From Terasakiella brassicae (GTDB taxonomy: Bacteria; Pseudomonadota; Alphaproteobacteria; Rhodospirillales; Terasakiellaceae): a stretch of 64,000 bases of DNA. The translations under genes and the position numbers were made by a program. Below are positions 1-64,000 of this stretch, piece after piece. Location: the NCBI RefSeq assembly GCF_014641495.1, contig NZ_BMHV01000018.1, forward strand, positions 1 through 64,000. The letters are read 5' to 3'. The stretch's first letter is position 1. Every line of letters begins with the position of its first letter. Under the pieces are notes generated by a model. It saw nothing but the letters and a program-made list of their open reading frames with translations, did not search any database and was not told the DNA's origin.

Positions 1-1
1 G

Positions 2-160
2 CCCGCAATTCGCTTTGATCCGGATATGGCAGATTTTTACAATCGATTGCGCACCAAAGGAAAACCGGGAAAAGTGGCAGTCGTCGCCGTCATCAGAAAG
101 ATGATCGGTATTTTAAACGCAAGAATGAGACAACATTATGCAGCGGCGCTTGACAATTAA
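2..160 (+). pseudogene. IS110-family transposase, C-terminal fragment
   Basis: An open frame of 52 codons enters from the left window edge and ends at TAA 158-160. It encodes the C-terminal segment typical of IS110-type transposases (Transposase_20): FYNRLRTKGKPGKVAVVAV followed by a basic helix (IRKMIGILNARMRQHY). The catalytic DEDD domain would lie left of the window, so whether the whole gene is intact cannot be judged here. The immediate neighbour is a truncated transposase of another family, so this is probably an IS graveyard. Confidence 0.7.
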
Positions 161-172
161 CACCGCTGCTTT

Positions 173-442
173 TTGTTAATTATTTTATTTCTATCAAATC
201 TAATTGCAGCAGGCATTCGAGAAGCCATTGAAAAGGTTGGTGCAACCCTTTTGTTCTTGTCGCCTTATAGCCCGGACTTCAATCCGATAGAGATGGCTTT
301 TTCAAAGATCAAGGCGCTTCTGAGAAAAGCCTGTGCCCGTGAAGTAGAAAAACTTTGGAACGCTATCAGGGATGCTATTGACAGTCTCGAACAAGAAGAA
401 ATCAGAAACTATTTCAAAGCCGCTGGATGTGAACCCGAATAA
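173..442 (+). pseudogene. IS630-family transposase, C-terminal remnant
   Basis: From about position 203 the frame encodes the end of an IS630-type DDE transposase: a strand and helix (AAGIREAIEKVGATLLFLS), the PYSPDFNPIE motif carrying the last catalytic glutamate, and the conserved tail ending NYFKAAGCEP. The first dozen residues (173-202) do not look like the family and probably derive from a junction. The N-terminal two thirds with the two catalytic aspartates are absent, so it cannot be active. GGGATATGCTCTAA at 444-457 resembles an IS630 terminal repeat and may mark the element's right end (inference). Confidence 0.75.
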
Positions 443-490
443 GTGGGATATGCTCTAATTATCTTACCCTGTTTACACAACAAAAAACCC

Positions 491-516
491 CGAGAGCAAA
501 AACTCTCGTTTTTTTT
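491..516 (-). terminator. Hairpin, probable native terminator of tRNA-Gln
   Basis: CGAGAG (491-496), a 6-nt loop and CTCTCG (503-508) form a perfect 6-bp stem. Read on the minus strand the stem is followed by GGG and a run of T, and on the plus strand by eight T, so it could work both ways. It abuts the left copy of the tRNA-Gln end repeat (513-532). Before the cassette inserted, it would have lain directly behind the tRNA's CCA end. Confidence 0.65.
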
Positions 517-532
517 GGCTGGGGCACCAGGA
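513..532. repeat. Left attachment-like direct repeat (tRNA-Gln 3' end copy)
   Basis: Twenty bases here are identical to 1857-1876, which cover the last 17 bases of tRNA-Gln (CCA end and 3' acceptor/T-stem strand) plus three flanking T. Identity stops sharply on both sides (512 versus 1856; 533 versus 1877). This is the pattern left when an element integrates at a tRNA 3' end. Confidence 0.75.
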
Positions 533-818
533 GAATAACTCCTATTGCACTCATAAGTTATTGATTTAAAAAATAAAATAATGTTTTTCAGTCCGCCTGA
601 CTGGTACACGTGTATAGTACACATTGGATTCTTATTAAGTCAAGCTGTGACTGGCTACAGATAATGAGATATATCCCTGAAACACAAAAAAGGCCGCGTT
701 AGCGACCTTTTTCGATAATATCATTGCGAACGGGTATTAGGTACTGTTATCAAATAAGAGTGGTCCTAAGACTTGCTCCGAACGGCTACATTTATAGTAT
801 AGGCAGGGGGAATAGCAT
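533..818. other. Non-coding left part of the tRNA-Gln cassette
   Basis: No credible gene is seen. The stretch holds a GTACAC/GTGTAT/GTACAC palindromic patch near 604-622, an AT-rich segment at 553-587 and the terminator-like hairpin at 691-712. The DNA just before the Abi-like gene probably carries its promoter, but no convincing -35/-10 pair stands out. Confidence 0.4.
691..712 (+). terminator. Terminator-like hairpin
   Basis: AGGCCGC, loop GTTA, GCGACCT followed by TTTTT gives a 7-bp stem with one mismatch and a U-tract on the plus strand. Six A precede it, so it may also act on the minus strand. It insulates the Abi-like gene from transcription entering from the left. Confidence 0.55.
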
Positions 819-968
819 TTGCAACCGCAAAATTAGTTAGATACGGTTGAAGCCATATCAGAGCCAAGACTGAACACATACAGGCGTTTCTTCAATACAC
901 GTACAGACAACGAGACATATGGCCTATACTGCTGGAACGAAACACTAGCGGCTGAACTATTTAAACTT

Positions 969-1742
969 GTGTCCAGTATAGAAATCACTATGCGCAATCG
1001 CTATCACGCTGCATTAAGTAGCCATTATACAGGCATTGCACAAGGTACTCAGCAATCTAATGATTGGTATAATCATATAGGCATTCGCCAAAGGTCTGCA
1101 TTAAACACTATTCAAGAACACAGCCAATATCAATATCCAGATAAAACCATTGCAGCTCTGAACTATGGTTTCTGGATGCACCTCTATGACTGTCGCACTG
1201 ACGTTCATGACAATAATATCAATTGGGATACTATTTTCCCCAATATCATTATCGGACATCGCCAAACAGCACCAAACCCGAATTATTGGAAACGACGAGC
1301 CCACCAAGATATCTTTTTTGGCAGAGTGTATGCAATTAACCAACTAAGAAACAGAATCGCACACCATGAGCCTGTCTGGAAGTTTGGTCCTTTAATGGAA
1401 GAAAAACGTCAACGACGTAACATCGTCATCAATCAGGTACTGCCCGCGCCTAATACAGTCACTGAGATGATGCAACGCCTGAATGACACTCATAATAAAG
1501 GCATCGAACTTTTGTCATGGTTTTCGCCAAGTCGCGCAGATGATTACTTAAGAAGTCAATCCTATATGGAGTTCCAGCGGTTGGCTTCCTTGAAAGCAAT
1601 CGAGGCCTACAAGGAAATGCCTTCCAAAAAATCCTATGCACTCAGTTATTTCAGGAAGCGCATGAACCGCATTATGAAAAATCAGGAAGCTGTACAAATT
1701 TATCAAAACGGTGATTATAAAGGCACGTTCTTCCCATTTTAA
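969..1742 (+). CDS. Abi-like (HEPN-type) protein, N-terminus possibly disrupted
   Basis: This is a candidate abortive-infection or toxin-type protein, 257 codons from the GTG used here. Its key feature is RNRIAHHEPVW (R127 to H132 in this numbering), the R-X4-H motif of HEPN RNases, and the rest resembles the Abi-like family found near mobile elements. The same frame is open upstream to 837 and encodes what looks like the family's conserved N-terminus (SEPRLNTYRRFF, LYCWNETLAAELF, then VSSIEITMRN), but no ATG/GTG/TTG lies between 837 and 966. An in-frame TAG at 834-836 separates it from a possible TTG start at 819. Either translation starts at 969 and yields a shortened protein, a rare start codon is used, or the gene has a nonsense mutation. 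It is the only gene in the tRNA-Gln cassette. Function is inferred from motif and context only. Confidence 0.65.
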   Translation: MSSIEITMRNRYHAALSSHYTGIAQGTQQSNDWYNHIGIRQRSALNTIQEHSQYQYPDKTIAALNYGFWMHLYDCRTDVHDNNINWDTIFPNIIIGHRQTAPNPNYWKRRAHQDIFFGRVYAINQLRNRIAHHEPVWKFGPLMEEKRQRRNIVINQVLPAPNTVTEMMQRLNDTHNKGIELLSWFSPSRADDYLRSQSYMEFQRLASLKAIEAYKEMPSKKSYALSYFRKRMNRIMKNQEAVQIYQNGDYKGTFFPF

Positions 1743-1779
1743 ATTTCACCCTCTTTTCTAGGGAAACCCGTTTAATTAA

Positions 1780-1822
1780 AAAACCCAACCAGTACACACA
1801 GGGCGTACACAGTCGGGTTTTC
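1780..1822 (-). terminator. Terminator shared by Abi-like gene and tRNA-Gln
   Basis: AAACCCAAC at 1781-1789 pairs with GTCGGGTTT at 1812-1820 (one mismatch), with GTAC palindromes in the loop. Plus-strand reading ends in TTTTCT and minus-strand reading in TTTTTTAATT. It can terminate the Abi-like gene from the left and tRNA-Gln from the right, replacing the tRNA's displaced original terminator. Confidence 0.6.
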
Positions 1823-1856
1823 TAAATATTAAGTTATTTATTTTCCAATAACTTTC

Positions 1857-1876
1857 TTTTGGCTGGGGCACCAGGA
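1857..1876. repeat. Right attachment-like direct repeat inside tRNA-Gln
   Basis: This is the second copy of the 20-bp repeat at 513-532. It overlaps the 3' end of tRNA-Gln including CCA, so the tRNA gene stays intact after insertion, as in classical tRNA-targeted integration. Confidence 0.75.
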
Positions 1877-1934
1877 TTCGAACCTGGGGATGACGATACC
1901 AAAAACCGTTGCCTTACCGCTTGGCGATGCCCCA
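1860..1934 (-). tRNA. tRNA-Gln (anticodon TTG)
   Basis: The minus strand reads TGGGGCATCGCCAAGCGGTA at its 5' end and has the anticodon loop TTTTTGG with anticodon TTG, the T-arm GGTTCGAATCC and the acceptor strand TGCCCCA-G with encoded CCA. The length of 75 nt and the sequence closely follow the bacterial glutamine tRNA. It is the insertion target of the adjacent cassette. ispE ends 65 bp upstream of its 5' end on the same strand. Confidence 0.97.
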
Positions 1935-1999
1935 TCTGTGTGGTGGCGCGGAACATACGACCAAATTTTAGAAAGTGCAAGAGGGTAATTGAAAAAAAA

Positions 2000-2854
2000 T
2001 TAAATTATTTTTCCACAGGAAACCCACCATTTCGGATAGCATTTTTGCAATGCTTTCTCAGCAGCTTGCGCATCCTTTTCGCATTCAAACAAACCAAAGC
2101 AGGTTGCCCCACTGCCCGACATACGGGTCAATGCGCACTCGGGCTGAACAGATAAAGCCTGCAAGACATTTGCAATTTCAGGCGCAATCTGAACCGCAGG
2201 TGCCATCAGATCGTTTGTACGTTCTTTTAAGGCCTTGATAAAGGTCGCAAACGTATATTCCCCACCCATCGGCGCCGCATCCGTAAACCCGCCTGTGCGG
2301 GCCTTAAACACAGATGGTGTGGATAGCGCAATCATCGGGTTAGCCAAAACCATCCAGCAGTCCGGTATAGGGGGAAGAGGTGTTATCACTTCACCGATCC
2401 CGCCGACATGATTGGCATGGGCTTTCATACAGATCGGAACGTCCGCCCCCAAGGACAGGGCCAATTCTTCCAATCCCAATGGGTCGGGAAACACCTGCCA
2501 TAACTGACAAAGCGCCTTCAACGTGGCGGCCGCATCACCGGAGCCACCACCAATACCGGCAGCCACCGGCAAACGTTTATCCAGCGTAATCTGCGCCCCC
2601 AAATCGGTCTTGCAGAGTTTTTGCAGCCCCAAAGCCGCTTTCATCACCAGATTATCTGGACCCGACACATCAATATAAGACGCCATCGGGCCAACGACAT
2701 CCAATGACAAACGGTCTGCGGCTTCCACATGTAACAGATCACCCGTCTGGGCAAACACGATCAGGCTATCGAGTTCGTGGTAACCGTTTTCGCGCCGTCC
2801 ACATACATGAAGGTATAAATTTACCTTTGCATAGGCCTGTTGCGTAATGCTCAT
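2000..2854 (-). CDS. ispE: 4-diphosphocytidyl-2-C-methyl-D-erythritol kinase
   Basis: IspE phosphorylates CDP-methylerythritol with ATP in the non-mevalonate isoprenoid pathway (cytosol). The 284-residue protein starts with QQAYAKVNLYLHVCGRRENGYHELDSL, the GHMP-kinase N-terminal signature. It has the glycine-rich ATP loop PVAAGIGGGSGDAAATL and a C-terminal GSGATCFGLF motif, in the normal order and at normal length. The chosen ATG at 2852-2854 overlaps the stop of the upstream TPR gene as ATGA, so the two are probably translationally coupled. An open frame continues 28 codons further upstream, but it lies inside the TPR gene and lacks family similarity. Confidence 0.95.
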   Translation of the reverse strand: MSITQQAYAKVNLYLHVCGRRENGYHELDSLIVFAQTGDLLHVEAADRLSLDVVGPMASYIDVSGPDNLVMKAALGLQKLCKTDLGAQITLDKRLPVAAGIGGGSGDAAATLKALCQLWQVFPDPLGLEELALSLGADVPICMKAHANHVGGIGEVITPLPPIPDCWMVLANPMIALSTPSVFKARTGGFTDAAPMGGEYTFATFIKALKERTNDLMAPAVQIAPEIANVLQALSVQPECALTRMSGSGATCFGLFECEKDAQAAEKALQKCYPKWWVSCGKII

Positions 2855-4557
2855 TCTGTCTCGAGACCATTTGCAATTTTTTGTTCGATTGTTTCCAGAA
2901 CATCCGGTGTTGGGTTGAGACTTTTTGCCCGATACCATTGGAAACGGGCCTCGCGGTTGCGCCCAACTTTCCAGTAAGCATCGCCAAGGTGATCGTTAAT
3001 CACCGGATCACTGGGTTGCAATTCAACAGCACGTTCCAGATGAGGAACGGACTTTTCATATTGTCCCAGTCGATAAAGCACCCAGCCGAGGCTATCAACG
3101 ATATATCCATCACGCGGGCGTTGGGCAACGGCTTCTTCGATCATTGCTTGCGCACGTTCAAGGTGACGACCGTTTTCAATCCATGAATAGCCCAGGTAAT
3201 TCAAAACAAACGGCTGGTTCGGTTCCAGTTCCAATGCTTTTAAAAATAAAGGTTCCGCCTCATCCCAACGTTTCAGACGTTCCAGCGAAATGGCGCGCGA
3301 ATAAAACAAATTCCAATGATGGGCCGCAACCTCTTGACCAATTAAATCGATTGCCTGCCCATAGATTTTTTCCGCTTTTTCAAATTTTTCATGGTGACGC
3401 AAAACATCGCCCAATGTCACCAGAACTTCCAGACGATCGGGATGTTGTGCCACCATCTCTTCCAAAATGGCAATGGCCCCGTCTTGATCGCCCAGATCAT
3501 CTAGGTTCAGCGCCATACGCAAACGCGCAGACCATGAAAACGGGTTTTTCTTATCAATCGTCGCATAGATTTTATTGGCATCGGCAAAACGGCGATCACT
3601 TTCCAGAATTTCTGCCACCAAAATACGGGCAATCGGGAATTTTGGTTTCACATGCAGGGTCATATGGCCCATGATCAAGCCAACTTGCCGGGTACTGTGC
3701 GAACGCAGGGAAGAAGCCAGACCGAATAAAGCCTCCGCCAAGCCGTCTTTGACCGTAATTGCCGGTGTTTTCGCCAACATGCCGCTATTGAGTTCGTCCA
3801 ACAAAGCCTGAATATAAAGGGAATCGGGGTGCGCCAAGAAATACTGTCCATAGACAGCTTGCGCATCATTCACGCGATTCTGTTTGACCAGCAAGGCGGC
3901 ATAAAGTTCCGCCAGACGCAGGGACATACCGTTTTCACCCTGTGCCGCCAATTTATAATGTTTTTCTGCGTTCCCAACATCGCCTTTAAAATCGTACAAT
4001 AAACCGGTGTGCAAATGATAAAGTGCTTCCAGCCCTTTTTCTTTTTGCATCGGGGCAATCGCCTTCAACGCCGCATCCACCCCATCGGTCGCTGCGATTA
4101 ACCATGTCTGGATTAACGGTTTCACATAGGCACCAAGGCCGCTGCCCGGTATGTCATCAACCTTGGTGCGTGCCGCCGCCATATCACCCGCGACCACATC
4201 TTCCATGGCCAAAACCAGTTTCGCCATCAGATTTTCGTTATTAATCTCACCTGCAATCTTCGCCGCCTGTTCAAAACGGCCTTCGCTGGCATAAATGGCA
4301 AATAATTGGCGTTTCAGGTTATCGTCCAATTCAGTGGGGAAATCTTTCGATTCATGCACAGTACTTAAAAAATCGGCTGCATTCTCCATATCACGATGGC
4401 GTACCGCATATTGCCCCACAAGATAATTTGACAAGGAGGACTCACCCGGTTTTAACGGAGGCATTTGCGGTTCACTGGCCGTTGTGCAACCGGTAATCAA
4501 AGCCGGGGCACAAATTGTTGCGCAGATGAGGAGGTTCTTCAAACTAAATACAGACAC
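2851..4557 (-). CDS. TPR-repeat lipoprotein
   Basis: A predicted outer-membrane or periplasmic lipoprotein of 568 residues. The GTG start at 4557 is preceded by AAGGA and gives a clean lipoprotein signal, with hydrophobic core LLICATICAPA and lipobox LITGC (Cys24). A TTG eight codons upstream is the alternative. The mature part is almost entirely tetratricopeptide repeats, with well-formed copies in the last 200 residues (e.g. PFVLNYLGYSWIENG, AYWKVGRNREARFQW). Such proteins usually scaffold envelope complexes, but no specific partner can be named. It lies upstream of ispE with a 4-bp overlap, a pairing I recall from other alphaproteobacteria. Confidence 0.85.
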   Translation of the reverse strand: MSVFSLKNLLICATICAPALITGCTTASEPQMPPLKPGESSLSNYLVGQYAVRHRDMENAADFLSTVHESKDFPTELDDNLKRQLFAIYASEGRFEQAAKIAGEINNENLMAKLVLAMEDVVAGDMAAARTKVDDIPGSGLGAYVKPLIQTWLIAATDGVDAALKAIAPMQKEKGLEALYHLHTGLLYDFKGDVGNAEKHYKLAAQGENGMSLRLAELYAALLVKQNRVNDAQAVYGQYFLAHPDSLYIQALLDELNSGMLAKTPAITVKDGLAEALFGLASSLRSHSTRQVGLIMGHMTLHVKPKFPIARILVAEILESDRRFADANKIYATIDKKNPFSWSARLRMALNLDDLGDQDGAIAILEEMVAQHPDRLEVLVTLGDVLRHHEKFEKAEKIYGQAIDLIGQEVAAHHWNLFYSRAISLERLKRWDEAEPLFLKALELEPNQPFVLNYLGYSWIENGRHLERAQAMIEEAVAQRPRDGYIVDSLGWVLYRLGQYEKSVPHLERAVELQPSDPVINDHLGDAYWKVGRNREARFQWYRAKSLNPTPDVLETIEQKIANGLETE

Positions 4558-4700
4558 GTTTCGTCCTTGTTTTATTGCCAAACCGGTTACTTGCGATCAG
4601 CAGTGTAGCCGAGCGTTTATATAATTCACAACCAGTGAATTGGTTTTTTGTAACAATTACTGTATCTTGCTTGCCAAAGTTTTAGAAGAAGTGACGAAAA

Positions 4701-6536
4701 ATGTCAGAAAACCAACAAAACATGCTGAATGACTGGTTCGAAAATGCGCTTGATCTCTTGTGCATTTTCGATGAAACCACCTGCCTGAACCAAATAAACC
4801 CGGCATGGACAAAGACAACCGGATGGACTGAGGGTGAATTAATCGGTTCACAACTGGTTGATTTTCTGCACCCCGAAGATGTCGCGAGCATGCGAGGGGC
4901 CTTACAAAATGTGCTTGAAAACCTTCCCCAGCAAAACATCGAAAACCGCTGGCGCCAAAAAAATGGTCAATACATTTGGCTGAGTTGGACTCTTTGCCTG
5001 AGCGGGTTACCCCACAAGGCCATCTACGCAAGCGCACGCGATATCAGCACAAGCAAACAAAAGCAAATTGCCATTGATAACGATGTCCGCCTGCTGGAAT
5101 TGGCTGAACAGACCGCCCGGATCGGTCATTGGCGACTCGATGTCTCCAAAGGGGAACTTCAATGGTCAAACGAGGTCTATAACATCTATGGGCGGCGCCC
5201 GAACAAGGCTGTTATCACCCTTGACGATTTTATTGATGCGTTTTCCGGCAGCCACCAAAAGGAATTCTGGTCACTTATCCAACACGCCATAAATGATGGT
5301 CGGGAAATCAGTACGGAACTGGTTCTCAAACGCGACGACAATGAAAGACGCACCATCGCGGTTCGCGCCGTTTGTGAATATGATGCCAGCGGTGTTGTGC
5401 GTAGCCTGTTTGGCATCTTGCAGGACGTCACCGAAGAACGCGTCCATCAAGCCAGCCTGCGCAGTAAAGAAGAACTCTTATCAATGGCCTTTCGCGCCAC
5501 ATCGGACGGTATTTGGGATTGGGATCTGCAAACCGACCAAATGTGGTTTTCGCCACAATGGAAAGCGCAGCTTGGCTATGAAGAAGATGAAATCTCAAAC
5601 AGTTTTGAAAGCTGGGCCAATCTGATTTTCGACGAGGATCGCATTCAAGCGATGGACATGATGGACGCACATTTTCGCGGTGAGCTGGACCGTTTTGAAA
5701 TGATCCAGCGTTTTCATCATAAAAAAGGTCATACGGTTTTCATTTTGGTGCGTGCCTATGCCTTGCGCGATGAACAAGGCCGCGCCATACGTCTGATCGG
5801 CGCCCATACCGATGTCACGGAACTCAAACAACTGGAACAGGCCAAATCCGAATTCACCTCGATTGTCTCCCATGAATTGCGCACTCCGCTGACCGCCATT
5901 CACGGTGCCATCGGTTTGCTTGACGGTCATTATGGAGAGGAACTGTCCGAGCCCGCCCGCAAACTTGTACGCATCGCCCAGAACAACAGCGAACGTCTAA
6001 ACTTTCTGGTAAATGACATTCTGGATATGGACCGATTGCAATCCGGGAATGTGACTTTTTCTCCTTCTGTGATCTCGCTTGACAGCTTCCTGCCACAAGT
6101 GATTGAAAATCATCGCTCTTACGCCGGGAAATTCAAAGTCGATCTGGATTACGATCAATCGGGCGACAGTTATCAGATCCTTGCAGACCCCGACCGTCTC
6201 ATGCAGGTCATGGCCAATTTGGTTTCCAACGCCATAAAATTTTCCCATGAAGGGCACACGGTTAAAATTCGCGCCCATACGCGCAATGACAAAATCGCCA
6301 TTTCCGTCATTGATACCGGGCGCGGCATTCCCCGTGATATGCGCGACAAAATTTTCAATAAGTTTATTCAGGCCGACAGTTCCGATCAACGTCACAAGGG
6401 GGGAACAGGGTTGGGACTGACGATTTCAAAAGCCTTACTTGAAAAAATGAACGGGACGATCACCGTTATTTCTAAACTGGACGAAGGGTCCACCTTTACC
6501 ATTTTACTGCCTCGTGCCGAAACATCAGACGGATAA
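4701..6536 (+). CDS. Soluble PAS-PAS-PAS hybrid-type sensor histidine kinase
   Basis: A 611-residue histidine kinase without membrane segments, so it senses something in the cytoplasm. Three PAS domains lie at about 8-120, 130-245 and 255-375; the last two have a PAC-like end (LFGILQDVTEE, LIGAHTDVTEL). HisKA follows with the H-box SIVSHELRTPLTAIHGAIG (phospho-accepting His391), then HATPase_c with N-box NLVSNAIKFS, DTGRGIP and GGTGLGL. There is no receiver domain and no adjacent response regulator, so its partner is encoded elsewhere. The ATG at 4701 follows a GAAG-rich leader. It is divergent from the TPR lipoprotein gene. The ligand is unknown. Confidence 0.9.
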   Translation: MSENQQNMLNDWFENALDLLCIFDETTCLNQINPAWTKTTGWTEGELIGSQLVDFLHPEDVASMRGALQNVLENLPQQNIENRWRQKNGQYIWLSWTLCLSGLPHKAIYASARDISTSKQKQIAIDNDVRLLELAEQTARIGHWRLDVSKGELQWSNEVYNIYGRRPNKAVITLDDFIDAFSGSHQKEFWSLIQHAINDGREISTELVLKRDDNERRTIAVRAVCEYDASGVVRSLFGILQDVTEERVHQASLRSKEELLSMAFRATSDGIWDWDLQTDQMWFSPQWKAQLGYEEDEISNSFESWANLIFDEDRIQAMDMMDAHFRGELDRFEMIQRFHHKKGHTVFILVRAYALRDEQGRAIRLIGAHTDVTELKQLEQAKSEFTSIVSHELRTPLTAIHGAIGLLDGHYGEELSEPARKLVRIAQNNSERLNFLVNDILDMDRLQSGNVTFSPSVISLDSFLPQVIENHRSYAGKFKVDLDYDQSGDSYQILADPDRLMQVMANLVSNAIKFSHEGHTVKIRAHTRNDKIAISVIDTGRGIPRDMRDKIFNKFIQADSSDQRHKGGTGLGLTISKALLEKMNGTITVISKLDEGSTFTILLPRAETSDG

Positions 6537-6613
6537 AATTCATTTAAAGCCCCTCTTGTTTTTCAAGAAAATATATCCAGTTGTATAAGGGTTATGTTGT
6601 ATTTGGGGTCTTC

Positions 6614-8269
6614 ATGGTCGGTCTGTTTCAAACCATAATGGATCAAATCTTTGGTTCTGCTTCCCCCCCTCCCGATATGTTAGCGGACGATGGGGGGCTG
6701 GCTGAGTTTGCCAAACAATATGCCGCACAAATGGAAGAAGAAAAAAAATTCGGCAAGAAACCTTCTGTTTCCGGTGACGATGTTATTCACATTCAACACG
6801 GGCGTCACGGTGCGCGCGCTTACTTGCTGGATACATCCGCCTTTCGCAAAGCATTGGTCAAAGAGCTGCGCCCCAGTATCCCCCCGGTTACAGAAGGTAT
6901 TCTAAAAACACGGTGTGGCGAAAAAGGTGTGGGCTATATGCACGTTGATGCGTTTTACGCCTTTCACATTCACAAAAATGATGCGGTTGAGGAATATAAC
7001 GCCGCCCTTGGCATTATTGACGAAATCGGTGCCCGTCTCTTAGGCGATCGCTATACCAGTGGCGAGCGAAAACCAGACATCCCGATGACCCGTGTCTTAC
7101 CGCAAGACATCGTAAACCCGGACGGGACATTCAATATTCAGCGGGCCAAAAAGGCCATCAAGCTGGTGGTGGAAAAAAACATATCCGGCCCAACCGATAC
7201 CAACTGGCAGGATGGGAAAATCAGTATTGAAGCCACAGACCCCACCCAATATGTCCCCTTGCCACCACGTCCCGCAAAAAAAGACTACGGCGATTGGACA
7301 ACACAGCCCACACGCGCAAGACCGACTGAAACCAACCTCACACCATCAACCCCGACGAAAAACAATCCGCCACCTGCACAGCAATGGCAATCAACAATCG
7401 GGCAAAAAGCACAACACAGCCATGAAGCCAAAACAGCGCGGTCCTGGCTCGACACGCCGCAACCTTCCCCCGCAAACACCGCAGCGGAACGTCAAGCCCA
7501 AACGCTGCCGCCCAAATCACTGGGCGTTCAACCCACCCGATTGCGCCAACTAGGCGATGTGGTTCTCGCCTTTCATCCCACGTGGCAACGTCATACAGAA
7601 CGTATTGATTGTTATGTCGGGTTTGCTTTTCGTCATCAAGACAACACCCTTTTCAAAGGAGATCAATTCTATCCGGCCTCTGCACCTGCCAAAACCATTC
7701 ACCGCATCGACAAAGCCATTGCCAAACAAGGTGTGCAACATCTGGAACACACCAGCCAACTGGATCAAAAGACGATTTTTTTACCGTTCCATCTGGAAAG
7801 TATTTTGGCAGAAAAAAAGGCTTCCCCCCTCAACCCGTTACATAACCTGCCGGAACAAATGCGTCACAGGCTCAGGATTGAAATTATCGGGCTTGGTCAA
7901 CTTAAATCAACCGAGGCTCTCTTTAAAGCCCTGCAACTACACCAAAATGATCTGCCGCATATCGGCATCCAAATTGAAAACCAAGATATCCCACGCGATA
8001 TTCTTGAAAATGAGGCCATATCCTTTGTCAGCTATGATATGTCGCTATCTTCCCCCAATACCCACCACACAAGTCACCTGAGCGCGATTGCGAAAATGGC
8101 CCATAAGTACAAAAAACATCTTTGTACATGGGGGGTAAAAAATAAGCAGGATATCGAGCGCGCCTTGCAGGAGCAAAGCGCCTACCTCAATGGACGGGGT
8201 CTGGCCCGAGACATGCGAAAGCCGGGAAAGATCATCCCTCTCCCGGCTTCCCGAATGTTACTGGATTAA
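6614..8269 (+). CDS. Uncharacterised protein with degenerate EAL-like C-terminus
   Basis: A 551-residue protein from the ATG at 6614 (GGGGT at a suitable distance); a TTG at 6581 would add 11 residues. Residues 1-200 form one mixed alpha/beta region, 211-305 a Pro/Thr/Gln-rich linker, and 306-551 a second domain. I read that second domain as a decayed EAL fold: [17 protein letters not shown] and SFVSYDMSL occupy the positions of the EAL strands that normally carry the catalytic DDFG and KID motifs, and [24 protein letters not shown] resembles the EAL end (AEGVET...QGY). The metal-binding acidic residues are missing, so it should not hydrolyse c-di-GMP. The fold call is inference. It follows the PAS kinase by 77 bp and shares TTAA with the convergent chemotaxis receptor. 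Confidence 0.75.
8219..8249 (-). terminator. Hairpin inside the opposite gene, behind the receptor gene
   Basis: AAGCCGGG (8219-8226) and CCCGGCTT (8242-8249) form a perfect 8-bp stem within the last codons of the plus-strand gene. For the minus-strand receptor gene (stop at 8266) it lies 17 nt behind the stop and is followed by TTTCGC. It is a plausible terminator embedded in the convergent coding region; the U-tract is short. Confidence 0.4.
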
Positions 8270-9570
8270 AGCATACTGAAGAATTTTTTCAGGTCGTCAT
8301 CCAGTTCTCGAACCGGGTCGATTTGATCCCCGGCCGCCCAAATCACTGTAATTGCACCGGCATAAGACCCGGCAGAAGCCTGCGCAATATCCCCGATACG
8401 ATCGGACACCTTGCTGGATTGATCAGCAACGATACCGACTTTTTCCGAAATATCGTTGGTGGCGGCACCCTGTTCTTCAACCGCAGCCGCAATCGCGCTG
8501 GAAACCTCGTTAATTTCGTTGATGGTGTGATAAATTTCGCCGGATTTACGCACGACCTCTTCTGTCGCGTCCTGAATATTGCCGATCTGCTGCGCAATAC
8601 GGTCCGTTGCCTTTGCTGTTTGATCTGCAAGGTTTTTCACCTCAGCCGCCACAACGGCAAAACCTTTTCCTGCCTCGCCTGCACGTGACGCTTCCACCGT
8701 TGCATTCAAGGCCAATAGATTGGTTTTCGCGGCAATATCGGAAATCAGTTGAATAACTTCCCCAATGTTACGTGCTTCGGTGGACAGGGCCGTAATATCT
8801 TCCTGAATGCTGTTTACATTTGTCATCGCCAATTGTGATGTCTCACTGGCATAAGAAACCTGACGGGTAATCTCGGCAACCGAAGAGGCCAATTCTTCCG
8901 TCGCAGCCGCAACCAATGTAATACTTTCTGACGTTTGAATCGCAGAATCGGCGACATCAATCGTCCCTGAAGAACTTTTATCGATCCGTTTACCCATATT
9001 TTCAGCTTCACTGACAATGGATTTTGCATTGTCAATCACACGTTCCACAACGGTATTGACCTGCCCCTGCAAGGTCAGTGCCGATTTCTGCATGTCCGCC
9101 AAATTGGCAATAGATCCATTAATATCGCGCGAACCCTTCAGGAAAGCCCCGGTCATGCCGGTTTCAATAATGGTGCGGTAGTATTTTTTCTGCGCCACAT
9201 GTTCCATCGCAGCAGCCGCTTCACGTACAAAGGCATCTGTGCGGTCAATCGCAGCATTCACCGCATCGAACATTTCCTGTTCTTTGCCATGTGCCCCACG
9301 GGTAATTCGCGCTTCGAAGTTTCCTTGATCAATTTCATTACACACATGGATCACTTCATCAATCGCAGACCCAGCCCCCAAAGACGCCGTCCCCGAACCC
9401 GCAAAAACACCAAACAGCACAAACACCAGCGCCACAACGATTAAAAGGGCCGGAATGATCGAAAAGCCCGTTGTCACAACCATCTGGACGAATAACGCAA
9501 CCAAACTTGCCACGCCAAGATAGGAAAAAACATTCCCTTTTGATTTAGATGGAGAGGATGAACTCGTCAT
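8266..9570 (-). CDS. Methyl-accepting chemotaxis protein without periplasmic sensor
   Basis: A 434-residue chemoreceptor. Residues 13-53 form a hydrophobic hairpin of two close membrane segments ([20 protein letters not shown], then [20 protein letters not shown]), leaving no periplasmic ligand domain. A HAMP-like linker follows, then the cytoplasmic signalling helices with the hairpin tip [19 protein letters not shown] and [15 protein letters not shown], which contacts CheA/CheW. The gene starts 26 bp inside the end of an upstream gene for a soluble Aer-type PAS protein. The two probably form a split redox or energy taxis receptor, with the PAS protein supplying the sensor (inference). Confidence 0.93.
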
Positions 9571-10072
9571 ATGCGACCCCTTTATTATTTAATATATCCA
9601 TCAAAGCCTGTGTGGAAGCCTGCATCCCGTCCTTGCGATTCTGGTGGGATTGCTCGATTTGCAGAAGCTTGCCGTACAGCGGAATAATGACATTATCCAG
9701 TGTATCACGTTTTGCGACACGCCGGTTCGAATGGTAGCCGACCACATTGGCGTCAGCATCAAAACTCGGCGTGACATGAGCCAGAACCCAATAATGATCA
9801 CCGTTTTTGCAACGGTTCATAACGTAGGCAAACAGTTCTTCCTTACTGGTCATTTTATCCCAAAGAAGCTTGAAGATACTTCTGGGCATATCGGGATGGC
9901 GGATCATACTGTGTGGTTGCCCCATCACTTCATCCAATCGATACCCGGCAACATCAAGAAACACCTTGTTTGCATAGGTGATACGGCCTTTCAGGTCCGT
10001 CTTACTCACAATAATCTCATTATCGCCAAATGCGCGCTCAACCCCGGTTAAAGTGGTGTCATTATTCGCCAT
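9545..10072 (-). CDS. Aer-type PAS sensor protein (soluble)
   Basis: A 175-residue protein from the ATG at 10072, preceded by GAGG. Residues 20-125 match the FAD-binding PAS domain of the aerotaxis receptor Aer: [17 protein letters not shown], then [29 protein letters not shown] and GYHSNRR. The remaining 50 residues are probably helical. It has no membrane segment or signalling domain of its own. The downstream receptor, overlapping by 26 bp, has a signalling domain but no sensor, so this is most likely the detached input module. FAD binding is inferred from the family. Confidence 0.88.
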
Positions 10073-10105
10073 CTGAGAACCTCTATTCTTTTCAGCTATT
10101 ATCAT

Positions 10106-10359
10106 TGTAATTTAGGCAGCTCCCTTCTAAAAGTACATCAGTAAAACTACTTCATTCAGATATTTATTTTTGCCAAAAAACACAGAAACATTGACTCTTG
10201 AATAAATATACGTATATTTCGCCCACTTTATGTCCGAGTGCGCATTTGCGCATAGTCGGATTTTGTTGTAGCACGCTGCTTGAGGTTCTTGATTATCAAG
10301 TTCGAAAGTCCGCATTGATCGGCACCGTAAGGCGCGTTTATTAAAGGGTATGTCGAACC
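10106..10359. other. Intergenic region upstream of rplU
   Basis: About 250 bases between divergent genes. It is AT-rich around 10130-10225 (TATACGTATATTT at 10206-10218 could serve as a -10 region) and is followed by a GC-richer leader before the L21 start. I see no gene. It probably carries the rplU-rpmA promoter and an untranslated leader. Confidence 0.4.
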
Positions 10360-10671
10360 ATGTTCGCTATCGTTAAAACCGGCGGTAAACAGTACACCGT
10401 CGCTGAAAATGACGTTATCGTCGTTGAAAAATTGGCTGGTGAAGCCGGTTCTGAAATCACACTGGAAGACGTTCTTCTGGTTGGTGCAGAAGGCAAAACC
10501 ACTGTTGGTACGCCGCTTGTAAAAGGGGCTTCTGTCACAGCAGAAGTGATCGAACAAGGCAAAGGTGATAAAGTGATCATCTTTAAGAAAAAGCGTCGCC
10601 AAAACTATCGCCGCACAAAAGGTCACCGTCAGGAACAGACCGTTTTGCGCATTAAGTCTATCAAAGGCTAA
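10360..10671 (+). CDS. rplU: 50S ribosomal protein L21
   Basis: A 103-residue ribosomal protein that binds 23S rRNA in the large subunit. The typical start [20 protein letters not shown] and the basic C-terminal signature [18 protein letters not shown] with LRIKSI at the end are present, at full family length. It is the first gene of the conserved rplU-rpmA pair; L27 follows 26 bp downstream with a clear AAGGAG ribosome-binding site. Confidence 0.98.
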
Positions 10672-10697
10672 GGCCGTTAAACTAAGGAGATCAAGTT

Positions 10698-10955
10698 ATG
10701 GCTCATAAGAAAGCTGGTGGCTCGTCCCGTAACGGTCGCGATTCCGAAAGCAAACGCCTCGGCGTTAAAAAATTCGGTGGCGAAGCCGTTCTCGCTGGTA
10801 ACATTCTGGTCCGTCAACGCGGCACCAAATTTTATGCAGGCGACAACGTTGGCATGGGTAAAGATCACACACTGTTTGCAAAAGCAGAAGGTAAAGTGAA
10901 CTTCCGCACCAAAGCCAAAGGCCGCACATACGTCAGCGTAGACGCTGCCGAATAA
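10698..10955 (+). CDS. rpmA: 50S ribosomal protein L27
   Basis: An 85-residue ribosomal protein. The N-terminal [20 protein letters not shown] is the flexible arm reaching the peptidyl-transferase centre, followed by [28 protein letters not shown]. The second residue is Ala, with none of the N-terminal extension that Firmicutes cleave. Translation starts after AAGGAG. A hairpin terminator lies 30 bp downstream. Confidence 0.98.
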
Positions 10956-10981
10956 GCGATTTTTCGCTTATAACAGGTTAG

Positions 10982-12214
<1,233 letters not shown>

Positions 12215-12285
12215 CAGAGATGAAAGAACTGGCTTATAAACGTCTCAAACTTGGTATTGGACCAAATTCAAGGTAAGACTTTATC

Positions 12286-13419
12286 ATGGGCGATCTTCAA
12301 AAAAGCACGCAGATCACAGATGCCAAACGCATCGTCATCAAGATCGGTTCCGCCCTTCTTGTGGATGCAAAACACGGGACCGTTCATCGCAAATGGCTGG
12401 AAAGCCTTGCACAAGATATTGCCCAAGCCCGTGCACGCGGCCAAGAAGTCGTCATCGTGACCTCGGGTGCCATTGCCGTTGGGCGGCGACACCTTGACCT
12501 GCCAAACGGCAGTCTCCGTCTGGATGAAAAACAGGCGGCCGCCGCTTGTGGCAATATCCGGCTCGCCCATGCTTATCAGGAAGTCCTCGGGCATCATCAA
12601 ATCTCGGTCGCACAAATTCTGGTTACCTTGGAAGACAGCGAAAACCGCCGACGCTATATCAATGCGCGCAACACCATTGAAACCCTTCTGCGCGTTGGGG
12701 CCATCCCCCTGATCAACGAAAATGACACGGTTGCAACCGATGAAATCCGTTTTGGCGATAATGATCGTCTTGCCGCCCGTGTCGCCGCAATGGTCAGTGC
12801 CGACACCTTGGTTCTTTTTTCTGATATCGACGGGCTTTACACTGCGGATCCCGGCAAAAACCCGGACGCACGTTTCATTCCCGTTGTTGAACAAATCACG
12901 CACGAGATCGAGGCAATGGCCGGTGGTGCCGCCAGCAATGTCGGGTCCGGTGGCATGACCACAAAAATTGCCGCCGCCAAAATCGCCCTGAACGCGGGGT
13001 GCCGTATGGTCATTACCAAGGGGGAACGCGCCCATCCCCTGAAAGCACTGGAAAACGGTGAAAAGGCCACATGGTTCCTGCCCGAGGCCACACCGCGCAA
13101 TGCGCGCAAACAATGGATTTCCGGCAGCCTGAAAGCAATGGGGGAAATTGTCGTCGATGTCGGTGCCGTAAAAGCCCTGAAAGCCGGAAAAAGCCTGTTG
13201 CCCATCGGTGTACGGGCGGTCAACGGCGATTTCATGCGCGGGGAAGCCGTCAGCGTCAAAGGCCCGGATGGCCGCGAAATCGGACGGGGACTGATTGCAT
13301 ACGGGTCCGAGGATGCCCGTAAAATCATCGGTGTCAAATCCAGCGAGATTAAAGAAAAACTTGGCTATATCGGTCGCGATGAAATGATCCACCGCGATCA
13401 TCTGGTGGTAGAATTATGA
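12286..13419 (+). CDS. proB: Glutamate 5-kinase
   Basis: ProB catalyses the first step of proline synthesis, ATP-dependent phosphorylation of glutamate, and is usually feedback-inhibited by proline. It has 377 residues: an amino-acid kinase domain ([67 protein letters not shown]) and a C-terminal PUA domain at about 285-360 ([22 protein letters not shown]). The last codons overlap the following glycosyltransferase start as ATGA. proA is not in the window. Confidence 0.97.
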
Positions 13420-14342
13420 TCGACATTTCTTATGTCATCACGGTTTACAACAAGGCCGATCACATCGCCCCCATGCTGAATGCACTGGAACGACAAGAGG
13501 GCGATTTCAGCCGTGAATTTATCTTTGTCGATGATGGGTCCACGGATCATTCGCTAGATATCATCCGCGAACGCACCAAAGACTGGCCCAATGTTCGTAT
13601 TCTTGAACAAGAAAACGCAGGTGTCAGTGTTGCCACCAACACAGGCGGTTTTGCGGCAAAAGGCGAATTCATCAAAATCGTTGATGCCGATGATGCGATG
13701 ACCCCCTATGCCAGTCGCCGCCTGCTTGACATGATGCGCGCGCATAACCTTGACCAGATTGCCGCCGAATGGAAGCTCAGCCCGGATATAGAAACCGATT
13801 CTAAAAATGCACTAGAAACCGACGCATCTCTTGATATTTTAGAGAATCCTCTCTCTGAATTTTTTAAAGTCGGTATGGGGGGATCAACCTCCACCATGAT
13901 CCGTACCCGTGCTTTTAAAGATGTCGGCGGCTGTGACGAACGGGTCTTCGTTCAGGATTTCTCCCTCCCGCTGCGTCTCAGCAAAAAACATCGCATGGCT
14001 TGCACAGATTTGCTGGTTGTTTTCGGCCCCGAAAATGCCGATGGCCGTATTTTGGATGCACAGGCCACTGTTATTCACGACCTGTCTGCCACGATGTATT
14101 ATTTTCTAATGGATAACCCGGATATAAGCGCCGACCTTCAACGTCTCGCCTTTAAACGATGTGCGGGCCGGGCATGGAAATGGGCAAAACGCAAGCAGGG
14201 AAAATCCATTTTTTCACGTGCTTTTTATCTTTATCTCTTGTCCCGTCTTCCCATTTGGCAACAAACAAGTCACCTGATCGGCGAAACCATGTACATCTGG
14301 AAAGATGAAACGGTTCGCCAATCCGGTTCTAAAAAAGTTTAA
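13416..14342 (+). CDS. Family 2 glycosyltransferase
   Basis: A 308-residue inverting glycosyltransferase of the GT-A type. The N-terminal domain shows [15 protein letters not shown], the nucleotide-binding [12 protein letters not shown] and the metal-binding DADDAM. The C-terminal part is mostly helical and basic, without membrane segments. Sugar donor and acceptor cannot be told from sequence. It overlaps proB by 4 bp, so it is co-transcribed, but a metabolic link is not evident. Its stop shares TTAA with the convergent MFS gene. Confidence 0.88.
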
Positions 14343-15541
14343 GCCGTCACCCGACGATCACGCACCGACATTTCCTTGATCGGCAAATGTACCACGGCTG
14401 CAAATAATCCCAGCGCAATAGATGCCAGCCAGCCGCCTTGGAAACTGCCGGTCAGATCAAAGAAGTAACCGCCAAGCCATGCCCCGAAAAACGCACCAAC
14501 CTGATGGCTGAACAACGTAATGGCAAACAAGGTGCTCATATAGCGGGTGCCAAACATGACCCCGACCAATCCACTGGTCAGCGGCACAGTCGATAACCAC
14601 AATGCCCCCATTGCAACAGAAAATGCCATTGTTGAAAAGACGGTAATCGGCATTAATGTATAAATAAGGATGGCAACGGCGCGGCTGAAGTAAATGATAC
14701 TGAGGAGATATTTTTTCGAATACTTCCCGCCCAAGACACCGGAAACATAGGTGCCCACCATGTTAGACAAACCAATAACAGCCAAAGCTGTCGCCCCGAC
14801 ATCCGGTGAAATATTGCATGTCGATAAAAACATCGGCAGATGCGTCACGATAAAGGCAATATGGAAACCGCAAACAAAGAAGCCCAAATTTAATAAAATA
14901 TAGCTGTTGGTCCCAAACGCCTCATGCAAGGCTTCACGCAGTGTTTGTTTCGGTTCATGGGTTTCAATATGGCCATCCGCCGGTTTTGCATTGACCTGCA
15001 AGGCCAGAAAAACACCCAAAGCCGCAATCGCCGCCAAACAGGCAAGCGCAAAAGACCAGCCATATTGATTGATCAGACTTTGAGAAATCGGTGCAAAAAG
15101 GAATTGACCAAAAGAGCCACCCATTGAGGCAATACCCAAGGCGGTACTGCGTTTTTCCTCAGACACCATGCGGGCAACGGCCCCTAAAACCACGGGTAAA
15201 CCCATCGCCGCCACACCCAGACCGATAAAGACGCCCGCACTCATATGAAACATCAACGGACCTTGCGGAAAAGCCATCCCGACAAGGCCCAGCACATAAA
15301 TGAACACACCGCTCATTAACACAGGCATCGTGCCATATTTATCGGCCAAAGCCCCTGCAAACGGCTGGGCAATCCCCCACATCAAATTTTGAATGGCAAG
15401 CGCGAGGGCAAAAACACCCAACTGCCAGCCCAAATCCATACGCATCGGTTCAATAAACAGACCGTGATTTTGACGCATCCCCATGCCGAGTGCCAAGATA
15501 AGCGCCCCGCAAATAATGACCGTCCATGCTTTTTTGCCCAT
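14339..15541 (-). CDS. MFS transporter
   Basis: A 400-residue major facilitator with about 12 hydrophobic helices, e.g. AWTVIICGALILALGMGM at the N-terminus. The loop after helix 2 has GALADKYGTMPV, the classic MFS motif. The sequence resembles the oxalate/formate and monocarboxylate branch of the superfamily, but the substrate is not certain. ATG 15541 follows AAGGA at the right distance; an open frame runs 17 codons further upstream. It is convergent with the glycosyltransferase gene, sharing TTAA. Confidence 0.88.
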   Translation of the reverse strand: MGKKAWTVIICGALILALGMGMRQNHGLFIEPMRMDLGWQLGVFALALAIQNLMWGIAQPFAGALADKYGTMPVLMSGVFIYVLGLVGMAFPQGPLMFHMSAGVFIGLGVAAMGLPVVLGAVARMVSEEKRSTALGIASMGGSFGQFLFAPISQSLINQYGWSFALACLAAIAALGVFLALQVNAKPADGHIETHEPKQTLREALHEAFGTNSYILLNLGFFVCGFHIAFIVTHLPMFLSTCNISPDVGATALAVIGLSNMVGTYVSGVLGGKYSKKYLLSIIYFSRAVAILIYTLMPITVFSTMAFSVAMGALWLSTVPLTSGLVGVMFGTRYMSTLFAITLFSHQVGAFFGAWLGGYFFDLTGSFQGGWLASIALGLFAAVVHLPIKEMSVRDRRVTA

Positions 15542-15689
15542 GTGGCATTCCTTATTTTTAAAATAATCAATCGCTAAATGTAAGCATTCCAAACAATATT
15601 TCCAGCAATATAGATAGTATTGCGTATAGAAAAAAGATTAGGAGAGCGTTATATCTAAATAAGATAAGAATTTTAAGGACGCCAACATA

Positions 15690-16403
15690 ATGAAACGTTT
15701 AGCAAAAGCGATTTTTTGCGCTGTTTTCTTTTTCAGCACAAACAGCTTTGCTCAACCGGACTTCTCCAAAGTGAAGGTCATCACCTCCTTTTACGAACCC
15801 TATAGCTTCGCCGAAGAAGGCGCCGCGCAAGGAATCGCGGTCAATCAGGTTCGTAAAATTCTTGCCCAGCTCCATTTTTTCCCCAATATCAGCGTCTACC
15901 CGTGGGCGCGCGCATATAACATTGCGTTAAATTCACCCAACACCCTTATTTTTTCTATGGCCCGCACACCTGAACGCGAAGAAAAATTCCACTGGATAGG
16001 GCCTGTTGTTGGCTTTGATGTTCATATTTTCAAACATAAAGATCGCAAAGACATTCAAGTCCATAATCTTGCAGAACTGAGGAACTATCAAATCGGCGCT
16101 TTACGCAAAGATGTCAAAGGACAATATTTGAAGAAACAAAAAATCGCTATCACCGAACTGACCAGCGAGGAAAACGGGATTAAGCTTCTTCTGAACAACC
16201 GTCTGGACCTTATGCCTGCCGATATCACGGCAACCCAATACCGTCTTGAAAAAATGGGACTTTCCCCTGATGTTCTGGAGTCGGTTTATTACCTGAATGA
16301 AATTTCCAGACCGCTTTATATGGCATTTAGCTTGAACACATCGATGGAAATCGTAAACGCCTTTCGCGATGCCTATCAACGCGCTTTTCCAAACGGGCTT
16401 TAA
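15690..16403 (+). CDS. Periplasmic solute-binding protein, family 3 type
   Basis: A 237-residue secreted protein. Signal peptide MKRLAKAIFCAVFFFSTNSFA is followed by a SBP_bac_3-like core: VITSFYEPYSFAEEGAAQGIAVNQVRKIL, then WARAYNIALNSPNTLIFSMARTPEREEKFHWIGP, a pattern shared with proteins that bind amino acids or other small polar molecules. No ABC permease or ATPase is adjacent, and proteins of this orphan type may serve signalling or be recruited by a distant transporter. A weak paralogue lies at 34651-35370. It is convergent with an EamA gene, sharing TTAA. Confidence 0.85.
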   Translation: MKRLAKAIFCAVFFFSTNSFAQPDFSKVKVITSFYEPYSFAEEGAAQGIAVNQVRKILAQLHFFPNISVYPWARAYNIALNSPNTLIFSMARTPEREEKFHWIGPVVGFDVHIFKHKDRKDIQVHNLAELRNYQIGALRKDVKGQYLKKQKIAITELTSEENGIKLLLNNRLDLMPADITATQYRLEKMGLSPDVLESVYYLNEISRPLYMAFSLNTSMEIVNAFRDAYQRAFPNGL

Positions 16404-17296
16404 ACGCGGGCAACCTTGCGAAACGTCCCCAGTTTTGTAAGCACCAGCACATTCCCGAACAAGACCAGCGGCACACCGACCACTGCGGCCATCGGCCAGT
16501 GATATCCTTCAAAAACGGTTGACAAACTCAGCGCGACAATCGGAAAGAGCACAACACTATAAACCGCTTTTTCAGGCCCGATATTGCCAAGCAGCGTCAA
16601 ATAACACCCGAACGCAATTACCGATCCAAATACGGCAAGGTAGAACAGCGACCAGATATATTCAAAACGGGGGTCAAAGGTAAATTCCACCCCGTTGAAG
16701 CTGGCAAAAATCGCCATGAACAAGGCCCCATAGGCCATTCCCCAGGCATTCGCCTGCATCACCGGAACACCTTTTTTCTGATTGCGGGCCGACACCATAT
16801 TACCAAACGAGGCACATAACGTGCCCAGTAAAACCAATGTCATGCCGTAGAAACCGCTATCGGATGGGTCAAAATGTTTTACCTCGGGCCAGAAAACCAT
16901 AAATGTCCCGACCATGCCCAGTGTTGCCCCCAGAACCACACGCCCGGATATGGACGTTTTAAAGAACAACCGGCTTAAGATAATATTCATCACCACCATA
17001 GAGCAAAAGCCGACACTGACCAACCCGGTGGTAATATGTCCACTGGCGATATACATAAAGAAGTAATTGCCGGAAAACAGGCACAAGCCCAAAAGGGCGA
17101 ACCATATATGGGTTTTACGATCAAACGCAAGCGAACGCCGTGTCAAAACGCAAAAAGCCAGCAATAAAATACTGGCTAATGCGAAACGGTATGCGATGGA
17201 GGCTTCCACCGCAACCACGCCCAACTGATATTTGATCGCAAGCCACGTCGAGCCCCAAATCAAAACCGTTGTTATATAAAGAAAGGCATTGGGCAT
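16400..17296 (-). CDS. EamA/DMT-family permease
   Basis: A 298-residue inner-membrane protein with ten predicted helices and the two EamA repeats (about 5-135 and 150-290). The N-terminus FLYITTVLIWGSTWLAIKYQLG is characteristic of the family. Members export or import amino acids and other metabolites, and the substrate here is unknown. It is the first of three unrelated-looking EamA genes within 7 kb. Confidence 0.87.
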   Translation of the reverse strand: MPNAFLYITTVLIWGSTWLAIKYQLGVVAVEASIAYRFALASILLLAFCVLTRRSLAFDRKTHIWFALLGLCLFSGNYFFMYIASGHITTGLVSVGFCSMVVMNIILSRLFFKTSISGRVVLGATLGMVGTFMVFWPEVKHFDPSDSGFYGMTLVLLGTLCASFGNMVSARNQKKGVPVMQANAWGMAYGALFMAIFASFNGVEFTFDPRFEYIWSLFYLAVFGSVIAFGCYLTLLGNIGPEKAVYSVVLFPIVALSLSTVFEGYHWPMAAVVGVPLVLFGNVLVLTKLGTFRKVARV

Positions 17297-17298
17297 GC

Positions 17299-17400
17299 TG
17301 AATTCATTTCGCCTTGTTCAAAAAACGTCGCTCTGGCACGAAAGCCAGAGCCTGAATTCACGGGAGTATTCAGATCCCGGTGCGACGGGATGACGTAACC
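17299..17400. repeat. Palindromic REP-like intergenic element
   Basis: It contains GCTCTGGC-ACGAAA-GCCAGAGC (17330-17351), a perfect 8-bp stem, and ATCCCG-N6-CGGGAT (17374-17391) followed by GACG. TGAATTCA-type words flank the first hairpin (17299 and 17352). The CGGGATGACG ending resembles short interspersed palindromes common in alphaproteobacteria. Only one copy was noticed in this window. Confidence 0.45.
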
Positions 17401-17412
17401 GTAAGCATTAAT

Positions 17413-17646
17413 TTATCTCACCCAAAACGGCTTGGCAATTTCAGCTTCCACCTGTGCTTTGGTCAGACCGACATCTTTCAACATGTGGTCACTCAAATAC
17501 GCAAGAGACTTGCGGGATTTATGGCGGTGAAGCCAAACAAAAAGCGTTTTGTGTACTGTCTTCAGCGTTGTACCCAAACGTGCCTGTACTTTTTCGCCGT
17601 TATGGGGTGAACAGCATTCAATAATGTTAAGAGTTTCTACTGACAT
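17413..17646 (-). CDS. DUF1127 small protein
   Basis: A 77-residue protein from the ATG at 17646, preceded by GGAG. The C-terminal 45 residues form the DUF1127 motif: an arginine/histidine-rich helix (FVWLHRHKSRKSLAYL) followed by SDHMLKDVGLTKAQVEAEI. Short DUF1127 proteins in alphaproteobacteria have been linked to RNA regulation and phosphate or central metabolism control, but the role here is open. It is divergent from the LysR gene. Confidence 0.85.
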   Translation of the reverse strand: MSVETLNIIECCSPHNGEKVQARLGTTLKTVHKTLFVWLHRHKSRKSLAYLSDHMLKDVGLTKAQVEAEIAKPFWVR

Positions 17647-17794
17647 AACGATCTCCATCACGTTTAAGGTTTAGTCAATAGAGGCGCGCCTCTTATGGTT
17701 TCTTTCTACAGATGTTTTCTTCTGTTCTCAAACGATCTTTTTTGCTATACAGCATAAGTAAAAGTAATCCGAATAACAGGATTGTATCGAAACA

Positions 17795-18703
17795 ATGGCC
17801 CGCAAACTCCCCCCATTGAATGCATTGCGCGCATTTGAATCCGCTGCTCGTCATCTCAGCTTTACACGGGCGGCAGAAGAACTTTATGTGACTCAGGCCG
17901 CCGTCAGCCATCAGGTCAAAGCGTTGGAAGATCACTTGGGACTCAAGCTTTTCAAGCGTTTAAACCGTGCTTTGATGCTTACAGATGATGGCCAGCAATA
18001 TTATCCCGATGTGCGCGATGCCTTAGATCAGTTATCGCGTGCAACGGAAAGTTTATTGAAATCCGACCTCAACGGTGTCTTGACCGTATCGGTCATGCCG
18101 TCCTTTGCCTCCCTGTGGCTGGTGCCGCGTTTGCAAAATTTTACTAATCAATACCCCGATATTGACGTTCGCATTGCAGCAGACGACAGTTTGACCGATT
18201 TTGCCCGCGATGATGTCGATTGTGCCATTCGATACGGATTGGGCAACTGGCCCGATGTCTATGAAGAACGTTTTATGGGGGAAGATGTTTTTCCGGTATG
18301 CTCTCCGCTTTATCTGGAAAAACACCCCTCACTGGTTTCACCGCAAGCCCTGAAACATCACACCTTGATCCATGACTACGCCATCCATAGCGATGCCGAA
18401 GCCCACCTTGCGTGGAAATACTGGCTAAGGGAAGCCGGTATCAAAGGCGTCGATCATACCAGAGGGCCGAAGTTCTCACATACCCATATGGTTATGCAGG
18501 CCTGTATGGTGGGCGAAGGGGTGGCATTGGGACGATCCGCCCTGATCCAGAGCGAACTGGATGCCGGGCGGCTTGTGCGTTTGTTTGATTACAGTATTTC
18601 CACCAATGTTGCCTACTATTTTGTGTGCCCGAAAGGTGCGACGGAAAGGTATAAAATCAAGGCCTTTCGCGACTGGTTATTATCAGAATCAGCCCAACTT
18701 TGA
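17795..18703 (+). CDS. LysR-family regulator, GcvA-like
   Basis: A 302-residue LysR-type transcriptional activator/repressor. The N-terminal winged helix begins LPPLNALRAFESAARHLSF and has TRAAEELYVTQAAVSHQVKALE as recognition region, the GcvA/AmpR-type version. A LysR substrate-binding domain follows at about 93-300. The gene runs in the same direction as the pyruvate-decarboxylase-like gene 66 bp downstream, and is divergent from a DUF1127 gene. It may control either (inference). Confidence 0.9.
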   Translation: MARKLPPLNALRAFESAARHLSFTRAAEELYVTQAAVSHQVKALEDHLGLKLFKRLNRALMLTDDGQQYYPDVRDALDQLSRATESLLKSDLNGVLTVSVMPSFASLWLVPRLQNFTNQYPDIDVRIAADDSLTDFARDDVDCAIRYGLGNWPDVYEERFMGEDVFPVCSPLYLEKHPSLVSPQALKHHTLIHDYAIHSDAEAHLAWKYWLREAGIKGVDHTRGPKFSHTHMVMQACMVGEGVALGRSALIQSELDAGRLVRLFDYSISTNVAYYFVCPKGATERYKIKAFRDWLLSESAQL

Positions 18704-18769
18704 GCATTCATTTCAAATTTTTTCTGATAAGCTAGTTTCAAATGAAATCATATCAGAGAGGCCTTTTAC

Positions 18770-20392
18770 ATGCAGCTTGCCGAAGCCCTTTTTTGTGCCC
18801 TGAAAGATCGTGGCGCTACCGAGGTTATAGGAATTCCCGGCGATTTTGCCCTTCCCTATTTCAAAATTCTGGAAGATACCAAAATTCTTCCGCTTTATAC
18901 GCTCAGCCATGAACCCGGTGTCGGGTTTGCCGCTGATGCTGCGGGACGTTTCAACAGCCGTCTCGGGGTTGCCGCCGTGACGTATGGCGCAGGCGCCCTT
19001 AATATGGTTAATCCGGTGGCACAGGCTTATGTGGAAAAATCCCCCCTCGTCGTCATTTCCGGTGCCCCGGGGAAACTGGAAAGCCAGCGCGGCCTTGGTC
19101 TGCACCATCAGGTCAAACGAATCGATTCCCAATATAAGATTTTTGAAGAAATCACCTGCGCGCAAGTCATTTTGGACGATGTTCAGACCGCGCCACATTT
19201 AATCGCGCACGCGTTGGATACCTGCATTCAACAATCACGCCCGGTTTATATTGAATTACCGCGTGACATGGTGTCCGAAGATATTGCGGCTGTTCCCGCC
19301 TTTCATCCCGGTTGTGACAATATGGATGGAGCACGCGCCTGCGCCGAAGAAGTTCTGGAACATTTGCGCGCCGCCAAACAGCCCTGCATTATGGCCGGTG
19401 TGGAAATTCGTCGTTTTGGTCTGGAAAAGAAACTGGCAGAACTCACCAATATTCTGGGTGTGCCGGTTGTCACCTCTTTCATGGCGCGCGGCATTCTCGC
19501 CGACAGCGAAGTCCCCTTGATCGGTACTTATCTGGGCCTTGCCGGTACAGAAAAAGTCCGCAAAGCGGTTGAACGTTCTGATGGTTTGTTGATGTTGGGC
19601 GTCATCCTGTCCGATACCAACTTCGGGGTTTCCAAACGCGAAATTGACATGCGCGCCTGCGTTCATGCCTTTGACCGTGAGGTCAATTTCGCCCATCACA
19701 CTTACCGTGAAGTCACGCTGGAATGTTTGATCGAAGCCTTGATTGAAATCGCCCAGCCCATTGGCGATGCCAAACGACACCCCGCCCCTGTCTATCCGCG
19801 TAATCTCAGCGCTGATGATAAAGCCATCGCGCCAACTGATATCGCCTGCGCCGTCAACGATATGTTTGCCAAACATGGCAAAATGCCCATCGCATCGGAC
19901 ATGGGAGATTGCTTGTTTACCGCAATGGATATCGCCAATACCGCCTTGATTGCACCGGGTTATTATGCCTCGATGGGGCCGGGGGTACCAGCAGGGCTCG
20001 GCATACAGGCCACATCCGGCAAACGTCCGTTGATCATGGTTGGCGATGGTGCCTTTCAAATGACAGGCTGGGAATTGGGCAATTGCCGCCAATATGGTTG
20101 GAACCCGATTGTTTTGCTGTTTAACAACCGCAGCTGGGAAATGCTGCGCACCTTCCAGCCGGGGCCGGATTATCACGATCTGGATGATTGGAAATTCGCC
20201 CAAATGGCAGCCCCGATGGGCGGGAAAGGTGTGCGCGTCACCACCCGTAAAGAATTGATCGAGGCCTTAGAAGCTGCCCAAAATGATACATCCTGTTTCC
20301 AACTGATCGAAATCATGCTGGAACGCGGCGAAATTTCCCAAACCCTCAATCGCTTTGTCAACGCGGTGAAACGATTAAGTACAACGAAATAG
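18770..20392 (+). CDS. Indolepyruvate/phenylpyruvate decarboxylase
   Basis: A 540-residue thiamine-diphosphate enzyme that decarboxylates aromatic 2-keto acids to aldehydes (cytosol), on the route to indole-3-acetate or phenylacetate. The N-terminal domain has GIPGDFALPYFKILE and the cofactor-activating glutamate in SHEPGVGFAADAAG. The C-terminal domain has the ThDP/Mg motif GDGAFQMTGWELGN with the closing NN in LLFNNRSW. Length and motifs fit the Azospirillum IpdC/PpdC group better than acetolactate synthase. The preference for indole versus phenyl substrates cannot be read. It lies 66 bp behind a LysR gene and ends at a good terminator. Confidence 0.85.
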   Translation: MQLAEALFCALKDRGATEVIGIPGDFALPYFKILEDTKILPLYTLSHEPGVGFAADAAGRFNSRLGVAAVTYGAGALNMVNPVAQAYVEKSPLVVISGAPGKLESQRGLGLHHQVKRIDSQYKIFEEITCAQVILDDVQTAPHLIAHALDTCIQQSRPVYIELPRDMVSEDIAAVPAFHPGCDNMDGARACAEEVLEHLRAAKQPCIMAGVEIRRFGLEKKLAELTNILGVPVVTSFMARGILADSEVPLIGTYLGLAGTEKVRKAVERSDGLLMLGVILSDTNFGVSKREIDMRACVHAFDREVNFAHHTYREVTLECLIEALIEIAQPIGDAKRHPAPVYPRNLSADDKAIAPTDIACAVNDMFAKHGKMPIASDMGDCLFTAMDIANTALIAPGYYASMGPGVPAGLGIQATSGKRPLIMVGDGAFQMTGWELGNCRQYGWNPIVLLFNNRSWEMLRTFQPGPDYHDLDDWKFAQMAAPMGGKGVRVTTRKELIEALEAAQNDTSCFQLIEIMLERGEISQTLNRFVNAVKRLSTTK

Positions 20393-20399
20393 GACCTTG

Positions 20400-20437
20400 A
20401 AGGAGGGTGTGGATAAACTAAAGTCGCATCCTCCTTT
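20400..20437 (+). terminator. Rho-independent terminator
   Basis: AAGGAGGGTG pairs with CATCCTCCTT (20428-20436 region, one G-U pair) across a 17-nt loop and is followed by TTATATAAAA. It ends the decarboxylase transcript. Confidence 0.65.
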
Positions 20438-20512
20438 ATATAAAAAGATTTGTACCTGTGGATAAATTTCTCTAGCTTGGAATAGTTTGATTATTCTTTT
20501 TAAAGTTATTCC

Positions 20513-21355
20513 ATGCACGCTTTTTTGCTTACAGCTTGCGCCTTGATCCCACTGGCAGCCAATTCTATCCTCTGTCGGCAAGCCCTTGAAACCGGTGCAA
20601 TTGACGCAGCTTCTTTTACCTCCATTCGGATTATTTCCGGTGCTGTGATGCTGTGCCTGATCGTCCTGATCCGCCGCCGTCCCTTATCCAGACAAGACGG
20701 AAACATCAAAAGCGCCGCCATGCTGTTCACCTATATGGTGTTCTTTTCTTTTGCTTACCTTTCCCTAGGGGCCGGAACGGGGGCTTTGATTTTATTCGGG
20801 GCCGTTCAGCTTACCATGTTTGTCTATGCCCTTAAAATCGGGGAACATTTCAGTCTTTTATCCTGGCTGGGCCTGGGAATTGCCGTCAGCGGGATTATTT
20901 ATCTGGTTTCCCCCGGTCTGAATGCACCGGACTTGATCGGAAGCCTTTTAATGATTATCGCCGGAATTGCATGGGGGCTTTATTCACTGGCCGGACGGGG
21001 CACGACCAAACCACTGGAAAGCACCGCCATGAACTTTGTTTACTGCGTGGTGCCCGTTATTGTGATGAACCTGTTTTTTCTGGATCAAACTGTTCTCAGT
21101 AATCACGGCGTTCTTTTGGCAATTGCCTCAGGGGCATTCGCTTCCGGCTGCGGCTATACCATTTGGTATTCGGCCTTGCGTTACCTGAAAGCCACCCAAG
21201 CTGCCACCGTTCAATTGTGCGTTCCAATCATTGCCGCCCTGGGTGGAACGGTACTGCTGGACGAAACCTTGACCCTTCGTCTTGTTCTGGCCTCCCTTGC
21301 CACATTAGGCGGGATTGCTTTGGTCCTTTTCCAACGCTCCCACAAAAAAAATTAA
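20513..21355 (+). CDS. EamA/DMT-family permease
   Basis: A 280-residue inner-membrane protein with ten hydrophobic segments in two EamA repeats. It begins MHAFLLTACALIPLAANSILCRQALETG, a version lacking the usual tryptophan near the start, and contains SFAYLSLGAGTGALILFGAVQLTM and the second-repeat SALRYLKATQAATVQLCVPIIAALGG. Substrate unknown. It ends in a TTAA shared with the convergent DUF4336 gene. Confidence 0.85.
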   Translation: MHAFLLTACALIPLAANSILCRQALETGAIDAASFTSIRIISGAVMLCLIVLIRRRPLSRQDGNIKSAAMLFTYMVFFSFAYLSLGAGTGALILFGAVQLTMFVYALKIGEHFSLLSWLGLGIAVSGIIYLVSPGLNAPDLIGSLLMIIAGIAWGLYSLAGRGTTKPLESTAMNFVYCVVPVIVMNLFFLDQTVLSNHGVLLAIASGAFASGCGYTIWYSALRYLKATQAATVQLCVPIIAALGGTVLLDETLTLRLVLASLATLGGIALVLFQRSHKKN

Positions 21356-22047
21356 ATCCACGAAAGGGATTTTTCCAGAAAAGCCCGGGCATTACTGGGT
21401 TGCCATTCCCCGTGCGCCATGATGGCCTTTTCCACGGGTAAAGACAGCAAACGTTCCTTGGCTTGGCGAGTGGCTTTGCGTTTAAAAAAGCTCAGTCGCC
21501 ATTCAAGCGGGGCATACCCCCGTCCTTCTACGATCCCCCACAGTTTCGCAATCACGCGCTGCCACGTGTTCCAGTGTTTTTGAATGAAGGTCTCGCTGAA
21601 ATTTTCCGATAGATCCGCCATAATAACGGTATGGGACGGACGATGGAAAAACACCACTTCATCCATAAAAAACGACCCGTTAAACCAGATCAAATCAAAG
21701 ACATCACCCCATTCCTGCGGCGCTTGATCCCCAAGCCCCCCTGTAAACTGCAAGTCTTTGCGTTTATCAATGGTCGATTGCGGTCCCCATAAACAAGCCT
21801 TTGGATAAGCCTGTTGCCACGGCCCCAAAAACAGATGATGAATTTTATTGGGGCTGACCAGATGGGCAACCGTCCCCAATGCATCAATTTCCGTTTTTAA
21901 ATCCGTACTCAGTTCAATCGGGGACCAGACCCATAATTTGTTATCTGCCAGTCGTACAACGACCATACGAGTGGGATAGGGACAGCTGTAAAAATCCACC
22001 AGACCGCCTTCGCCAATCCAGATATCCTGTGCAACGTTGATTAACAT
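21352..22047 (-). CDS. DUF4336 domain protein (metallo-hydrolase-like fold)
   Basis: A 231-residue protein. It matches the DUF4336 pattern: YPTRMVVVRLADNKLWVWSPIEL, LGTVAHLVSPNKIHHLFLGPW, then FHRPSHTVIMADLSENF. These are distant relatives of the metallo-beta-lactamase fold, in which PNKIHH replaces the usual HxHxDH. Function is unknown. ATG 22047 has AAGGA seven bases upstream and begins where the family domain begins. The frame stays open for 66 more codons, to a TTG at 22245, and that start cannot be excluded. Confidence 0.75.
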   Translation of the reverse strand: MLINVAQDIWIGEGGLVDFYSCPYPTRMVVVRLADNKLWVWSPIELSTDLKTEIDALGTVAHLVSPNKIHHLFLGPWQQAYPKACLWGPQSTIDKRKDLQFTGGLGDQAPQEWGDVFDLIWFNGSFFMDEVVFFHRPSHTVIMADLSENFSETFIQKHWNTWQRVIAKLWGIVEGRGYAPLEWRLSFFKRKATRQAKERLLSLPVEKAIMAHGEWQPSNARAFLEKSLSWI

Positions 22048-22325
22048 CGTTATGTCCTTACCAATTCTCCGCCAATAATTCGAAATGGCCTTGGGGGTGA
22101 TCACACGCCGGGCAGACCGTTCTTGTCTTGCCTGCAACGACTCGATCGTTCCCGCATCGATTTCCGTCAACCTAATATTGTGTTCTTCCCAAAAACGACC
22201 AAGCTGTGCGAAAAAAAGACTAGGCCCGTAAAGACGATTTGACAAGTCAGCCTATATGAAGCTTTTCTTTTTGCTCAGAAAAAACTAGATTGGGCACAGA
22301 TTTCGAAAGGAGCATTGAGAGACAC

Positions 22326-22517
22326 ATGTCTAACCCGTTCATCATTGGCCTGAAAACCAACCCGCAGCTTTTCTTCAACGAACTGGACACCATCGAGGTC
22401 CAAGCCATCGCGCAAGCTTGCCTACGCGTTCTGGAAACCCGTCATAAAGAAGGCGATATCGAAGCTGCCGGGTGCTTGCAAAACGTCTATCGTGACGTTG
22501 CCAATATCGAACTGTGA
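22326..22517 (+). CDS. Small uncharacterised protein
   Basis: A 63-residue acidic, helical, cysteine-containing protein beginning MSNPFIIGLKTNPQLFFNEL. I do not recognise the family. It is likely real: GAGAG precedes the ATG, and its stop overlaps the GTG start of the following EamA permease (GTGA, 22514-22517), indicating translational coupling. There are no membrane segments or metal motifs. Confidence 0.6.
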   Translation: MSNPFIIGLKTNPQLFFNELDTIEVQAIAQACLRVLETRHKEGDIEAAGCLQNVYRDVANIEL

Positions 22518-23383
22518 CCCGTTTCATCCCTCTCCTGTTTGTCTTTTTATGGAGCACCGGTTTTATCGGGGCCAAGTTCGGCCTGCCCTATGCCGAACCT
22601 TATACCTTCCTGTTTGTGCGCATGACACTCACCTGCGCCATTTTGCTTGTTGTCCTGCTGGTCCTCAAAAAAGAATGGCCGAAAAGCCGCCGCTTAAGTG
22701 GACATGTCGCAATCTCGGGCATTCTCATCCATGTCGGGTATCTTGGTGGGGTTTTTACAGCAATCAAAATGGGCCTACCTTCCGGCTTAACAGCTTTGAT
22801 TGCAGGGTTTCAGCCTTTGCTGACGGCCTTTATTGCCAAACCTGTTCTCGGGGAAAATGTGCGCCCGGTTCAATGGGCAGGCTTGGTGCTGGGGATCATC
22901 GGAACGGTCTTGGTCCTCAGTGAAAAAATTGACCTGAACAATACCGCCTTGTTTGAAGGCTTCCCCTTAAACGCCGTTTTTATCGCTTTTGGTGCGGTTG
23001 TCTGCATTACCATAAGCTCGGTCTATCAAAAGAAATATTGCACAACCATGCCGCTGATGAGCGGGACTTTCATCCAGTATTTTGCGGCCTGCCTGATTTA
23101 CGGCCTGTTGGCCTCCGGTCTTGAAACCATGGAAATCCAGTGGACGGGGGAATTTATCTTCGCCCTGTTCTGGTTGATCTTCGTGCCCTCGTTCGGGGCC
23201 ATCAGCTTATTGATGTGGATGATCAAGCAAGGCGAAGCCTCCAAGGTGGCCAGCATGTTTTATCTGGTCCCGGCTGTAACAGCGTTGGAGGCCTTCTTCC
23301 TGTTTGGCGAAACACTTGGTCTCAGTGCCCTGATCGGTATGGCCGTGGTCAGCGTTGGCGTTGCCTTGGCTGTGCGAAATTAA
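22514..23383 (+). CDS. EamA/DMT-family permease
   Basis: A 289-residue inner-membrane permease with a GTG start overlapping the preceding small gene. The N-terminus TRFIPLLFVFLWSTGFIGAKFGLPYAEPYTFLFVRM is the standard EamA opening. The second repeat has SLLMWMIKQGEASKVASMFYLVPAVTALEAFFLFGE. Substrate unknown. It is convergent with the M16 peptidase gene, with a shared TTAA. Confidence 0.88.
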   Translation: MTRFIPLLFVFLWSTGFIGAKFGLPYAEPYTFLFVRMTLTCAILLVVLLVLKKEWPKSRRLSGHVAISGILIHVGYLGGVFTAIKMGLPSGLTALIAGFQPLLTAFIAKPVLGENVRPVQWAGLVLGIIGTVLVLSEKIDLNNTALFEGFPLNAVFIAFGAVVCITISSVYQKKYCTTMPLMSGTFIQYFAACLIYGLLASGLETMEIQWTGEFIFALFWLIFVPSFGAISLLMWMIKQGEASKVASMFYLVPAVTALEAFFLFGETLGLSALIGMAVVSVGVALAVRN

Positions 23384-24621
23384 ATTGTAAATTCAGGAAT
23401 TTCCGTCAAGGGGCCAAGCGCGGTCAAGGTCGGTTTGCTTGCAAAGACGCGGCGGGCCACCTTGCAAACTGCATCCACATCAATGGCATCAATTTTTTCG
23501 ACCACTTCTTCCACCGGAATAATACGGTTAAACACTGTCAATTGGCGGGCCAATTGTTCGCATCGGGTTGAAGTACTTTCCAAAGACATCAAAATACTGG
23601 ATTTCAATTGCGCACGTGCGCGTTGCACTTCATCTTCGCTCACGCGTTCACAAACCTTGGTAATTTCATCAGCCAACACCGGAACCAGTTCTTTCATTTC
23701 ATCGCGGCCCGTCCCGGCATAAAGCCCCAGCATCCCGCCATCATCATAAGCAGAAACAAAGCTGTAGATCGAATAGACCAGCCCGCGCTTTTCGCGGATT
23801 TCCTGAAACAGTCGCGACGACATACCGCCACCAAACAGGGTCGACATGACCGACAGACTGTAAAAATCGGGATCATCATATTTAACCGCATCAAACCCGG
23901 CAACCAGATGAACCTGTTCCAGATTGGGGCGATTTTCCACAAAATGTCCCCCGACATAACGGGTCGGGTCCGGCAATATCTGTGTTTCGCGCGGCAACGC
24001 GGTAAATTTTTCTTCGACCATTGCGACCAATGTGTCATGGTCCACATTGCCGGACGCACTAAAGACCATGCGCGATGTCGCATAATTATCCTGCATATAG
24101 GACAAAACCGTATCACGAGACAGGGATTTGACGATATCCGACTCGCCCAAAACCGGTCGGCCCATTGCCTGATCAGGATAAGCCGTCAGTTGGAAATAAT
24201 CGAAAACGATATCATCCGGCGTATCATTGGCTTGATAAATTTCCTGTAAAATGACACTGCGTTCACGTTCCAGTTCTTCACCATCAATCACGGAATTCTG
24301 CAAGATGTCTGAAATGATATCAACCGCCAGGGCGACATCCTCTTTCAATACCTTGGCATAATAGGCCGTGTTTTCCCGCGACGTATAGGCATTGATATGC
24401 CCGCCGACATTTTCAATCTCTTCAGCCAGTTGCAAGGCATTGCGCGTTGTCGTCCCCTTAAAGGCCATATGTTCCAGCATATGTGAAATGCCGTTGAGTT
24501 CCGGCTTTTCGTGACGGGCACCAATTTCAATCCATGCCCCAAGGGAAACCGACTGGACAGACGCCATGTGGTTGGAGACAACGCGCAAGCCGTTGTCCAG
24601 TGTCGTAATACGAACGTTCAT
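23380..24621 (-). CDS. M16-family zinc peptidase (processing-peptidase type)
   Basis: A 413-residue inverzincin metallopeptidase. The zinc site HMLEHMAFKGTTTR provides HxxEH, and the second glutamate comes from the EIENVGGHINAYTSRENTAYYAKVL region that follows. A glycine-rich loop (GGGMSSRLFQEIREKRGLVYSI) is typical of the mitochondrial processing peptidase beta-like branch, common in alphaproteobacteria next to thrC. There is no signal peptide, so it is likely cytoplasmic. Its start ATG is directly adjacent to the thrC stop, so the genes form one operon. Confidence 0.92.
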   Translation of the reverse strand: MNVRITTLDNGLRVVSNHMASVQSVSLGAWIEIGARHEKPELNGISHMLEHMAFKGTTTRNALQLAEEIENVGGHINAYTSRENTAYYAKVLKEDVALAVDIISDILQNSVIDGEELERERSVILQEIYQANDTPDDIVFDYFQLTAYPDQAMGRPVLGESDIVKSLSRDTVLSYMQDNYATSRMVFSASGNVDHDTLVAMVEEKFTALPRETQILPDPTRYVGGHFVENRPNLEQVHLVAGFDAVKYDDPDFYSLSVMSTLFGGGMSSRLFQEIREKRGLVYSIYSFVSAYDDGGMLGLYAGTGRDEMKELVPVLADEITKVCERVSEDEVQRARAQLKSSILMSLESTSTRCEQLARQLTVFNRIIPVEEVVEKIDAIDVDAVCKVARRVFASKPTLTALGPLTEIPEFTI

Positions 24622-26010
24622 TTAGGCAAGGGTCTTTTCAATATAGGACTGAATGGTGGGTAAGTCATTTTCCAGCACGTCAAAACGTTCTTCGCGATCA
24701 AACAAATCGCTTAGACGTTCCGGCAAGGCCGGATGAACACCGGAAGCCTCTTCAACCGCCGCCGGGAATTTCGCCGGATGCGCCGTTGCCAAGGCAATGG
24801 TGACCGCATCGGTTTTCACCGCATCGCGCGCAACGGCGCAACCGATGACACTGTGCGGATCCAGCAATTCGCCGGTTTGCTGATAAAAGGCGTTAATCGC
24901 CTGTTTGGTTTCTTCGTCGTTCAAACATTGGGCCGTGAAATCTTCACACATGGCTTTCCAGCGATCTGCACCAAAATCAACTTCGCCGGTATCGCGGAAA
25001 TCTGCCAAAGCCTGTGCCAAGGCAGAACCATCCGCCTTGTAATGTTGCGCCAGCAAACGTTCGAAGTTGGATGAAATTTGAATATCCATAGACGGGGATA
25101 AGCTGGGTTCCACCGTTTCCATTTTCATCACGCCCGTTTTGAAATAACGGGTTAAAATGTCATTTCGGTTGGACCCGATCACAAAACTTTCAATCGGCAA
25201 ACCCATTTTTTTGGCACAATATCCGGCAAAAACGTTGCCAAAGTTCCCGGTCGGCACGGCAAAACGGGTCTTGCGATCCGGTGCACCGACCTGAACAGCC
25301 GCCCAGAAATAATAGGCGATTTGCGCCATGATGCGCGCCCAGTTGATCGAGTTCACCGCAGAAAGATTATATTTATCGCGGAAATCCATATCATTAAACA
25401 TGGCCTTAACCGCATCCTGACAATCATCAAATGTGCCTTCCAAGGCGATATTATGTACGTTGGAAGACAAGATCGTCGTCATTTGGCGGCGTTGCACATC
25501 AGACACGCGCCCTTTCGGATGCATAATAAAAATATCAATACATTCACGGTCGCGACAGGCTTCAATCGCCGCCGACCCGGTATCGCCGGATGTGGCGCCC
25601 ACGATGGTCACGCGTTCCCCGCGTTTTTTCAACACATAATCAAATAAACGACCCAGTAATTGCAGTGCATAATCTTTAAAGGCCAAGGTCGGGCCGTGGA
25701 ACAGTTCCATAACCCATTGGTCAGAATCCAGTTGTTTTAACGGAGCAACCGCCGGATGACCGAAATCCTTGTAAGCACCCTGCACCAATTCGTTAAAATC
25801 CGCATGCGCGATAGACCCTTCCACAAACGGGTACATCACACGAACAGCCATATCGGCATAAGATAAGCCGCGCATATCGCGGATATCATCGGCGCTGAAC
25901 TGGGGCCAGCTTTCCGGCAGATAAAGACCGCCATCACGGGCCAAACCTGTCAACAGAACATCATCAAAGGAAAGTGCGGGCGCCTTGCCGCGTGTGGAAA
26001 CGTATTGCAC
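24622..26010 (-). CDS. thrC: Threonine synthase
   Basis: ThrC converts O-phosphohomoserine to threonine with PLP (cytosol). At 462 residues it is the long proteobacterial/fungal type, starting MQYVSTRGKAPALSFDDVLLTGLARDGGL. The PLP lysine lies in ELFHGPTLAFKDYALQ, with GATSGDTGSAAI and the PTGNFGNVFAGY phosphate-binding loop also present. Translation starts at GTG 26010 behind GAGG. It is followed without a gap by the M16 peptidase gene. Confidence 0.96.
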   Translation of the reverse strand: MQYVSTRGKAPALSFDDVLLTGLARDGGLYLPESWPQFSADDIRDMRGLSYADMAVRVMYPFVEGSIAHADFNELVQGAYKDFGHPAVAPLKQLDSDQWVMELFHGPTLAFKDYALQLLGRLFDYVLKKRGERVTIVGATSGDTGSAAIEACRDRECIDIFIMHPKGRVSDVQRRQMTTILSSNVHNIALEGTFDDCQDAVKAMFNDMDFRDKYNLSAVNSINWARIMAQIAYYFWAAVQVGAPDRKTRFAVPTGNFGNVFAGYCAKKMGLPIESFVIGSNRNDILTRYFKTGVMKMETVEPSLSPSMDIQISSNFERLLAQHYKADGSALAQALADFRDTGEVDFGADRWKAMCEDFTAQCLNDEETKQAINAFYQQTGELLDPHSVIGCAVARDAVKTDAVTIALATAHPAKFPAAVEEASGVHPALPERLSDLFDREERFDVLENDLPTIQSYIEKTLA

Positions 26011-26085
26011 CTTGGGCCTCTTTGCATCGAGATAAAAACCTAGACGCGCTGTTTAACACGCTTTGCAGCGGAGTCCAATAAACAA

Positions 26086-26112
26086 AACGGCCCTTACACA
26101 GGTAAGGACCGT
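26086..26112 (-). terminator. Terminator behind the short-chain dehydrogenase gene
   Basis: AACGGCCCTTAC pairs with GTAAGGACCGTT across a 4-nt loop (one mismatch). On the minus strand it is followed by TTGTTTA, closing the gene that ends at 26142. Confidence 0.7.
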
Positions 26113-26141
26113 TCCATTTTAAATGCGGCTTAAACAACCAA

Positions 26142-26900
26142 TTATTTCGGGGCCATACGCAAGGCACCATCCATACGAATAACTTCACCGGACAGGTACG
26201 CATTATTGACGATATGGTTAACCAAATCGGCATATTCTTCCGGTTTGCCCATACGGCCGCAAGGCACAGATTTATTCAACGCATCCTGAACTTCCTCAGG
26301 CATACCCAACAACATTGGTGTTGCCATGATCCCCGGTGCAATCGTCATAACACGGATGCCTTTGGGGGCCATTTCGCGGGCCACCGGCAATGTTAACGAG
26401 ACCACCCCACCTTTGGAGGCCGCATAGGCCGCTTGACCGATTTGACCATCGGCAAATGCGATGGAGGCCGTATTGACCACCACGCCGCGCTCTTCCCCAT
26501 TTACCGGGTCCAGTTCCAGCATATCGGCGCAGGCCAGTCGGGTCATGTTGAATGTCCCCACCAGATTGACGTTAATCACTTTCGAGAAAAGGTCCAGATC
26601 GTGAGCACCATTGCGCCCCACGATTTTAGAAGCCGGGGCAATGCCCGCACAAGACACAACGACACGGGCCGGGCCATGTGCTTCACGCGCGCTGGCAAAT
26701 GCCGCTTCGGCACTGGCGGCATCGGACACGTTACATTCAACCGCAATCCCGCCAATTTCATCAGCGACTTTTTGTGCAGCGTCCACATTCATGTCGAAAA
26801 TGGCAACTTTCGCCCCTTCGCTGGCAAGCTTGCGTGCCGTGGCTTCCCCTAAACCAGACGCACCACCTGTAACGATTGCAGCCAAACCTTGAACGTTCAT
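26142..26900 (-). CDS. 3-hydroxyacyl-CoA dehydrogenase type II-like SDR
   Basis: A 252-residue short-chain dehydrogenase. The NAD-binding motif is TGGASGLGEATARKLA, followed by NASIAF-type catalytic serine region (VVNTASIAFADGQ) and the YxxxK pair in AAYAASKGG. The overall sequence follows human HSD17B10-like, bacterial type II 3-hydroxyacyl-CoA dehydrogenases used in fatty-acid or branched-chain amino-acid breakdown. It is a single gene with AGGAG before the ATG and its own terminator. The exact acyl substrate is unknown. Confidence 0.9.
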   Translation of the reverse strand: MNVQGLAAIVTGGASGLGEATARKLASEGAKVAIFDMNVDAAQKVADEIGGIAVECNVSDAASAEAAFASAREAHGPARVVVSCAGIAPASKIVGRNGAHDLDLFSKVINVNLVGTFNMTRLACADMLELDPVNGEERGVVVNTASIAFADGQIGQAAYAASKGGVVSLTLPVAREMAPKGIRVMTIAPGIMATPMLLGMPEEVQDALNKSVPCGRMGKPEEYADLVNHIVNNAYLSGEVIRMDGALRMAPK

Positions 26901-26983
26901 ATCCTTCTCCTAAAAAATGTTTACCTTTACGTCAACGTAAACTTGAAGAAGTTTATATCAAAGACCACCCCGCCCTGCAAAGG

Positions 26984-27019
26984 AAAAAGGGCCGCACCAG
27001 ATAGGCACGACCCTTTTTT
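26984..27019 (-). terminator. Terminator of groESL
   Basis: AAAAAGGG-C-CG pairs with CG-A-CCCTTTTT around a loop of about 14 nt, with A/T tracts on both sides. It lies about 34 bp behind the groEL stop and could also work in the opposite direction. Confidence 0.75.
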
Positions 27020-27052
27020 ACTAAGCTTGTAAAGCTGATGGTTGGTCTGGAC

Positions 27053-28714
<1,662 letters not shown>

Positions 28715-28758
28715 TTAAGCAGTCAAAATTATCTATGAAATGTGATGAACAAAGCCGA

Positions 28759-29049
28759 TTAAGCTTCGATCACACCCATGATGTCGGATTCTTTCATAAT
28801 CAACAGATCGTCACCGTCGACTTTGACTTCTGTACCGGACCATTTGCCGAACAGAACGCGATCACCCGCTTTTACGTCAAGCGCGACAAACTCGCCGTCT
28901 TTATTGCGCACACCCGCACCCACAGCGATCACTTCGCCTTCGGACGGTTTTTCTTGTGCAGCTTCCGGCAAAATGATGCCGCCAGCGGTTTTAGTTTCTT
29001 GCTCTACGCGTTTTACGAGGACGCGATCGTGCAGAGGACGAAATTTCAT
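28759..29049 (-). CDS. groES: Co-chaperonin GroES
   Basis: The 10-kDa lid of the GroEL chamber, 96 residues from the ATG at 29049 ([22 protein letters not shown]). The mobile loop [20 protein letters not shown] and the C-terminal [17 protein letters not shown] are normal. The frame extends nine codons further upstream without family similarity. It lies 52 nt downstream of a perfect CIRCE element and 62 nt upstream of groEL. Confidence 0.98.
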
Positions 29050-29101
29050 GGTTTTAAACTCCGTGATAGTCACCAAAGTAATGACCCGAACGAGTCAATG
29101 A

Positions 29102-29128
29102 TTAGCACTCGTTAGGTCCGAGTGCTAA
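29102..29128. promoter_or_regulatory. CIRCE operator (HrcA site) of groESL
   Basis: TTAGCACTC-N9-GAGTGCTAA is a perfect match to the HrcA repressor operator. It lies between a -35-like TTGACA (minus strand, 29159-29154; 17 bp from a weak TACCTC -10) and groES, so HrcA binding would block transcription until heat shock inactivates it. hrcA itself is not in the window. Confidence 0.95.
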
Positions 29129-29227
29129 CAGAGGTAATTTGTGCCCCCCTTTCTGTCAAGCCATGAATTACTATTTTTTGATGACCCGTCGATAAAAAAC
29201 CATATTGCACCGCAGCATTTGCAAATT

Positions 29228-30856
29228 TTACTCTTTACCGCGACGATGGAGGAGATCAAGCTCCCCTCCCAGTTTTTCCACATCCAAAATAATGAAATTA
29301 CTACCGCGAAAATCTTGCACAAAATCCACGGCCTTATCATCCGGGGCAGGCTGTTTCCAAAGTGTAATCACCTTGCTGCGTGGATGTGCAAGCACCCAAT
29401 CGGCCATATCATCCCCACGATCGGTTGCCAATTCTGCAATCGGTTTTTCCAAACGCCCTAGAAACTGGAACGTGCCGTGATACTTACCGACAAAGGCGAC
29501 TTCGTATCCATCGTCCTGCATATTTTTGATCTCGCGCCCCATCGCATGCAGATCAAAAGACTGTGCAAGATACGGCGCAAGCGCAAAATGAAGCGCAACC
29601 ACAAAGCCCGCCATCATGCTGGTAAAACCAATCACCGCAGATTTGTTATTCAAAACCGGTTTGGCAATCATATAAAGGGCGATTATGAAGGGGATCAGCA
29701 TCCAATAAGTCGGCAATATTCCCACCCAATCGGGCAATTTACGGATCGGCAAATAAGGTGCCGCCATTAAAACCAGGCTCAGCACAATCATAAATCCGGT
29801 AGGCAGTAAACGCCCCAGACGGGATGAAAACAATTCACCTTCATCCAGCACACGCGCCAAGACAAAGGCAAAGGCCGGAAAGATCGGCAACAGGTAATGG
29901 AGTTGCTTGCCGCTGATCAAGGAAAAGGCCACGAAGATTGGCACAAACCACAACAGGCAAAACCGGATCTGGCTTTCTTTAAAAATCACGCCTGCCTTTT
30001 GGATCAAACCGCGCCATAAGCTCGGCCAAAGGACCCAAGGCAGTAACAAGGGACCGATGACCGCCAGATACCACCACCACGGGCGCGCATGGGCAAAAGA
30101 TTGCACCACACGACCTGCCGTTTGTCCCCAAAATATGGCATTGCGATATTCTTCACCACCCTGAATGCCGGCCGGGATTGCCCATGCCAAGGCAATAACC
30201 GCCCCGCCCAGTACACACAGCAGAATATTCAGATACCACCGCTTGCGATTCTTGATGCGTTTTTCACAATCCCAAAACGGCAACAACAAGGCGATTGGCA
30301 AAATTTGCAGCAAGATCACCGGCCCCTTGGCCAGAACACCAAAGCCAATGGCAAGGGCCAAAAACCACCAGCCTTTCACATTGCCATCACGCCAGACCAT
30401 CAACAGGCCGAGCAATCCCCACAGGGTACAGGCGGCCACCAGCATGTCGAACATCGTCACGGTGGTAAACACAGTCCAAAAGGCCGCCCCCAGCAAAATA
30501 ATCGGGGAAAGGTCCGCAATCATCGGACGTTCGGGCCACAGTTTTTGTGCCATGCTGCGGGTTAAAAACAAACACGCCAATGCAAACAAGGGCGCAACCA
30601 ACGGCGGCCACCAGTCATTTACCCCGAAAACCGCCCAGCCCGCATTCATCACCCAAAACAGCAAAGGCGGTTTATGACTGTAGGTTTCTCCGTTCAAATG
30701 CGGAACAATAAAATCCCCGCGTTGCCACATTTCCCACGCCACCGCCAAATAGCGTGTTTCATCCACCGGCAAGGCCGGACGGGTCCAGATCGCAACCACG
30801 ACCAACACCAACCACATGACTGTAAACGTGACGGGCGACCAGTATTTCTGCAACAT
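29228..30856 (-). CDS. GT39/ArnT-type membrane glycosyltransferase
   Basis: A 542-residue polytopic inner-membrane protein. The first periplasmic loop contains PVDETRYLAVAWEMWQRGDFIVPHLNGETYSHKPPLLFW, with the catalytic Asp-Glu of the dolichyl/undecaprenyl-phosphate mannosyl- and aminoarabinose-transferases. About a dozen helices follow, plus a soluble C-terminal part. It probably moves a sugar from an undecaprenyl-phosphate carrier to lipid A or another envelope acceptor. ATG 30856 starts the family-like sequence, and a TTG at 30919 overlapping the upstream stop is the alternative. It is the last gene of the GT2-TVP38-GT39 operon. Confidence 0.9.
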   Translation of the reverse strand: MLQKYWSPVTFTVMWLVLVVVAIWTRPALPVDETRYLAVAWEMWQRGDFIVPHLNGETYSHKPPLLFWVMNAGWAVFGVNDWWPPLVAPLFALACLFLTRSMAQKLWPERPMIADLSPIILLGAAFWTVFTTVTMFDMLVAACTLWGLLGLLMVWRDGNVKGWWFLALAIGFGVLAKGPVILLQILPIALLLPFWDCEKRIKNRKRWYLNILLCVLGGAVIALAWAIPAGIQGGEEYRNAIFWGQTAGRVVQSFAHARPWWWYLAVIGPLLLPWVLWPSLWRGLIQKAGVIFKESQIRFCLLWFVPIFVAFSLISGKQLHYLLPIFPAFAFVLARVLDEGELFSSRLGRLLPTGFMIVLSLVLMAAPYLPIRKLPDWVGILPTYWMLIPFIIALYMIAKPVLNNKSAVIGFTSMMAGFVVALHFALAPYLAQSFDLHAMGREIKNMQDDGYEVAFVGKYHGTFQFLGRLEKPIAELATDRGDDMADWVLAHPRSKVITLWKQPAPDDKAVDFVQDFRGSNFIILDVEKLGGELDLLHRRGKE

Positions 30857-30915
30857 TATCCACACTTTCCTTGCCGATAGGCGACGGGCGTTTATGACAT
30901 TGAAAAAGGTTGGCT

Positions 30916-31647
30916 TCAAGCCTGCGATGAAGAAGAACCGCGATCACATTCGCGAACAATGGCTTCGGCCTCGTCTTCATCACCGCTCAGCTGGCTTTCG
31001 ATCTCGCGGCCCAATGTTTTGCCATGACGATATCGACGATAAAGATAGACCCCCAGCAAGCCGGAGCATAAAAACAACACCGCGCTTAACCCGATCCGCC
31101 AAACCGGGTCCACGTCCACACCACTGCCTGCCAAGGCAAAGACAATCGTTTGCGGGATATATCCGATAAGCGAGCCGATCACAAAAGGCAGCGCCCGCAC
31201 GCCGGACACCCCGGCGGCTGCATTTGTCGCAACGTTACTGCCCGCTGGCAATAAACGGATCAACAAAGACATAAGGAACGGACTTTCCGACAAAAATGCG
31301 TCAATCCGTTTCACTTTGCGGGGAAATTTGCGTTTGACAAAATTTCGACCCAAGGCCCGTGCGTACGTAAAGGTCAAAATACAGCCCACACCAACGGCCA
31401 GCACCGTGATCGTGGTGCCTTTCACAACGCCAAAGGCATAACCGCCCATAAATGCCAGAATTTGACGCGGGAAACCAACAGCGGCCAACACACCGCCCAG
31501 CGAAATAAAAATCACCCAGCCTTTTAAGCCCTGACCGCGCACATTCTCGTCGATCCAGCTTTCATCCATCCCCAAAGACAACAGATAAGCCGCCCCGGCG
31601 AGCGAACAGAGGAAAACCAGGCCCTTTATGAAGACCTTAAAATTCAT
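30916..31647 (-). CDS. TVP38/TMEM64 (VTT-domain) membrane protein
   Basis: A 243-residue inner-membrane protein with about six helices. The VTT/SNARE-associated signature is at GYAFGVVKGTTITVLAVGVGCILTFTYARALGR, and RLLPAGSNVATNAAAGVSGVRALPFVIGSLIGYIPQTIVF carries the conserved re-entrant region. Relatives are lipid scramblases/flippases, which suits a position between a GT2 that loads a polyprenyl phosphate and a GT39 that uses it. It overlaps the upstream GT2 by 4 bp. Confidence 0.88.
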   Translation of the reverse strand: MNFKVFIKGLVFLCSLAGAAYLLSLGMDESWIDENVRGQGLKGWVIFISLGGVLAAVGFPRQILAFMGGYAFGVVKGTTITVLAVGVGCILTFTYARALGRNFVKRKFPRKVKRIDAFLSESPFLMSLLIRLLPAGSNVATNAAAGVSGVRALPFVIGSLIGYIPQTIVFALAGSGVDVDPVWRIGLSAVLFLCSGLLGVYLYRRYRHGKTLGREIESQLSGDEDEAEAIVRECDRGSSSSQA

Positions 31648-32384
31648 GCGTCTTCCTTGGACGGTACAATCTCAGGCACCTTGCCCCGGCTTTGCAACCA
31701 CATCACACCCATAATATCGACAATGCCGACCCACAGGCGGTTCCACATGCCGTATTTAGACACCCCACGTTCACGCGCGCGGTGATTAACCTGTACCGAC
31801 TGCACACGTCCACCGCGCCGGATCATCAATGCCGGTAAAAAACGGTGCATGTGATTGAAATAAGGCAGGTCAAGGAATGCTTCGCGCGTAAAAACTTTTA
31901 ATCCGCATCCGGTATCAGGTGTGTTATCCCCCAGCAGACCGGCACGAATTTTATTGGCGTTGCGCGATTGCCATAATTTAAAGGCGCTGTCGTGACGCTT
32001 GGCCCGCCATCCCGCCATCAACAGAAAATCCTGATTATCGTCTTTGACCAATTCGTCATACAACGCCGGAATGTCCGCCGGATCGTTCTGCCCGTCCCCG
32101 TCCAACGTTGCAATCACACGCCCTTGGGCCTGTTTCACACCTGTACGTACAGCCGTACTTTGACCACAGGATTGACGGTGCGTCACCACACGCAGGTTAT
32201 CCAGTTTGGTCTGCATATCGCGTAATTTTTGCGGGGTGTCGTCATCACTGCCATCATCTACATAAACGATTTCAAACGAGATTTTCCCCGCCAGTGCCGC
32301 ACAGATTTCTTCAATCAGGGGCTGGATGTTTTCCGCTTCATTTTTAACAGGAACAACAACGGACATCTCTGGTGTGGTGATCAT
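31644..32384 (-). CDS. Polyprenyl-phosphate sugar transferase (GT2, DPM-like)
   Basis: A 246-residue family 2 glycosyltransferase resembling dolichyl/undecaprenyl-phosphate mannose or glucose synthases. MSVVVPVKNEAENIQPLIEEI opens the GT-A fold, IVYVDDGSDD binds nucleotide, and ATLDGDGQNDPADIP holds the metal-binding DGD. It lacks the C-terminal membrane segments seen in GtrB. ATG 32384 has AAGG upstream, with a TTG two codons earlier as alternative. It is the first gene of the operon with TVP38 and GT39. The predicted product is a polyprenyl-phosphate sugar (inference). Confidence 0.88.
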   Translation of the reverse strand: MITTPEMSVVVPVKNEAENIQPLIEEICAALAGKISFEIVYVDDGSDDDTPQKLRDMQTKLDNLRVVTHRQSCGQSTAVRTGVKQAQGRVIATLDGDGQNDPADIPALYDELVKDDNQDFLLMAGWRAKRHDSAFKLWQSRNANKIRAGLLGDNTPDTGCGLKVFTREAFLDLPYFNHMHRFLPALMIRRGGRVQSVQVNHRARERGVSKYGMWNRLWVGIVDIMGVMWLQSRGKVPEIVPSKEDA

Positions 32385-32580
32385 GGGCAATTAGCCTTGC
32401 TTGTATGGCACTTGAAACGCCGCGCATTATGGCCTTTTCATCCACTTTGTCTAGGATGAACTTTACAATCATTATGCCGCTAAAGACAATTGCGTGAACA
32501 TTTTGGAAAAGATACTTTTGCAGGATCTGTAAACAGGTGTAACAAGAAAGCATCGCGACACAATACCAAGGGAGTACACC

Positions 32581-33003
32581 GTGTCTGAACCATATGCCGG
32601 AGACATCACCCCCAAGCAGGCTTGGGAAATCCTTCAATCATCCAAAGATGCCGTTTTAATCGACGTACGGACCGAGGCCGAATGGGCCTGGGTCGGTCAG
32701 GTCAATCTGTCTTCCTTGGAAAAAGAACATCTGTTGGTGGAATGGAACCGCTTTCCCGGTGGGATGCGCAACGAAACCTTTATCGAAGATGTCGCCAAAC
32801 TGGTCCCCAACCAAACAACAGAACTGCTCATGCTCTGTCGTTCCGGTGTACGCTCCAAATATGCCGCCATCGCCCTAACGGCTGCCGGTTACAAAACCTG
32901 CTATAATATCGAAGGTGGATTTGAAGGCGATCACGACGACCAACGCCACCGGGGCACTGTCAATGGCTGGAAAGTTGCCGGCCTACCGTGGATGCAGGGG
33001 TAA
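32581..33003 (+). CDS. Rhodanese-like domain protein
   Basis: A 140-residue single rhodanese domain. ITPKQAWEILQSSKDAVLIDVRTEAEW opens the fold. The active loop CRSGVRSKYAA has the catalytic cysteine (Cys86), so sulfurtransferase activity is possible. The end GDHDDQRHRGTVNGWKVAGLPW is typical of a family common in alphaproteobacteria. It starts at GTG 32581 behind GGGAG. It is divergent from the GT2 operon and convergent with ccmB. The partner and physiological substrate are unknown. Confidence 0.9.
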   Translation: MSEPYAGDITPKQAWEILQSSKDAVLIDVRTEAEWAWVGQVNLSSLEKEHLLVEWNRFPGGMRNETFIEDVAKLVPNQTTELLMLCRSGVRSKYAAIALTAAGYKTCYNIEGGFEGDHDDQRHRGTVNGWKVAGLPWMQG

Positions 33004-33016
33004 CCCTGCACGCCAC

Positions 33017-33682
33017 TTACTCAACCGATTGACGGACCGCAGCCGCAGCCGCAAACGGGCAAAAGGCAAGGCAGGCAAACAAGATACCCGACAAGATCAG
33101 GATTTGTGATTTAACCGCAAATCCGCCGATCGCGGCTTCAATTAATCCCACACCGAAAATCAAAACGGGCACAAACAACGGCAGAACCAGCAGGGAGATC
33201 AACACCCCGCCGCGCCGTGACCCCAACACAAGGGCCGCCCCGATTGCCCCGATCAAACTTAACGCCGGGGTGCCGAGCAACAAGGCCAACATCAACATGG
33301 CAAAACCGTTGCCGTCCATATTCATCAAAACCGCCAATAAGGGCGAGGCAATCATTAAAGGAAGGCCTGTTGTCAGCCAATGCGCGGTAATTTTGGCCAA
33401 AACAATGATTTCCAACGGCATGGGGCTTAGGGTGAGTAGTTCCAGCGAGCCATCTTCATAATCGGTTTGAAACAGACGTTCCAACGACAGCATAGAGGCC
33501 AAAAGCGCCGCAACAAAAATCACCCCGCTGGCGACACGGGCGAGAATATTGCCTTCAGGTCCAATCCCGAACGGAAATAACACAACCGTCAAAACAAAAA
33601 ACATCACGACCATCACGCTGTCACTACCCTGACGCAGGGCAAGGCGCAAATCACGGCGCACAATAGAAAGAAAACGACCCAT
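33017..33682 (-). CDS. ccmB: Heme exporter membrane protein CcmB
   Basis: A 221-residue inner-membrane subunit of the CcmABCD system that releases heme-loaded CcmE for cytochrome c maturation. It starts IVRRDLRLALRQGSDSVMVVMFFVLTVVLFPFGIGPE and includes LERLFQTDYEDGSLELLTLSP, both diagnostic, with six helices. Its start overlaps the ccmA stop by one base. The usual ccmC does not follow; a rhodanese gene lies convergently instead. Confidence 0.95.
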   Translation of the reverse strand: MGRFLSIVRRDLRLALRQGSDSVMVVMFFVLTVVLFPFGIGPEGNILARVASGVIFVAALLASMLSLERLFQTDYEDGSLELLTLSPMPLEIIVLAKITAHWLTTGLPLMIASPLLAVLMNMDGNGFAMLMLALLLGTPALSLIGAIGAALVLGSRRGGVLISLLVLPLFVPVLIFGVGLIEAAIGGFAVKSQILILSGILFACLAFCPFAAAAAVRQSVE

Positions 33683-34353
33683 TAGATGCCCTCCGCCAGT
33701 AAAGATGCGCTTTCGTGACCGCGTGCAGCACTGAATTCACTGACATTTAAAATTTGCTGGTCTTTGATGTTCATATCAGAATGTGTTGAAAGAACCACCA
33801 TGCCCCCGTTGGCGCGGTGACTTTCAATCACATCTTCGAGTTTTTTGATGGATTCCTTGTCCAACGCCGTTGTTGGTTCATCTAACAACCACAAAGGAGA
33901 TTTCGACGCAATGATACGGGCGAGATTGGCGCGGCGTTTTTGTCCGGCAGATAAGAAACGTCCCGGCACATCAATTAAATGACCGATGGAAAAAATATCC
34001 AGGGCTTCTTTAAAGTTTGCTTGGGCTTCAGACGCATCACTGCGCAGGCCCGCCCAAAATTTCAGGTTTTCTTCCACTGTCAGAACCGGCTTAATCGCGT
34101 CATGGTGTCCGACATAATGTAAACGTTCGCGGTGTTCATCCATATCGTCAGAAACCACTTGATCATCCCACAACATGTCACCACTGGCGGCGTGAAGCAA
34201 ACCGGCCATCATGCGCAGCAAGGAAGACTTCCCCGCGCCATTATGACCGATCAGGGTCAAACAGCCCCCGCTTTCCATCGCAAAATTCAATTTTGAAAAG
34301 ACCAGTCGCTCCCCTCGGATACAGACCAAATCCCGTCCTGCAAAAGTCGCCAT
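33682..34353 (-). CDS. ccmA: Cytochrome c biogenesis ATPase CcmA
   Basis: The ATP-binding subunit of the heme-handling CcmAB(CD) transporter, 223 residues. Walker A is GHNGAGKSS, the signature LSAGQKRRANLARI and Walker B LWLLDEPTTALD. ATG 34353 has AGGGG just upstream and begins the family sequence (ATFAGRDLVCIRGERLVF). Further upstream codons in the same frame are not family-like. It is followed by ccmB with a one-base overlap. The di-heme peroxidase gene about 5 kb away is a likely client of this pathway. Confidence 0.95.
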   Translation of the reverse strand: MATFAGRDLVCIRGERLVFSKLNFAMESGGCLTLIGHNGAGKSSLLRMMAGLLHAASGDMLWDDQVVSDDMDEHRERLHYVGHHDAIKPVLTVEENLKFWAGLRSDASEAQANFKEALDIFSIGHLIDVPGRFLSAGQKRRANLARIIASKSPLWLLDEPTTALDKESIKKLEDVIESHRANGGMVVLSTHSDMNIKDQQILNVSEFSAARGHESASLLAEGI

Positions 34354-34391
34354 GACTTTCCCCTTCATACCGTTCAGCCTATTGTTAAAAC

Positions 34392-34425
34392 AAATCATCC
34401 CCGGGGGGCAAGTCCGAGGATGATT
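34392..34425 (-). terminator. Strong hairpin upstream of ccmA
   Basis: AAATCATCCCCGG pairs with CCGAGGATGATTT (13 bp, one mismatch) and is followed on the minus strand by GTTTTAAC. It lies about 40 bp ahead of ccmA, so it more likely ends transcription coming from the right (the binding-protein gene at 34651) than belongs to ccmA. The 225 bp between it and 34651 contain no convincing gene. Confidence 0.65.
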
Positions 34426-34650
34426 TGATGAGTTCTAGCATGATCGATTCGGTTATGGTCCAAGCGGTGTATCGAGTGTGTGTGTTTGATGGGATAAAAC
34501 CGTTTAAGGGCTTTGGGGATTATCGCGAGGGGGATATTCCTCAACACACCGTTCTTTCCATATTTCTTATTTAACACCGCAAATGGGGCAGTATTATGCG
34601 CCAAATCTGCCTTTTTTTGCCTTATTTAATTTTTTTGGAAAAAACGGATC

Positions 34651-35370
34651 TTATCGCAAATTGCGGGCAATGATTTGCTTAATCATGCCATTTGATTTCA
34701 GCCTATCAATCGCATGATTGATATCTTCCAATCGGTTTTCCAAGGATCGATGCAAACGCACAGAGACTTCAACAGAATAATAAGGGTCACCAAACTGGAC
34801 TTTAAATTTGTTGGAATTTATGTAAAACGAGGCCGCATGACGTTCCAACACGCCAACATCCACCTTGCCTTCATGCACCAGCCGCAAGACTTCCAACGGG
34901 TTGTCCCCATCTACACGGCGACCATAATTTTCCTGCCCCGGATATGTAAACCCGCGAATGCCCGCAACTGTTTTATCGGTTAAAACTGTCGTATCCGGCA
35001 CAGGAAAGGTTTTCCCTTTTGGAAAAACAAAAACCTCGATCAAATGATAGATCGGCTTGCTGAAGACATGAACATCTTGTTGTTTTGGAAACCAGATTTC
35101 ATTCAAACAGCAATCAACCGTCACATCGCCTGTTTTAAATTTTTTGCGCCCCTCAGCAATCGTAAAATCGACAAATTTTAAATCCACGCCGATTTCATGG
35201 GCAATTGCAGACATAATATCCACATTGATCCCACCGGGGCCAAATCCATTACGATGTTTAAACGGGGAAAGATCAGCATGCTGTACAGACATAACCCATT
35301 CTTGCGCGGATGCCTTGACAGACATGATCAAAGAAGCCAACAAAAAAATCAGAAACAGTCTTTTATGCAT
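34651..35370 (-). CDS. Periplasmic solute-binding protein, family 3 type
   Basis: A 239-residue secreted protein from the ATG at 35370, which gives a textbook signal peptide (KRLFLIFLLASLIMSVKASA). Other ATGs lie up to 53 codons upstream but add unlike sequence. The core has PFKHRNGFGPGGINVDIMSAIAHEIGVDLKFVDF and PNTTVL-type hinge regions of SBP_bac_3 proteins, plus VCCL-like DVTVDCCLNEIWFPKQQDVHVFSKPIY. No transporter is adjacent. It may bind amino acids or serve as a signalling receptor. Similar in type to the gene at 15690. Confidence 0.83.
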   Translation of the reverse strand: MHKRLFLIFLLASLIMSVKASAQEWVMSVQHADLSPFKHRNGFGPGGINVDIMSAIAHEIGVDLKFVDFTIAEGRKKFKTGDVTVDCCLNEIWFPKQQDVHVFSKPIYHLIEVFVFPKGKTFPVPDTTVLTDKTVAGIRGFTYPGQENYGRRVDGDNPLEVLRLVHEGKVDVGVLERHAASFYINSNKFKVQFGDPYYSVEVSVRLHRSLENRLEDINHAIDRLKSNGMIKQIIARNLR

Positions 35371-35573
35371 TTCCCGAGCAAACATTTTTATATCGTTCAT
35401 TTTGTGACGCGAGAGGCTTTTTATAAACCTATGATGGAAAGGCGTATAACTTACCCTCGCACAACCTATTATGTGAATATTACAAGGAAATTCCAGCATA
35501 AATATTGGCCAATCACCCAAATTTTTCAAATTTCATAAGGGAGTATGAATTTTTTACGTATTTGCGGGCAAAA

Positions 35574-35597
35574 AAAGGGTGCCTGATGACACCCTTT
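35574..35597 (-). terminator. Terminator of thiC
   Basis: AAAGGGTG, 8-nt loop, CACCCTTT: a perfect 8-bp stem followed on the minus strand by seven T. It lies 26 bp behind the thiC stop. Confidence 0.88.
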
Positions 35598-35622
35598 AAA
35601 AAATTTATCTCAATTTCTAGGT

Positions 35623-37452
<1,830 letters not shown>

Positions 37453-37491
37453 TCAGGAGATCCGGGAGGTGAGCGTTGGGGGAAATTACGT

Positions 37492-37576
37492 CCATCCCTA
37501 CGCCGGAATAACCCGGATCAGGTTCAAAGGGTTGTCACATGTTCGGACTCTCAGCCCTATTCAGGCACCCCTTGGC
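37492..37576 (-). promoter_or_regulatory. TPP riboswitch (THI element) of thiC
   Basis: Minus-strand reading gives AAGGGGTGCC near 37576, GGGCTGAGAG (37558-37549), CCCTTTGAACCTGATCCGGG (37531-37512) and TTATTCCGGCGTAGGGA ending near 37494. These are the conserved P1-P5 parts of the thiamine-diphosphate aptamer in normal order. It lies about 70 nt ahead of the thiC start; the expression platform (CAACGCTCACCTCCCGGATCTCC region) contains purine-poor segments able to mask the ribosome site. Confidence 0.95.
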
Positions 37577-37646
37577 ATCGGACTATAAGTGGGATAGTTG
37601 ACTATAAAGGTCAAGAAATTAGTTGAGAAAAACGTAACTCTCCCCT

Positions 37647-38606
37647 TCAGGCAGGATCTAAAGGGAAGCAACCGTTTGGCAGATTTGCCAAAATGGTTTC
37701 TTTCAACATTTCAGCAATTTGCATGTTGGGATAGGATGTTCTGAACGCCAAGGCAATATCACGTGACGGTGCCGGATTTTTAAAATAGGCATAGCGCACC
37801 GTTTTGCTGGCGCTTTTCGGGCAGGTATGTTCGGATTTGCACAAGAAATTTTCCAGCGCCGAAGTCGGCAGCACCGTAATACCGGTCCCCACCGCGACCA
37901 TATGGCGGATGGTTTCAAGGGAATTGCCTTCAATAATATTATGGACCCCTTTGCTGCTGTCTTCAAAACTATGGGGGGCTTCGCAAATTTCCAGCACCTG
38001 ATCGCGGAAACAATGACCTTTCCCCAACAGTAGCAATTTCTCATCCGCCAGTTCATCCCCGCCAATGTCATTGCGACCTTCCCAAGCGTGTCCTTTGGGA
38101 ACAGCGGCAACGAAGGGTTCTTTATAAAGGGGGATCGTGCTCATCCCCGGATGATCAAAGGGCAGGGCAACCAGTGCCATATCAATACGACCGTGGGCCA
38201 AAAACTCCAACAGGGTCGAGGTGAAATTTTCCTCAATCAACAAGGTCAGTTTTGGGGCATTTTGATGAACTTTCGGAATCAGATTCGGAAAAATATAAGG
38301 ACCAACCGAATAAATTGCCCCCAAACGCAGTGTGCCGGAGAGTTCCCCCCGCAGACCGTCTGCGATTTCCTTAATGCGGTCGACCTCTCCCACAGCCTTG
38401 GCGATTTGAGGTAAAATTTTATTGCCTTCCTCTGTTACTTTCAAAGAATTCTTAATTCTTTCAAACAGCGTGACATCCAGTTCCTCTTCCAGATTTTTAA
38501 TTGCCACACTCAGGGAGGGTTGGGACACATGACAAAGTTCGGCCGCCCGGCTAAAATTCTTTTCCTGAGCCACCATCAAGGCATAACGCAACTGTGTAAT
38601 CTTCAC
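37647..38606 (-). CDS. oxyR: Hydrogen-peroxide sensor regulator OxyR
   Basis: A 319-residue LysR-type regulator. The winged helix shows ITQLRYALMVAQEKNFSRAAELCHVSQPSLSVAIKNLE. The redox region GHCFRDQVLEIC places cysteines at positions 199 and 208 when counted from the GTG at 38606, the same numbers as in E. coli OxyR, so peroxide-driven disulfide switching is likely. AGGA precedes this GTG; the frame is open 16 codons further. It lies 88 bp behind a cytochrome c peroxidase gene, which it may regulate. Confidence 0.93.
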   Translation of the reverse strand: MKITQLRYALMVAQEKNFSRAAELCHVSQPSLSVAIKNLEEELDVTLFERIKNSLKVTEEGNKILPQIAKAVGEVDRIKEIADGLRGELSGTLRLGAIYSVGPYIFPNLIPKVHQNAPKLTLLIEENFTSTLLEFLAHGRIDMALVALPFDHPGMSTIPLYKEPFVAAVPKGHAWEGRNDIGGDELADEKLLLLGKGHCFRDQVLEICEAPHSFEDSSKGVHNIIEGNSLETIRHMVAVGTGITVLPTSALENFLCKSEHTCPKSASKTVRYAYFKNPAPSRDIALAFRTSYPNMQIAEMLKETILANLPNGCFPLDPA

Positions 38607-38635
38607 GGACCTGTTCCTTTTACGCTTAAAACGCC

Positions 38636-38672
38636 AAGAGGGAAGAGACGACATTTGCCGCCTCTTCCTCTT
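38636..38672 (-). terminator. Hairpin between peroxidase and oxyR
   Basis: AAGAGGGAAGAG and CTCTTCCTCTT pair over 11 bp with one bulged G. It lies just behind the peroxidase stop and 30 bp before the oxyR start; the minus-strand tail (GGCGTTTTAAG) is moderately T-rich. Probably a terminator or attenuator. Confidence 0.5.
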
Positions 38673-38693
38673 TTCAACTGCTTTACTTTTTAC

Positions 38694-39743
38694 TTATTTC
38701 ATTTCTAAAGGTTTTGGCGTTGTCGCGCTTGACTTAGGTAAAATCGGATACTCGATTTTTGGCTGATCGCCCGTTAAAGTGCGCAAGAAAGCTGTGATAG
38801 ACTCAACTTCTTTTTCAGACAGTTTTTCACCTAACTGGCTTGTTCCCATAATGGAAACCGCCTGTTTCAGGTCCCAAACCTTACCGGAATGGAAATAAGG
38901 CGCTGTCAATTCAATGTTACGCAACGGTGCAGCACGGAAGACATAGGAATCATCGGCGGTTTCGGTAACAGCAAAACGACCTTTGTCGCCTTCGGGCAAA
39001 ATTTCAGAACCGGGTTTTTCAACAACACCGAACGGGTAATACCCTTCGCCACCAAAGTTTGTGCCGGCATGACACGCCACGCAGCCTTTTTCCATAAACA
39101 GATCAAGACCTTCGGCTTCCACTTTATTCAGGGCGGATTTATCCCCCATCAGGAACTGGTCAAATTTGGAATTTGGTGTAATCAAGGTGGCTTCGAATGC
39201 CTCAATTGCGCGCGCCATATTATCAAAGCTTACCGGATCTTTATCGTTCGGGAAGGCTTTGGCAAACATGGCGACATAATCGGGCATGCTTTTCAATGTT
39301 TCCACAACGCGTTCGGGCTTGTTGTTCATTTCAACACCGGCCTGAACCGGACCTTTGGCCTGTGCTTTCAAATCCGCTGCACGACCATCCCAGAACTGGG
39401 CAATGTTGAACACGGCATTGAAAGCGGTTGGTGCATTACGCGGCCCCTTGGCCCAACCATGACCGATGGATGTTTCCAGGTTGTCATCCCCGCCCATACC
39501 AACGTTATGGCAGGTGTTACAGCTGATCAAATGACTGGCAGACAAACGCGGGTCCATAAACAGCATTTTACCAAGTTCGACTTTATCGGAAGTCACTTTG
39601 TTGTCGGCAATTTCCGGCACAGTCGTCGGAATAGCCTTAAAACTTTCTTTTGCGCGTGCCAGTAGATCGTCAGCCGCCATTGCCGGCTGTACGAATGCGC
39701 ATGTGGCTGCAATAAGCGATAATCCTACAAAGATACGTTTCAT
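38694..39743 (-). CDS. Di-heme cytochrome c peroxidase
   Basis: A 349-residue periplasmic enzyme that reduces hydrogen peroxide with electrons from cytochrome c. The signal peptide KRIFVGLSLIAATCAFVQPAMA is followed by two c-heme sites: CNTCH (75-79, the peroxidatic low-potential heme) and CVACH (221-225). GPRNAPTAFNAVFN and FRAAPLRNIELTAPYFHSGKVWDLKQAV are classical CCP/MauG-family motifs. The ATG at 39743 has GGAG six bases upstream. It is next to oxyR, and heme attachment needs the Ccm system encoded in part nearby. Confidence 0.93.
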   Translation of the reverse strand: MKRIFVGLSLIAATCAFVQPAMAADDLLARAKESFKAIPTTVPEIADNKVTSDKVELGKMLFMDPRLSASHLISCNTCHNVGMGGDDNLETSIGHGWAKGPRNAPTAFNAVFNIAQFWDGRAADLKAQAKGPVQAGVEMNNKPERVVETLKSMPDYVAMFAKAFPNDKDPVSFDNMARAIEAFEATLITPNSKFDQFLMGDKSALNKVEAEGLDLFMEKGCVACHAGTNFGGEGYYPFGVVEKPGSEILPEGDKGRFAVTETADDSYVFRAAPLRNIELTAPYFHSGKVWDLKQAVSIMGTSQLGEKLSEKEVESITAFLRTLTGDQPKIEYPILPKSSATTPKPLEMK

Positions 39744-39866
39744 TGTCTTCTCCATTAGTGAAACGGTATCCGGGGCATAACACCCCGACCCCACCCCCCA
39801 AAGATGGGCAGGTCAATGATGTAGAATTAGTCAAATGAAAGGAAATACTATTAATCAATCCAGACC

Positions 39867-39881
39867 ATAGAAAAAAACTAT
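39867..39881. promoter_or_regulatory. Candidate OxyR-type site upstream of the peroxidase gene
   Basis: ATAG-N7-CTAT matches one half of the OxyR tetramer consensus. It lies about 125 bp ahead of the peroxidase start. The second half-site at the expected 7-bp spacing is absent (a CTAT at 39848 is out of register), so this is suggestive only. Confidence 0.35.
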
Positions 39882-39898
39882 GTTCTAGTCATAAAAAT

Positions 39899-39936
39899 AA
39901 AGAACCCGGCTGGTTCAATCACCTGCCGGGTTCTTT
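39899..39936 (-). terminator. Terminator of leuCDB
   Basis: AAAGAACCCGGC (39899-39910) and GCCGGGTTCTTT (39925-39936) form a perfect 12-bp stem followed by A/T-rich DNA on both sides. It ends the leu operon 23 bp behind leuB and may also work rightward. Confidence 0.9.
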
Positions 39937-39958
39937 AGAAAAGGCTTGAGCAAATCTG

Positions 39959-41068
39959 TTAGACGAGTTTATTTAACTCGGCAATCAGCGCATCGCCCAT
40001 TGCTGCACAACCGACTTGTTGCATACCAGCCTGCATGATATCGCCGGTGCGAATACCCGCATTCAGGACATTTTGGACACCTTGATCCAACAGGTCGGCT
40101 TCTGCCCCCATGTCAAAGCTGTAACGCAAGCACATGGAGAACGACAAGATCGTTGCCAACGGGTTGGCAAGGTCTTGACCTGCAATATCCGGGGCTGAAC
40201 CGTGGACCGGCTCGTACATCGCGCGGACCTTGCCATTTTCATCCTTACCGGACAAAGATGCAGACGGCAGCATCCCCAGTGAACCGGTCAACATGGCTGC
40301 GCAATCGGACAGCAGATCGCCAAACAGGTTATCTGTCAGGATCACGTCGAATTGTTTGGGGTTACGCACCAACTGCATGGCGCAGTTATCGGCATACATA
40401 TGTTCCAATTGGACATCTGCATATTCTTCTGCATGCAGTTTGGTCACAACTTCACGCCAGAATTTACCGGATTCCATAACGTTGGCTTTTTCAACGGAAT
40501 GGACTTTATTGCCGCGTTTTTTCGCCAGATCAAAGGCCACATGCGCCGCACGGATGATTTCTGCATCCGTATAGACTTGTGTGTCAAACCCTTTGCGACC
40601 ACCACCGGGCAGGTCTTCCACGCCACGCGGTTCACCGAAATAGACACCACTGGTCAATTCACGCATGATCAGGATATCCAGACCACGAACCACTTCGTCC
40701 TTCAGGGTTGATGCGTCAACAAGCGCATCAAAGACCATCGCCGGGCGCAGGTTGGCAAACAGGTCCATTTCCTTGCGCAGGCGCAGCAGGCCGGCTTCGG
40801 GGCGGGCATGACGTTCCACGTTATCCCATTTCGGGCCACCGACAGCACCCAGCATAACCGCATCCGCCGCCATTGCATCGGCAACGGTTTCGTCTGTAAC
40901 AGCGCATTTATGCGCTTCGTAGCAGGCACCACCGACGAGGCCTTCGGTAATATTAAAATTGACGGAACGGTTTTTTGTCAGCCAATCAATGATTTTACGG
41001 ACTTGACCCATGACTTCCGGGCCAATGCCGTCACCCGGCAAGAACAACAGGTTTTTAGCATCGGACAT
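39959..41068 (-). CDS. leuB: 3-isopropylmalate dehydrogenase
   Basis: LeuB oxidises and decarboxylates 3-isopropylmalate to the leucine keto acid with NAD (cytosol). It has 369 residues, with [15 protein letters not shown] at the start, the substrate loop [13 protein letters not shown] and the NAD site [24 protein letters not shown]. It is the last gene of leuC-leuD-leuB, about 16 bp behind leuD. Confidence 0.97.
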
Positions 41069-41084
41069 ATTGTCTTTCCCTTAA

Positions 41085-41696
41085 TTAACGAACCAACCAC
41101 GGCATAGAGGCCGCGCGTTGTTCTTCAAAATTTTTGATCTGTTCTTCGCGTTGCAAGGTCAACCCGACATCGTCCAGACCTTCGATCAGACAGTGCTTGC
41201 GGAACGGGTCTACATCAAATTTGATGGTGCCGCCGTCCGGGCCTTTAATTTCCTGATTTTCAAGATCAATTGTGATGGTCGCGTTTGCCCCGCGTGAGGC
41301 ATCGTCCATCAACTTATCAATATCTTCTTTCGGCAAACGGATCGGCAGAATACCGTTCTTGAAACAGTTATTATGGAAGATATCGGCGAAGCTTGTAGAA
41401 ATCACACAACGGATCCCGAAATCAGCAATGGCCCACGGGGCGTGTTCGCGCGAGGACCCGCAACCGAAATTATCCCCAGCGATAATGATCTTGGCATTAC
41501 GGTACGGTTCTTTGTTAAGAACAAAATCCGGTTTTTCCGAACCGTCTTGGTTGTAGCGCATTTCGTCAAACAAATGCACACCCAGACCGGAACGCTTAAT
41601 GGTCTTGAGGAACAGTTTCGGAATGATCATATCGGTATCGATGTTGATCAACGGCATCGGTGCAGCGATACCGGTCAGTGTGGTGAACTTTTCCAT
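41085..41696 (-). CDS. leuD: 3-isopropylmalate dehydratase small subunit
   Basis: LeuD pairs with LeuC to isomerise 2- to 3-isopropylmalate. It has 203 residues, of the long proteobacterial type: [22 protein letters not shown] at the N-terminus and the swivelling-domain [17 protein letters not shown]. It starts four bases behind leuC. Confidence 0.97.
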
Positions 41697-41700
41697 GTTC

Positions 41701-43125
41701 TTAGTTCCCCTCTTTCAACAAGTCGCGAACGTCTGTCAGTTTGCCGGTGATTGCAGCTGCGGCAGCCATTTCCGGGCTGACCAGATGGGTGCGCGAATCA
41801 CGGCCCTGACGGCCTTCGAAGTTACGGTTGGATGTGGATGCACAACGTTCCCCCGGTGCCAGACGATCATCGTTCATCGCCAGACACATGGAACAACCGG
41901 CCTCACGCCAGTCAAAACCGGCTTCGATAAAGATTTGATCCAAACCTTCTTCTTCAGCGATTTCTTTGACCAGACCGGAGCCCGGAACCACCATTGCTTT
42001 CATTCCGTCAGCCACTTTACGGCCCTTTGCAACCGCAGCAGCCGCCCGTAAATCTTCAATACGACCGTTCGTACAGGAACCGATGAAAACGTGATCGACT
42101 TCGATTTCATTCAGCGGCGTGCCTGCTTCCAGCCCCATATATTTGAGGGCGCGTTCAATCGCACTGGCTTTGCCTGCATCGCGTGCCTCAGCCGGGGATG
42201 GTACTTTTGCCGTAATCGGCAAGGCATCTTCCGGGCTGGTGCCCCATGTCACATAAGGAACCAGATCTTCCGCCTTGATGATAACGGTTTCGTCGTAAAC
42301 CGCACCTTCATCAGACTTCAATGTTTTCCAATATTCAATGGCAGCTTCCCATGCCGCCCCTTTCGGGGACATCGGGCGACCTTTTACATAATTGATGGTT
42401 TTTTCGTCCACAGCGATCAAACCGCCACGGGCACCGCCTTCAATGGCCATATTACAAACCGTCATACGGCCTTCCATAGACAGGTCCATAATTGCCTGAC
42501 CGGTAAATTCGATCACGCAACCTGTCCCGCCAGCCGTACCGATTTTGCCGATAATCGCCAGAATCAGATCTTTAGCAGTAACACCCGGCGGCAAAGCGCC
42601 TTCAACACGGACTTCCATGTTTTTGGATTTTTTCTGCAACAAGGTTTGCGTTGCCAGAACGTGTTCAACCTCGGACGTCCCGATACCGAAGGCAAGGGAG
42701 CCAAAGGCCCCATGCGTTGCCGTATGGGAATCCCCACATACGATTGTGGCACCCGGCAGTGTGAACCCTTGTTCAGGTCCAACGATATGCACAACACCTT
42801 GACGAATATCATCCATCGCAAAATAGGGAACGCCAAAATCTTTGGTATTTTTTTCCAGCGCTTCAACCTGAATACGTGATTCCTCGTTGGTAATCACAAT
42901 ACCGTTCGAACGGTCAGATGTCGGGATATTGTGGTCGGCAACAGCGAGGGTCAGTTCCGGGTGGCGTACCTTACGCCCCGCCAAACGTAGCCCTTCGAAG
43001 GCCTGCGGTGAGGTCACTTCATGTACCATGTGGCGATCGATGAAGATCAGACTTGTACCATCGTCCTGTGTTTCAATCAGATGGCTGTCCCAGATCTTGT
43101 CAAAGAGTGTACGGGGGTTGCCCAT
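41701..43125 (-). CDS. leuC: 3-isopropylmalate dehydratase large subunit
   Basis: The aconitase-family large subunit with a 4Fe-4S cluster, 474 residues. Cluster cysteines lie in [18 protein letters not shown] and in [13 protein letters not shown]. The N-terminus [41 protein letters not shown] is diagnostic. GGAG precedes the ATG. It is the first gene of leuCDB; leuA is elsewhere. No leucine-rich leader peptide was found upstream. Confidence 0.97.
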
Positions 43126-43570
43126 GTCGTTCTTCTCCGAATGAGTTCGAATGTCTAATATCTATATAAGAAATGCGCCCCTTCTATAAAAGTTTTAAGG
43201 CGAAAGGTCACGCACTTTATCTTAATGTCGTTTATGGGTTGAAAATTAATCAAATTCATATCGCTATCGCCCTTTGGAAAGCAAGAATATTTCTTCTTTT
43301 TCAAGGCTGCGAATCGTTCTTTCCCCATAACATGGGGATCTGAAAGAAAGCCTTGCGCACAGAATGGAATGATTCCACCTGTCAGCGCACAACCAAAAAG
43401 CACTTTTTTGTTATTTCAGCCATTCAGGCTGGAATTCATTACAAGCTATATATGCATTTGATAAGCGCCCAAATAGAATGGTGAACCAAAAAGAATTGCT
43501 ACGGTTGAATATTGGAATTTCTTTACCAATTTAGCCGTTTCGTGTTTGGAAAACACCGGACAAATGATTA
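43126..43570. other. Gap between leuC and Ner-like gene
   Basis: About 445 bp with no convincing gene. It should contain the leuCDB promoter near its left end. Short open frames exist on both strands but have no recognisable similarity, no good ribosome sites, and none with the leucine run of a leader peptide. Composition is AT-rich, in keeping with the phage-like genes to the right. Confidence 0.4.
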
Positions 43571-43831
43571 TCATTCTGCCAGTCGATTTGGGGGTATGCG
43601 ACGACCATCTTCACTGTACCACTCAGGCCATAATGAATGGAGAGGGACACCGAGACAATCTGCAATAATTTTATTTCCAGTCGGCTGGGGACGAATAAGC
43701 GCAGCACGTACGACGGAGTCTGATACACCATGACAACGCGCCAAGGAAGCCATTGAGCCAACTTTTTTCCGAACGGCGGCTTTTACATCTTCCGGGTGCG
43801 CGTTTTTGGTTCTGCATGTTGAGTACGGCAT
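43571..43831 (-). CDS. Ner/Nlp-family DNA-binding regulator
   Basis: An 86-residue protein of the Mu Ner (Nlp/SfsB) family: HPEDVKAAVRKKVGSMASLARCHGVSDSVVRAALIRPQPTGNKIIADCLGVPLHSLWPEWY. This is the helix-turn-helix fold, whose pattern ends in the typical IA..LG..P..LWP..Y. Ner turns down early transposition genes in Mu-like phages. Here no transposase follows; leuC lies 445 bp downstream. It is divergent from a CI/S24-type repressor across 235 bp, mimicking a phage immunity switch. Confidence 0.85.
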   Translation of the reverse strand: MPYSTCRTKNAHPEDVKAAVRKKVGSMASLARCHGVSDSVVRAALIRPQPTGNKIIADCLGVPLHSLWPEWYSEDGRRIPPNRLAE

Positions 43832-44066
43832 AGAATCCCCAAATTCTGGTCCGGTATATTTCCGGATTTTTTTGGTTACACAATTATCACGATCGGGATG
43901 AGAACTCTAAATGGCAAACCAACCAACTTTTTCATCCCAACGAATAGAGTATGCCATATATGGGAAAAACAAATCTAGAGATTTTATGTTTCAATATTCA
44001 ATCTCAAGACCAACATAAAAAATCTTTCCCACGGCCCCATAATACGACTTCGAGGGAGATTTCGTT
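43832..44066. promoter_or_regulatory. Divergent control region of the Ner/CI pair
   Basis: It contains TCCGG-N7-CCGGA (43850-43866), 19 bp upstream of the Ner-like start, and the perfect palindrome CCATATATGG (43954-43963). Both are possible operators for one or both neighbouring regulators. The assignment rests on position and symmetry only. AGGGAG precedes the TTG start at 44067. Confidence 0.4.
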
Positions 44067-44726
44067 TTGACCGATCAATTGCAAGTACGCCTGAAAGAAA
44101 TTGCCAAGGAATGCGGTGGCAATCGCGCCCTTTGTGAAAAATCAGGCGTATCCGAACGCACATTCGCCAACTGGTTGGCCGGATCAAGCGAACCCAAAAT
44201 TATCGGTATCGCCGCAATCGCCCAGGCCGCAGGCGTTACAATCGACTGGCTTGTCACAGGGGCCAAACCCAAACAACCACTTGGCACACGTGTCGACGAC
44301 ACCTTTGCCATTGTTCATGTTCCGGTCATCAGCAAGGACTTGAAAGAGTCTGACAAATCCTTCAACGAACGGCTGGTCTTGCAAAACCATATGCCTTTTT
44401 CGAAATCTTTTCTCGAAGAACGTCTGGGACATCAGGAATTTGATCAACTCTGTCTTTTCAAAGTTCATGGCGATTCAATGGATTACACCATGAGTAGCGG
44501 GGATTACGTTCTTGTTGACCGTGCCCAGACCAAACTTGAAGACGGCATCTATGCCTTTATCTTTAAAGACCAGATTAACATCAAGCGGATTATCAACATT
44601 ATAGACGGGGTTGAGGTTATCAGCGACAATCAAGCCCTTTATCCGCCCTATCTTATCAAAAACAATCACCTTCATCAGATGCAGGTTATCGGACGCGCGC
44701 TGTGGGTCGGAAAAAACATTCCCTAA
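44067..44726 (+). CDS. CI-type repressor with S24 peptidase domain
   Basis: A 219-residue phage-type repressor. The N-terminal HTH at about 5-65 (LKEIAKECGGNRALCEKSGVSERTFANWLAGSSEPKI) binds DNA. The C-terminal LexA/CI-like S24 domain has catalytic Ser137 in FKVHGDSMDYTMSSGDYVLVDR and the likely general-base Lys173 in INIKRI, so RecA-stimulated self-cleavage is possible. It starts at TTG 44067 behind GGGAG. It is divergent from a Ner-like gene. No other phage genes are near, so it may be a domesticated SOS-responsive regulator. Confidence 0.88.
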   Translation: MTDQLQVRLKEIAKECGGNRALCEKSGVSERTFANWLAGSSEPKIIGIAAIAQAAGVTIDWLVTGAKPKQPLGTRVDDTFAIVHVPVISKDLKESDKSFNERLVLQNHMPFSKSFLEERLGHQEFDQLCLFKVHGDSMDYTMSSGDYVLVDRAQTKLEDGIYAFIFKDQINIKRIINIIDGVEVISDNQALYPPYLIKNNHLHQMQVIGRALWVGKNIP

Positions 44727-44769
44727 ACGCACTATGCCTGTTTCTGCACACAGGCCCTAAAAAAGCGAA

Positions 44770-44818
44770 AAGCGCCGCGTCCTTTACGCTCGACAAGTGA
44801 GCAAAGGACACGGCGCTT
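44770..44818 (-). terminator. Strong terminator of the ffh-trmD-rplS operon
   Basis: AAGCGCCGCGTCCTTT pairs with AAAGGACACGGCGCTT (one mismatch), with a further small hairpin in the loop. On the minus strand it is followed by TTCGCTTTTTT. It is placed 106 bp behind rplS. Confidence 0.85.
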
Positions 44819-44923
44819 GCCAACAGTGGCTCTTCTACTTACACAAAGCAGAGAGAAACCGAGAGGTCGTCTGTTCGAAAAGGGGCGCTGCCATTTCTTT
44901 GAAACAGAAACGCCAACACTTTT

Positions 44924-45286
44924 TTACCAGTCTTTTTTCTCGGCGATACGAGCAGCTTTACCCGTACGGCCACGCAAGTAGTAAAGTTTCGCCCGGCGAA
45001 CGTCACCACGGCGAACCACGTTAATTTCTGCGAGGTTCGGGGAGTACAGCGGGAATACGCGCTCTACGCCTTCACCGAAAGACAGTTTACGCAGTGTGAA
45101 AGCAGAGTTGATGCCATCGTTTTTACGTGCAATGCAAACGCCTTCAAACGCTTGTAAACGCTCACGATCGCCTTCTTTTACGCGAACTTGCACACGCAGG
45201 GTGTCACCTGCGCCGAATTTCGGGATTTCACGTTCAGCAGTTTGCTTTTCAATCTGCTCTTTACCGAGTTGTTCTACAATATTCAT
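44924..45286 (-). CDS. rplS: 50S ribosomal protein L19
   Basis: A 120-residue ribosomal protein at the 30S-50S interface. [60 protein letters not shown] is the full L19 signature. It is the last gene of ffh-rpsP-rimM-trmD-rplS. Confidence 0.98.
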
Positions 45287-45339
45287 GGTCTCGACCTTCT
45301 AAAAAAGGAGTGATCTCAGTCAATGGAGAGGTGCCGATC

Positions 45340-46068
45340 TCAGGCACTTCCTTTGGTTTCTTTGCAGTAGGCTTCCCACAGATCGGGGCGGCGGTCCTGC
45401 GTAATGCGTTGTGCCTGACTTTTACGCCAAGCCAGAATTTTTTCGTGATGCCCGGATAACAGGGTTTCAGGAACTTCACGTCCCCGCCACACACGCGGGC
45501 GGGTATAATGCGGATATTCCAGAAGCCCGGCTTCAAAGCTTTCGTCCTCGTGGCTGGCTTCTTTGCCGATCACACCGGGCAGCAGACGCACACAGGCATC
45601 CAACAACACGGTTGCAGCAGATTCACCGCCGGAAAGAACGTAATCTCCGATACTGATTTCTTCCAGATCATCATGCTCATCCAGAACACGTTGATCAATG
45701 CCTTCATAGCGACCGCAAAGCAAAATTACGCCCGGCCCTTCAGCCAGTTCGCGCACTTTTTCCTGCGTCAATGTTTTGCCACGCGGTGTTAAAAACACCT
45801 TCCTGGCCATTGGGAAACGAACCGAGGCCGCCTCCAACGCATCCGCAACCACATCGGGTCGCATCACCATACCGGCACCACCGCCACAAGGGGTATCGTC
45901 CACTGTATTATGTTTGTCTGTCGCAAAATCGCGGATCTGGAGGGTATCCAATGACCAACGACCTTCTTCCAGCCCCCGTCCCACCAAGGAATGCCCCAGC
46001 ATACCGGGAAACATTTCGGGAAAAAGCGTCAACACACAAGCCGTCCAAGGCAACAATTGAGGGCTCAT
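45340..46068 (-). CDS. trmD: tRNA (guanine-37-N1)-methyltransferase
   Basis: TrmD methylates G37 of tRNAs using S-adenosylmethionine, preventing frameshifting. It has 242 residues. The knotted SPOUT core shows [14 protein letters not shown] and [32 protein letters not shown]. The N-terminal [20 protein letters not shown] and [18 protein letters not shown] are conserved. The ATG overlaps the rimM stop as ATGA. Confidence 0.98.
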
Positions 46069-46661
46069 TGCGAGTCCTCCTTGCCTTTCGCCTTTGGCGG
46101 CTTTTGGCGTTTTTTCTTTTTCTCTTCCGGCAACAGTCCTTCCGGTGGATCGACGACGACACGCCCTTTTTCAATATCCACAATCGGTACAATTGCCTTG
46201 GTGAACGGCACCATAATCAGTGCCCCTTCTTTGGGGAGAATTTCCAGCATGTCGCCCGCACCGAAATCAAACACTGCACGCACAGTTCCAAGGGTCTTGC
46301 CACTGGTCGTTTTGACCGCCAGACCGATTAGGTCCGCGTGGTAAAATTCCTCGTCCCCGGCATCAGGTAATTCGCTACGTGAGACATAAAGACGTTCGCC
46401 TTTCAGCAATTCAGCCGCTTCACGCGTTTGCACACCTTCAACTTTGACAATCAATTCGCCTTTGCCTGTATGGCTGACAACCTCGATTTCATAAGTTCGG
46501 GATGCATCCTCGCTTTGCAACACCTTAAAGGCCGCAACGTCATCTGGATTTTCAGTAAAGCTTTTCAGACGCATGGCCCCGCTTACACCGTGCGCGGACG
46601 AAAAAGCCGCCACGCAAACGCGCGCACTTTCATTATCCTGTATGGGTGTGTGTGAAGACAT
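46065..46661 (-). CDS. rimM: 16S rRNA processing protein RimM
   Basis: An assembly factor for the 30S head that binds S19. It has 198 residues from the ATG at 46661. The RimM N domain is at 14-95 ([25 protein letters not shown]) and the PRC-barrel at about 105-175 ([38 protein letters not shown]). The tail is long and lysine-rich ([17 protein letters not shown]), a local extension. Its stop overlaps the trmD start. Confidence 0.96.
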
Positions 46662-46706
46662 GATCTGTAAATCTCTATCCAAAAACGAAAAAATTCAAAA
46701 GAAGAC

Positions 46707-47126
46707 TTAAGCTTCAGCAGCTTCTTCAGCCGGTGCAGCAGCGGCAGCAGCGGCTTCTTCAGCAGCAGCTTTTGCAGCTTCTTCAGCTTCGCGGCGTTTC
46801 TCTTCTTTTTCCTCGATACGCATTTTAGTCTTTTCAGACTGTTCCGCTTTTTTGGTTTGCTGCGGAATAGCACGTTCGGCTTTACCGGCATTTACCAAGA
46901 AACGCAGAACGCGATCAGACGGCTTCGCGCCTTGAGCGATCCAGTAATCAACGCGTTCGATGTTCATGTTCACGCGGTTTTCGTCGTCTTTGGCCAGCAT
47001 CGGGTTGTATGTGCCGACTTTCTCAATGAAACGGCCATCACGCGGAGCGCGCTTGTCTGCAACAACGATACGATAGAACGGGCGCTTTTTAGCCCCGCCA
47101 CGTGCCAAACGGATTGTAAGAGCCAT
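46707..47126 (-). CDS. rpsP: 30S ribosomal protein S16
   Basis: A 139-residue small-subunit protein. The S16 core is the first 85 residues ([41 protein letters not shown]). The rest is an extension rich in Lys/Glu and then Ala/Glu ([17 protein letters not shown]), a frequent alphaproteobacterial feature. It lies second in the ffh operon. Confidence 0.98.
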
Positions 47127-47194
47127 TGTTGGTCTTTCCTATGGTTTGGGTTTAGTACAAAAGGTTAAATCGAAAATTCAAACATCAAAGGCCT

Positions 47195-48643
47195 TCACTT
47201 TTTGAAAGGCGGCAGTCCCGGTGGCAAGCCACCCTGTCCACCCAGACCATCCAGTCCGGGCAAACCGTTGAGCCCACCCGGCGGCATCGCGCCCCCCGGT
47301 CCACCCATCATGCCGCCCAATTTGCCGAGCAGGCCTTTTTTATTCATCTTTCCGACTTTTTTCATGACGGTTGCCGTTTGCTGATATTGTTTCAGCAACT
47401 TGTTCACGTCCTGAACTGTGAGGCCGCAGCCTGCCGCGATACGCTGGCGGCGCGATGCCTTGATAATCTTGGGATTTTGACGCTCTTTTACCGTCATGGA
47501 TAGAATGATTGCTTGTTGGCGGGCAATCATCTTGTCGTCCACCTTGGCTTCGGCCAGTTGTTTTTTCATCTTGCCGATACCGGGCAACATACCCAGCAAT
47601 CCGTCCACATCACCCATCTTGCGAATTTGATTGAGCTGTTCCAGCATATCTTCCAGCGTGAACAAGCCTTTCATAACCCGTTTGGCTAAGGCTTCGGCCT
47701 TATCCTGTTCGATGGTTTCCTGTGCTTTTTCCACCAACGAGACCACATCGCCCATACCGAGGATACGACCAGCCACACGATCTGCGTGGAAAGCTTCCAA
47801 CTCGTTAATTTTTTCACCGACACCCATCACCTTGATCGGTGCGCCGGTGACTTCTTTCATGGACAAGGCCGCACCACCGCGCGCATCGCCGTCCACACGG
47901 GTCAGGGCAATACCGGTAATGCCGATCTTGTCATTAAATTCCTTGGCAACATTGACAGAATCCTGCCCGGTCATGGCATCCGTAACCAACAGGGTTTCCG
48001 CCGGGTTGGCAACGTCACGAACCTGTGCGACTTCATCCATCAGTTTTTCATCAATATGCAGACGACCTGCCGTATCGAGGATAACCACGTCATAACCGCC
48101 CTTACGGGCCTCAACCATCGCACGTTTGGCAATGGCAACCGGTTGTTCGCCAAAGACGATCGGCAACGAGTTCAACTCCGCCTGTTTGGCGAGGACCTCA
48201 AGCTGCTGCTGAGCGGCCGGGCGATAAACATCAAGGCTGGCCAGCAAAACTTTTTTGCGCTCTTTCTTCTTGAGCATCAGACCGATTTTGGCAGAGGTGG
48301 TTGTTTTACCCGCACCTTGCAGACCAACCATCAAAATCGCAACCGGGGGAACGGCCTTCAGATTAATCGCCGTATCATCCGAACCCAGCATTTCAACCAT
48401 GCAGTCATGCACGATCTTAATGACCATCTGGCCCGGATTAATCCCTTTCAAGACTTCTTCGCCAATTGCCTTTTCTTTAGCTTTTTTGACAAAATCTTTC
48501 ACAACCGACAGGGCAACATCGGCTTCCAGCAAAGCAACGCGTACTTCGCGCATCGCCTCGCTAACGTCAGACTCAGACAATGAGCCACGTTTTGTGAGTT
48601 TATCAAAAATGCCGCCAAGGCGACTCTGAAGACTTTCAAACAT
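47195..48643 (-). CDS. ffh: Signal recognition particle protein Ffh
   Basis: The SRP GTPase that binds signal sequences of nascent membrane proteins and docks at FtsY. It has 482 residues from the ATG at 48643. The N domain starts MFESLQSRLGGIFDKLTKRGSLSE; the G domain has GLQGAGKTTTSAKIG, DTAGRLHID and TRVDGDARGGAAL. The M domain has the RNA-binding RRQRIAAGCGLTVQDVNKLLKQY and ends in a Gly/Pro-rich tail. It is the first gene of the ribosome-biogenesis operon. Confidence 0.98.
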   Translation of the reverse strand: MFESLQSRLGGIFDKLTKRGSLSESDVSEAMREVRVALLEADVALSVVKDFVKKAKEKAIGEEVLKGINPGQMVIKIVHDCMVEMLGSDDTAINLKAVPPVAILMVGLQGAGKTTTSAKIGLMLKKKERKKVLLASLDVYRPAAQQQLEVLAKQAELNSLPIVFGEQPVAIAKRAMVEARKGGYDVVILDTAGRLHIDEKLMDEVAQVRDVANPAETLLVTDAMTGQDSVNVAKEFNDKIGITGIALTRVDGDARGGAALSMKEVTGAPIKVMGVGEKINELEAFHADRVAGRILGMGDVVSLVEKAQETIEQDKAEALAKRVMKGLFTLEDMLEQLNQIRKMGDVDGLLGMLPGIGKMKKQLAEAKVDDKMIARQQAIILSMTVKERQNPKIIKASRRQRIAAGCGLTVQDVNKLLKQYQQTATVMKKVGKMNKKGLLGKLGGMMGGPGGAMPPGGLNGLPGLDGLGGQGGLPPGLPPFKK

Positions 48644-48833
48644 ATTAAATCCCAACGCAAAACGCGCCAGTGCCCGATACTCGAGGACTGGCGGCACCCC
48701 TTAAGGTGACAATAATGTCAAAGAGGCCTGTGAATTTGGCGCTGTTCTACTGGCTTTCAAACACAGAGTCAAGCAAAAGCGGACTTGTCTTGAAACCAAA
48801 AGATGAGTAGGTTGCGAGTCTTGGAAATTCAAT

Positions 48834-49571
48834 ATGGATAGCGATATGCTGTATTTCGTCGCCTTGCTTCTTTCTGTCGTCGCTGCACAAAGCACTTATG
48901 CCGCAGACGATATACGGGATTACGCGGAATTTCAGGCATTCCATGCCGAGAAAACCATTCAGGCAATTGATCTGGCATTGCTGGATGCCAGCGAACTGAT
49001 TGAGCGCAACCCAGAGGCGGAAGAACTGGTTTTGCACACCACATTGGCAAAATATGTTGAACGCACACCGGGCTTGCGCGCCATCATCTCAACAAACCGC
49101 ACGGGTCAATTAAAGATCGACAGCTTTACCTATCCGGCAAAAGACATTGATTTGTCGGATCGCGAATATGTCAAAACGGTCCTCAACGCCGAGGAACGCG
49201 ACTTATATATTGGTTCCCCGCTGGTCGGACGATCTTCCGGCGCAGCCTTTGTTCCCTTCGCGCGCGCTTTGCTGGATTCTGATAAAAAAGCCCTCGGTGC
49301 CATTGCCGGCATTATCCATCCCGGTTTTTTGATTAAACAAGATGCATTATGTCCGCAATGTATTGTCAGCCTGTTCAATGATCGCAATGAAGTCTTGGTC
49401 AGCTACCCCTCCAATACCCACTACCCCGGGGACTTTATTGAAAAAATCAACGCGTTAAATACGAATGGCGAACTGAATGGGACAATTAATGAGCATAAAA
49501 TTCAAACCTGGGTTATTATATTAAAAAAATACAATGTTCGCGTCAGCGTCAGCAAGTTCGCGAATAAATAA
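48834..49571 (+). CDS. Secreted stand-alone Cache-like protein with CxxC (copy 1)
   Basis: A 245-residue protein. The N-terminus (LYFVALLLSVVAAQSTYA) is a signal peptide that lacks positive residues; ATG 48846 is an alternative start. Residues 30-165 look like a PDC/Cache sensor domain: KIDSFTYPAKDIDLSDREYVKTVLNAEERDLYIGSPLVGRSSG, then RALLDSDKKALGAIAGI. These normally form the outer part of diguanylate cyclases and chemoreceptors, but here nothing follows. A CPQC pair (173, 176) is conserved in the next gene. Function unknown; perhaps a periplasmic sensor partner. Confidence 0.78.
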   Translation: MDSDMLYFVALLLSVVAAQSTYAADDIRDYAEFQAFHAEKTIQAIDLALLDASELIERNPEAEELVLHTTLAKYVERTPGLRAIISTNRTGQLKIDSFTYPAKDIDLSDREYVKTVLNAEERDLYIGSPLVGRSSGAAFVPFARALLDSDKKALGAIAGIIHPGFLIKQDALCPQCIVSLFNDRNEVLVSYPSNTHYPGDFIEKINALNTNGELNGTINEHKIQTWVIILKKYNVRVSVSKFANK

Positions 49572-49656
49572 TAATTTTATTCCAATAAGTTCGCTATGAT
49601 TGTGTTCTACGTTACGTACTGATATGGTTGCCTCGGTTTCTTCTTAGAGTGGTCTA

Positions 49657-50391
49657 ATGGTGCGTTTTTTCCTTCTAACCTTGATGTTTCTGTTCAGTGG
49701 CGTTCATGCATACGCCAATATGGACAGGGAACTCAAGTTATCTGCGCTTTATCAAGCTGTTCATGCCCAAGGCCTGTTGCGTTCTGTCGATATTACATTG
49801 GTCGGGATCACCAGCCTGTTCAGCCACAAAGAAACCAGCGCCATTAACGACCTGATCATTCATAATTCCCTGAACCGCCATGTTGAGCGCGTTCCCGGTC
49901 TCAGCGCCTTGTTCACCACAGATGTGAATGGCAACCTGAAACATGACAGCTTTCGCTATCCGACCCGCGCGTTGGATCTGAAAGATCGCGCCTATATCAA
50001 CAATGCATTGCGTTTAACCAGTAACGAGCTTTATATCGGTGAACCGATTAAAAACGCCATTGTCGCCTATGACAGCTTGCCCCTGTCGCGCCCGATCTTT
50101 AATGATCAAGGTTACATCACCGGTGTCGGTGTGGCGATTATGACGCCGGACCATTTATTGCAACGGACCAAAATCTGTAAAAAATGTGTGGTCTCTATTT
50201 TCAAGACCAACGGCACAAAGATCGTCAGCTTTCCGGCTGCCGTTCAGGCCCAGCCCGACATTCAGAAATTTATGGCGGATCATCCGGACAACACCATTGT
50301 TGATATCCCCATCAACAAACTGCCGACCCTGACCGTCTGGACACAAATTGCAGATTACAATCTCGTCCTGCTGTATTCTTACTTCAAATAA
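49657..50391 (+). CDS. Secreted stand-alone Cache-like protein with CxxC (copy 2)
   Basis: A 244-residue paralogue of the preceding gene. The signal peptide is VRFFLLTLMFLFSGVHAYA. Shared landmarks are HVERVPGLSALFTT, HDSFRYPTRALDLKDRAYINNAL, LYIGEP and KICKKCVVSIF (Cys174, Cys177). It is less like canonical Cache in the middle (the VGRSSG segment is missing). It lies 86 bp behind copy 1 and shows the same gene direction, so tandem duplication with divergence is likely. It ends 9 bp before the convergent lpxL-type gene. Confidence 0.78.
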   Translation: MVRFFLLTLMFLFSGVHAYANMDRELKLSALYQAVHAQGLLRSVDITLVGITSLFSHKETSAINDLIIHNSLNRHVERVPGLSALFTTDVNGNLKHDSFRYPTRALDLKDRAYINNALRLTSNELYIGEPIKNAIVAYDSLPLSRPIFNDQGYITGVGVAIMTPDHLLQRTKICKKCVVSIFKTNGTKIVSFPAAVQAQPDIQKFMADHPDNTIVDIPINKLPTLTVWTQIADYNLVLLYSYFK

Positions 50392-50399
50392 AAAGATTG

Positions 50400-51299
50400 T
50401 TATTCGCCTTTGGGCCAACGTCGGTGAAGCCAAAGCCATTGTTCCGGTTTTTCCCGGATCCAGTTTTCCAGAATACGGTTAATTTCCGTCATAATCTTCA
50501 TAAGATCATCTTGACGATTACCGGTTTTTTCAATTTGCAACGGCGGATAAAAGGTCATGCGAAAACGTGTCTTCTCAATCCGTTCCAATTGCATCGGAAT
50601 GATCGGACAGTCAAATTTCAGGGCAAATTGCGCAATGGCCGGGGCTGTCATGGCATCACGACCAAAAAAGGGCACCGCAATGCCATCGTTCATTTTTTGA
50701 TCAACCAATAAAGCCAGATGCCCGCCATTCTTTAAAATATTCAAGGCCTGACGCGCCCCTTTTGTGCCTTTGGGCAACAAGCTGCATTCCGGCGTGGGCA
50801 TACGTTTGGCAAACAAATCACGCACATAAGGATTATCGGGTTCGCGGTAAATCATATGGATCGGCAAACTTGGTGTACGTTGTGCACTGGCGCGCGCACT
50901 CAATTCCCAATTGGCAAAATGGCCGGAAAAAAACATTCCGCATTTGCCGTCATCACGCAACAAATCCACATAGTGCGGATTGATGATTTCAAAACGGTCC
51001 GTGTCTTCATAGACATTCATAGAGCCGACATGGGGAAATTCAAACGCAACCCGGCCCAAATTATCCCAAACCCCCAACAAAATTTCGTTAATTTCAGCCG
51101 GTGTTTTCTCAGGAAAAGCCCGTTGCAGGTTTTCAAGCCCGACTTTATTGGCCTTGGTGTGTGGACCGATCTTTCGGGCAAGCCATCCGCCAAGATTGGA
51201 CGCTGTCTCAAATGACATAAGACGGATCAGAAAATAAAGCCCATAGGCCAGCGCCCCCTGCAATGGGTGACTGATATATTTCTGTCGTAACGCTTTCAT
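50400..51299 (-). CDS. Lipid A acyltransferase, LpxL/HtrB family
   Basis: A 299-residue membrane-associated acyltransferase that adds a secondary acyl chain to Kdo-lipid A or a related precursor. The catalytic HX4(D/E) motif is GHFANWELSA, with HMIYREPDNPYVRDLF and GHLALLVDQKMNDGIAVPFFGRDAMT further on, and the basic WLHRRWP at the end. It is the last gene of the lipid A operon, overlapping lpxK by one base. LpxL versus LpxM specificity is not determined. Confidence 0.92.
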   Translation of the reverse strand: MKALRQKYISHPLQGALAYGLYFLIRLMSFETASNLGGWLARKIGPHTKANKVGLENLQRAFPEKTPAEINEILLGVWDNLGRVAFEFPHVGSMNVYEDTDRFEIINPHYVDLLRDDGKCGMFFSGHFANWELSARASAQRTPSLPIHMIYREPDNPYVRDLFAKRMPTPECSLLPKGTKGARQALNILKNGGHLALLVDQKMNDGIAVPFFGRDAMTAPAIAQFALKFDCPIIPMQLERIEKTRFRMTFYPPLQIEKTGNRQDDLMKIMTEINRILENWIREKPEQWLWLHRRWPKGE

Positions 51300-52282
51300 C
51301 AGGCTGGATCCGTAATTTTAGAAAGCACTGCCTTTAACATGTCTACCCTCTGCCAGACCAGAGAGATTTTTATGACATCGACTTCCTGAGCAAACTCTTT
51401 GGGCAAGCGCATATAATCTTTACGCGTTGTAATCAAACGCGCACCGGCCAGCTTTGCCCGGTCCCGCAATGGCCGGATATCGTCGATCAAATAAGGATGG
51501 TGATCAGGAAAAGGCACGCAATCCAGTAAATCACAATCCATAGTGCGCAACGTTTCAAAAAACTTCTCCGGCCGACCGATCCCGGCAAATGCCAGCACCT
51601 TTCGCCCCACCAGGTCAGGGCGCTCCAAAGGCTGAATATAGGCCTGCAACACCGGGATATCGGCGCGTATTTTCTGTACGCGTTCCAGTGCCCCGGTGAT
51701 ATCTGCCCCGATTAAAACCAAACCATCGGCGCGTTGTAACCCGCTTTGTAAACTTTCGCGCAAGGGTCCGGCCGGAAAAACTTTTTCATTGCCGTGACCA
51801 TAGCCACCATCCACCACCAGCAAGGACACATCCTTGTGTAAATGCGAGTTTTGAAAGCCGTCATCCATGATGATGACGTCCGCCCCTTTTTTAACACACA
51901 ATTTCGCCCCGGCAACCCGATCACGCGATACACAAACCGGGGCAATTTCTTTTAACAACAACGGTTCATCGCCGACTTCATGGGTGCCATGTCCACCGAC
52001 CATAAGCGGACCTTTCATATGCCCGCCAAATCCACGTGACAAGAAATAAGGGTTCTTCCCGGCTGTTTGCAAATACTGGGCAATTGCCATCGCCGTTGGC
52101 GTTTTCCCTGCCCCGCCCATTGTCAAATTCCCAATACAAATAACGGGAATCGGGGCTTTCCACCGTGCCGGACGTTCCGCACGTGTTCGGGTGACTTTAT
52201 TATAAAGACAAGCCAGTGGCGACAATAGCGTTGCCCACAGGCTGTTATATCCATATGCCCAAAAAGACGGTGCCTGTTTCAT
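51299..52282 (-). CDS. lpxK: Tetraacyldisaccharide 4'-kinase
   Basis: LpxK phosphorylates the lipid A disaccharide at the 4' position at the inner membrane. It has 327 residues: an N-terminal membrane anchor helix, Walker A in GNLTMGGAGKTPTAMAIA, and the conserved DDGFQNSHLHKDVSLLVVDG and FPAGPLRESL. It sits between waaA and the lpxL-type gene with 4-bp and 1-bp overlaps. Confidence 0.97.
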   Translation of the reverse strand: MKQAPSFWAYGYNSLWATLLSPLACLYNKVTRTRAERPARWKAPIPVICIGNLTMGGAGKTPTAMAIAQYLQTAGKNPYFLSRGFGGHMKGPLMVGGHGTHEVGDEPLLLKEIAPVCVSRDRVAGAKLCVKKGADVIIMDDGFQNSHLHKDVSLLVVDGGYGHGNEKVFPAGPLRESLQSGLQRADGLVLIGADITGALERVQKIRADIPVLQAYIQPLERPDLVGRKVLAFAGIGRPEKFFETLRTMDCDLLDCVPFPDHHPYLIDDIRPLRDRAKLAGARLITTRKDYMRLPKEFAQEVDVIKISLVWQRVDMLKAVLSKITDPA

Positions 52283-53559
52283 ACATGCCCCCTTCCTGCC
52301 CCACCGATGAACGGGGCCAAAGCCGACAATGTCCGCTGCAAAACCGCAGCTTCCCCCACAGCAACCTTAAGGGCGCGTTGTGCCTTTTCTTCCCGCAAGG
52401 CTTCATCCGACAACAATAACGTCACGGCCTTAACCATCTCGGTTTCATCATGGACGATCATAACACTGTCTTGTTCGGCGAAACGGGCCATAATTTCTGC
52501 AAAATTCGTCATGTAGGGGCCGCACAGAAGGGCGCAATTCAGACGTGCGGCCTCCAACGGGTTTTGCCCCCCCAAAGGTTCCAGCGATTTCCCCATAAAG
52601 ACGATCGGGGACAAACGGTAGAACAAACCCAGTTCCCCCATCGTATCGGCAAGATAGATATCGCAAGCCGGGTTTAAATCTTCTGCAATACTGCGCTGCG
52701 CCACCGATAACGATTGCGCCCGCAGATCAGCCGCAATGGACGGCCCCCGTTCCGGGTGGCGCGGGGCAATAATCGTCAACACATCGGGCAAACGTTCTTT
52801 CAGACGGCGATGGGCCTGAGCGATCAGAACTTCTTCGCCATCATGCGTACTTGCCGCCATCCAGACCGGGCGCTTCCCTATTTTATTTCGCAATTGGGCT
52901 AATTCTGCATCATCTACCGGTAAATCTGGTGACGCATATTTCAAATTGCCCGGACACTGCACATTTTGCGCCCCTAAATCACGATAACGCTGCGCATCTT
53001 CGTCGGTTTGGGCAAGGCATAAGTCGAATGCCCCTAAAAGCTTTTTCGCAAACCCCGGCACACGTTGCCATGTTTTCAGTGATTTATCGGACATACGCGC
53101 ATTAATCAACGCCATCGAAACACCGCGTTTACGCGTTTCGCAAATCAGATTGGGCCACAGCTCGCTTTCCGCCCAAATGGCCACATCCGGTCGCCAATGA
53201 TCCAGAAAACGGCGCACATAAGGCAAACGATCCACCGGAATAAATTGATGGGTCACACCATCAGGTAATCTTTTTTCCATCAAGGCGGCCGATGTTACCG
53301 TACCGGTTGTCAATAAAATATGGTAATCGCTGTAATCACGGCGCATGGCGTTAATCAAGGGCAATAGGGAAATGGCCTCGCCCACGCTCGCACCATGTAA
53401 CCAAATCAAGGGCCCCGTTGGTCGACGCAAATTTGTTTGCCCTAGGCGTTCTGCATAGCGGGTCGGATGCTCCTTACCCTTGTGCAAGCGTTTTTGCAGA
53501 TATCGGGAAATCAGCGGGGCCATAATCGTTGTTAAACCGCGATAAAGCGAATAAATCAT
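52279..53559 (-). CDS. waaA: 3-deoxy-D-manno-octulosonic acid transferase
   Basis: WaaA (KdtA) transfers Kdo from CMP-Kdo to lipid IVA. It has 426 residues: a GT30 N-terminal half with PLIWLHGASVGEAISLLPLI and TGTVTSAALMEKRLPDGVTHQFIPVD, and the GT-B C-terminal half with ASTHDGEEVLIAQAHRRL, APRHPERGP and KSLEPLGGQNPLEAA. The number of Kdo residues added cannot be told. It overlaps both neighbours by 4 bp. Confidence 0.97.
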   Translation of the reverse strand: MIYSLYRGLTTIMAPLISRYLQKRLHKGKEHPTRYAERLGQTNLRRPTGPLIWLHGASVGEAISLLPLINAMRRDYSDYHILLTTGTVTSAALMEKRLPDGVTHQFIPVDRLPYVRRFLDHWRPDVAIWAESELWPNLICETRKRGVSMALINARMSDKSLKTWQRVPGFAKKLLGAFDLCLAQTDEDAQRYRDLGAQNVQCPGNLKYASPDLPVDDAELAQLRNKIGKRPVWMAASTHDGEEVLIAQAHRRLKERLPDVLTIIAPRHPERGPSIAADLRAQSLSVAQRSIAEDLNPACDIYLADTMGELGLFYRLSPIVFMGKSLEPLGGQNPLEAARLNCALLCGPYMTNFAEIMARFAEQDSVMIVHDETEMVKAVTLLLSDEALREEKAQRALKVAVGEAAVLQRTLSALAPFIGGAGRGHV

Positions 53560-54248
53560 ACGGCCTCCACCGGGGGATGGCCTGTCAGGCGGTCGCTTTC
53601 GTTGGTGATACGTGTCAGTTCTTCTTCCACCTTTAAACGGTAGGCTTCCAGTTCCGTCCCTTTGGCCTCTTTGGGCACATGGATCGGATTGCCCCAGACG
53701 AACACACCTTTGCTAAAGGGAAAGGCCACACAAAAACGATCCCAACTGCGCACATGCTTTCTAGAAACACTGCCAAACGCACAAGGGATAACCGGAACTT
53801 GCGCCATCTTGGCAACATTGACCACCCCGTTTGAAGCCCGCATACGCGGTCCGCGCGGCCCATCCGGTGTAATGCCGATACACTCACCATTTTTCAAAGA
53901 CTTCAACATTGAACGCAAGGCTGTTGCACCACCCTTGGAAGTCGAGCCTTCAATCGTCTGAATACCAAAATGACCAACAGTGCGTGCAATCAATTGCCCG
54001 TCACGATGTTGGGAAATCAGCATGTGAATGGTTTTTTTGCGGTTCCAGCAATAAGGCATCAACAAAATGCGCCCATGCCAAAAGGCCAGAATAAACGGCC
54101 TGTCCGCATCCCAATAGTCTTGAGCAACCGCGCCATTGATCACCTGCCAACGGCCCGTGGCATACACAAAGCGAATGTACTGCGCCCCGATCCAGCACAG
54201 GATTTTTCGAAACCCGTCCGATTTTGTGATGGATTTCAAAAGGCTCAT
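53556..54248 (-). CDS. DUF374 lysophospholipid acyltransferase-like protein
   Basis: A 230-residue protein of the PlsC-like superfamily. ILAFWHGRILLMPYCW replaces the common HX4D start, and MLISQHRDGQLIARTV, GITPDGPRGPRM and the VIPCAFGSVSRKHVRSWDRF tail are the DUF374 marks. Members lie routinely between msbA and waaA in alphaproteobacteria, pointing to a role in lipid A or phospholipid acylation. Substrate unknown. Confidence 0.9.
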   Translation of the reverse strand: MSLLKSITKSDGFRKILCWIGAQYIRFVYATGRWQVINGAVAQDYWDADRPFILAFWHGRILLMPYCWNRKKTIHMLISQHRDGQLIARTVGHFGIQTIEGSTSKGGATALRSMLKSLKNGECIGITPDGPRGPRMRASNGVVNVAKMAQVPVIPCAFGSVSRKHVRSWDRFCVAFPFSKGVFVWGNPIHVPKEAKGTELEAYRLKVEEELTRITNESDRLTGHPPVEAV

Positions 54249-56051
54249 TTAAGCCTCCGTTGCTTCTTCGCTGAACTGCATGGCATATAGACGAGCATAA
54301 ATTCCGTCCATATCAACCAGTTGCTGATGATTGCCCTGTTCAACCACGCGACCACGGTCAATCACATAGATCAGGTCGGCATCTACAACCGTAGACAAAC
54401 GGTGGGCAATCACCAACGTTGTGCGATCTTTCATCAATTCCTGCAAGGCCGCCTGAACTTTGCGCTCGCTTTCCGTATCCAAGGCAGAGGTCGCTTCATC
54501 CAGCAACAGGATCGGTGCATTTTTCAACATGGCACGCGCAATGGAAATCCGCTGGCGTTGCCCACCGGATAACTTAAGGCCACCTTCACCGACCATCGTG
54601 TCATAACCATCGGGCAATTCCATAATAAATTCATGCGCCGCCGCATTTTTCGCAGCCTTGATCACATCTTCCTCGCTGGCGTCCATACGCCCATAAAGGA
54701 TATTGGCGCGGATGGTATCGTCAAACAGAACGATTTCCTGACTGACCAACGCACAGGCTTTGCGAAGCGAGGCAATGCTTACCTCGCGCACATCCTGTCC
54801 ATCAATAGAGACCGTCCCTGCATTCACATCGTAGAACCGGGGCACCAGATTGAGAACTGTTGATTTGCCCGCCCCGCTCGGACCCACCAAGGCAACGGTT
54901 TTACCGGCAGGCACATGCAAGTTTAATTTGCGCAGGGCTGTTTTTTCTTCTTCATAGGAGAAATCAACATTTTCAAAACGAATATCTCCGCCTTGAACCG
55001 AAATCCGTTTTGCGTTCGGCGCATCGTTAATGGTCGAGTCCACTTCCAACAAACGATAAAGGCGTTCTGCCCCGGCTAAACCGCCTTGCATTTCTGAATT
55101 GAGGTGAGCCAAACGTTTTGCCGGTTCGTAAACCATGAAGGCCGCCCCGATAAAGGCAAAGAAATCCCCCGGGGTTTTCACACCTTCGATCACCTGATAT
55201 CCGCCATAGACAATAATCAGCGCAATGGCAAAACCGGCAACCCCTTCCATAATCGGCGAATTCAGCGCCTTTGTACGCTCCGCCTTAAAAACCAGCTTGC
55301 GTACAATCTCGGTTAAATCACGCACACGGGTCCGTTCATATTTTTCCATACGATAGGCTTTGACATGACGAATGCCCGATAAAGTCTGGGACAACAATGT
55401 CACAAGCTGCCCGATCTGCACCTGCGTATTAACCGTCACTTTGCGGATCCGCTTCCCGATTTTTAGAACCGGACCGATTGTGACCGGAAACACGACCAAG
55501 GCCAGTAATGCCAACTGCCAATTGGTCGAGACCATCACAATGATCATGCCGACCAGCAAGGTGCTGTCCTTGCCCGCACTGGTCAAAACCTTGGTTGCCG
55601 TGGCCCGCATCAACAACACATCATTGGTAAAACGCGACACCAGCGTACCGGATGGATTAGCATGGAAATAAGCCAGATCCAGCCCCATCAAATGATCATA
55701 CAGGCGCACCTGAAGGTCGGTAATAATACGCAAACCCAGCCACGACATCGCCACCGTTTGCCCAAATTGCGCCAACCCCTTGGCAACAAAGACAAAGACA
55801 ATTGCCAAACCTAAGGGCCATAACATATCACCGTTTTTACTGACGAAAATATCGTTTACAACGGGCTTCAACAGCCACATGCTCAGGGCTGCCGCCGCCG
55901 ACGAAATACCCATAAACAAAAGGGCAAGCGTCAATTGCGTGATATAAGGACGTACGCTTTCCTTGATGAGGCGTTTCATCAGGGAAAAAGTACGTGTATC
56001 AAGCTGTGTTTTCGGTTCCAACGAGAGCTGTTCCTCATAGGGGGTCGTCAA
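54249..56051 (-). CDS. msbA: Lipid A/phospholipid flippase, MsbA-type ABC transporter
   Basis: A 600-residue half transporter with six helices and an ABC ATPase. Walker A is VGPSGAGKST, Walker B ILLLDEATSALD, and the signature LSGGQRQRISIARAML. It probably flips core-lipid A across the inner membrane, given the operon with DUF374, waaA, lpxK and an lpxL-type gene; other lipids are possible. Its stop directly adjoins the next start. It is divergent from the kinase-like gene at 56142. Confidence 0.9.
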   Translation of the reverse strand: MTTPYEEQLSLEPKTQLDTRTFSLMKRLIKESVRPYITQLTLALLFMGISSAAAALSMWLLKPVVNDIFVSKNGDMLWPLGLAIVFVFVAKGLAQFGQTVAMSWLGLRIITDLQVRLYDHLMGLDLAYFHANPSGTLVSRFTNDVLLMRATATKVLTSAGKDSTLLVGMIIVMVSTNWQLALLALVVFPVTIGPVLKIGKRIRKVTVNTQVQIGQLVTLLSQTLSGIRHVKAYRMEKYERTRVRDLTEIVRKLVFKAERTKALNSPIMEGVAGFAIALIIVYGGYQVIEGVKTPGDFFAFIGAAFMVYEPAKRLAHLNSEMQGGLAGAERLYRLLEVDSTINDAPNAKRISVQGGDIRFENVDFSYEEEKTALRKLNLHVPAGKTVALVGPSGAGKSTVLNLVPRFYDVNAGTVSIDGQDVREVSIASLRKACALVSQEIVLFDDTIRANILYGRMDASEEDVIKAAKNAAAHEFIMELPDGYDTMVGEGGLKLSGGQRQRISIARAMLKNAPILLLDEATSALDTESERKVQAALQELMKDRTTLVIAHRLSTVVDADLIYVIDRGRVVEQGNHQQLVDMDGIYARLYAMQFSEEATEA

Positions 56052-56141
56052 ATTTTGCGGACAATATCACGGGTTTGTCGATTGTGCTACCGCTTCATTT
56101 CATTGTTTGTGTTTAAAGAAGAGATAGAGTAAAGAACGCCT

Positions 56142-56912
56142 ATGGAAGATAAAATCGTAAGCGCCGTTCAACAAACCGTCGATCAGGGCGTTGGCGCACG
56201 GAGCGTCCCCTTTGACTGGCAAGGCAAACGCTACTGGATCAAAATCGCCCTGCGTGAACAAGCAAACAATTGGCATCGGTTTCAAAACCTGTTTGCCGGA
56301 TTGTTACGATGCCCCATGCTGCGCGCCACCGTTTCCGATGCAATGGATGACGGGTTAAACGCCGAAGCCCGACGATTACACAAAATTGCGACGCGCGGCG
56401 TGCGCGTTCCCAGTGTTATTGCCCAACGCCCGGGATGGATTTTACTGGACGATATCGGCGACAGCCTGTTTGAGCAGATCAACAGGCATAACGACCCGCA
56501 AACTCTGATCTTAAAAGCTGCCAATGCACTCAGCACGCTGCATCAAGCTGGCGGCTGGCATGGCACCGGACAATTACGTGATATGATCCTGTGTCCGGAT
56601 GGAGAAATCGGTTTTATCGATTTCGAAGAAAATGTCGGGGAAGCAATGGACGCATCAGCCGCTCAAGCCCGTGATATTTTGCGGTTTTTGATCTCGTCCG
56701 TTCGCTTTGATGGCGGTGACGGGGCCTTACTGCGTGCCATTATGGAAATCTATCAAGACAAATCCCCGTCTGCCGTTTGGCCCCATATTCGCGGTGTCAT
56801 CCGTTGGGCAATACCTTTGACGTTCCTGTTAAAACCATTTCGCAAAAAACTGGGGCGCGACTTGCGCCACGCCCTGCTTGTTATTGAAGCCTTAAAAGGG
56901 TCGCTTAAGTAA
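56142..56912 (+). CDS. Lipopolysaccharide-kinase-like (BUD32/WaaP-type) protein
   Basis: A 256-residue protein related to small eukaryotic-type kinases. GWHGTGQLRDMILCPDGEIGFIDFEENVGEAM carries the catalytic-loop pattern (HGxxxLRD) and the metal-binding DFE in place of DFG. The N-lobe is reduced (WIKIALREQ as candidate ATP-lysine strand). Position divergent from msbA suggests phosphorylation of Kdo or a core sugar, or a regulatory role. Assignment is by motif and context; activity is unproven. Confidence 0.75.
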   Translation: MEDKIVSAVQQTVDQGVGARSVPFDWQGKRYWIKIALREQANNWHRFQNLFAGLLRCPMLRATVSDAMDDGLNAEARRLHKIATRGVRVPSVIAQRPGWILLDDIGDSLFEQINRHNDPQTLILKAANALSTLHQAGGWHGTGQLRDMILCPDGEIGFIDFEENVGEAMDASAAQARDILRFLISSVRFDGGDGALLRAIMEIYQDKSPSAVWPHIRGVIRWAIPLTFLLKPFRKKLGRDLRHALLVIEALKGSLK

Positions 56913-56914
56913 AA

Positions 56915-58264
56915 TCAGGCAGATGATCCGGCAACGGTTAATCCTTCGATCCGCAAGCTAGGCGCATTCGTGCCATAACGAAATTCCAGATCGTCCGCAG
57001 GCGTTAAATTCAGGAACATATCCTTCAAATTCCCTGCAATCGTCAACTCAGAAACCGGAAACGCGATTTCGCCGTTTTCAATCCAGAAACCGGCAGCCCC
57101 ACGGCTGTAATCCCCGGTGACACCATTGACCCCCATGCCGATCAATTCCGTCACATAAAAGCCCTGTTTGATATCGCCGATCAATTCTTCCAGACTATGT
57201 TTTCCGGCTTCCATGTAAAAATTGGTGACACTGGGCGATGGCGGCGAGCCGACCCCGCGCGCAGCATGTGCTGTACTTTCCAATCCCAATTGACGGGCAG
57301 AGCGTAAATCCAGAATCCAGCTTTGCAAGACACCGTCTTTAACAATCTCGCGCTTTTTATTGGCAAGTCCTTCCCCGTCTATTGGTTTGGAACGCAACCC
57401 CCGCTTTCGGTGCGGGTCATCCACAATTGAAATATCGGGATTAAAAATGGTCTGTCCCATTTTGTCTTTGAGAAAACTTGTCCCGCGTGCAATCGAATTG
57501 CCATTAATCGCCCCGTTTAAATGCCCGAGCAAGCTTTGCGACACACGGGTTGAATAAACCACCGGCACCTGCTGGCTGGTCACACGGCGCGGATTTAGTC
57601 GTTTAACGGCCTTTTCCCCGGCACGTTGCCCCACCAGCGCAAAATCTTCAAGGTCTTCGGCATAAACAGCAGAGGTATAATCATAATCACGTTCCATCTG
57701 CGTCCCCGTTCCCGCCAAAACAGAGGCACTAACCGAACACCCCGATGAGCGATAGGCATGGGCCAATCCGTTGGACGCCGCAATCGCCACATCATTGCGC
57801 GACCACGAGGCTTCCGCCCCTTCGGAATTTGTCACACCCTCAACCGCGCGCGCAGCATCTTCAGCCTCGGTTGCCCATGAAATCAGGGTTTGTTCGTCCG
57901 GCTCATACGGATCATATCCATCGACATCGGGAAATTCTGTTGCCAATTGGTCCGTATCCGCCAATCCACAAAATGGATCTTCCGGTACCACACGGGCCAT
58001 ATCCACACAACGTTGCGCCAATTCATCCAAAGCGTCAGCCTTGAAATCCGCAGAAGAAACAATCGCCTGACGTTTACCGATAAAGACACGCAAGCCCAAA
58101 TCCTGACCTTCGGCGCGTTCCAGATTTTCCGGTTGCCCCAAACGTTGGGACAAGGACAAAGACGTGCCCTGCACCAAAACCGCATCCGCCGCATCGGCCC
58201 CTTTTTGACGCGCCTTTGCAATCAGGTCATTCAGCAGGTCGAGATTGTTTTGATGCTGGCTCAT
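56915..58264 (-). CDS. pmbA: TldD/PmbA-family protein (TldE type)
   Basis: A 449-residue member of the U62 metalloprotease family. TldE/PmbA is the subunit that pairs with TldD to degrade or mature small peptides; it lacks the HExxxH zinc site, and none is seen here. Landmarks are GLRVFIGKRQAIVSSADF, YSTRVSQSLLGHLNGAINGNSIARGTSFL and GVNGVTGDYSRGAAGFWIENGEIAFPVSELTIAGNL. Convergent with the kinase-like gene (2 bp apart). Confidence 0.95.
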   Translation of the reverse strand: MSQHQNNLDLLNDLIAKARQKGADAADAVLVQGTSLSLSQRLGQPENLERAEGQDLGLRVFIGKRQAIVSSADFKADALDELAQRCVDMARVVPEDPFCGLADTDQLATEFPDVDGYDPYEPDEQTLISWATEAEDAARAVEGVTNSEGAEASWSRNDVAIAASNGLAHAYRSSGCSVSASVLAGTGTQMERDYDYTSAVYAEDLEDFALVGQRAGEKAVKRLNPRRVTSQQVPVVYSTRVSQSLLGHLNGAINGNSIARGTSFLKDKMGQTIFNPDISIVDDPHRKRGLRSKPIDGEGLANKKREIVKDGVLQSWILDLRSARQLGLESTAHAARGVGSPPSPSVTNFYMEAGKHSLEELIGDIKQGFYVTELIGMGVNGVTGDYSRGAAGFWIENGEIAFPVSELTIAGNLKDMFLNLTPADDLEFRYGTNAPSLRIEGLTVAGSSA

Positions 58265-58323
58265 ATTTTATCCTTAAATCTATCGAGTCTATTTCTAAAA
58301 ACATATTCCAAATAGCTAAACAA

Positions 58324-59841
58324 TCAAGCGCCGTCTTTCCAGATGGGTTTACCGGACCCGGGCAGGCCAAGCTTGTCCCACATATCAGACACTTTATCGA
58401 CCACATCCTGATCCATACGGATTTTTTCACCCCATTCCCGGTGGGTTTCATTGCCCATTTTATTGGTGGCATCAAACCCGATTTTGCCGCCCAGACCGCT
58501 TTCAGGTGAGGCGAAATCCAGATAATCGATCGGGGTGTTTTCCACCATCATGGTATCGCGCACCGGATCCATGCGGGTCGAGACCGCCCACCAGACATCT
58601 TTCCAGTCACGACAATCAATATCGTCGTCCACCACAATAATAAACTTGGTGTACATAAACTGGCGCAAAAACGACCAGCATCCCATCAAGACCCGCTTGG
58701 CATGACCGGGGTAAGCCTTTTTGATCGACACCACCGCCACCCGGTACGAGCAGGCTTCCGGCGGTAACCAGAAATCAACAATTTCAGGGAACTGTTGTTG
58801 CAACAAAGGAACAAAGACATCGTTCAAGGCTTCGCCCAACACAGATGGCTCATCCGGCGGGCGTCCGGTAAAGGTTGACAAGAAGATCGGTTTTTTGCGC
58901 ATGGTCACAGCGGTAATTTCAAACACGGGGAAATCTTCCACGCTGTTATAATATCCGGTGTGATCGCCATACGGTCCTTCGGCAGCCTCTTCATCATGGC
59001 GCACATAACCTTCCAGAACGATCTCTGCCTCGGATGGCACTTTCAACGGAACGGTTTTACAATCAACCAGTTCCACCTTTTTGCCACGCAACAATCCGGC
59101 AAACTGATATTCAGACAATGTATCGGGCACAGGCGTCACCGCCGCCAAAATCGTCCCCGGATCCGCCCCCAGCACAATGGCAACCGGCATGGGTTCATTT
59201 TTTTCTTTAACCCAGCGCGCAAAATGCTGCGCCCCGCCGCGATGTTTTAACCATCGCATAATGCAACGGTTTTTACCCAAAACCTGCATGCGATAAATGC
59301 CAAGATTAAAATTATCCGTTTTTCCCTGCCCCGGTCCCCGCGTCACGACCAAAGGCCATGTAATCAAAGGGGCAGGTTCCCCCGGCCAGCACGTCTGGAT
59401 CGGCAGCTTGGCAAGGTCGATATCGTCCCCTTCCAAAATCACTTCCTGACAAGGCGCAGACCGGACCGTCTTGGGTTTCATGGATAAAACGGTTTTCACC
59501 AAAGGCAGCATCTTCAGCGCATCTTTAAAACCGCCCGGTGGTTCCGGCTGTTTTAAAAAGGCCAGCGTCTCACCGACTTCGCGCAACTGATGGGGTTCGC
59601 GGTCCATGCCCCAGGCCACCCGCTCAACCGTACCGAATAAATTGACCAAAACCGGTATGTCATATTTCCGGCCCGTTTCATCGACCACATTTTCAAACAA
59701 AACAGCCGGGCCTTCTTCTGCCAGCAAGCGGGTTTGAATTTCTGTCATTTCCAAAACAGGCGACACAGGTTCGCTTACGCGGACAAGGCGGCCTTCTTTT
59801 TCAAGCCGGTCCATAAAATCGCGCAAAGAAGCAAAGGGCAT
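58324..59841 (-). CDS. ubiD: UbiD-family decarboxylase
   Basis: UbiD removes the carboxyl group of 3-polyprenyl-4-hydroxybenzoate in ubiquinone synthesis and needs prenylated FMN made by UbiX. It has 505 residues from the ATG at 59841 (GGAG seven bases upstream). [21 protein letters not shown] starts the family; the active-site region [12 protein letters not shown] with metal/prFMN ligands and [27 protein letters not shown] are present. ubiX is not in the window. Confidence 0.96.
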
Positions 59842-59936
59842 CTGACACTCCGAGAAAAAATCCGTCACGTCATCTCATAACAAGCTGCGCAACAGACTTA
59901 CAGAACTTTATCGAAAAAAAGACAGGACATTTTATA

Positions 59937-60245
59937 ATGCTCACCGCCAAAACAACCCATAGCCTTTTGCAAAGCCTGCGCCTCGACTTGCAAAAACATC
60001 TCCCCGATGAAGCTGACACAAGCGAAACCACATTGTTTTTAGAAACGCAATATCACAACCTTTGCACGGTACTTTCTCGCGCAGAAGATGATTTCTCCGT
60101 TGTCCTGTCCCTGATCGAACAAGACCCCGACTGCCAAGACAACAACCCGCAACGCCGGTTAAACGCTTTGATTGATTATCTGGATATAGCAGTCGCCATA
60201 TACGCCACGATACCCACAAGGCCACATCTTGAAGTTATAAACTAA
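59937..60245 (+). CDS. Small uncharacterised protein
   Basis: A 102-residue acidic protein, predicted mostly helical, with three cysteines. I recognise no family. A clear ATG but only a weak ribosome site precede it. It is divergent from ubiD and co-directional with the HD-GYP gene 104 bp downstream. Possible coupling to that gene is only positional. Confidence 0.5.
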   Translation: MLTAKTTHSLLQSLRLDLQKHLPDEADTSETTLFLETQYHNLCTVLSRAEDDFSVVLSLIEQDPDCQDNNPQRRLNALIDYLDIAVAIYATIPTRPHLEVIN

Positions 60246-60349
60246 CGAGTACACTTTTTTTACAAGGTTTTAATTTCCAAAAGGCAGAAAACTGTTAGAA
60301 TAGGTGAGGATAATCAAACGAATAGAGACCGGACATAGATACGGGCGCA

Positions 60350-62134
60350 ATGGTCGATTCACGAGAACAACATTATCGCAAACTTTTAGACATCGGACTG
60401 GCCCTGTCGACCGAACGCAATTCCGTTCGCTTGATGGAAAAAATTCTCGATGAAGCAAAGTCCATGTGCAATGCCGATGGCGGCACGCTTTATCGCGTGG
60501 TCGATAACGATCAACGCCTGCGTTTTGAGATTATGCGTAATGACAGTCTCGGCATTTATAACGGCGGAACATCGGGTAAAGAAATCAATCTCCCTCCGGT
60601 CGAACTTTTTGATCCTGAAACGGGGGAAGAAAACCATAAAAATGTCGCATCTTATTGCGCCCTGTCCAAAAAAACGATCAGTATTGATGATGCCTATGTC
60701 TTCAAGGATTTTGATTTCCAGGGCACCAAAAATTTTGATAAAGCCACCGGCTATCGTTCCAAATCATTCCTGACCGTCCCGCTGTACAATAATGAACGCC
60801 GCGTCATCGCGGTTCTGCAATTGTTAAACGCGCAGGACCGCGACACCGGCGAAGTCATCGGTTTCGACACGTCCTTGCAACCGTTTGTCGAGGCATTGGC
60901 CGCACAAGCCGCAATCGCACTCGACAATCAATTGCTGGTCGAAGCCCAAAAAGAATTACTGGCTTCCTTCATCAGTTTAATCGCCGGCGCGATTGATGCC
61001 AAGTCTGCCTACACCGGCGGACATTGCCAGCGCGTGCCCGTCCTGACCGATATGCTTGCTCAAGCCGCAATTGACCAAAAATCCGGTCAATTCGCTGATT
61101 TTAACATGAGCGAAGAAGAACAATATGAATTGCATATTGCAGGCTTGCTGCATGACTGCGGCAAAGTCACCACCCCGGAATATATCGTTGATAAAGCCAC
61201 GAAACTGGAAACCATTTACGACCGTATCCACGAAGTCCGCATGCGCTTTGAAGTGATGAAACGCGATGCGGAAATTGACTATTGGAAAGGTCTGCATCAG
61301 GGCGAAGATGAAGCTGTTCTGAAAAAGGCATTAGACAAAAAGCTGGCCCAACTGGATGATGATTTTGCCTTTGTTGCAGAATGCAATGTCGGCGGTGAAT
61401 TTATGGCCCCCGACCGGATGGATCGTCTGGATCACATTGCCCAACAAACCTGGACACGTACGTTATCCGACCGTCTCGGCATCGGACATGAAGAAGAAAC
61501 CCGCAAAAAAGCCTGCGGACCCGAAGCACCCTTGCCTGTGGAAGAATCGGTTCTTGCTGATCGTGCGGACCATATTATCGCACGCCGTGACAAATCGCTG
61601 TTTGCCGCCGATAATCCCTTTGGTTTCAAAATGACGCCGCCGGATAATCTGTATAATCTGGGCGAGCTTTATAACCTGAAAATCAAGGCTGGCACCCTGA
61701 CCGAAGAAGATCGTTTCAAGATCAACGATCATATCGTTCAAACCATTATTATGCTGGATCAATTGCCCTTCCCGCGTCATCTGCGCCGTGTCCCGGAATA
61801 TGCAGGTGGGCACCATGAAAAAATGAACGGAACCGGTTATCCCCGCAAGCTGCGTGCCGATGAAATGTCCCTTCCTGCCCGTATGATGGCAATCGCCGAT
61901 ATTTTCGAGGCCCTGACGGCTGCAGACCGTCCGTATAAATTACCGAAAACCCTGTCTCAATCCATCAGGATCATGTCCTTTATGGTCAAGGACGACCATC
62001 TCGACAAGGATCTGTTTGAGCTGTTCCTCACCTCGGGGAAATATCTGGAATATGCAGAGAAATTCCTCAAACCCGAACAAATCGACGAGGTTGATATCTC
62101 GCAATATCTTGCCGATACAACGGATGCAGCCTGA
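60350..62134 (+). CDS. GAF/HD-GYP protein with long insertion
   Basis: A 594-residue cytoplasmic protein. A GAF domain spans about 20-195 (ending FVEALAAQAAIALDNQLL). The HD-GYP domain starts near 205: GGHCQRVPVLT, then HDCGK at 268-272, and HHEKMNGTGYP at 488-498, followed by LPARMMAIADIFEALTAADRPYK. The catalytic HD, HHE and GYP are present, so c-di-GMP phosphodiesterase activity is plausible. About 215 residues separate HD from HHE, where roughly 60 are usual, giving an insertion of about 150 residues (positions 290-440). Input is unknown. Confidence 0.9.
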   Translation: MVDSREQHYRKLLDIGLALSTERNSVRLMEKILDEAKSMCNADGGTLYRVVDNDQRLRFEIMRNDSLGIYNGGTSGKEINLPPVELFDPETGEENHKNVASYCALSKKTISIDDAYVFKDFDFQGTKNFDKATGYRSKSFLTVPLYNNERRVIAVLQLLNAQDRDTGEVIGFDTSLQPFVEALAAQAAIALDNQLLVEAQKELLASFISLIAGAIDAKSAYTGGHCQRVPVLTDMLAQAAIDQKSGQFADFNMSEEEQYELHIAGLLHDCGKVTTPEYIVDKATKLETIYDRIHEVRMRFEVMKRDAEIDYWKGLHQGEDEAVLKKALDKKLAQLDDDFAFVAECNVGGEFMAPDRMDRLDHIAQQTWTRTLSDRLGIGHEEETRKKACGPEAPLPVEESVLADRADHIIARRDKSLFAADNPFGFKMTPPDNLYNLGELYNLKIKAGTLTEEDRFKINDHIVQTIIMLDQLPFPRHLRRVPEYAGGHHEKMNGTGYPRKLRADEMSLPARMMAIADIFEALTAADRPYKLPKTLSQSIRIMSFMVKDDHLDKDLFELFLTSGKYLEYAEKFLKPEQIDEVDISQYLADTTDAA

Positions 62135-62151
62135 TACGCATAGGCAACATC

Positions 62152-63069
62152 ATGGGACAAATCGTCAGTATCAGCCGCCGCACCGACATTGCCGCCTTTT
62201 ATAGCGACTGGTTTATCAATCGGGTTCAGGCCGGATTTGTAAAAACACGCAACCCGTTTAACCCCAATCAAGTTCGTGATATTTCCCTGCGACCCGAAGA
62301 TGTCGATTGTTTTGTTTTCTGGACACGCAACCCGGCACCGCTTTTCCCTCATCTTGACATGCTGGAAAAACGTCCATTTGCCTCGTACTTTCACATGACG
62401 ATTACAGGCTACCCGCGCGAAATTGAAAACAGCACACTATCGCTCGAACAGGCCATACATCATTTTAAAACCCTGTCCCAAAAAATCGGGCCGGATCGTG
62501 TTATCTGGCGCTATGATCCCATTCTTTTATCCAATCTCACCCCTATTGATTATCATATCGACAGGTTTGATAAAATTGCCCATGCCTTACAGGGCCATAC
62601 CCATAGCGTCATGTTCGCCTTGACCGATTTTTATGCCAAAACAGAACGCAACCTCAAGAAAATCAGCGCCCTTACCTATCAGGATATCGCCCAACAAGAA
62701 GAGGAACTCAACCGGTTGCTGGCAGCTTTATCGACCATTGCGCGTTCCTGTGGGCTGTCTTTAAAATCCTGTGCGCAGGAACAAGACTGGCGCGCCTTTT
62801 CCATTGAACATGGCAAATGCATCGACGACGATCTCATTCGTAAAATTTCCAAAACAGACCAACATTTGCGCAAAGACAAAGGCCAACGCAAAGCCTGCGG
62901 ATGCGTTCAATCGGTTGATATCGGTGCCTATAACAGTTGCCTGCATGGCTGCCAGTATTGTTATGCGACCTACAATGATGCGCAGGCGAAAGACGCCTAT
63001 CGTCAGCATGACCCATATAGCCCGTTTTTACTTGAACGCAGTGCAACAAAAAACGTAAAACAGTCGTAA
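62152..63069 (+). CDS. DUF1848 protein with C-terminal CX3CX2C
   Basis: A 305-residue protein with SISRRTDIAAFYSDWFINRVQAGFV and VFWTRNPAPLFP at the N-terminus, both DUF1848 marks. The C-terminus has CGC (249, 251), then SCLHGCQYCYA with Cys263, Cys267 and Cys270 in the CX3CX2C spacing of radical-SAM iron-sulfur sites. There the motif is normally near the N-terminus, so this may be a permuted relative or a separate metal site. The gene lies 17 bp behind the HD-GYP gene; function unknown. Confidence 0.85.
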   Translation: MGQIVSISRRTDIAAFYSDWFINRVQAGFVKTRNPFNPNQVRDISLRPEDVDCFVFWTRNPAPLFPHLDMLEKRPFASYFHMTITGYPREIENSTLSLEQAIHHFKTLSQKIGPDRVIWRYDPILLSNLTPIDYHIDRFDKIAHALQGHTHSVMFALTDFYAKTERNLKKISALTYQDIAQQEEELNRLLAALSTIARSCGLSLKSCAQEQDWRAFSIEHGKCIDDDLIRKISKTDQHLRKDKGQRKACGCVQSVDIGAYNSCLHGCQYCYATYNDAQAKDAYRQHDPYSPFLLERSATKNVKQS

Positions 63070-63187
63070 TAACACCGCAATCAAAGAAATATAATTTCAA
63101 TGCAAGCGTTTAAAAACACCTTTTATTGCGCTGCAAAAAATGCTAGAACCCCTCCAAATGACACAAAAAAAATGAGGACGTCCTAAA

Positions 63188-64000
63188 ATGACAAAAACAA
63201 ACCCGGGCAATTTCTTTGAGGATTTCTTCCTCGGTCAGGAAATCGTTCACGCCACACCGCGCACCGTGACAGAAGGCGATGTCTCGCTTTACACCGCCCT
63301 TTACGGTTTTCGACATATGCCGCACAGCGCCGAACCTTACGCAATGGGTTTGGGGTTTGAAGCCATGCCGCTGGATGACATGCTGGCCTTCCATATGGTG
63401 TTTGGCAAAACGGTTCCCGATGTTTCCCTGAACGCGGTTGCCAACCTTGGTTATGCCGTTGGACGGTTTGGTGCCCCGGTTTATGCCGGTGATACGCTGC
63501 GCACGACCTCCACTGTCATTGGATTGAAAGAAAACTCCAACGGCAAAACGGGTGTTGTCTATGTCAATTCCATCGGCATTAACCAAAAAGACGAAGTCGT
63601 TCTGGATTATGTCCGTTGGGTCATGGTGAAAAAGAAAGATCTGAATGCACCGACACCGGACACCATTATTCCCGACCTGCCCAAAGCCGTTGATGTCGAT
63701 GATCTTGTGATCGCAGAAGGTCTGGATTTTTCAAGTTACGATGTGGAACTGGCAGGTTCCCCACACCTGTGGGAAGATTACCAAATTGGTGAGAAAATCG
63801 ACCATATCGACGGCATGACCATTGAAGAAGCCGAACACCAAATGGCGACCCGTCTCTATCAAAACACGGCCAAAGTTCACTTCGACCAGTTTGCTGCCAA
63901 AGATAACCGTTTCGGCAAACGTCTGATTTACGGCGGTCACATTATTTCATTGGCGCGCGCGCTTTCCTTCAATGGATTGGGCAATGCATTCAAAGTTGCC
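63188..64000 (+). CDS. mch: Mesaconyl-CoA hydratase (MaoC family), 3' end outside window
   Basis: Encodes 271 residues before the window ends. TKTNPGNFFEDFFLGQEIVHATPRTVTEGDVSLYTALYG and FGKTVPDVSLNAVANLGYAVGRFGAPVYAGDTL match the double hot-dog hydratase that converts mesaconyl-CoA to methylmalyl-CoA in the ethylmalonyl-CoA pathway for acetyl-CoA assimilation. A second MaoC-like half begins near residue 190 (LWEDYQIGEKIDHIDGMTIEEAEHQMATRLYQNTAKVHFD). GAGGACG precedes the ATG. The family is about 340 residues, so roughly 70 are missing. Confidence 0.92.
   Translation, partial: MTKTNPGNFFEDFFLGQEIVHATPRTVTEGDVSLYTALYGFRHMPHSAEPYAMGLGFEAMPLDDMLAFHMVFGKTVPDVSLNAVANLGYAVGRFGAPVYAGDTLRTTSTVIGLKENSNGKTGVVYVNSIGINQKDEVVLDYVRWVMVKKKDLNAPTPDTIIPDLPKAVDVDDLVIAEGLDFSSYDVELAGSPHLWEDYQIGEKIDHIDGMTIEEAEHQMATRLYQNTAKVHFDQFAAKDNRFGKRLIYGGHIISLARALSFNGLGNAFKVA

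What the first reader, a model, noticed from the sequence alone, without database searches (positions are those of the whole stretch)
513..1876. 1.34 kb integrase-less cassette at the 3' end of tRNA-Gln carrying one Abi-like gene
Seen: a 20-bp exact direct repeat (513-532, 1857-1876) whose right copy is the tRNA-Gln 3' end; one HEPN-motif gene and two hairpins between. Known: tyrosine-recombinase islands duplicate tRNA 3' ends. Inferred: a minimal defence cassette moved in trans, or the residue of a larger island. A single putative defence gene between att-like repeats with no recombinase is unusual and could represent a class of very small mobile defence elements.
Basis: partly seen in the sequence, partly recalled or inferred. 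Interest (0 to 1): 0.75.

Follow-up and report, generated by a model that had tools for sequence, protein, structure and literature searches.

The report
Decayed mini-island carrying a toxin-RNA pair
A 1.3-kb piece of DNA sits at the end of a transfer-RNA gene with both ends of a mobile island but no enzyme to move it; it carries a phage-defence toxin gene that looks broken and, not noticed at first, a small structured RNA that probably kept that toxin in check.

Summary
In detail: a 20-bp repeat (513-532, 1857-1876), unique in the genome, whose right copy is the tRNA-Gln 3' end, bounds 1.34 kb without integrase. Three of five congeners have an empty site; two have integrase genes there. Both cassette ends resemble island ends of one congener (G002; its two ends lie on separate contigs). 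So this is a CIME-like, integrase-less remnant. The cargo is more than one gene: an AbiF-like (Abi_2, HEPN) toxin plus a divergent, covariation-supported ncRNA (720-789, minus), found in 28 of 33 closer homologue loci and above no Rfam threshold where tested. By analogy with AbiF-RCd22 it is probably the RNA antitoxin. But the toxin frame has an amber stop at codon 6, and 3 of 13 ncRNA pairs are lost. Integrases in this genome are only distant relatives, and exact distal core copies occur in 2 of 317 order and 1 of 385 class genomes, this genome included. A live, trans-mobile defence cassette, or a class of them, is not supported. The lasting interest is the uncatalogued ncRNA partner of proteobacterial AbiF-type toxins.

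The parts
491..508 (-). terminator-like hairpin that followed tRNA-Gln before insertion; now just outside the left repeat
   Evidence: in G001/G004/G005 tRNA-Gln is directly followed by such a hairpin
513..532 (+). left core repeat (copy of the tRNA-Gln 3' end, distal att core)
554..643 (+). left element end; TAAGTTATTGAT and paired GTACAC sites at 604-609 and 617-622 (arm-type sites, inferred)
   Evidence: local alignment of 533-660 with a G002 island left end scores 45, best of 1000 shuffles 26
686..712 (.). hairpin with an A-run before and a T-run after; proposed 3' terminator of the ncRNA on the minus strand
   Evidence: fold (-18.0 kcal/mol on the minus strand); a hairpin at the same position in homologues
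720..789 (-). structured ncRNA, putative AbiF-type RNA antitoxin, divergent from abi; 3 of 13 consensus pairs lost
   Evidence: covariance model R1, 19.5 bits, E 0.0013 over 64 kb with filters off, next best 9.2 bits; missed with default filters and by the fast genome search
796..824 (-). promoter-like TTGCAA-17-TATACT for the ncRNA; its -35 box covers the abi start codon
   Evidence: promoter-like sites in 1-2100 are not clearly in excess of shuffles (7 vs 4.7 +/- 2.2)
819..1742 (+). abiF-like toxin gene (Abi_2/HEPN): TTG start at 819, amber TAG at 834-836, open frame 837-1742; probable pseudogene
1779..1838 (-). right (integrase-side) element end: terminator-like stem 1783-1823 with GTACAC sites 1792-1797 and 1805-1810
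   Evidence: 1743-1856 scores 36 vs G002 contig C26 end (max of 1000 shuffles 27), 30 vs G002 contig C46 end (max 28); not significant vs G003 (18; 218 of 1000 as high)
1857..1876 (+). right core repeat = tRNA-Gln 3' end plus 3 nt
1860..1934 (-). tRNA-Gln (TTG), intact integration target

Best explanation
The cassette is the shrunken remnant of a tRNA-Gln-specific integrative element. A tyrosine integrase, probably of the DUF6538 type seen at this site in congeners, inserted an element at the tRNA 3' end, leaving a core repeat on each side (shown: repeats, empty sites, integrase genes at the same site in congeners; the event itself is inferred). The integrase and any transfer genes were later lost while both att ends stayed (shown: both ends resemble island ends; order of loss inferred). 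What is left is a two-part module: an AbiF-like HEPN RNase toxin and a divergent structured RNA that by analogy binds and neutralises it (RNA and linkage shown by covariation in homologues; neutralisation inferred from AbiF-RCd22 and PbAbiF). Such a module could have given phage defence and, as a toxin-antitoxin pair, selected against loss of the element. Today it is probably inert: the toxin has an amber codon at position 6 and the RNA has lost pairs that do not vary in 22 relatives.
For: Unique repeat; empty sites in 3 of 5 congeners and integrase genes beside tRNA-Gln in 2 of 5; end homology beyond shuffles, with negative controls outside and inside. No credible integrase remnant. Abi_2 in Pfam; PD-T4-5 in PADLOC, E 1.3e-17; fold match to PbAbiF-ncRNA 8vz6, Z 12.3 over 201 residues, next 5.0 (Foldseek E 3.7e-3). 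ncRNA: 96.5% of cells paired vs 83.0 +/- 1.3 shuffled and 31.8-38.5% when slid; 8 of 13 pairs with double-sided changes (5 of 500 shuffles as high), covariation score 0 of 500; present in 28 of 33 closer homologue loci; in the window first of 64 kb. Amber: near homologues start [M/V]QPxNIxxT...ISxxRL, the window reads TTG-QPQN-TAG-LDTVEAISEPRL in the same register. TAG ends 3 of 40 ATG ORFs of 250 aa or more in the window.
Against: The G002 left end (contig C46) and the integrase end (contig C26) are on separate contigs, so that they bound one element is inferred. The right end does not align significantly with the G003 island. Only the own genome of 6 in the genus carries this abi gene, so no intact parent island is seen. 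The window ncRNA is missed by the model with default filters and in the whole-genome search, and a hit of 18.9 bits lies some 8 kb from abi in L089. 'Further pair types' reached the observed value in 37 of 500 shuffles. 46 of 56 conserved columns are kept, so the toxin was functional until recently, or is still made in some way. The amber could be an assembly error; reads were not available.
Confidence: 0.75

Rival explanations
1. A live minimal element: both att ends with arm sites are kept so that a related integrase arriving on another island excises and inserts it in trans, carrying a working AbiF-RNA defence module.
For: Both ends, including paired GTACAC sites, are retained; two congeners hold integrase genes at the same site.
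Against: Amber codon in the toxin; integrases of the own genome are only distant relatives of the G002 integrase; no second copy in the own genome; no exact distal core copy outside G000 and G002 in 317 order genomes.
Confidence: 0.1
2. The left repeat is an old tRNA 3'-end fragment and the abi gene arrived independently, for instance by IS activity; no integrase was involved.
For: IS fragments lie at 1-458; some homologues have an IS transposase gene nearby or sit on a small plasmid.
Against: Both ends inside the repeats resemble island ends, while the outside flank and a piece of cargo do not; the IS630-like remnant ends at 457-458, outside the repeat.
Confidence: 0.05
3. The toxin is still made, by readthrough of the amber codon or from an unusual start, so the module is functional.
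For: 301 open codons follow the stop; 46 of 56 conserved columns kept; confident fold (pLDDT 90.6).
Against: The next common start, GTG at 969, removes 44 residues and with them half of helix 24-63; two ncRNA pairs that never vary in 22 relatives are also broken.
Confidence: 0.1

Closest known systems
CIME (cis-mobilizable element; definition in PMC5704250, passages seen)
   Same: lost integration and transfer genes, keeps attL and attR
   Different: very small (1.34 kb, one recognised protein gene); no integrase-bearing element next to it in the DNA available
Dehalococcoides ssrA islands without integration modules (15 reported, PMC3146451, passage seen)
   Same: att-bounded islands without an integration module at an RNA gene
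   Different: those hold 38 rdhA and other genes in total; suggested there to move with adjacent islands
AbiF-RCd22 of Clostridioides difficile (PMC12373285; abstract, passages, section 6 and part 1 of section 13 seen)
   Same: Abi_2 HEPN toxin next to a roughly 100-nt structured RNA with its own terminator
   Different: there the RNA is co-transcribed with the toxin and holds two RF03085 motifs; here it is divergent, one hairpin, no RF03085 match, with a promoter-like site over the toxin start codon
PbAbiF with its ncRNA, PDB 8vz6
   Same: closest solved fold
   Different: 15% identity; RNA structures not compared
PD-T4-5 (PMC9519451, passages seen)
   Same: best PADLOC family; plasmid-borne distant AbiF/D relative that gives abortive infection
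   Different: the passages seen name no ncRNA for it; the window gene has an amber codon

Membership tests
CIME | no integrase or recombinase gene | tested here: met
   ORFs of 533-1856 and search with two congener integrases
CIME | no transfer or mobilization genes | tested here: met
   only one recognised protein gene in 533-1856
CIME | bounded by attL and attR of an integrative element family | tested here: met
   repeat pair and end homology to island ends at tRNA-Gln in G002, whose two ends are on separate contigs
CIME | derived by deletion from an ICE or IME | tested here: inconclusive
   same-site islands in congeners, but this cargo in none of the 5 other genomes
CIME | att sites functional, moved by accretion with a neighbour | not testable with these tools
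   needs an excision assay
AbiF / Abi_2 toxin | Abi_2 domain above curated cut-off | tested here: met
   36.8 bits vs 25.6
AbiF / Abi_2 toxin | HEPN RxxxxH motif | tested here: met
   RNRIAH; R171 nearly invariant and H176 invariant in 35 sequences
AbiF / Abi_2 toxin | AbiF fold | tested here: met
   8vz6 Z 12.3, 201 aligned, 3.4 A; next 5.0; a helical protein, so Z alone is modest
AbiF / Abi_2 toxin | intact reading frame | tested here: not met
   amber at codon 6
abiF RNA, RF03085 | match to the Rfam model | tested here: not met
   no RF03085 match in window 1-2200 (E up to 5) nor in 7 homologue loci (L048, L049, L055, L057, L066, L073, L078; E up to 10)
type III-like RNA toxin-antitoxin | structured RNA linked to the toxin | tested here: met
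   for homologues; for the window
type III-like RNA toxin-antitoxin | RNA neutralises the toxin by binding it | not testable with these tools
   needs bench work
PD-T4-5 | PADLOC model match and anti-phage activity | tested here: inconclusive
   E 1.3e-17, 62 bits, no cut-off given; activity not testable

The most novel reading that the evidence does not exclude
The divergent hairpin RNA (GUANGCRCUUGG ... CCAAG-N-YGCAA, then a terminator), with a promoter-like site over the start codon of the toxin, is an undescribed family of RNA antitoxins for AbiF-type toxins in Pseudomonadota. Because RNA and toxin genes read away from each other, polymerase or a repressor at the shared site could set the antitoxin-to-toxin ratio without the readthrough terminator used by AbiF-RCd22. 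This cassette is a natural fossil in which both partners decayed.
Probability: 0.4. Interest if true: 0.65.

Novelty: new variant of a known kind. Interest (0 to 1): 0.45.

Why it matters
The element shows how far an integrated island can shrink while both attachment ends survive, and what stays last: here a toxin-RNA pair. More useful is the RNA. AbiF-type toxins are proposed ancestors of Cas13 (PMC12165695 passages; PMC12737573 passages). A second, differently arranged RNA partner in Pseudomonadota would help to test how antitoxin RNAs became guide RNAs, and would add a missing half to Abi_2 genes annotated as single genes.

Tried and rejected
Rejected readings. (1) Repeat as dispersed tRNA-like sequence: unique in genome. 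(2) Integrase remnant inside the cassette: none credible. (3) The same ends in viral contigs: pattern with arms 0 matches; core alone 3 contigs, two of them at tRNA-Gln genes, one with no tRNA there and not examined further. (4) Distal end of the G003 island: the only other core-like sites with up to 2 mismatches in G003 are about 284 kb and 1.47 Mb away; no paired GTACAC in the 40 kb further left; one weak match in L127 looked like chance on inspection. (5) A home-made integrase profile hit nothing in the 79 homologue loci, but it knows only this integrase subfamily, so no claim is made about their integrases. (6) Close relatives of the toxin: viral contigs none; phage records 3, all below 60% identity. 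(7) Solved structures by sequence: best E 0.6. (8) Prevalence of the ncRNA model in genomes other than the own one was not run.

Negative results told: R1 with default filters misses the window, and the whole-genome search gave only 12.6 bits elsewhere. Loci without the RNA at E 0.01: L044, L045, L046, L068, L070 (5 of 33). Among the 52 more distant loci L074-L125 the only hit at E 1 is in L089, some 8 kb from abi; so 28 of all 85 homologue loci have the RNA. Sub-threshold Rfam leader matches overlap the terminator hairpin in the window, L049 and L073. Rows left out: L058 was left out of A4 for an insertion; L042, L057, L066, L071 and L072 were not used for it; A2 holds 34 of the 79 homologue loci plus the window. 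The GTACAC pattern was chosen after seeing the ends, and picks the best promoter-like pair in each locus. The order and class searches accept exact cores only; the class set is a sample and lacks G002. Literature: searches; Zilberzwige-Tal et al. did not turn up in them and is known only through PMC12373285 and PMC12737573, so an earlier description of this RNA cannot be excluded. The confidence of the best explanation was lowered from 0.78 to 0.75 on re-checking, because the two G002 ends lie on separate contigs.

Full report
Observation. The 20-bp repeat is real, at the stated coordinates, absent from shuffles and present only twice in the 3,635,693-bp assembly even with three mismatches. 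The right copy is the last 17 nt of tRNA-Gln plus three T. The window begins at a contig end. The first 458 bases are mostly IS debris: a DDE_3 transposase fragment whose end matches three other copies in the genome.

Site history. The genus has six genomes in the collection. In G001, G004 and G005 tRNA-Gln is followed at once by a terminator-like hairpin, read by eye; in G005 a further 16 nt match the DNA just left of the left repeat. In G002 and G003 the tRNA is followed by about 100 bp and then by a 555-557 aa integrase with DUF6538 and Phage_integrase domains; the G003 protein scores 26.8 bits against a 27.1 cut-off for the latter. The two are 29% identical. So 3 of 6 genomes have the site occupied.

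Ends. G002 contig C46 holds a second exact core copy. Right of it, 559-690 aligns with window 533-660 (score 45; best of 1000 dinucleotide shuffles 26). The window's right end aligns with the integrase-side ends on G002 contigs C26 and C46 (36 vs a shuffle maximum of 27; 30 vs 28) but not significantly with G003 (18; 218 of 1000 shuffles as high). The DNA outside the left repeat and a piece of cargo give no match (978 and 849 of 1000). Paired GTACAC sites recur at both window ends and at G002 ends; they look like integrase arm sites (inference; the pattern was chosen after the fact). That the C46 left end and the C26 integrase end bound one element is inferred, since the contigs are separate. 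The C46 side carries type I restriction-modification genes and a NikA-like protein below its cut-off, so the element is possibly mobilizable and has other defence cargo. Left of the C46 core is another integrase-side end, 86% identical over 238 columns to that of C26, apparently cut by a transposase gene (by eye): tandem accretion.

Is it a class? Exact distal copies of the core (not followed by T as in the tRNA) were found in 2 of 317 order genomes (G000, G002) and in 1 of 385 sampled class genomes (own). The core-plus-arm pattern gave the same 2 of 317. Of 85 loci with abi homologues (79, 6 plasmid stretches) none is bracketed by a tRNA 3'-end repeat, but only 4 of the 85 hold a tRNA and many are short. 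The abi gene is in 1 of 6 genomes of the genus, the own one. The own genome has other tyrosine recombinases, matching the G002 integrase at 26-36% identity in the better hits. Hence one remnant, not a class, on present evidence.

The protein. The open frame 837-1742 is Abi_2, closest in PADLOC to PD-T4-5. All 680 plasmid records with a homologue are below 60% identity, the best listed at 37-38%. AlphaFold gives pLDDT 90.6, and the best solved structure is PbAbiF bound to its ncRNA, 8vz6 (Foldseek E 3.7e-3; Z 12.3, 201 residues, next 5.0). The HEPN motif RNRIAH is intact. Near homologues begin [M/V]QPxNIxxT...ISxxRL (for example L048, L049, L054, L055, L067, L073). The window reads TTG QPQN TAG LDTVEAISEPRL in exact register, so codon 6 is a stop. 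TAG ends 3 of 40 ATG ORFs of 250 aa or more in the window. 46 of 56 columns conserved in at least 19 of 20 homologues are kept, so the break looks recent.

The RNA. Upstream of abi in many homologues lies a conserved unit on the opposite strand. Twenty-two copies (A4) give 13 pairs, 8 with double-sided changes (5 of 500 shuffles as high), 96.5% of cells paired (shuffled 83.0 +/- 1.3; slid 31.8-38.5%), covariation score 0.449 (shuffled 0.187; 0 of 500); further pair types 15 (37 of 500 as high). G-U pairs appear on this strand. Model R1 hits 28 of the 33 loci L041-L073 at E 0.01, 22 of them in training and 6 held out (L042, L057, L058, L066, L071, L072; L042 is much like the training locus L047, and L071 is weak at 23.3 bits). 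In L057 and L066 the RNA lies behind abi, still antiparallel, so linkage survives rearrangement. It is missing in L044-L046, L068 and L070 and beside all 52 remote loci L074-L125. In the window R1 finds 720-789 minus at 19.5 bits: E 2.8e-5 in 1.4 kb, E 0.0013 in 64 kb with filters off, next best 9.2. With default filters it is missed, as in the genome search. A hit of 18.9 bits far from abi in L089 shows that the score alone is not decisive; position, promoter-like TTGCAA-17-TATACT over the start codon and terminator add to it. Three of 13 pairs are non-standard, two of which never vary in the 22 relatives. No Rfam family reaches its gathering score in window 1-2200 other than tRNA, nor in the seven homologue loci scanned.

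Mechanism. Shown: att-bounded remnant; toxin family; conserved linked RNA; stop codon. Inferred: the RNA binds and silences the toxin, as RCd22 does for AbiFCd (PMC12373285); loss or phage takeover would free an RNase that stops growth; the pair would also penalise loss of the element. Here the toxin is probably dead, which would leave the RNA free to decay.

Verdict. The mobile-element part is a CIME-like remnant (PMC5704250; compare PMC3146451): a known kind, very small. The RNA partner is the new variant. I score the whole 0.45.

Noticed in passing
1-458: IS debris outside the cassette: a fragment at the contig end with no Pfam match (IS110-like by recall) and a DDE_3 (IS630-like) remnant ending at 457-458.
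   Followed up: partly
L128 (G002:C46) 1-560 and L014: Tandem islands at tRNA-Gln in a congener: a second integrase-side end, 86% identical to the first, apparently cut by a transposase gene; type I R-M genes follow the core.
   Followed up: partly
L011 5432-5918 minus: Two fragments of a second, degraded integrase of the same family inside the G003 island.
   Followed up: no
L129 (G000:C21) 2536-4496: Integrase next to tRNA-Met in the own genome, with an inverted integrase N-terminal fragment just behind it near the contig end.
   Followed up: no
L044 (NZ_CP031816.1) and hit H13 (NC_020212.1): Abi homologues on 4.1-kb and 3.2-kb plasmids of Klebsiella and Serratia: the same family on tiny replicons; L044 has no R1 hit, H13 was not examined.
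   Followed up: partly
L058 9855-9950 and 12121-12202: Two copies of the ncRNA in one locus, possibly two toxin-RNA pairs side by side.
   Followed up: no
L072 88-155: The ncRNA sits before an abi gene that matches only query residues 109-300; its N-terminal part may be missing.
   Followed up: no

Follow-up and report, generated by a model that had tools for sequence, protein, structure and literature searches.

Two open reading frames lie in tandem on the + strand of the 64,000-nucleotide stretch of Terasakiella brassicae DNA analysed here (the window), with groups of - strand genes on both sides, and we confirmed both at the coordinates given in Table 1. A preliminary description of this DNA had read them as two diverged copies of a secreted Cache-like protein, and the two products, Cache1 and Cache2, indeed align over 165 residues with 32% identity (E 5e-35). 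Both proteins begin with a hydrophobic segment, after which comes an A-x-A site resembling those cut by signal peptidase I (TYA in Cache1 and AYA in Cache2). This export signal, called from hydropathy and rule rather than by SignalP, agrees with the proposed secretion and suggests that the proteins reside in the periplasm. Hydropathy revealed no convincing second membrane segment in either protein, and neither has anything C-terminal to the domain. Receptors of the dCache_1 type have a membrane helix next to the domain and an output domain in the cytoplasm; Cache1 and Cache2, at 244-245 aa, have neither and carry only the N-terminal export signal. As had been claimed, no output domain is encoded.

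Table 1. Features of the Cache locus and its flank in the window.
Feature	Coordinates	Strand	Description
Cache1 (P0001, 245 aa)	48834..49571	+	signal peptide and stand-alone dCache, paralogue a
Cache2 (P0002, 244 aa)	49657..50391	+	signal peptide and stand-alone dCache, paralogue b
Cache1 predicted signal peptide	48834..48902	+	cleavage after TYA, residue 23; A-x-A rule and inspection
Cache2 predicted signal peptide	49657..49716	+	cleavage after AYA, residue 20; hydropathy/rule and inspection
Cache1 CPQC codons (Cys173, Cys176)	49350..49361	+	start of membrane-proximal Cache subdomain
Cache2 CKKC codons (Cys174, Cys177)	50176..50187	+	
ffh (SRP54)	47195..48697	-	flanking gene

At the level of Pfam, both Cache proteins match dCache_1 (PF02743) weakly, at 20.4 bits against a gathering cut-off of 45, and 15 of 17 family members match this model at E<=0.1. 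Structure prediction had been proposed as a check on the fold. An AlphaFold model of Cache1, built with ten sequences from the genus, reached a mean pLDDT of 89.3 and a pTM of 0.83, and its best solved matches were dCache sensor domains, led by 3lif (Z 24.0, rmsd 2.2, 227 residues), with the alignment spanning both Cache subdomains. Because the model matches dCache sensor structures, 3lif first, the earlier assignment of a Cache fold is right, and, as modelled, Cache1 is a full dCache fold. The 3lif protein, rpHK1S-Z16 of Rhodopseudomonas palustris, shares with Cache1 and Cache2 the whole fold, detectable sequence similarity and the DRxY motif. By contrast, it serves as the sensor region of a diguanylate cyclase in the membrane, whereas Cache1 and Cache2 have neither a membrane helix after the domain nor an output domain, and their cysteine pair is an addition relative to 3lif.

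No superfamily of extracellular sensors in prokaryotes is larger than that of the Cache domains (PMC4822843), and in more than 90% of cases a Cache domain is taken to be the input part of a signalling protein to which it is fused (PMC12889525). The statement in the preliminary description that Cache domains are normally fused needs qualifying, since stand-alone versions are already known: nearly half of the sCache_heme (DUF3365) domains are free, with redox-related roles proposed for them (PMC12889525), and 52 dCache_1 proteins have no other known domain (PMC7584622).

A homology search for stand-alone relatives and their neighbours, another of the proposed checks, found them in 20 alphaproteobacterial genomes, mostly in a compact four-gene cluster. 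All six genomes of the window's genus carry one or two stand-alone Cache genes beside ffh, which flanks the locus throughout the genus and was not found beside Cache outside it among the loci compared. Seven further genomes of the order, from two other families, encode a stand-alone Cache at E about 1e-44 to 1e-50; the other matches listed in the order were much weaker and lay mostly in frames of 550-1200 aa, and those inspected were sensor kinases and similar receptors. In another order of the class, stand-alone Cache genes are present in 7/7 genomes of one genus, one of which (G700) has two. We built a tree from 19 stand-alone sequences, 33 receptor domains and one fragment. The 19 stand-alone sequences form a single clade (support 99/97) apart from the receptor Cache domains; L028, which nothing but its length had marked as stand-alone, groups with the receptors and is probably a fragment. 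Paralogues a and b arose within the genus, and the window carries one of each.

The dN/dS values of near pairs of Cache genes were 0.03-0.24, which indicates that these genes are under purifying selection and are being maintained; the gene pair is not a product of chance. Besides the cysteines discussed below, G91, D96, P101, R110, Y112, P141, P163 and P192 are invariant or nearly so (n=25 proteins). Because an output module is the usual fusion partner of Cache domains (PMC12889525), the two genes could be relics, that is, decaying receptor genes that no longer have an output domain. However, the single old clade, the purifying selection, the invariant residues, the signal peptides of their own and the conserved partner genes make such decay extremely unlikely. 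A prophage origin was rejected on finding no Cache match to phage records. So was a plasmid origin: the plasmid matches were distant and mostly annotated as kinases or a cyclase, and one unannotated match from Caballeronia gave no sensible stand-alone ORF.

The cysteine pair lies where it had been described, CPQC at residues 173-176 of Cache1 and CKKC at residues 174-177 of Cache2 both directly preceding the strand. Both cysteines are invariant in all 17 homologues of the order and in 25/25 proteins when the other order is added. The claim of a conserved CxxC thus stands for the cysteines but not for their strict spacing, which is C-x2-C in the window's order and C-x3-C or C-x6-C in the genus of the other order. 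The preliminary description had named the lack of a Cache fold, or a CxxC unconserved in orthologues, as grounds against itself; we found neither.

It had also suggested that the proteins might be redox sensors. Reversible oxidation of the cysteine pair could switch the Cache conformation and report the periplasmic redox state to a membrane partner, and this idea is consistent with the invariance of the pair in the 25 proteins and with its presence at this place in only one of the 40 long receptor sequences examined (L095, as CxxC). However, the spacing of 2, 3 or 6 residues is unlike that of redox CxxC motifs, which is fixed, the fold is not thioredoxin-like, and the one receptor that carries CxxC at the same place is a kinase. 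Moreover, extracytoplasmic cysteine pairs are usually permanent disulfides. These points weaken the redox proposal, which we now regard as improbable. Because the spacing varies and a receptor kinase shares the motif, a structural disulfide suits the pair better than a redox CxxC; it would staple a loop where the proximal Cache subdomain begins. The L095 sequence itself is a 617-aa minus-strand frame from another family that encodes a full-length sensor histidine kinase, in which SCTDCSYTLIS carries the CxxC (CTDC).

Two further roles for the cysteines were rejected. A thioredoxin-like role would call for a thioredoxin fold with a fixed CxxC, but the fold differs and the spacing is variable. 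Binding of heme c was rejected since the residue after the second cysteine is I, V, F, L or G in 25/25 proteins and never His. Similar to the Cache1/Cache2 family, the sCache_heme (DUF3365) proteins, such as Tll0287, are extracytoplasmic Cache proteins, often without an output domain, with two conserved cysteines (PMC12889525). They differ in having a single Cache domain and a covalent-heme CXXCH, whereas the family described here has a double Cache, a spacing of 2, 3 or 6 and no His in the next position.

The Cache gene is near, and convergent with, a gene for a membrane protein of ~120 residues at all 12 other loci of the order, and at 11 of these 12 the cluster also includes a GNAT acetyltransferase and an XRE-type HTH protein. 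The Cache gene is convergent with the membrane-protein gene, which is divergent from the GNAT gene, which in turn is convergent with the XRE gene; in G003, GNAT is on the opposite side of the Cache genes. Genes outside this four-gene cluster vary between families. The same four genes are found around seven of the eight Cache genes in the genus of the other order; at the eighth (L110), the membrane protein and GNAT are present, and XRE was not found within the short locus. G700 has the module in two diverged copies (L107 and L110), in both of which Cache, membrane protein and GNAT are present. At 16 of 20 loci, the 3' end of the Cache gene overlaps that of the membrane-protein gene. In G292 (L072), the two genes overlap tail to tail, and there GNAT and XRE are absent from the locus and the GNAT subfamily has no match anywhere in the genome. 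In the window's genome, the Cache pair sits beside ffh, and the genes for the membrane protein, GNAT and XRE form a group on contig C26 (L077:6069-7586) that has no Cache gene. Since these three genes are still present there, all four have been kept in this genome even though their linkage is broken.

Directly in front of the XRE gene, G001 has a 9-bp inverted repeat, GCAAATATA...TATATTTGC, and G005 a near-identical copy (L064, L068); the repeat is a candidate autoregulatory operator. Inspecting upstream regions by eye, we found no convincing operator common to the Cache and the membrane-protein/GNAT promoters. The window also contains a TTG-started ORF (44067-44726, +) that adjoins rplS and encodes a CI-like HTH repressor protein, the HTH of which weakly resembles the XRE protein of the module.

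In the membrane protein, a basic N-terminal stretch precedes a single hydrophobic helix, and three helices make up a C-terminal domain. By the positive-inside rule, the protein is predicted to be bitopic, with its N terminus inside and the three-helix domain in the periplasm. No Pfam or NCBIfam model matches it above cut-off, and its fold gave no significant Foldseek match in the PDB, a result that does not in itself prove a new fold. Its distribution follows that of the stand-alone Cache: of the 317 genomes of the order, 13 have both and none has only one, and of the 40 genomes of the other-order family, 7 have both and again none is discordant, counts in which the genomes are not independent samples. 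In a sample of 385 genomes of the class, the membrane protein was detected only in the same three genomes as the stand-alone Cache; three further Cache matches at E<=1e-20 were long receptor-type frames. As Cache is present in only 6 of the 29 genomes of genus g29, this correspondence is not mere lineage-wide presence, and linkage by common descent accounts for part of it. The GNAT subfamily is present in 12 of the 13 Cache genomes of the order, with E values of 1e-86 or better (the next best match was 1e-27).

The GNAT gene adjoins the XRE gene, and one explanation is a toxin-antitoxin-like or other conflict module, in which GNAT would be the toxin, XRE the antitoxin, and Cache and the membrane protein accessory sensors. 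The patchy distribution in genus g29 and weak matches of the HTH to antitoxin models point the same way. However, GNAT and XRE are convergent and form no operon, PADLOC matches nothing but the HTH itself, phage records contain no Cache match, and the membrane protein stays with Cache in G292, where GNAT and XRE are missing. We consider a conflict module very unlikely. A defence system was rejected on the same PADLOC result.

Some clues bear on what the Cache domain may bind. R110 and Y112, part of the DRxY motif usual for Cache pockets, are conserved in the family. The family profile matches two PDB sequences only, 3lif (rpHK1S-Z16; E 1.4e-15) and 4jgo (KinD). Both of these proteins bind AI-2, with Kd values of 0.18 and 0.14 uM, respectively, and are activated by it, and they do so without the five PctA-type pocket residues R126, W128, Y144, D146 and D173 (PMC7584622). 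luxS is absent from the window's genome, as holds for bacteria that detect AI-2 but do not produce it.

It is possible that the free Cache protein serves in periplasmic binding or buffering, delivering a metabolite (for example, autoinducer-2, an amine or a carboxylate) to an ordinary membrane receptor or sequestering it, with the neighbouring genes processing or regulating but relaying no Cache signal. The export signal, the lack of an output domain, the conserved core of the dCache pocket (D96, R110 and Y112), the absence of luxS and the reported AI-2 binding by the sole two PDB matches (PMC7584622) would all be consistent with such a function. However, AI-2 binding is common among the dCache_1 domains tested, which makes the parallel weak, and a binding or buffering protein does not explain why Cache and the bitopic membrane protein occur together so strictly, nor why XRE and GNAT are present. 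We judge this function to be rather unlikely. AI-2 would be a cheap first candidate ligand, from which we draw no conclusion.

The most economical reading of the observed fold, export signal, cysteine conservation, gene cluster and co-occurrence is that of a split sensor. The Cache pair may supply the periplasmic sensor of a split signalling module whose other members are the 120-residue bitopic inner-membrane protein, the GNAT acetyltransferase and the XRE-type regulator, a proposal that we favour tentatively and put at a little under an even chance. Against it weigh the missing family and fold matches of the membrane protein, the lack of an operator that inspection by eye could show to be common to Cache and the other genes, the share of common descent in the co-occurrence, and G292 with its locus free of GNAT and XRE. 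In the distal Cache pocket, a small ligand would bind near Asp96 and Arg110, both invariant, and Tyr112, which is nearly so, and the occupied Cache protein, its proximal domain held by the cysteine staple, would then dock on the part of the bitopic protein that projects into the periplasm. The bitopic protein would carry the signal across the membrane, changing XRE-controlled expression, GNAT activity or both; here we infer the docking, the direction and path of the signal, and its output. In the window's genome, the Cache gene is duplicated and lies physically apart from the other three genes of the module. Of the earlier suggestion that the proteins are soluble ligand-binding partners of a distant receptor, the first part fits, but the best candidate partner is the small bitopic membrane protein, in most loci encoded tail-to-tail with Cache, rather than a distant receptor.

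LuxP-LuxQ is a sensor made of a periplasmic binding protein and a membrane partner. Similar to LuxP, the Cache proteins would be free in the periplasm and might signal the presence of a small ligand to a partner in the membrane; the fold, however, is that of periplasmic binding proteins in LuxP and Cache here, and the partner here is a 120-residue bitopic protein without a kinase domain. Neither this dCache family nor the module was found in the open literature that we searched, in agreement with the original statement that no described system of this form was known, and the same search returned no description of the combination of Cache, bitopic protein, GNAT and XRE. A free Cache is itself already known; what sets this family apart is a double Cache, with no heme motif, tied to a small bitopic protein, GNAT and XRE.

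The four-gene cluster looks like an undescribed split signalling system. That a free dCache signals through a 120-residue single-pass protein to XRE and GNAT, without a kinase, cyclase or chemoreceptor, and so represents a new form of trans-envelope signalling, is a bolder claim that we think possible but on the unlikely side. If true, it would couple Cache sensing to transcription, or to the acetylation of proteins or small molecules. A lineage whose sensor is free and never occurs without one particular small membrane protein would reveal how Cache domains can sense in trans, and the cluster offers a compact gene set for testing this.
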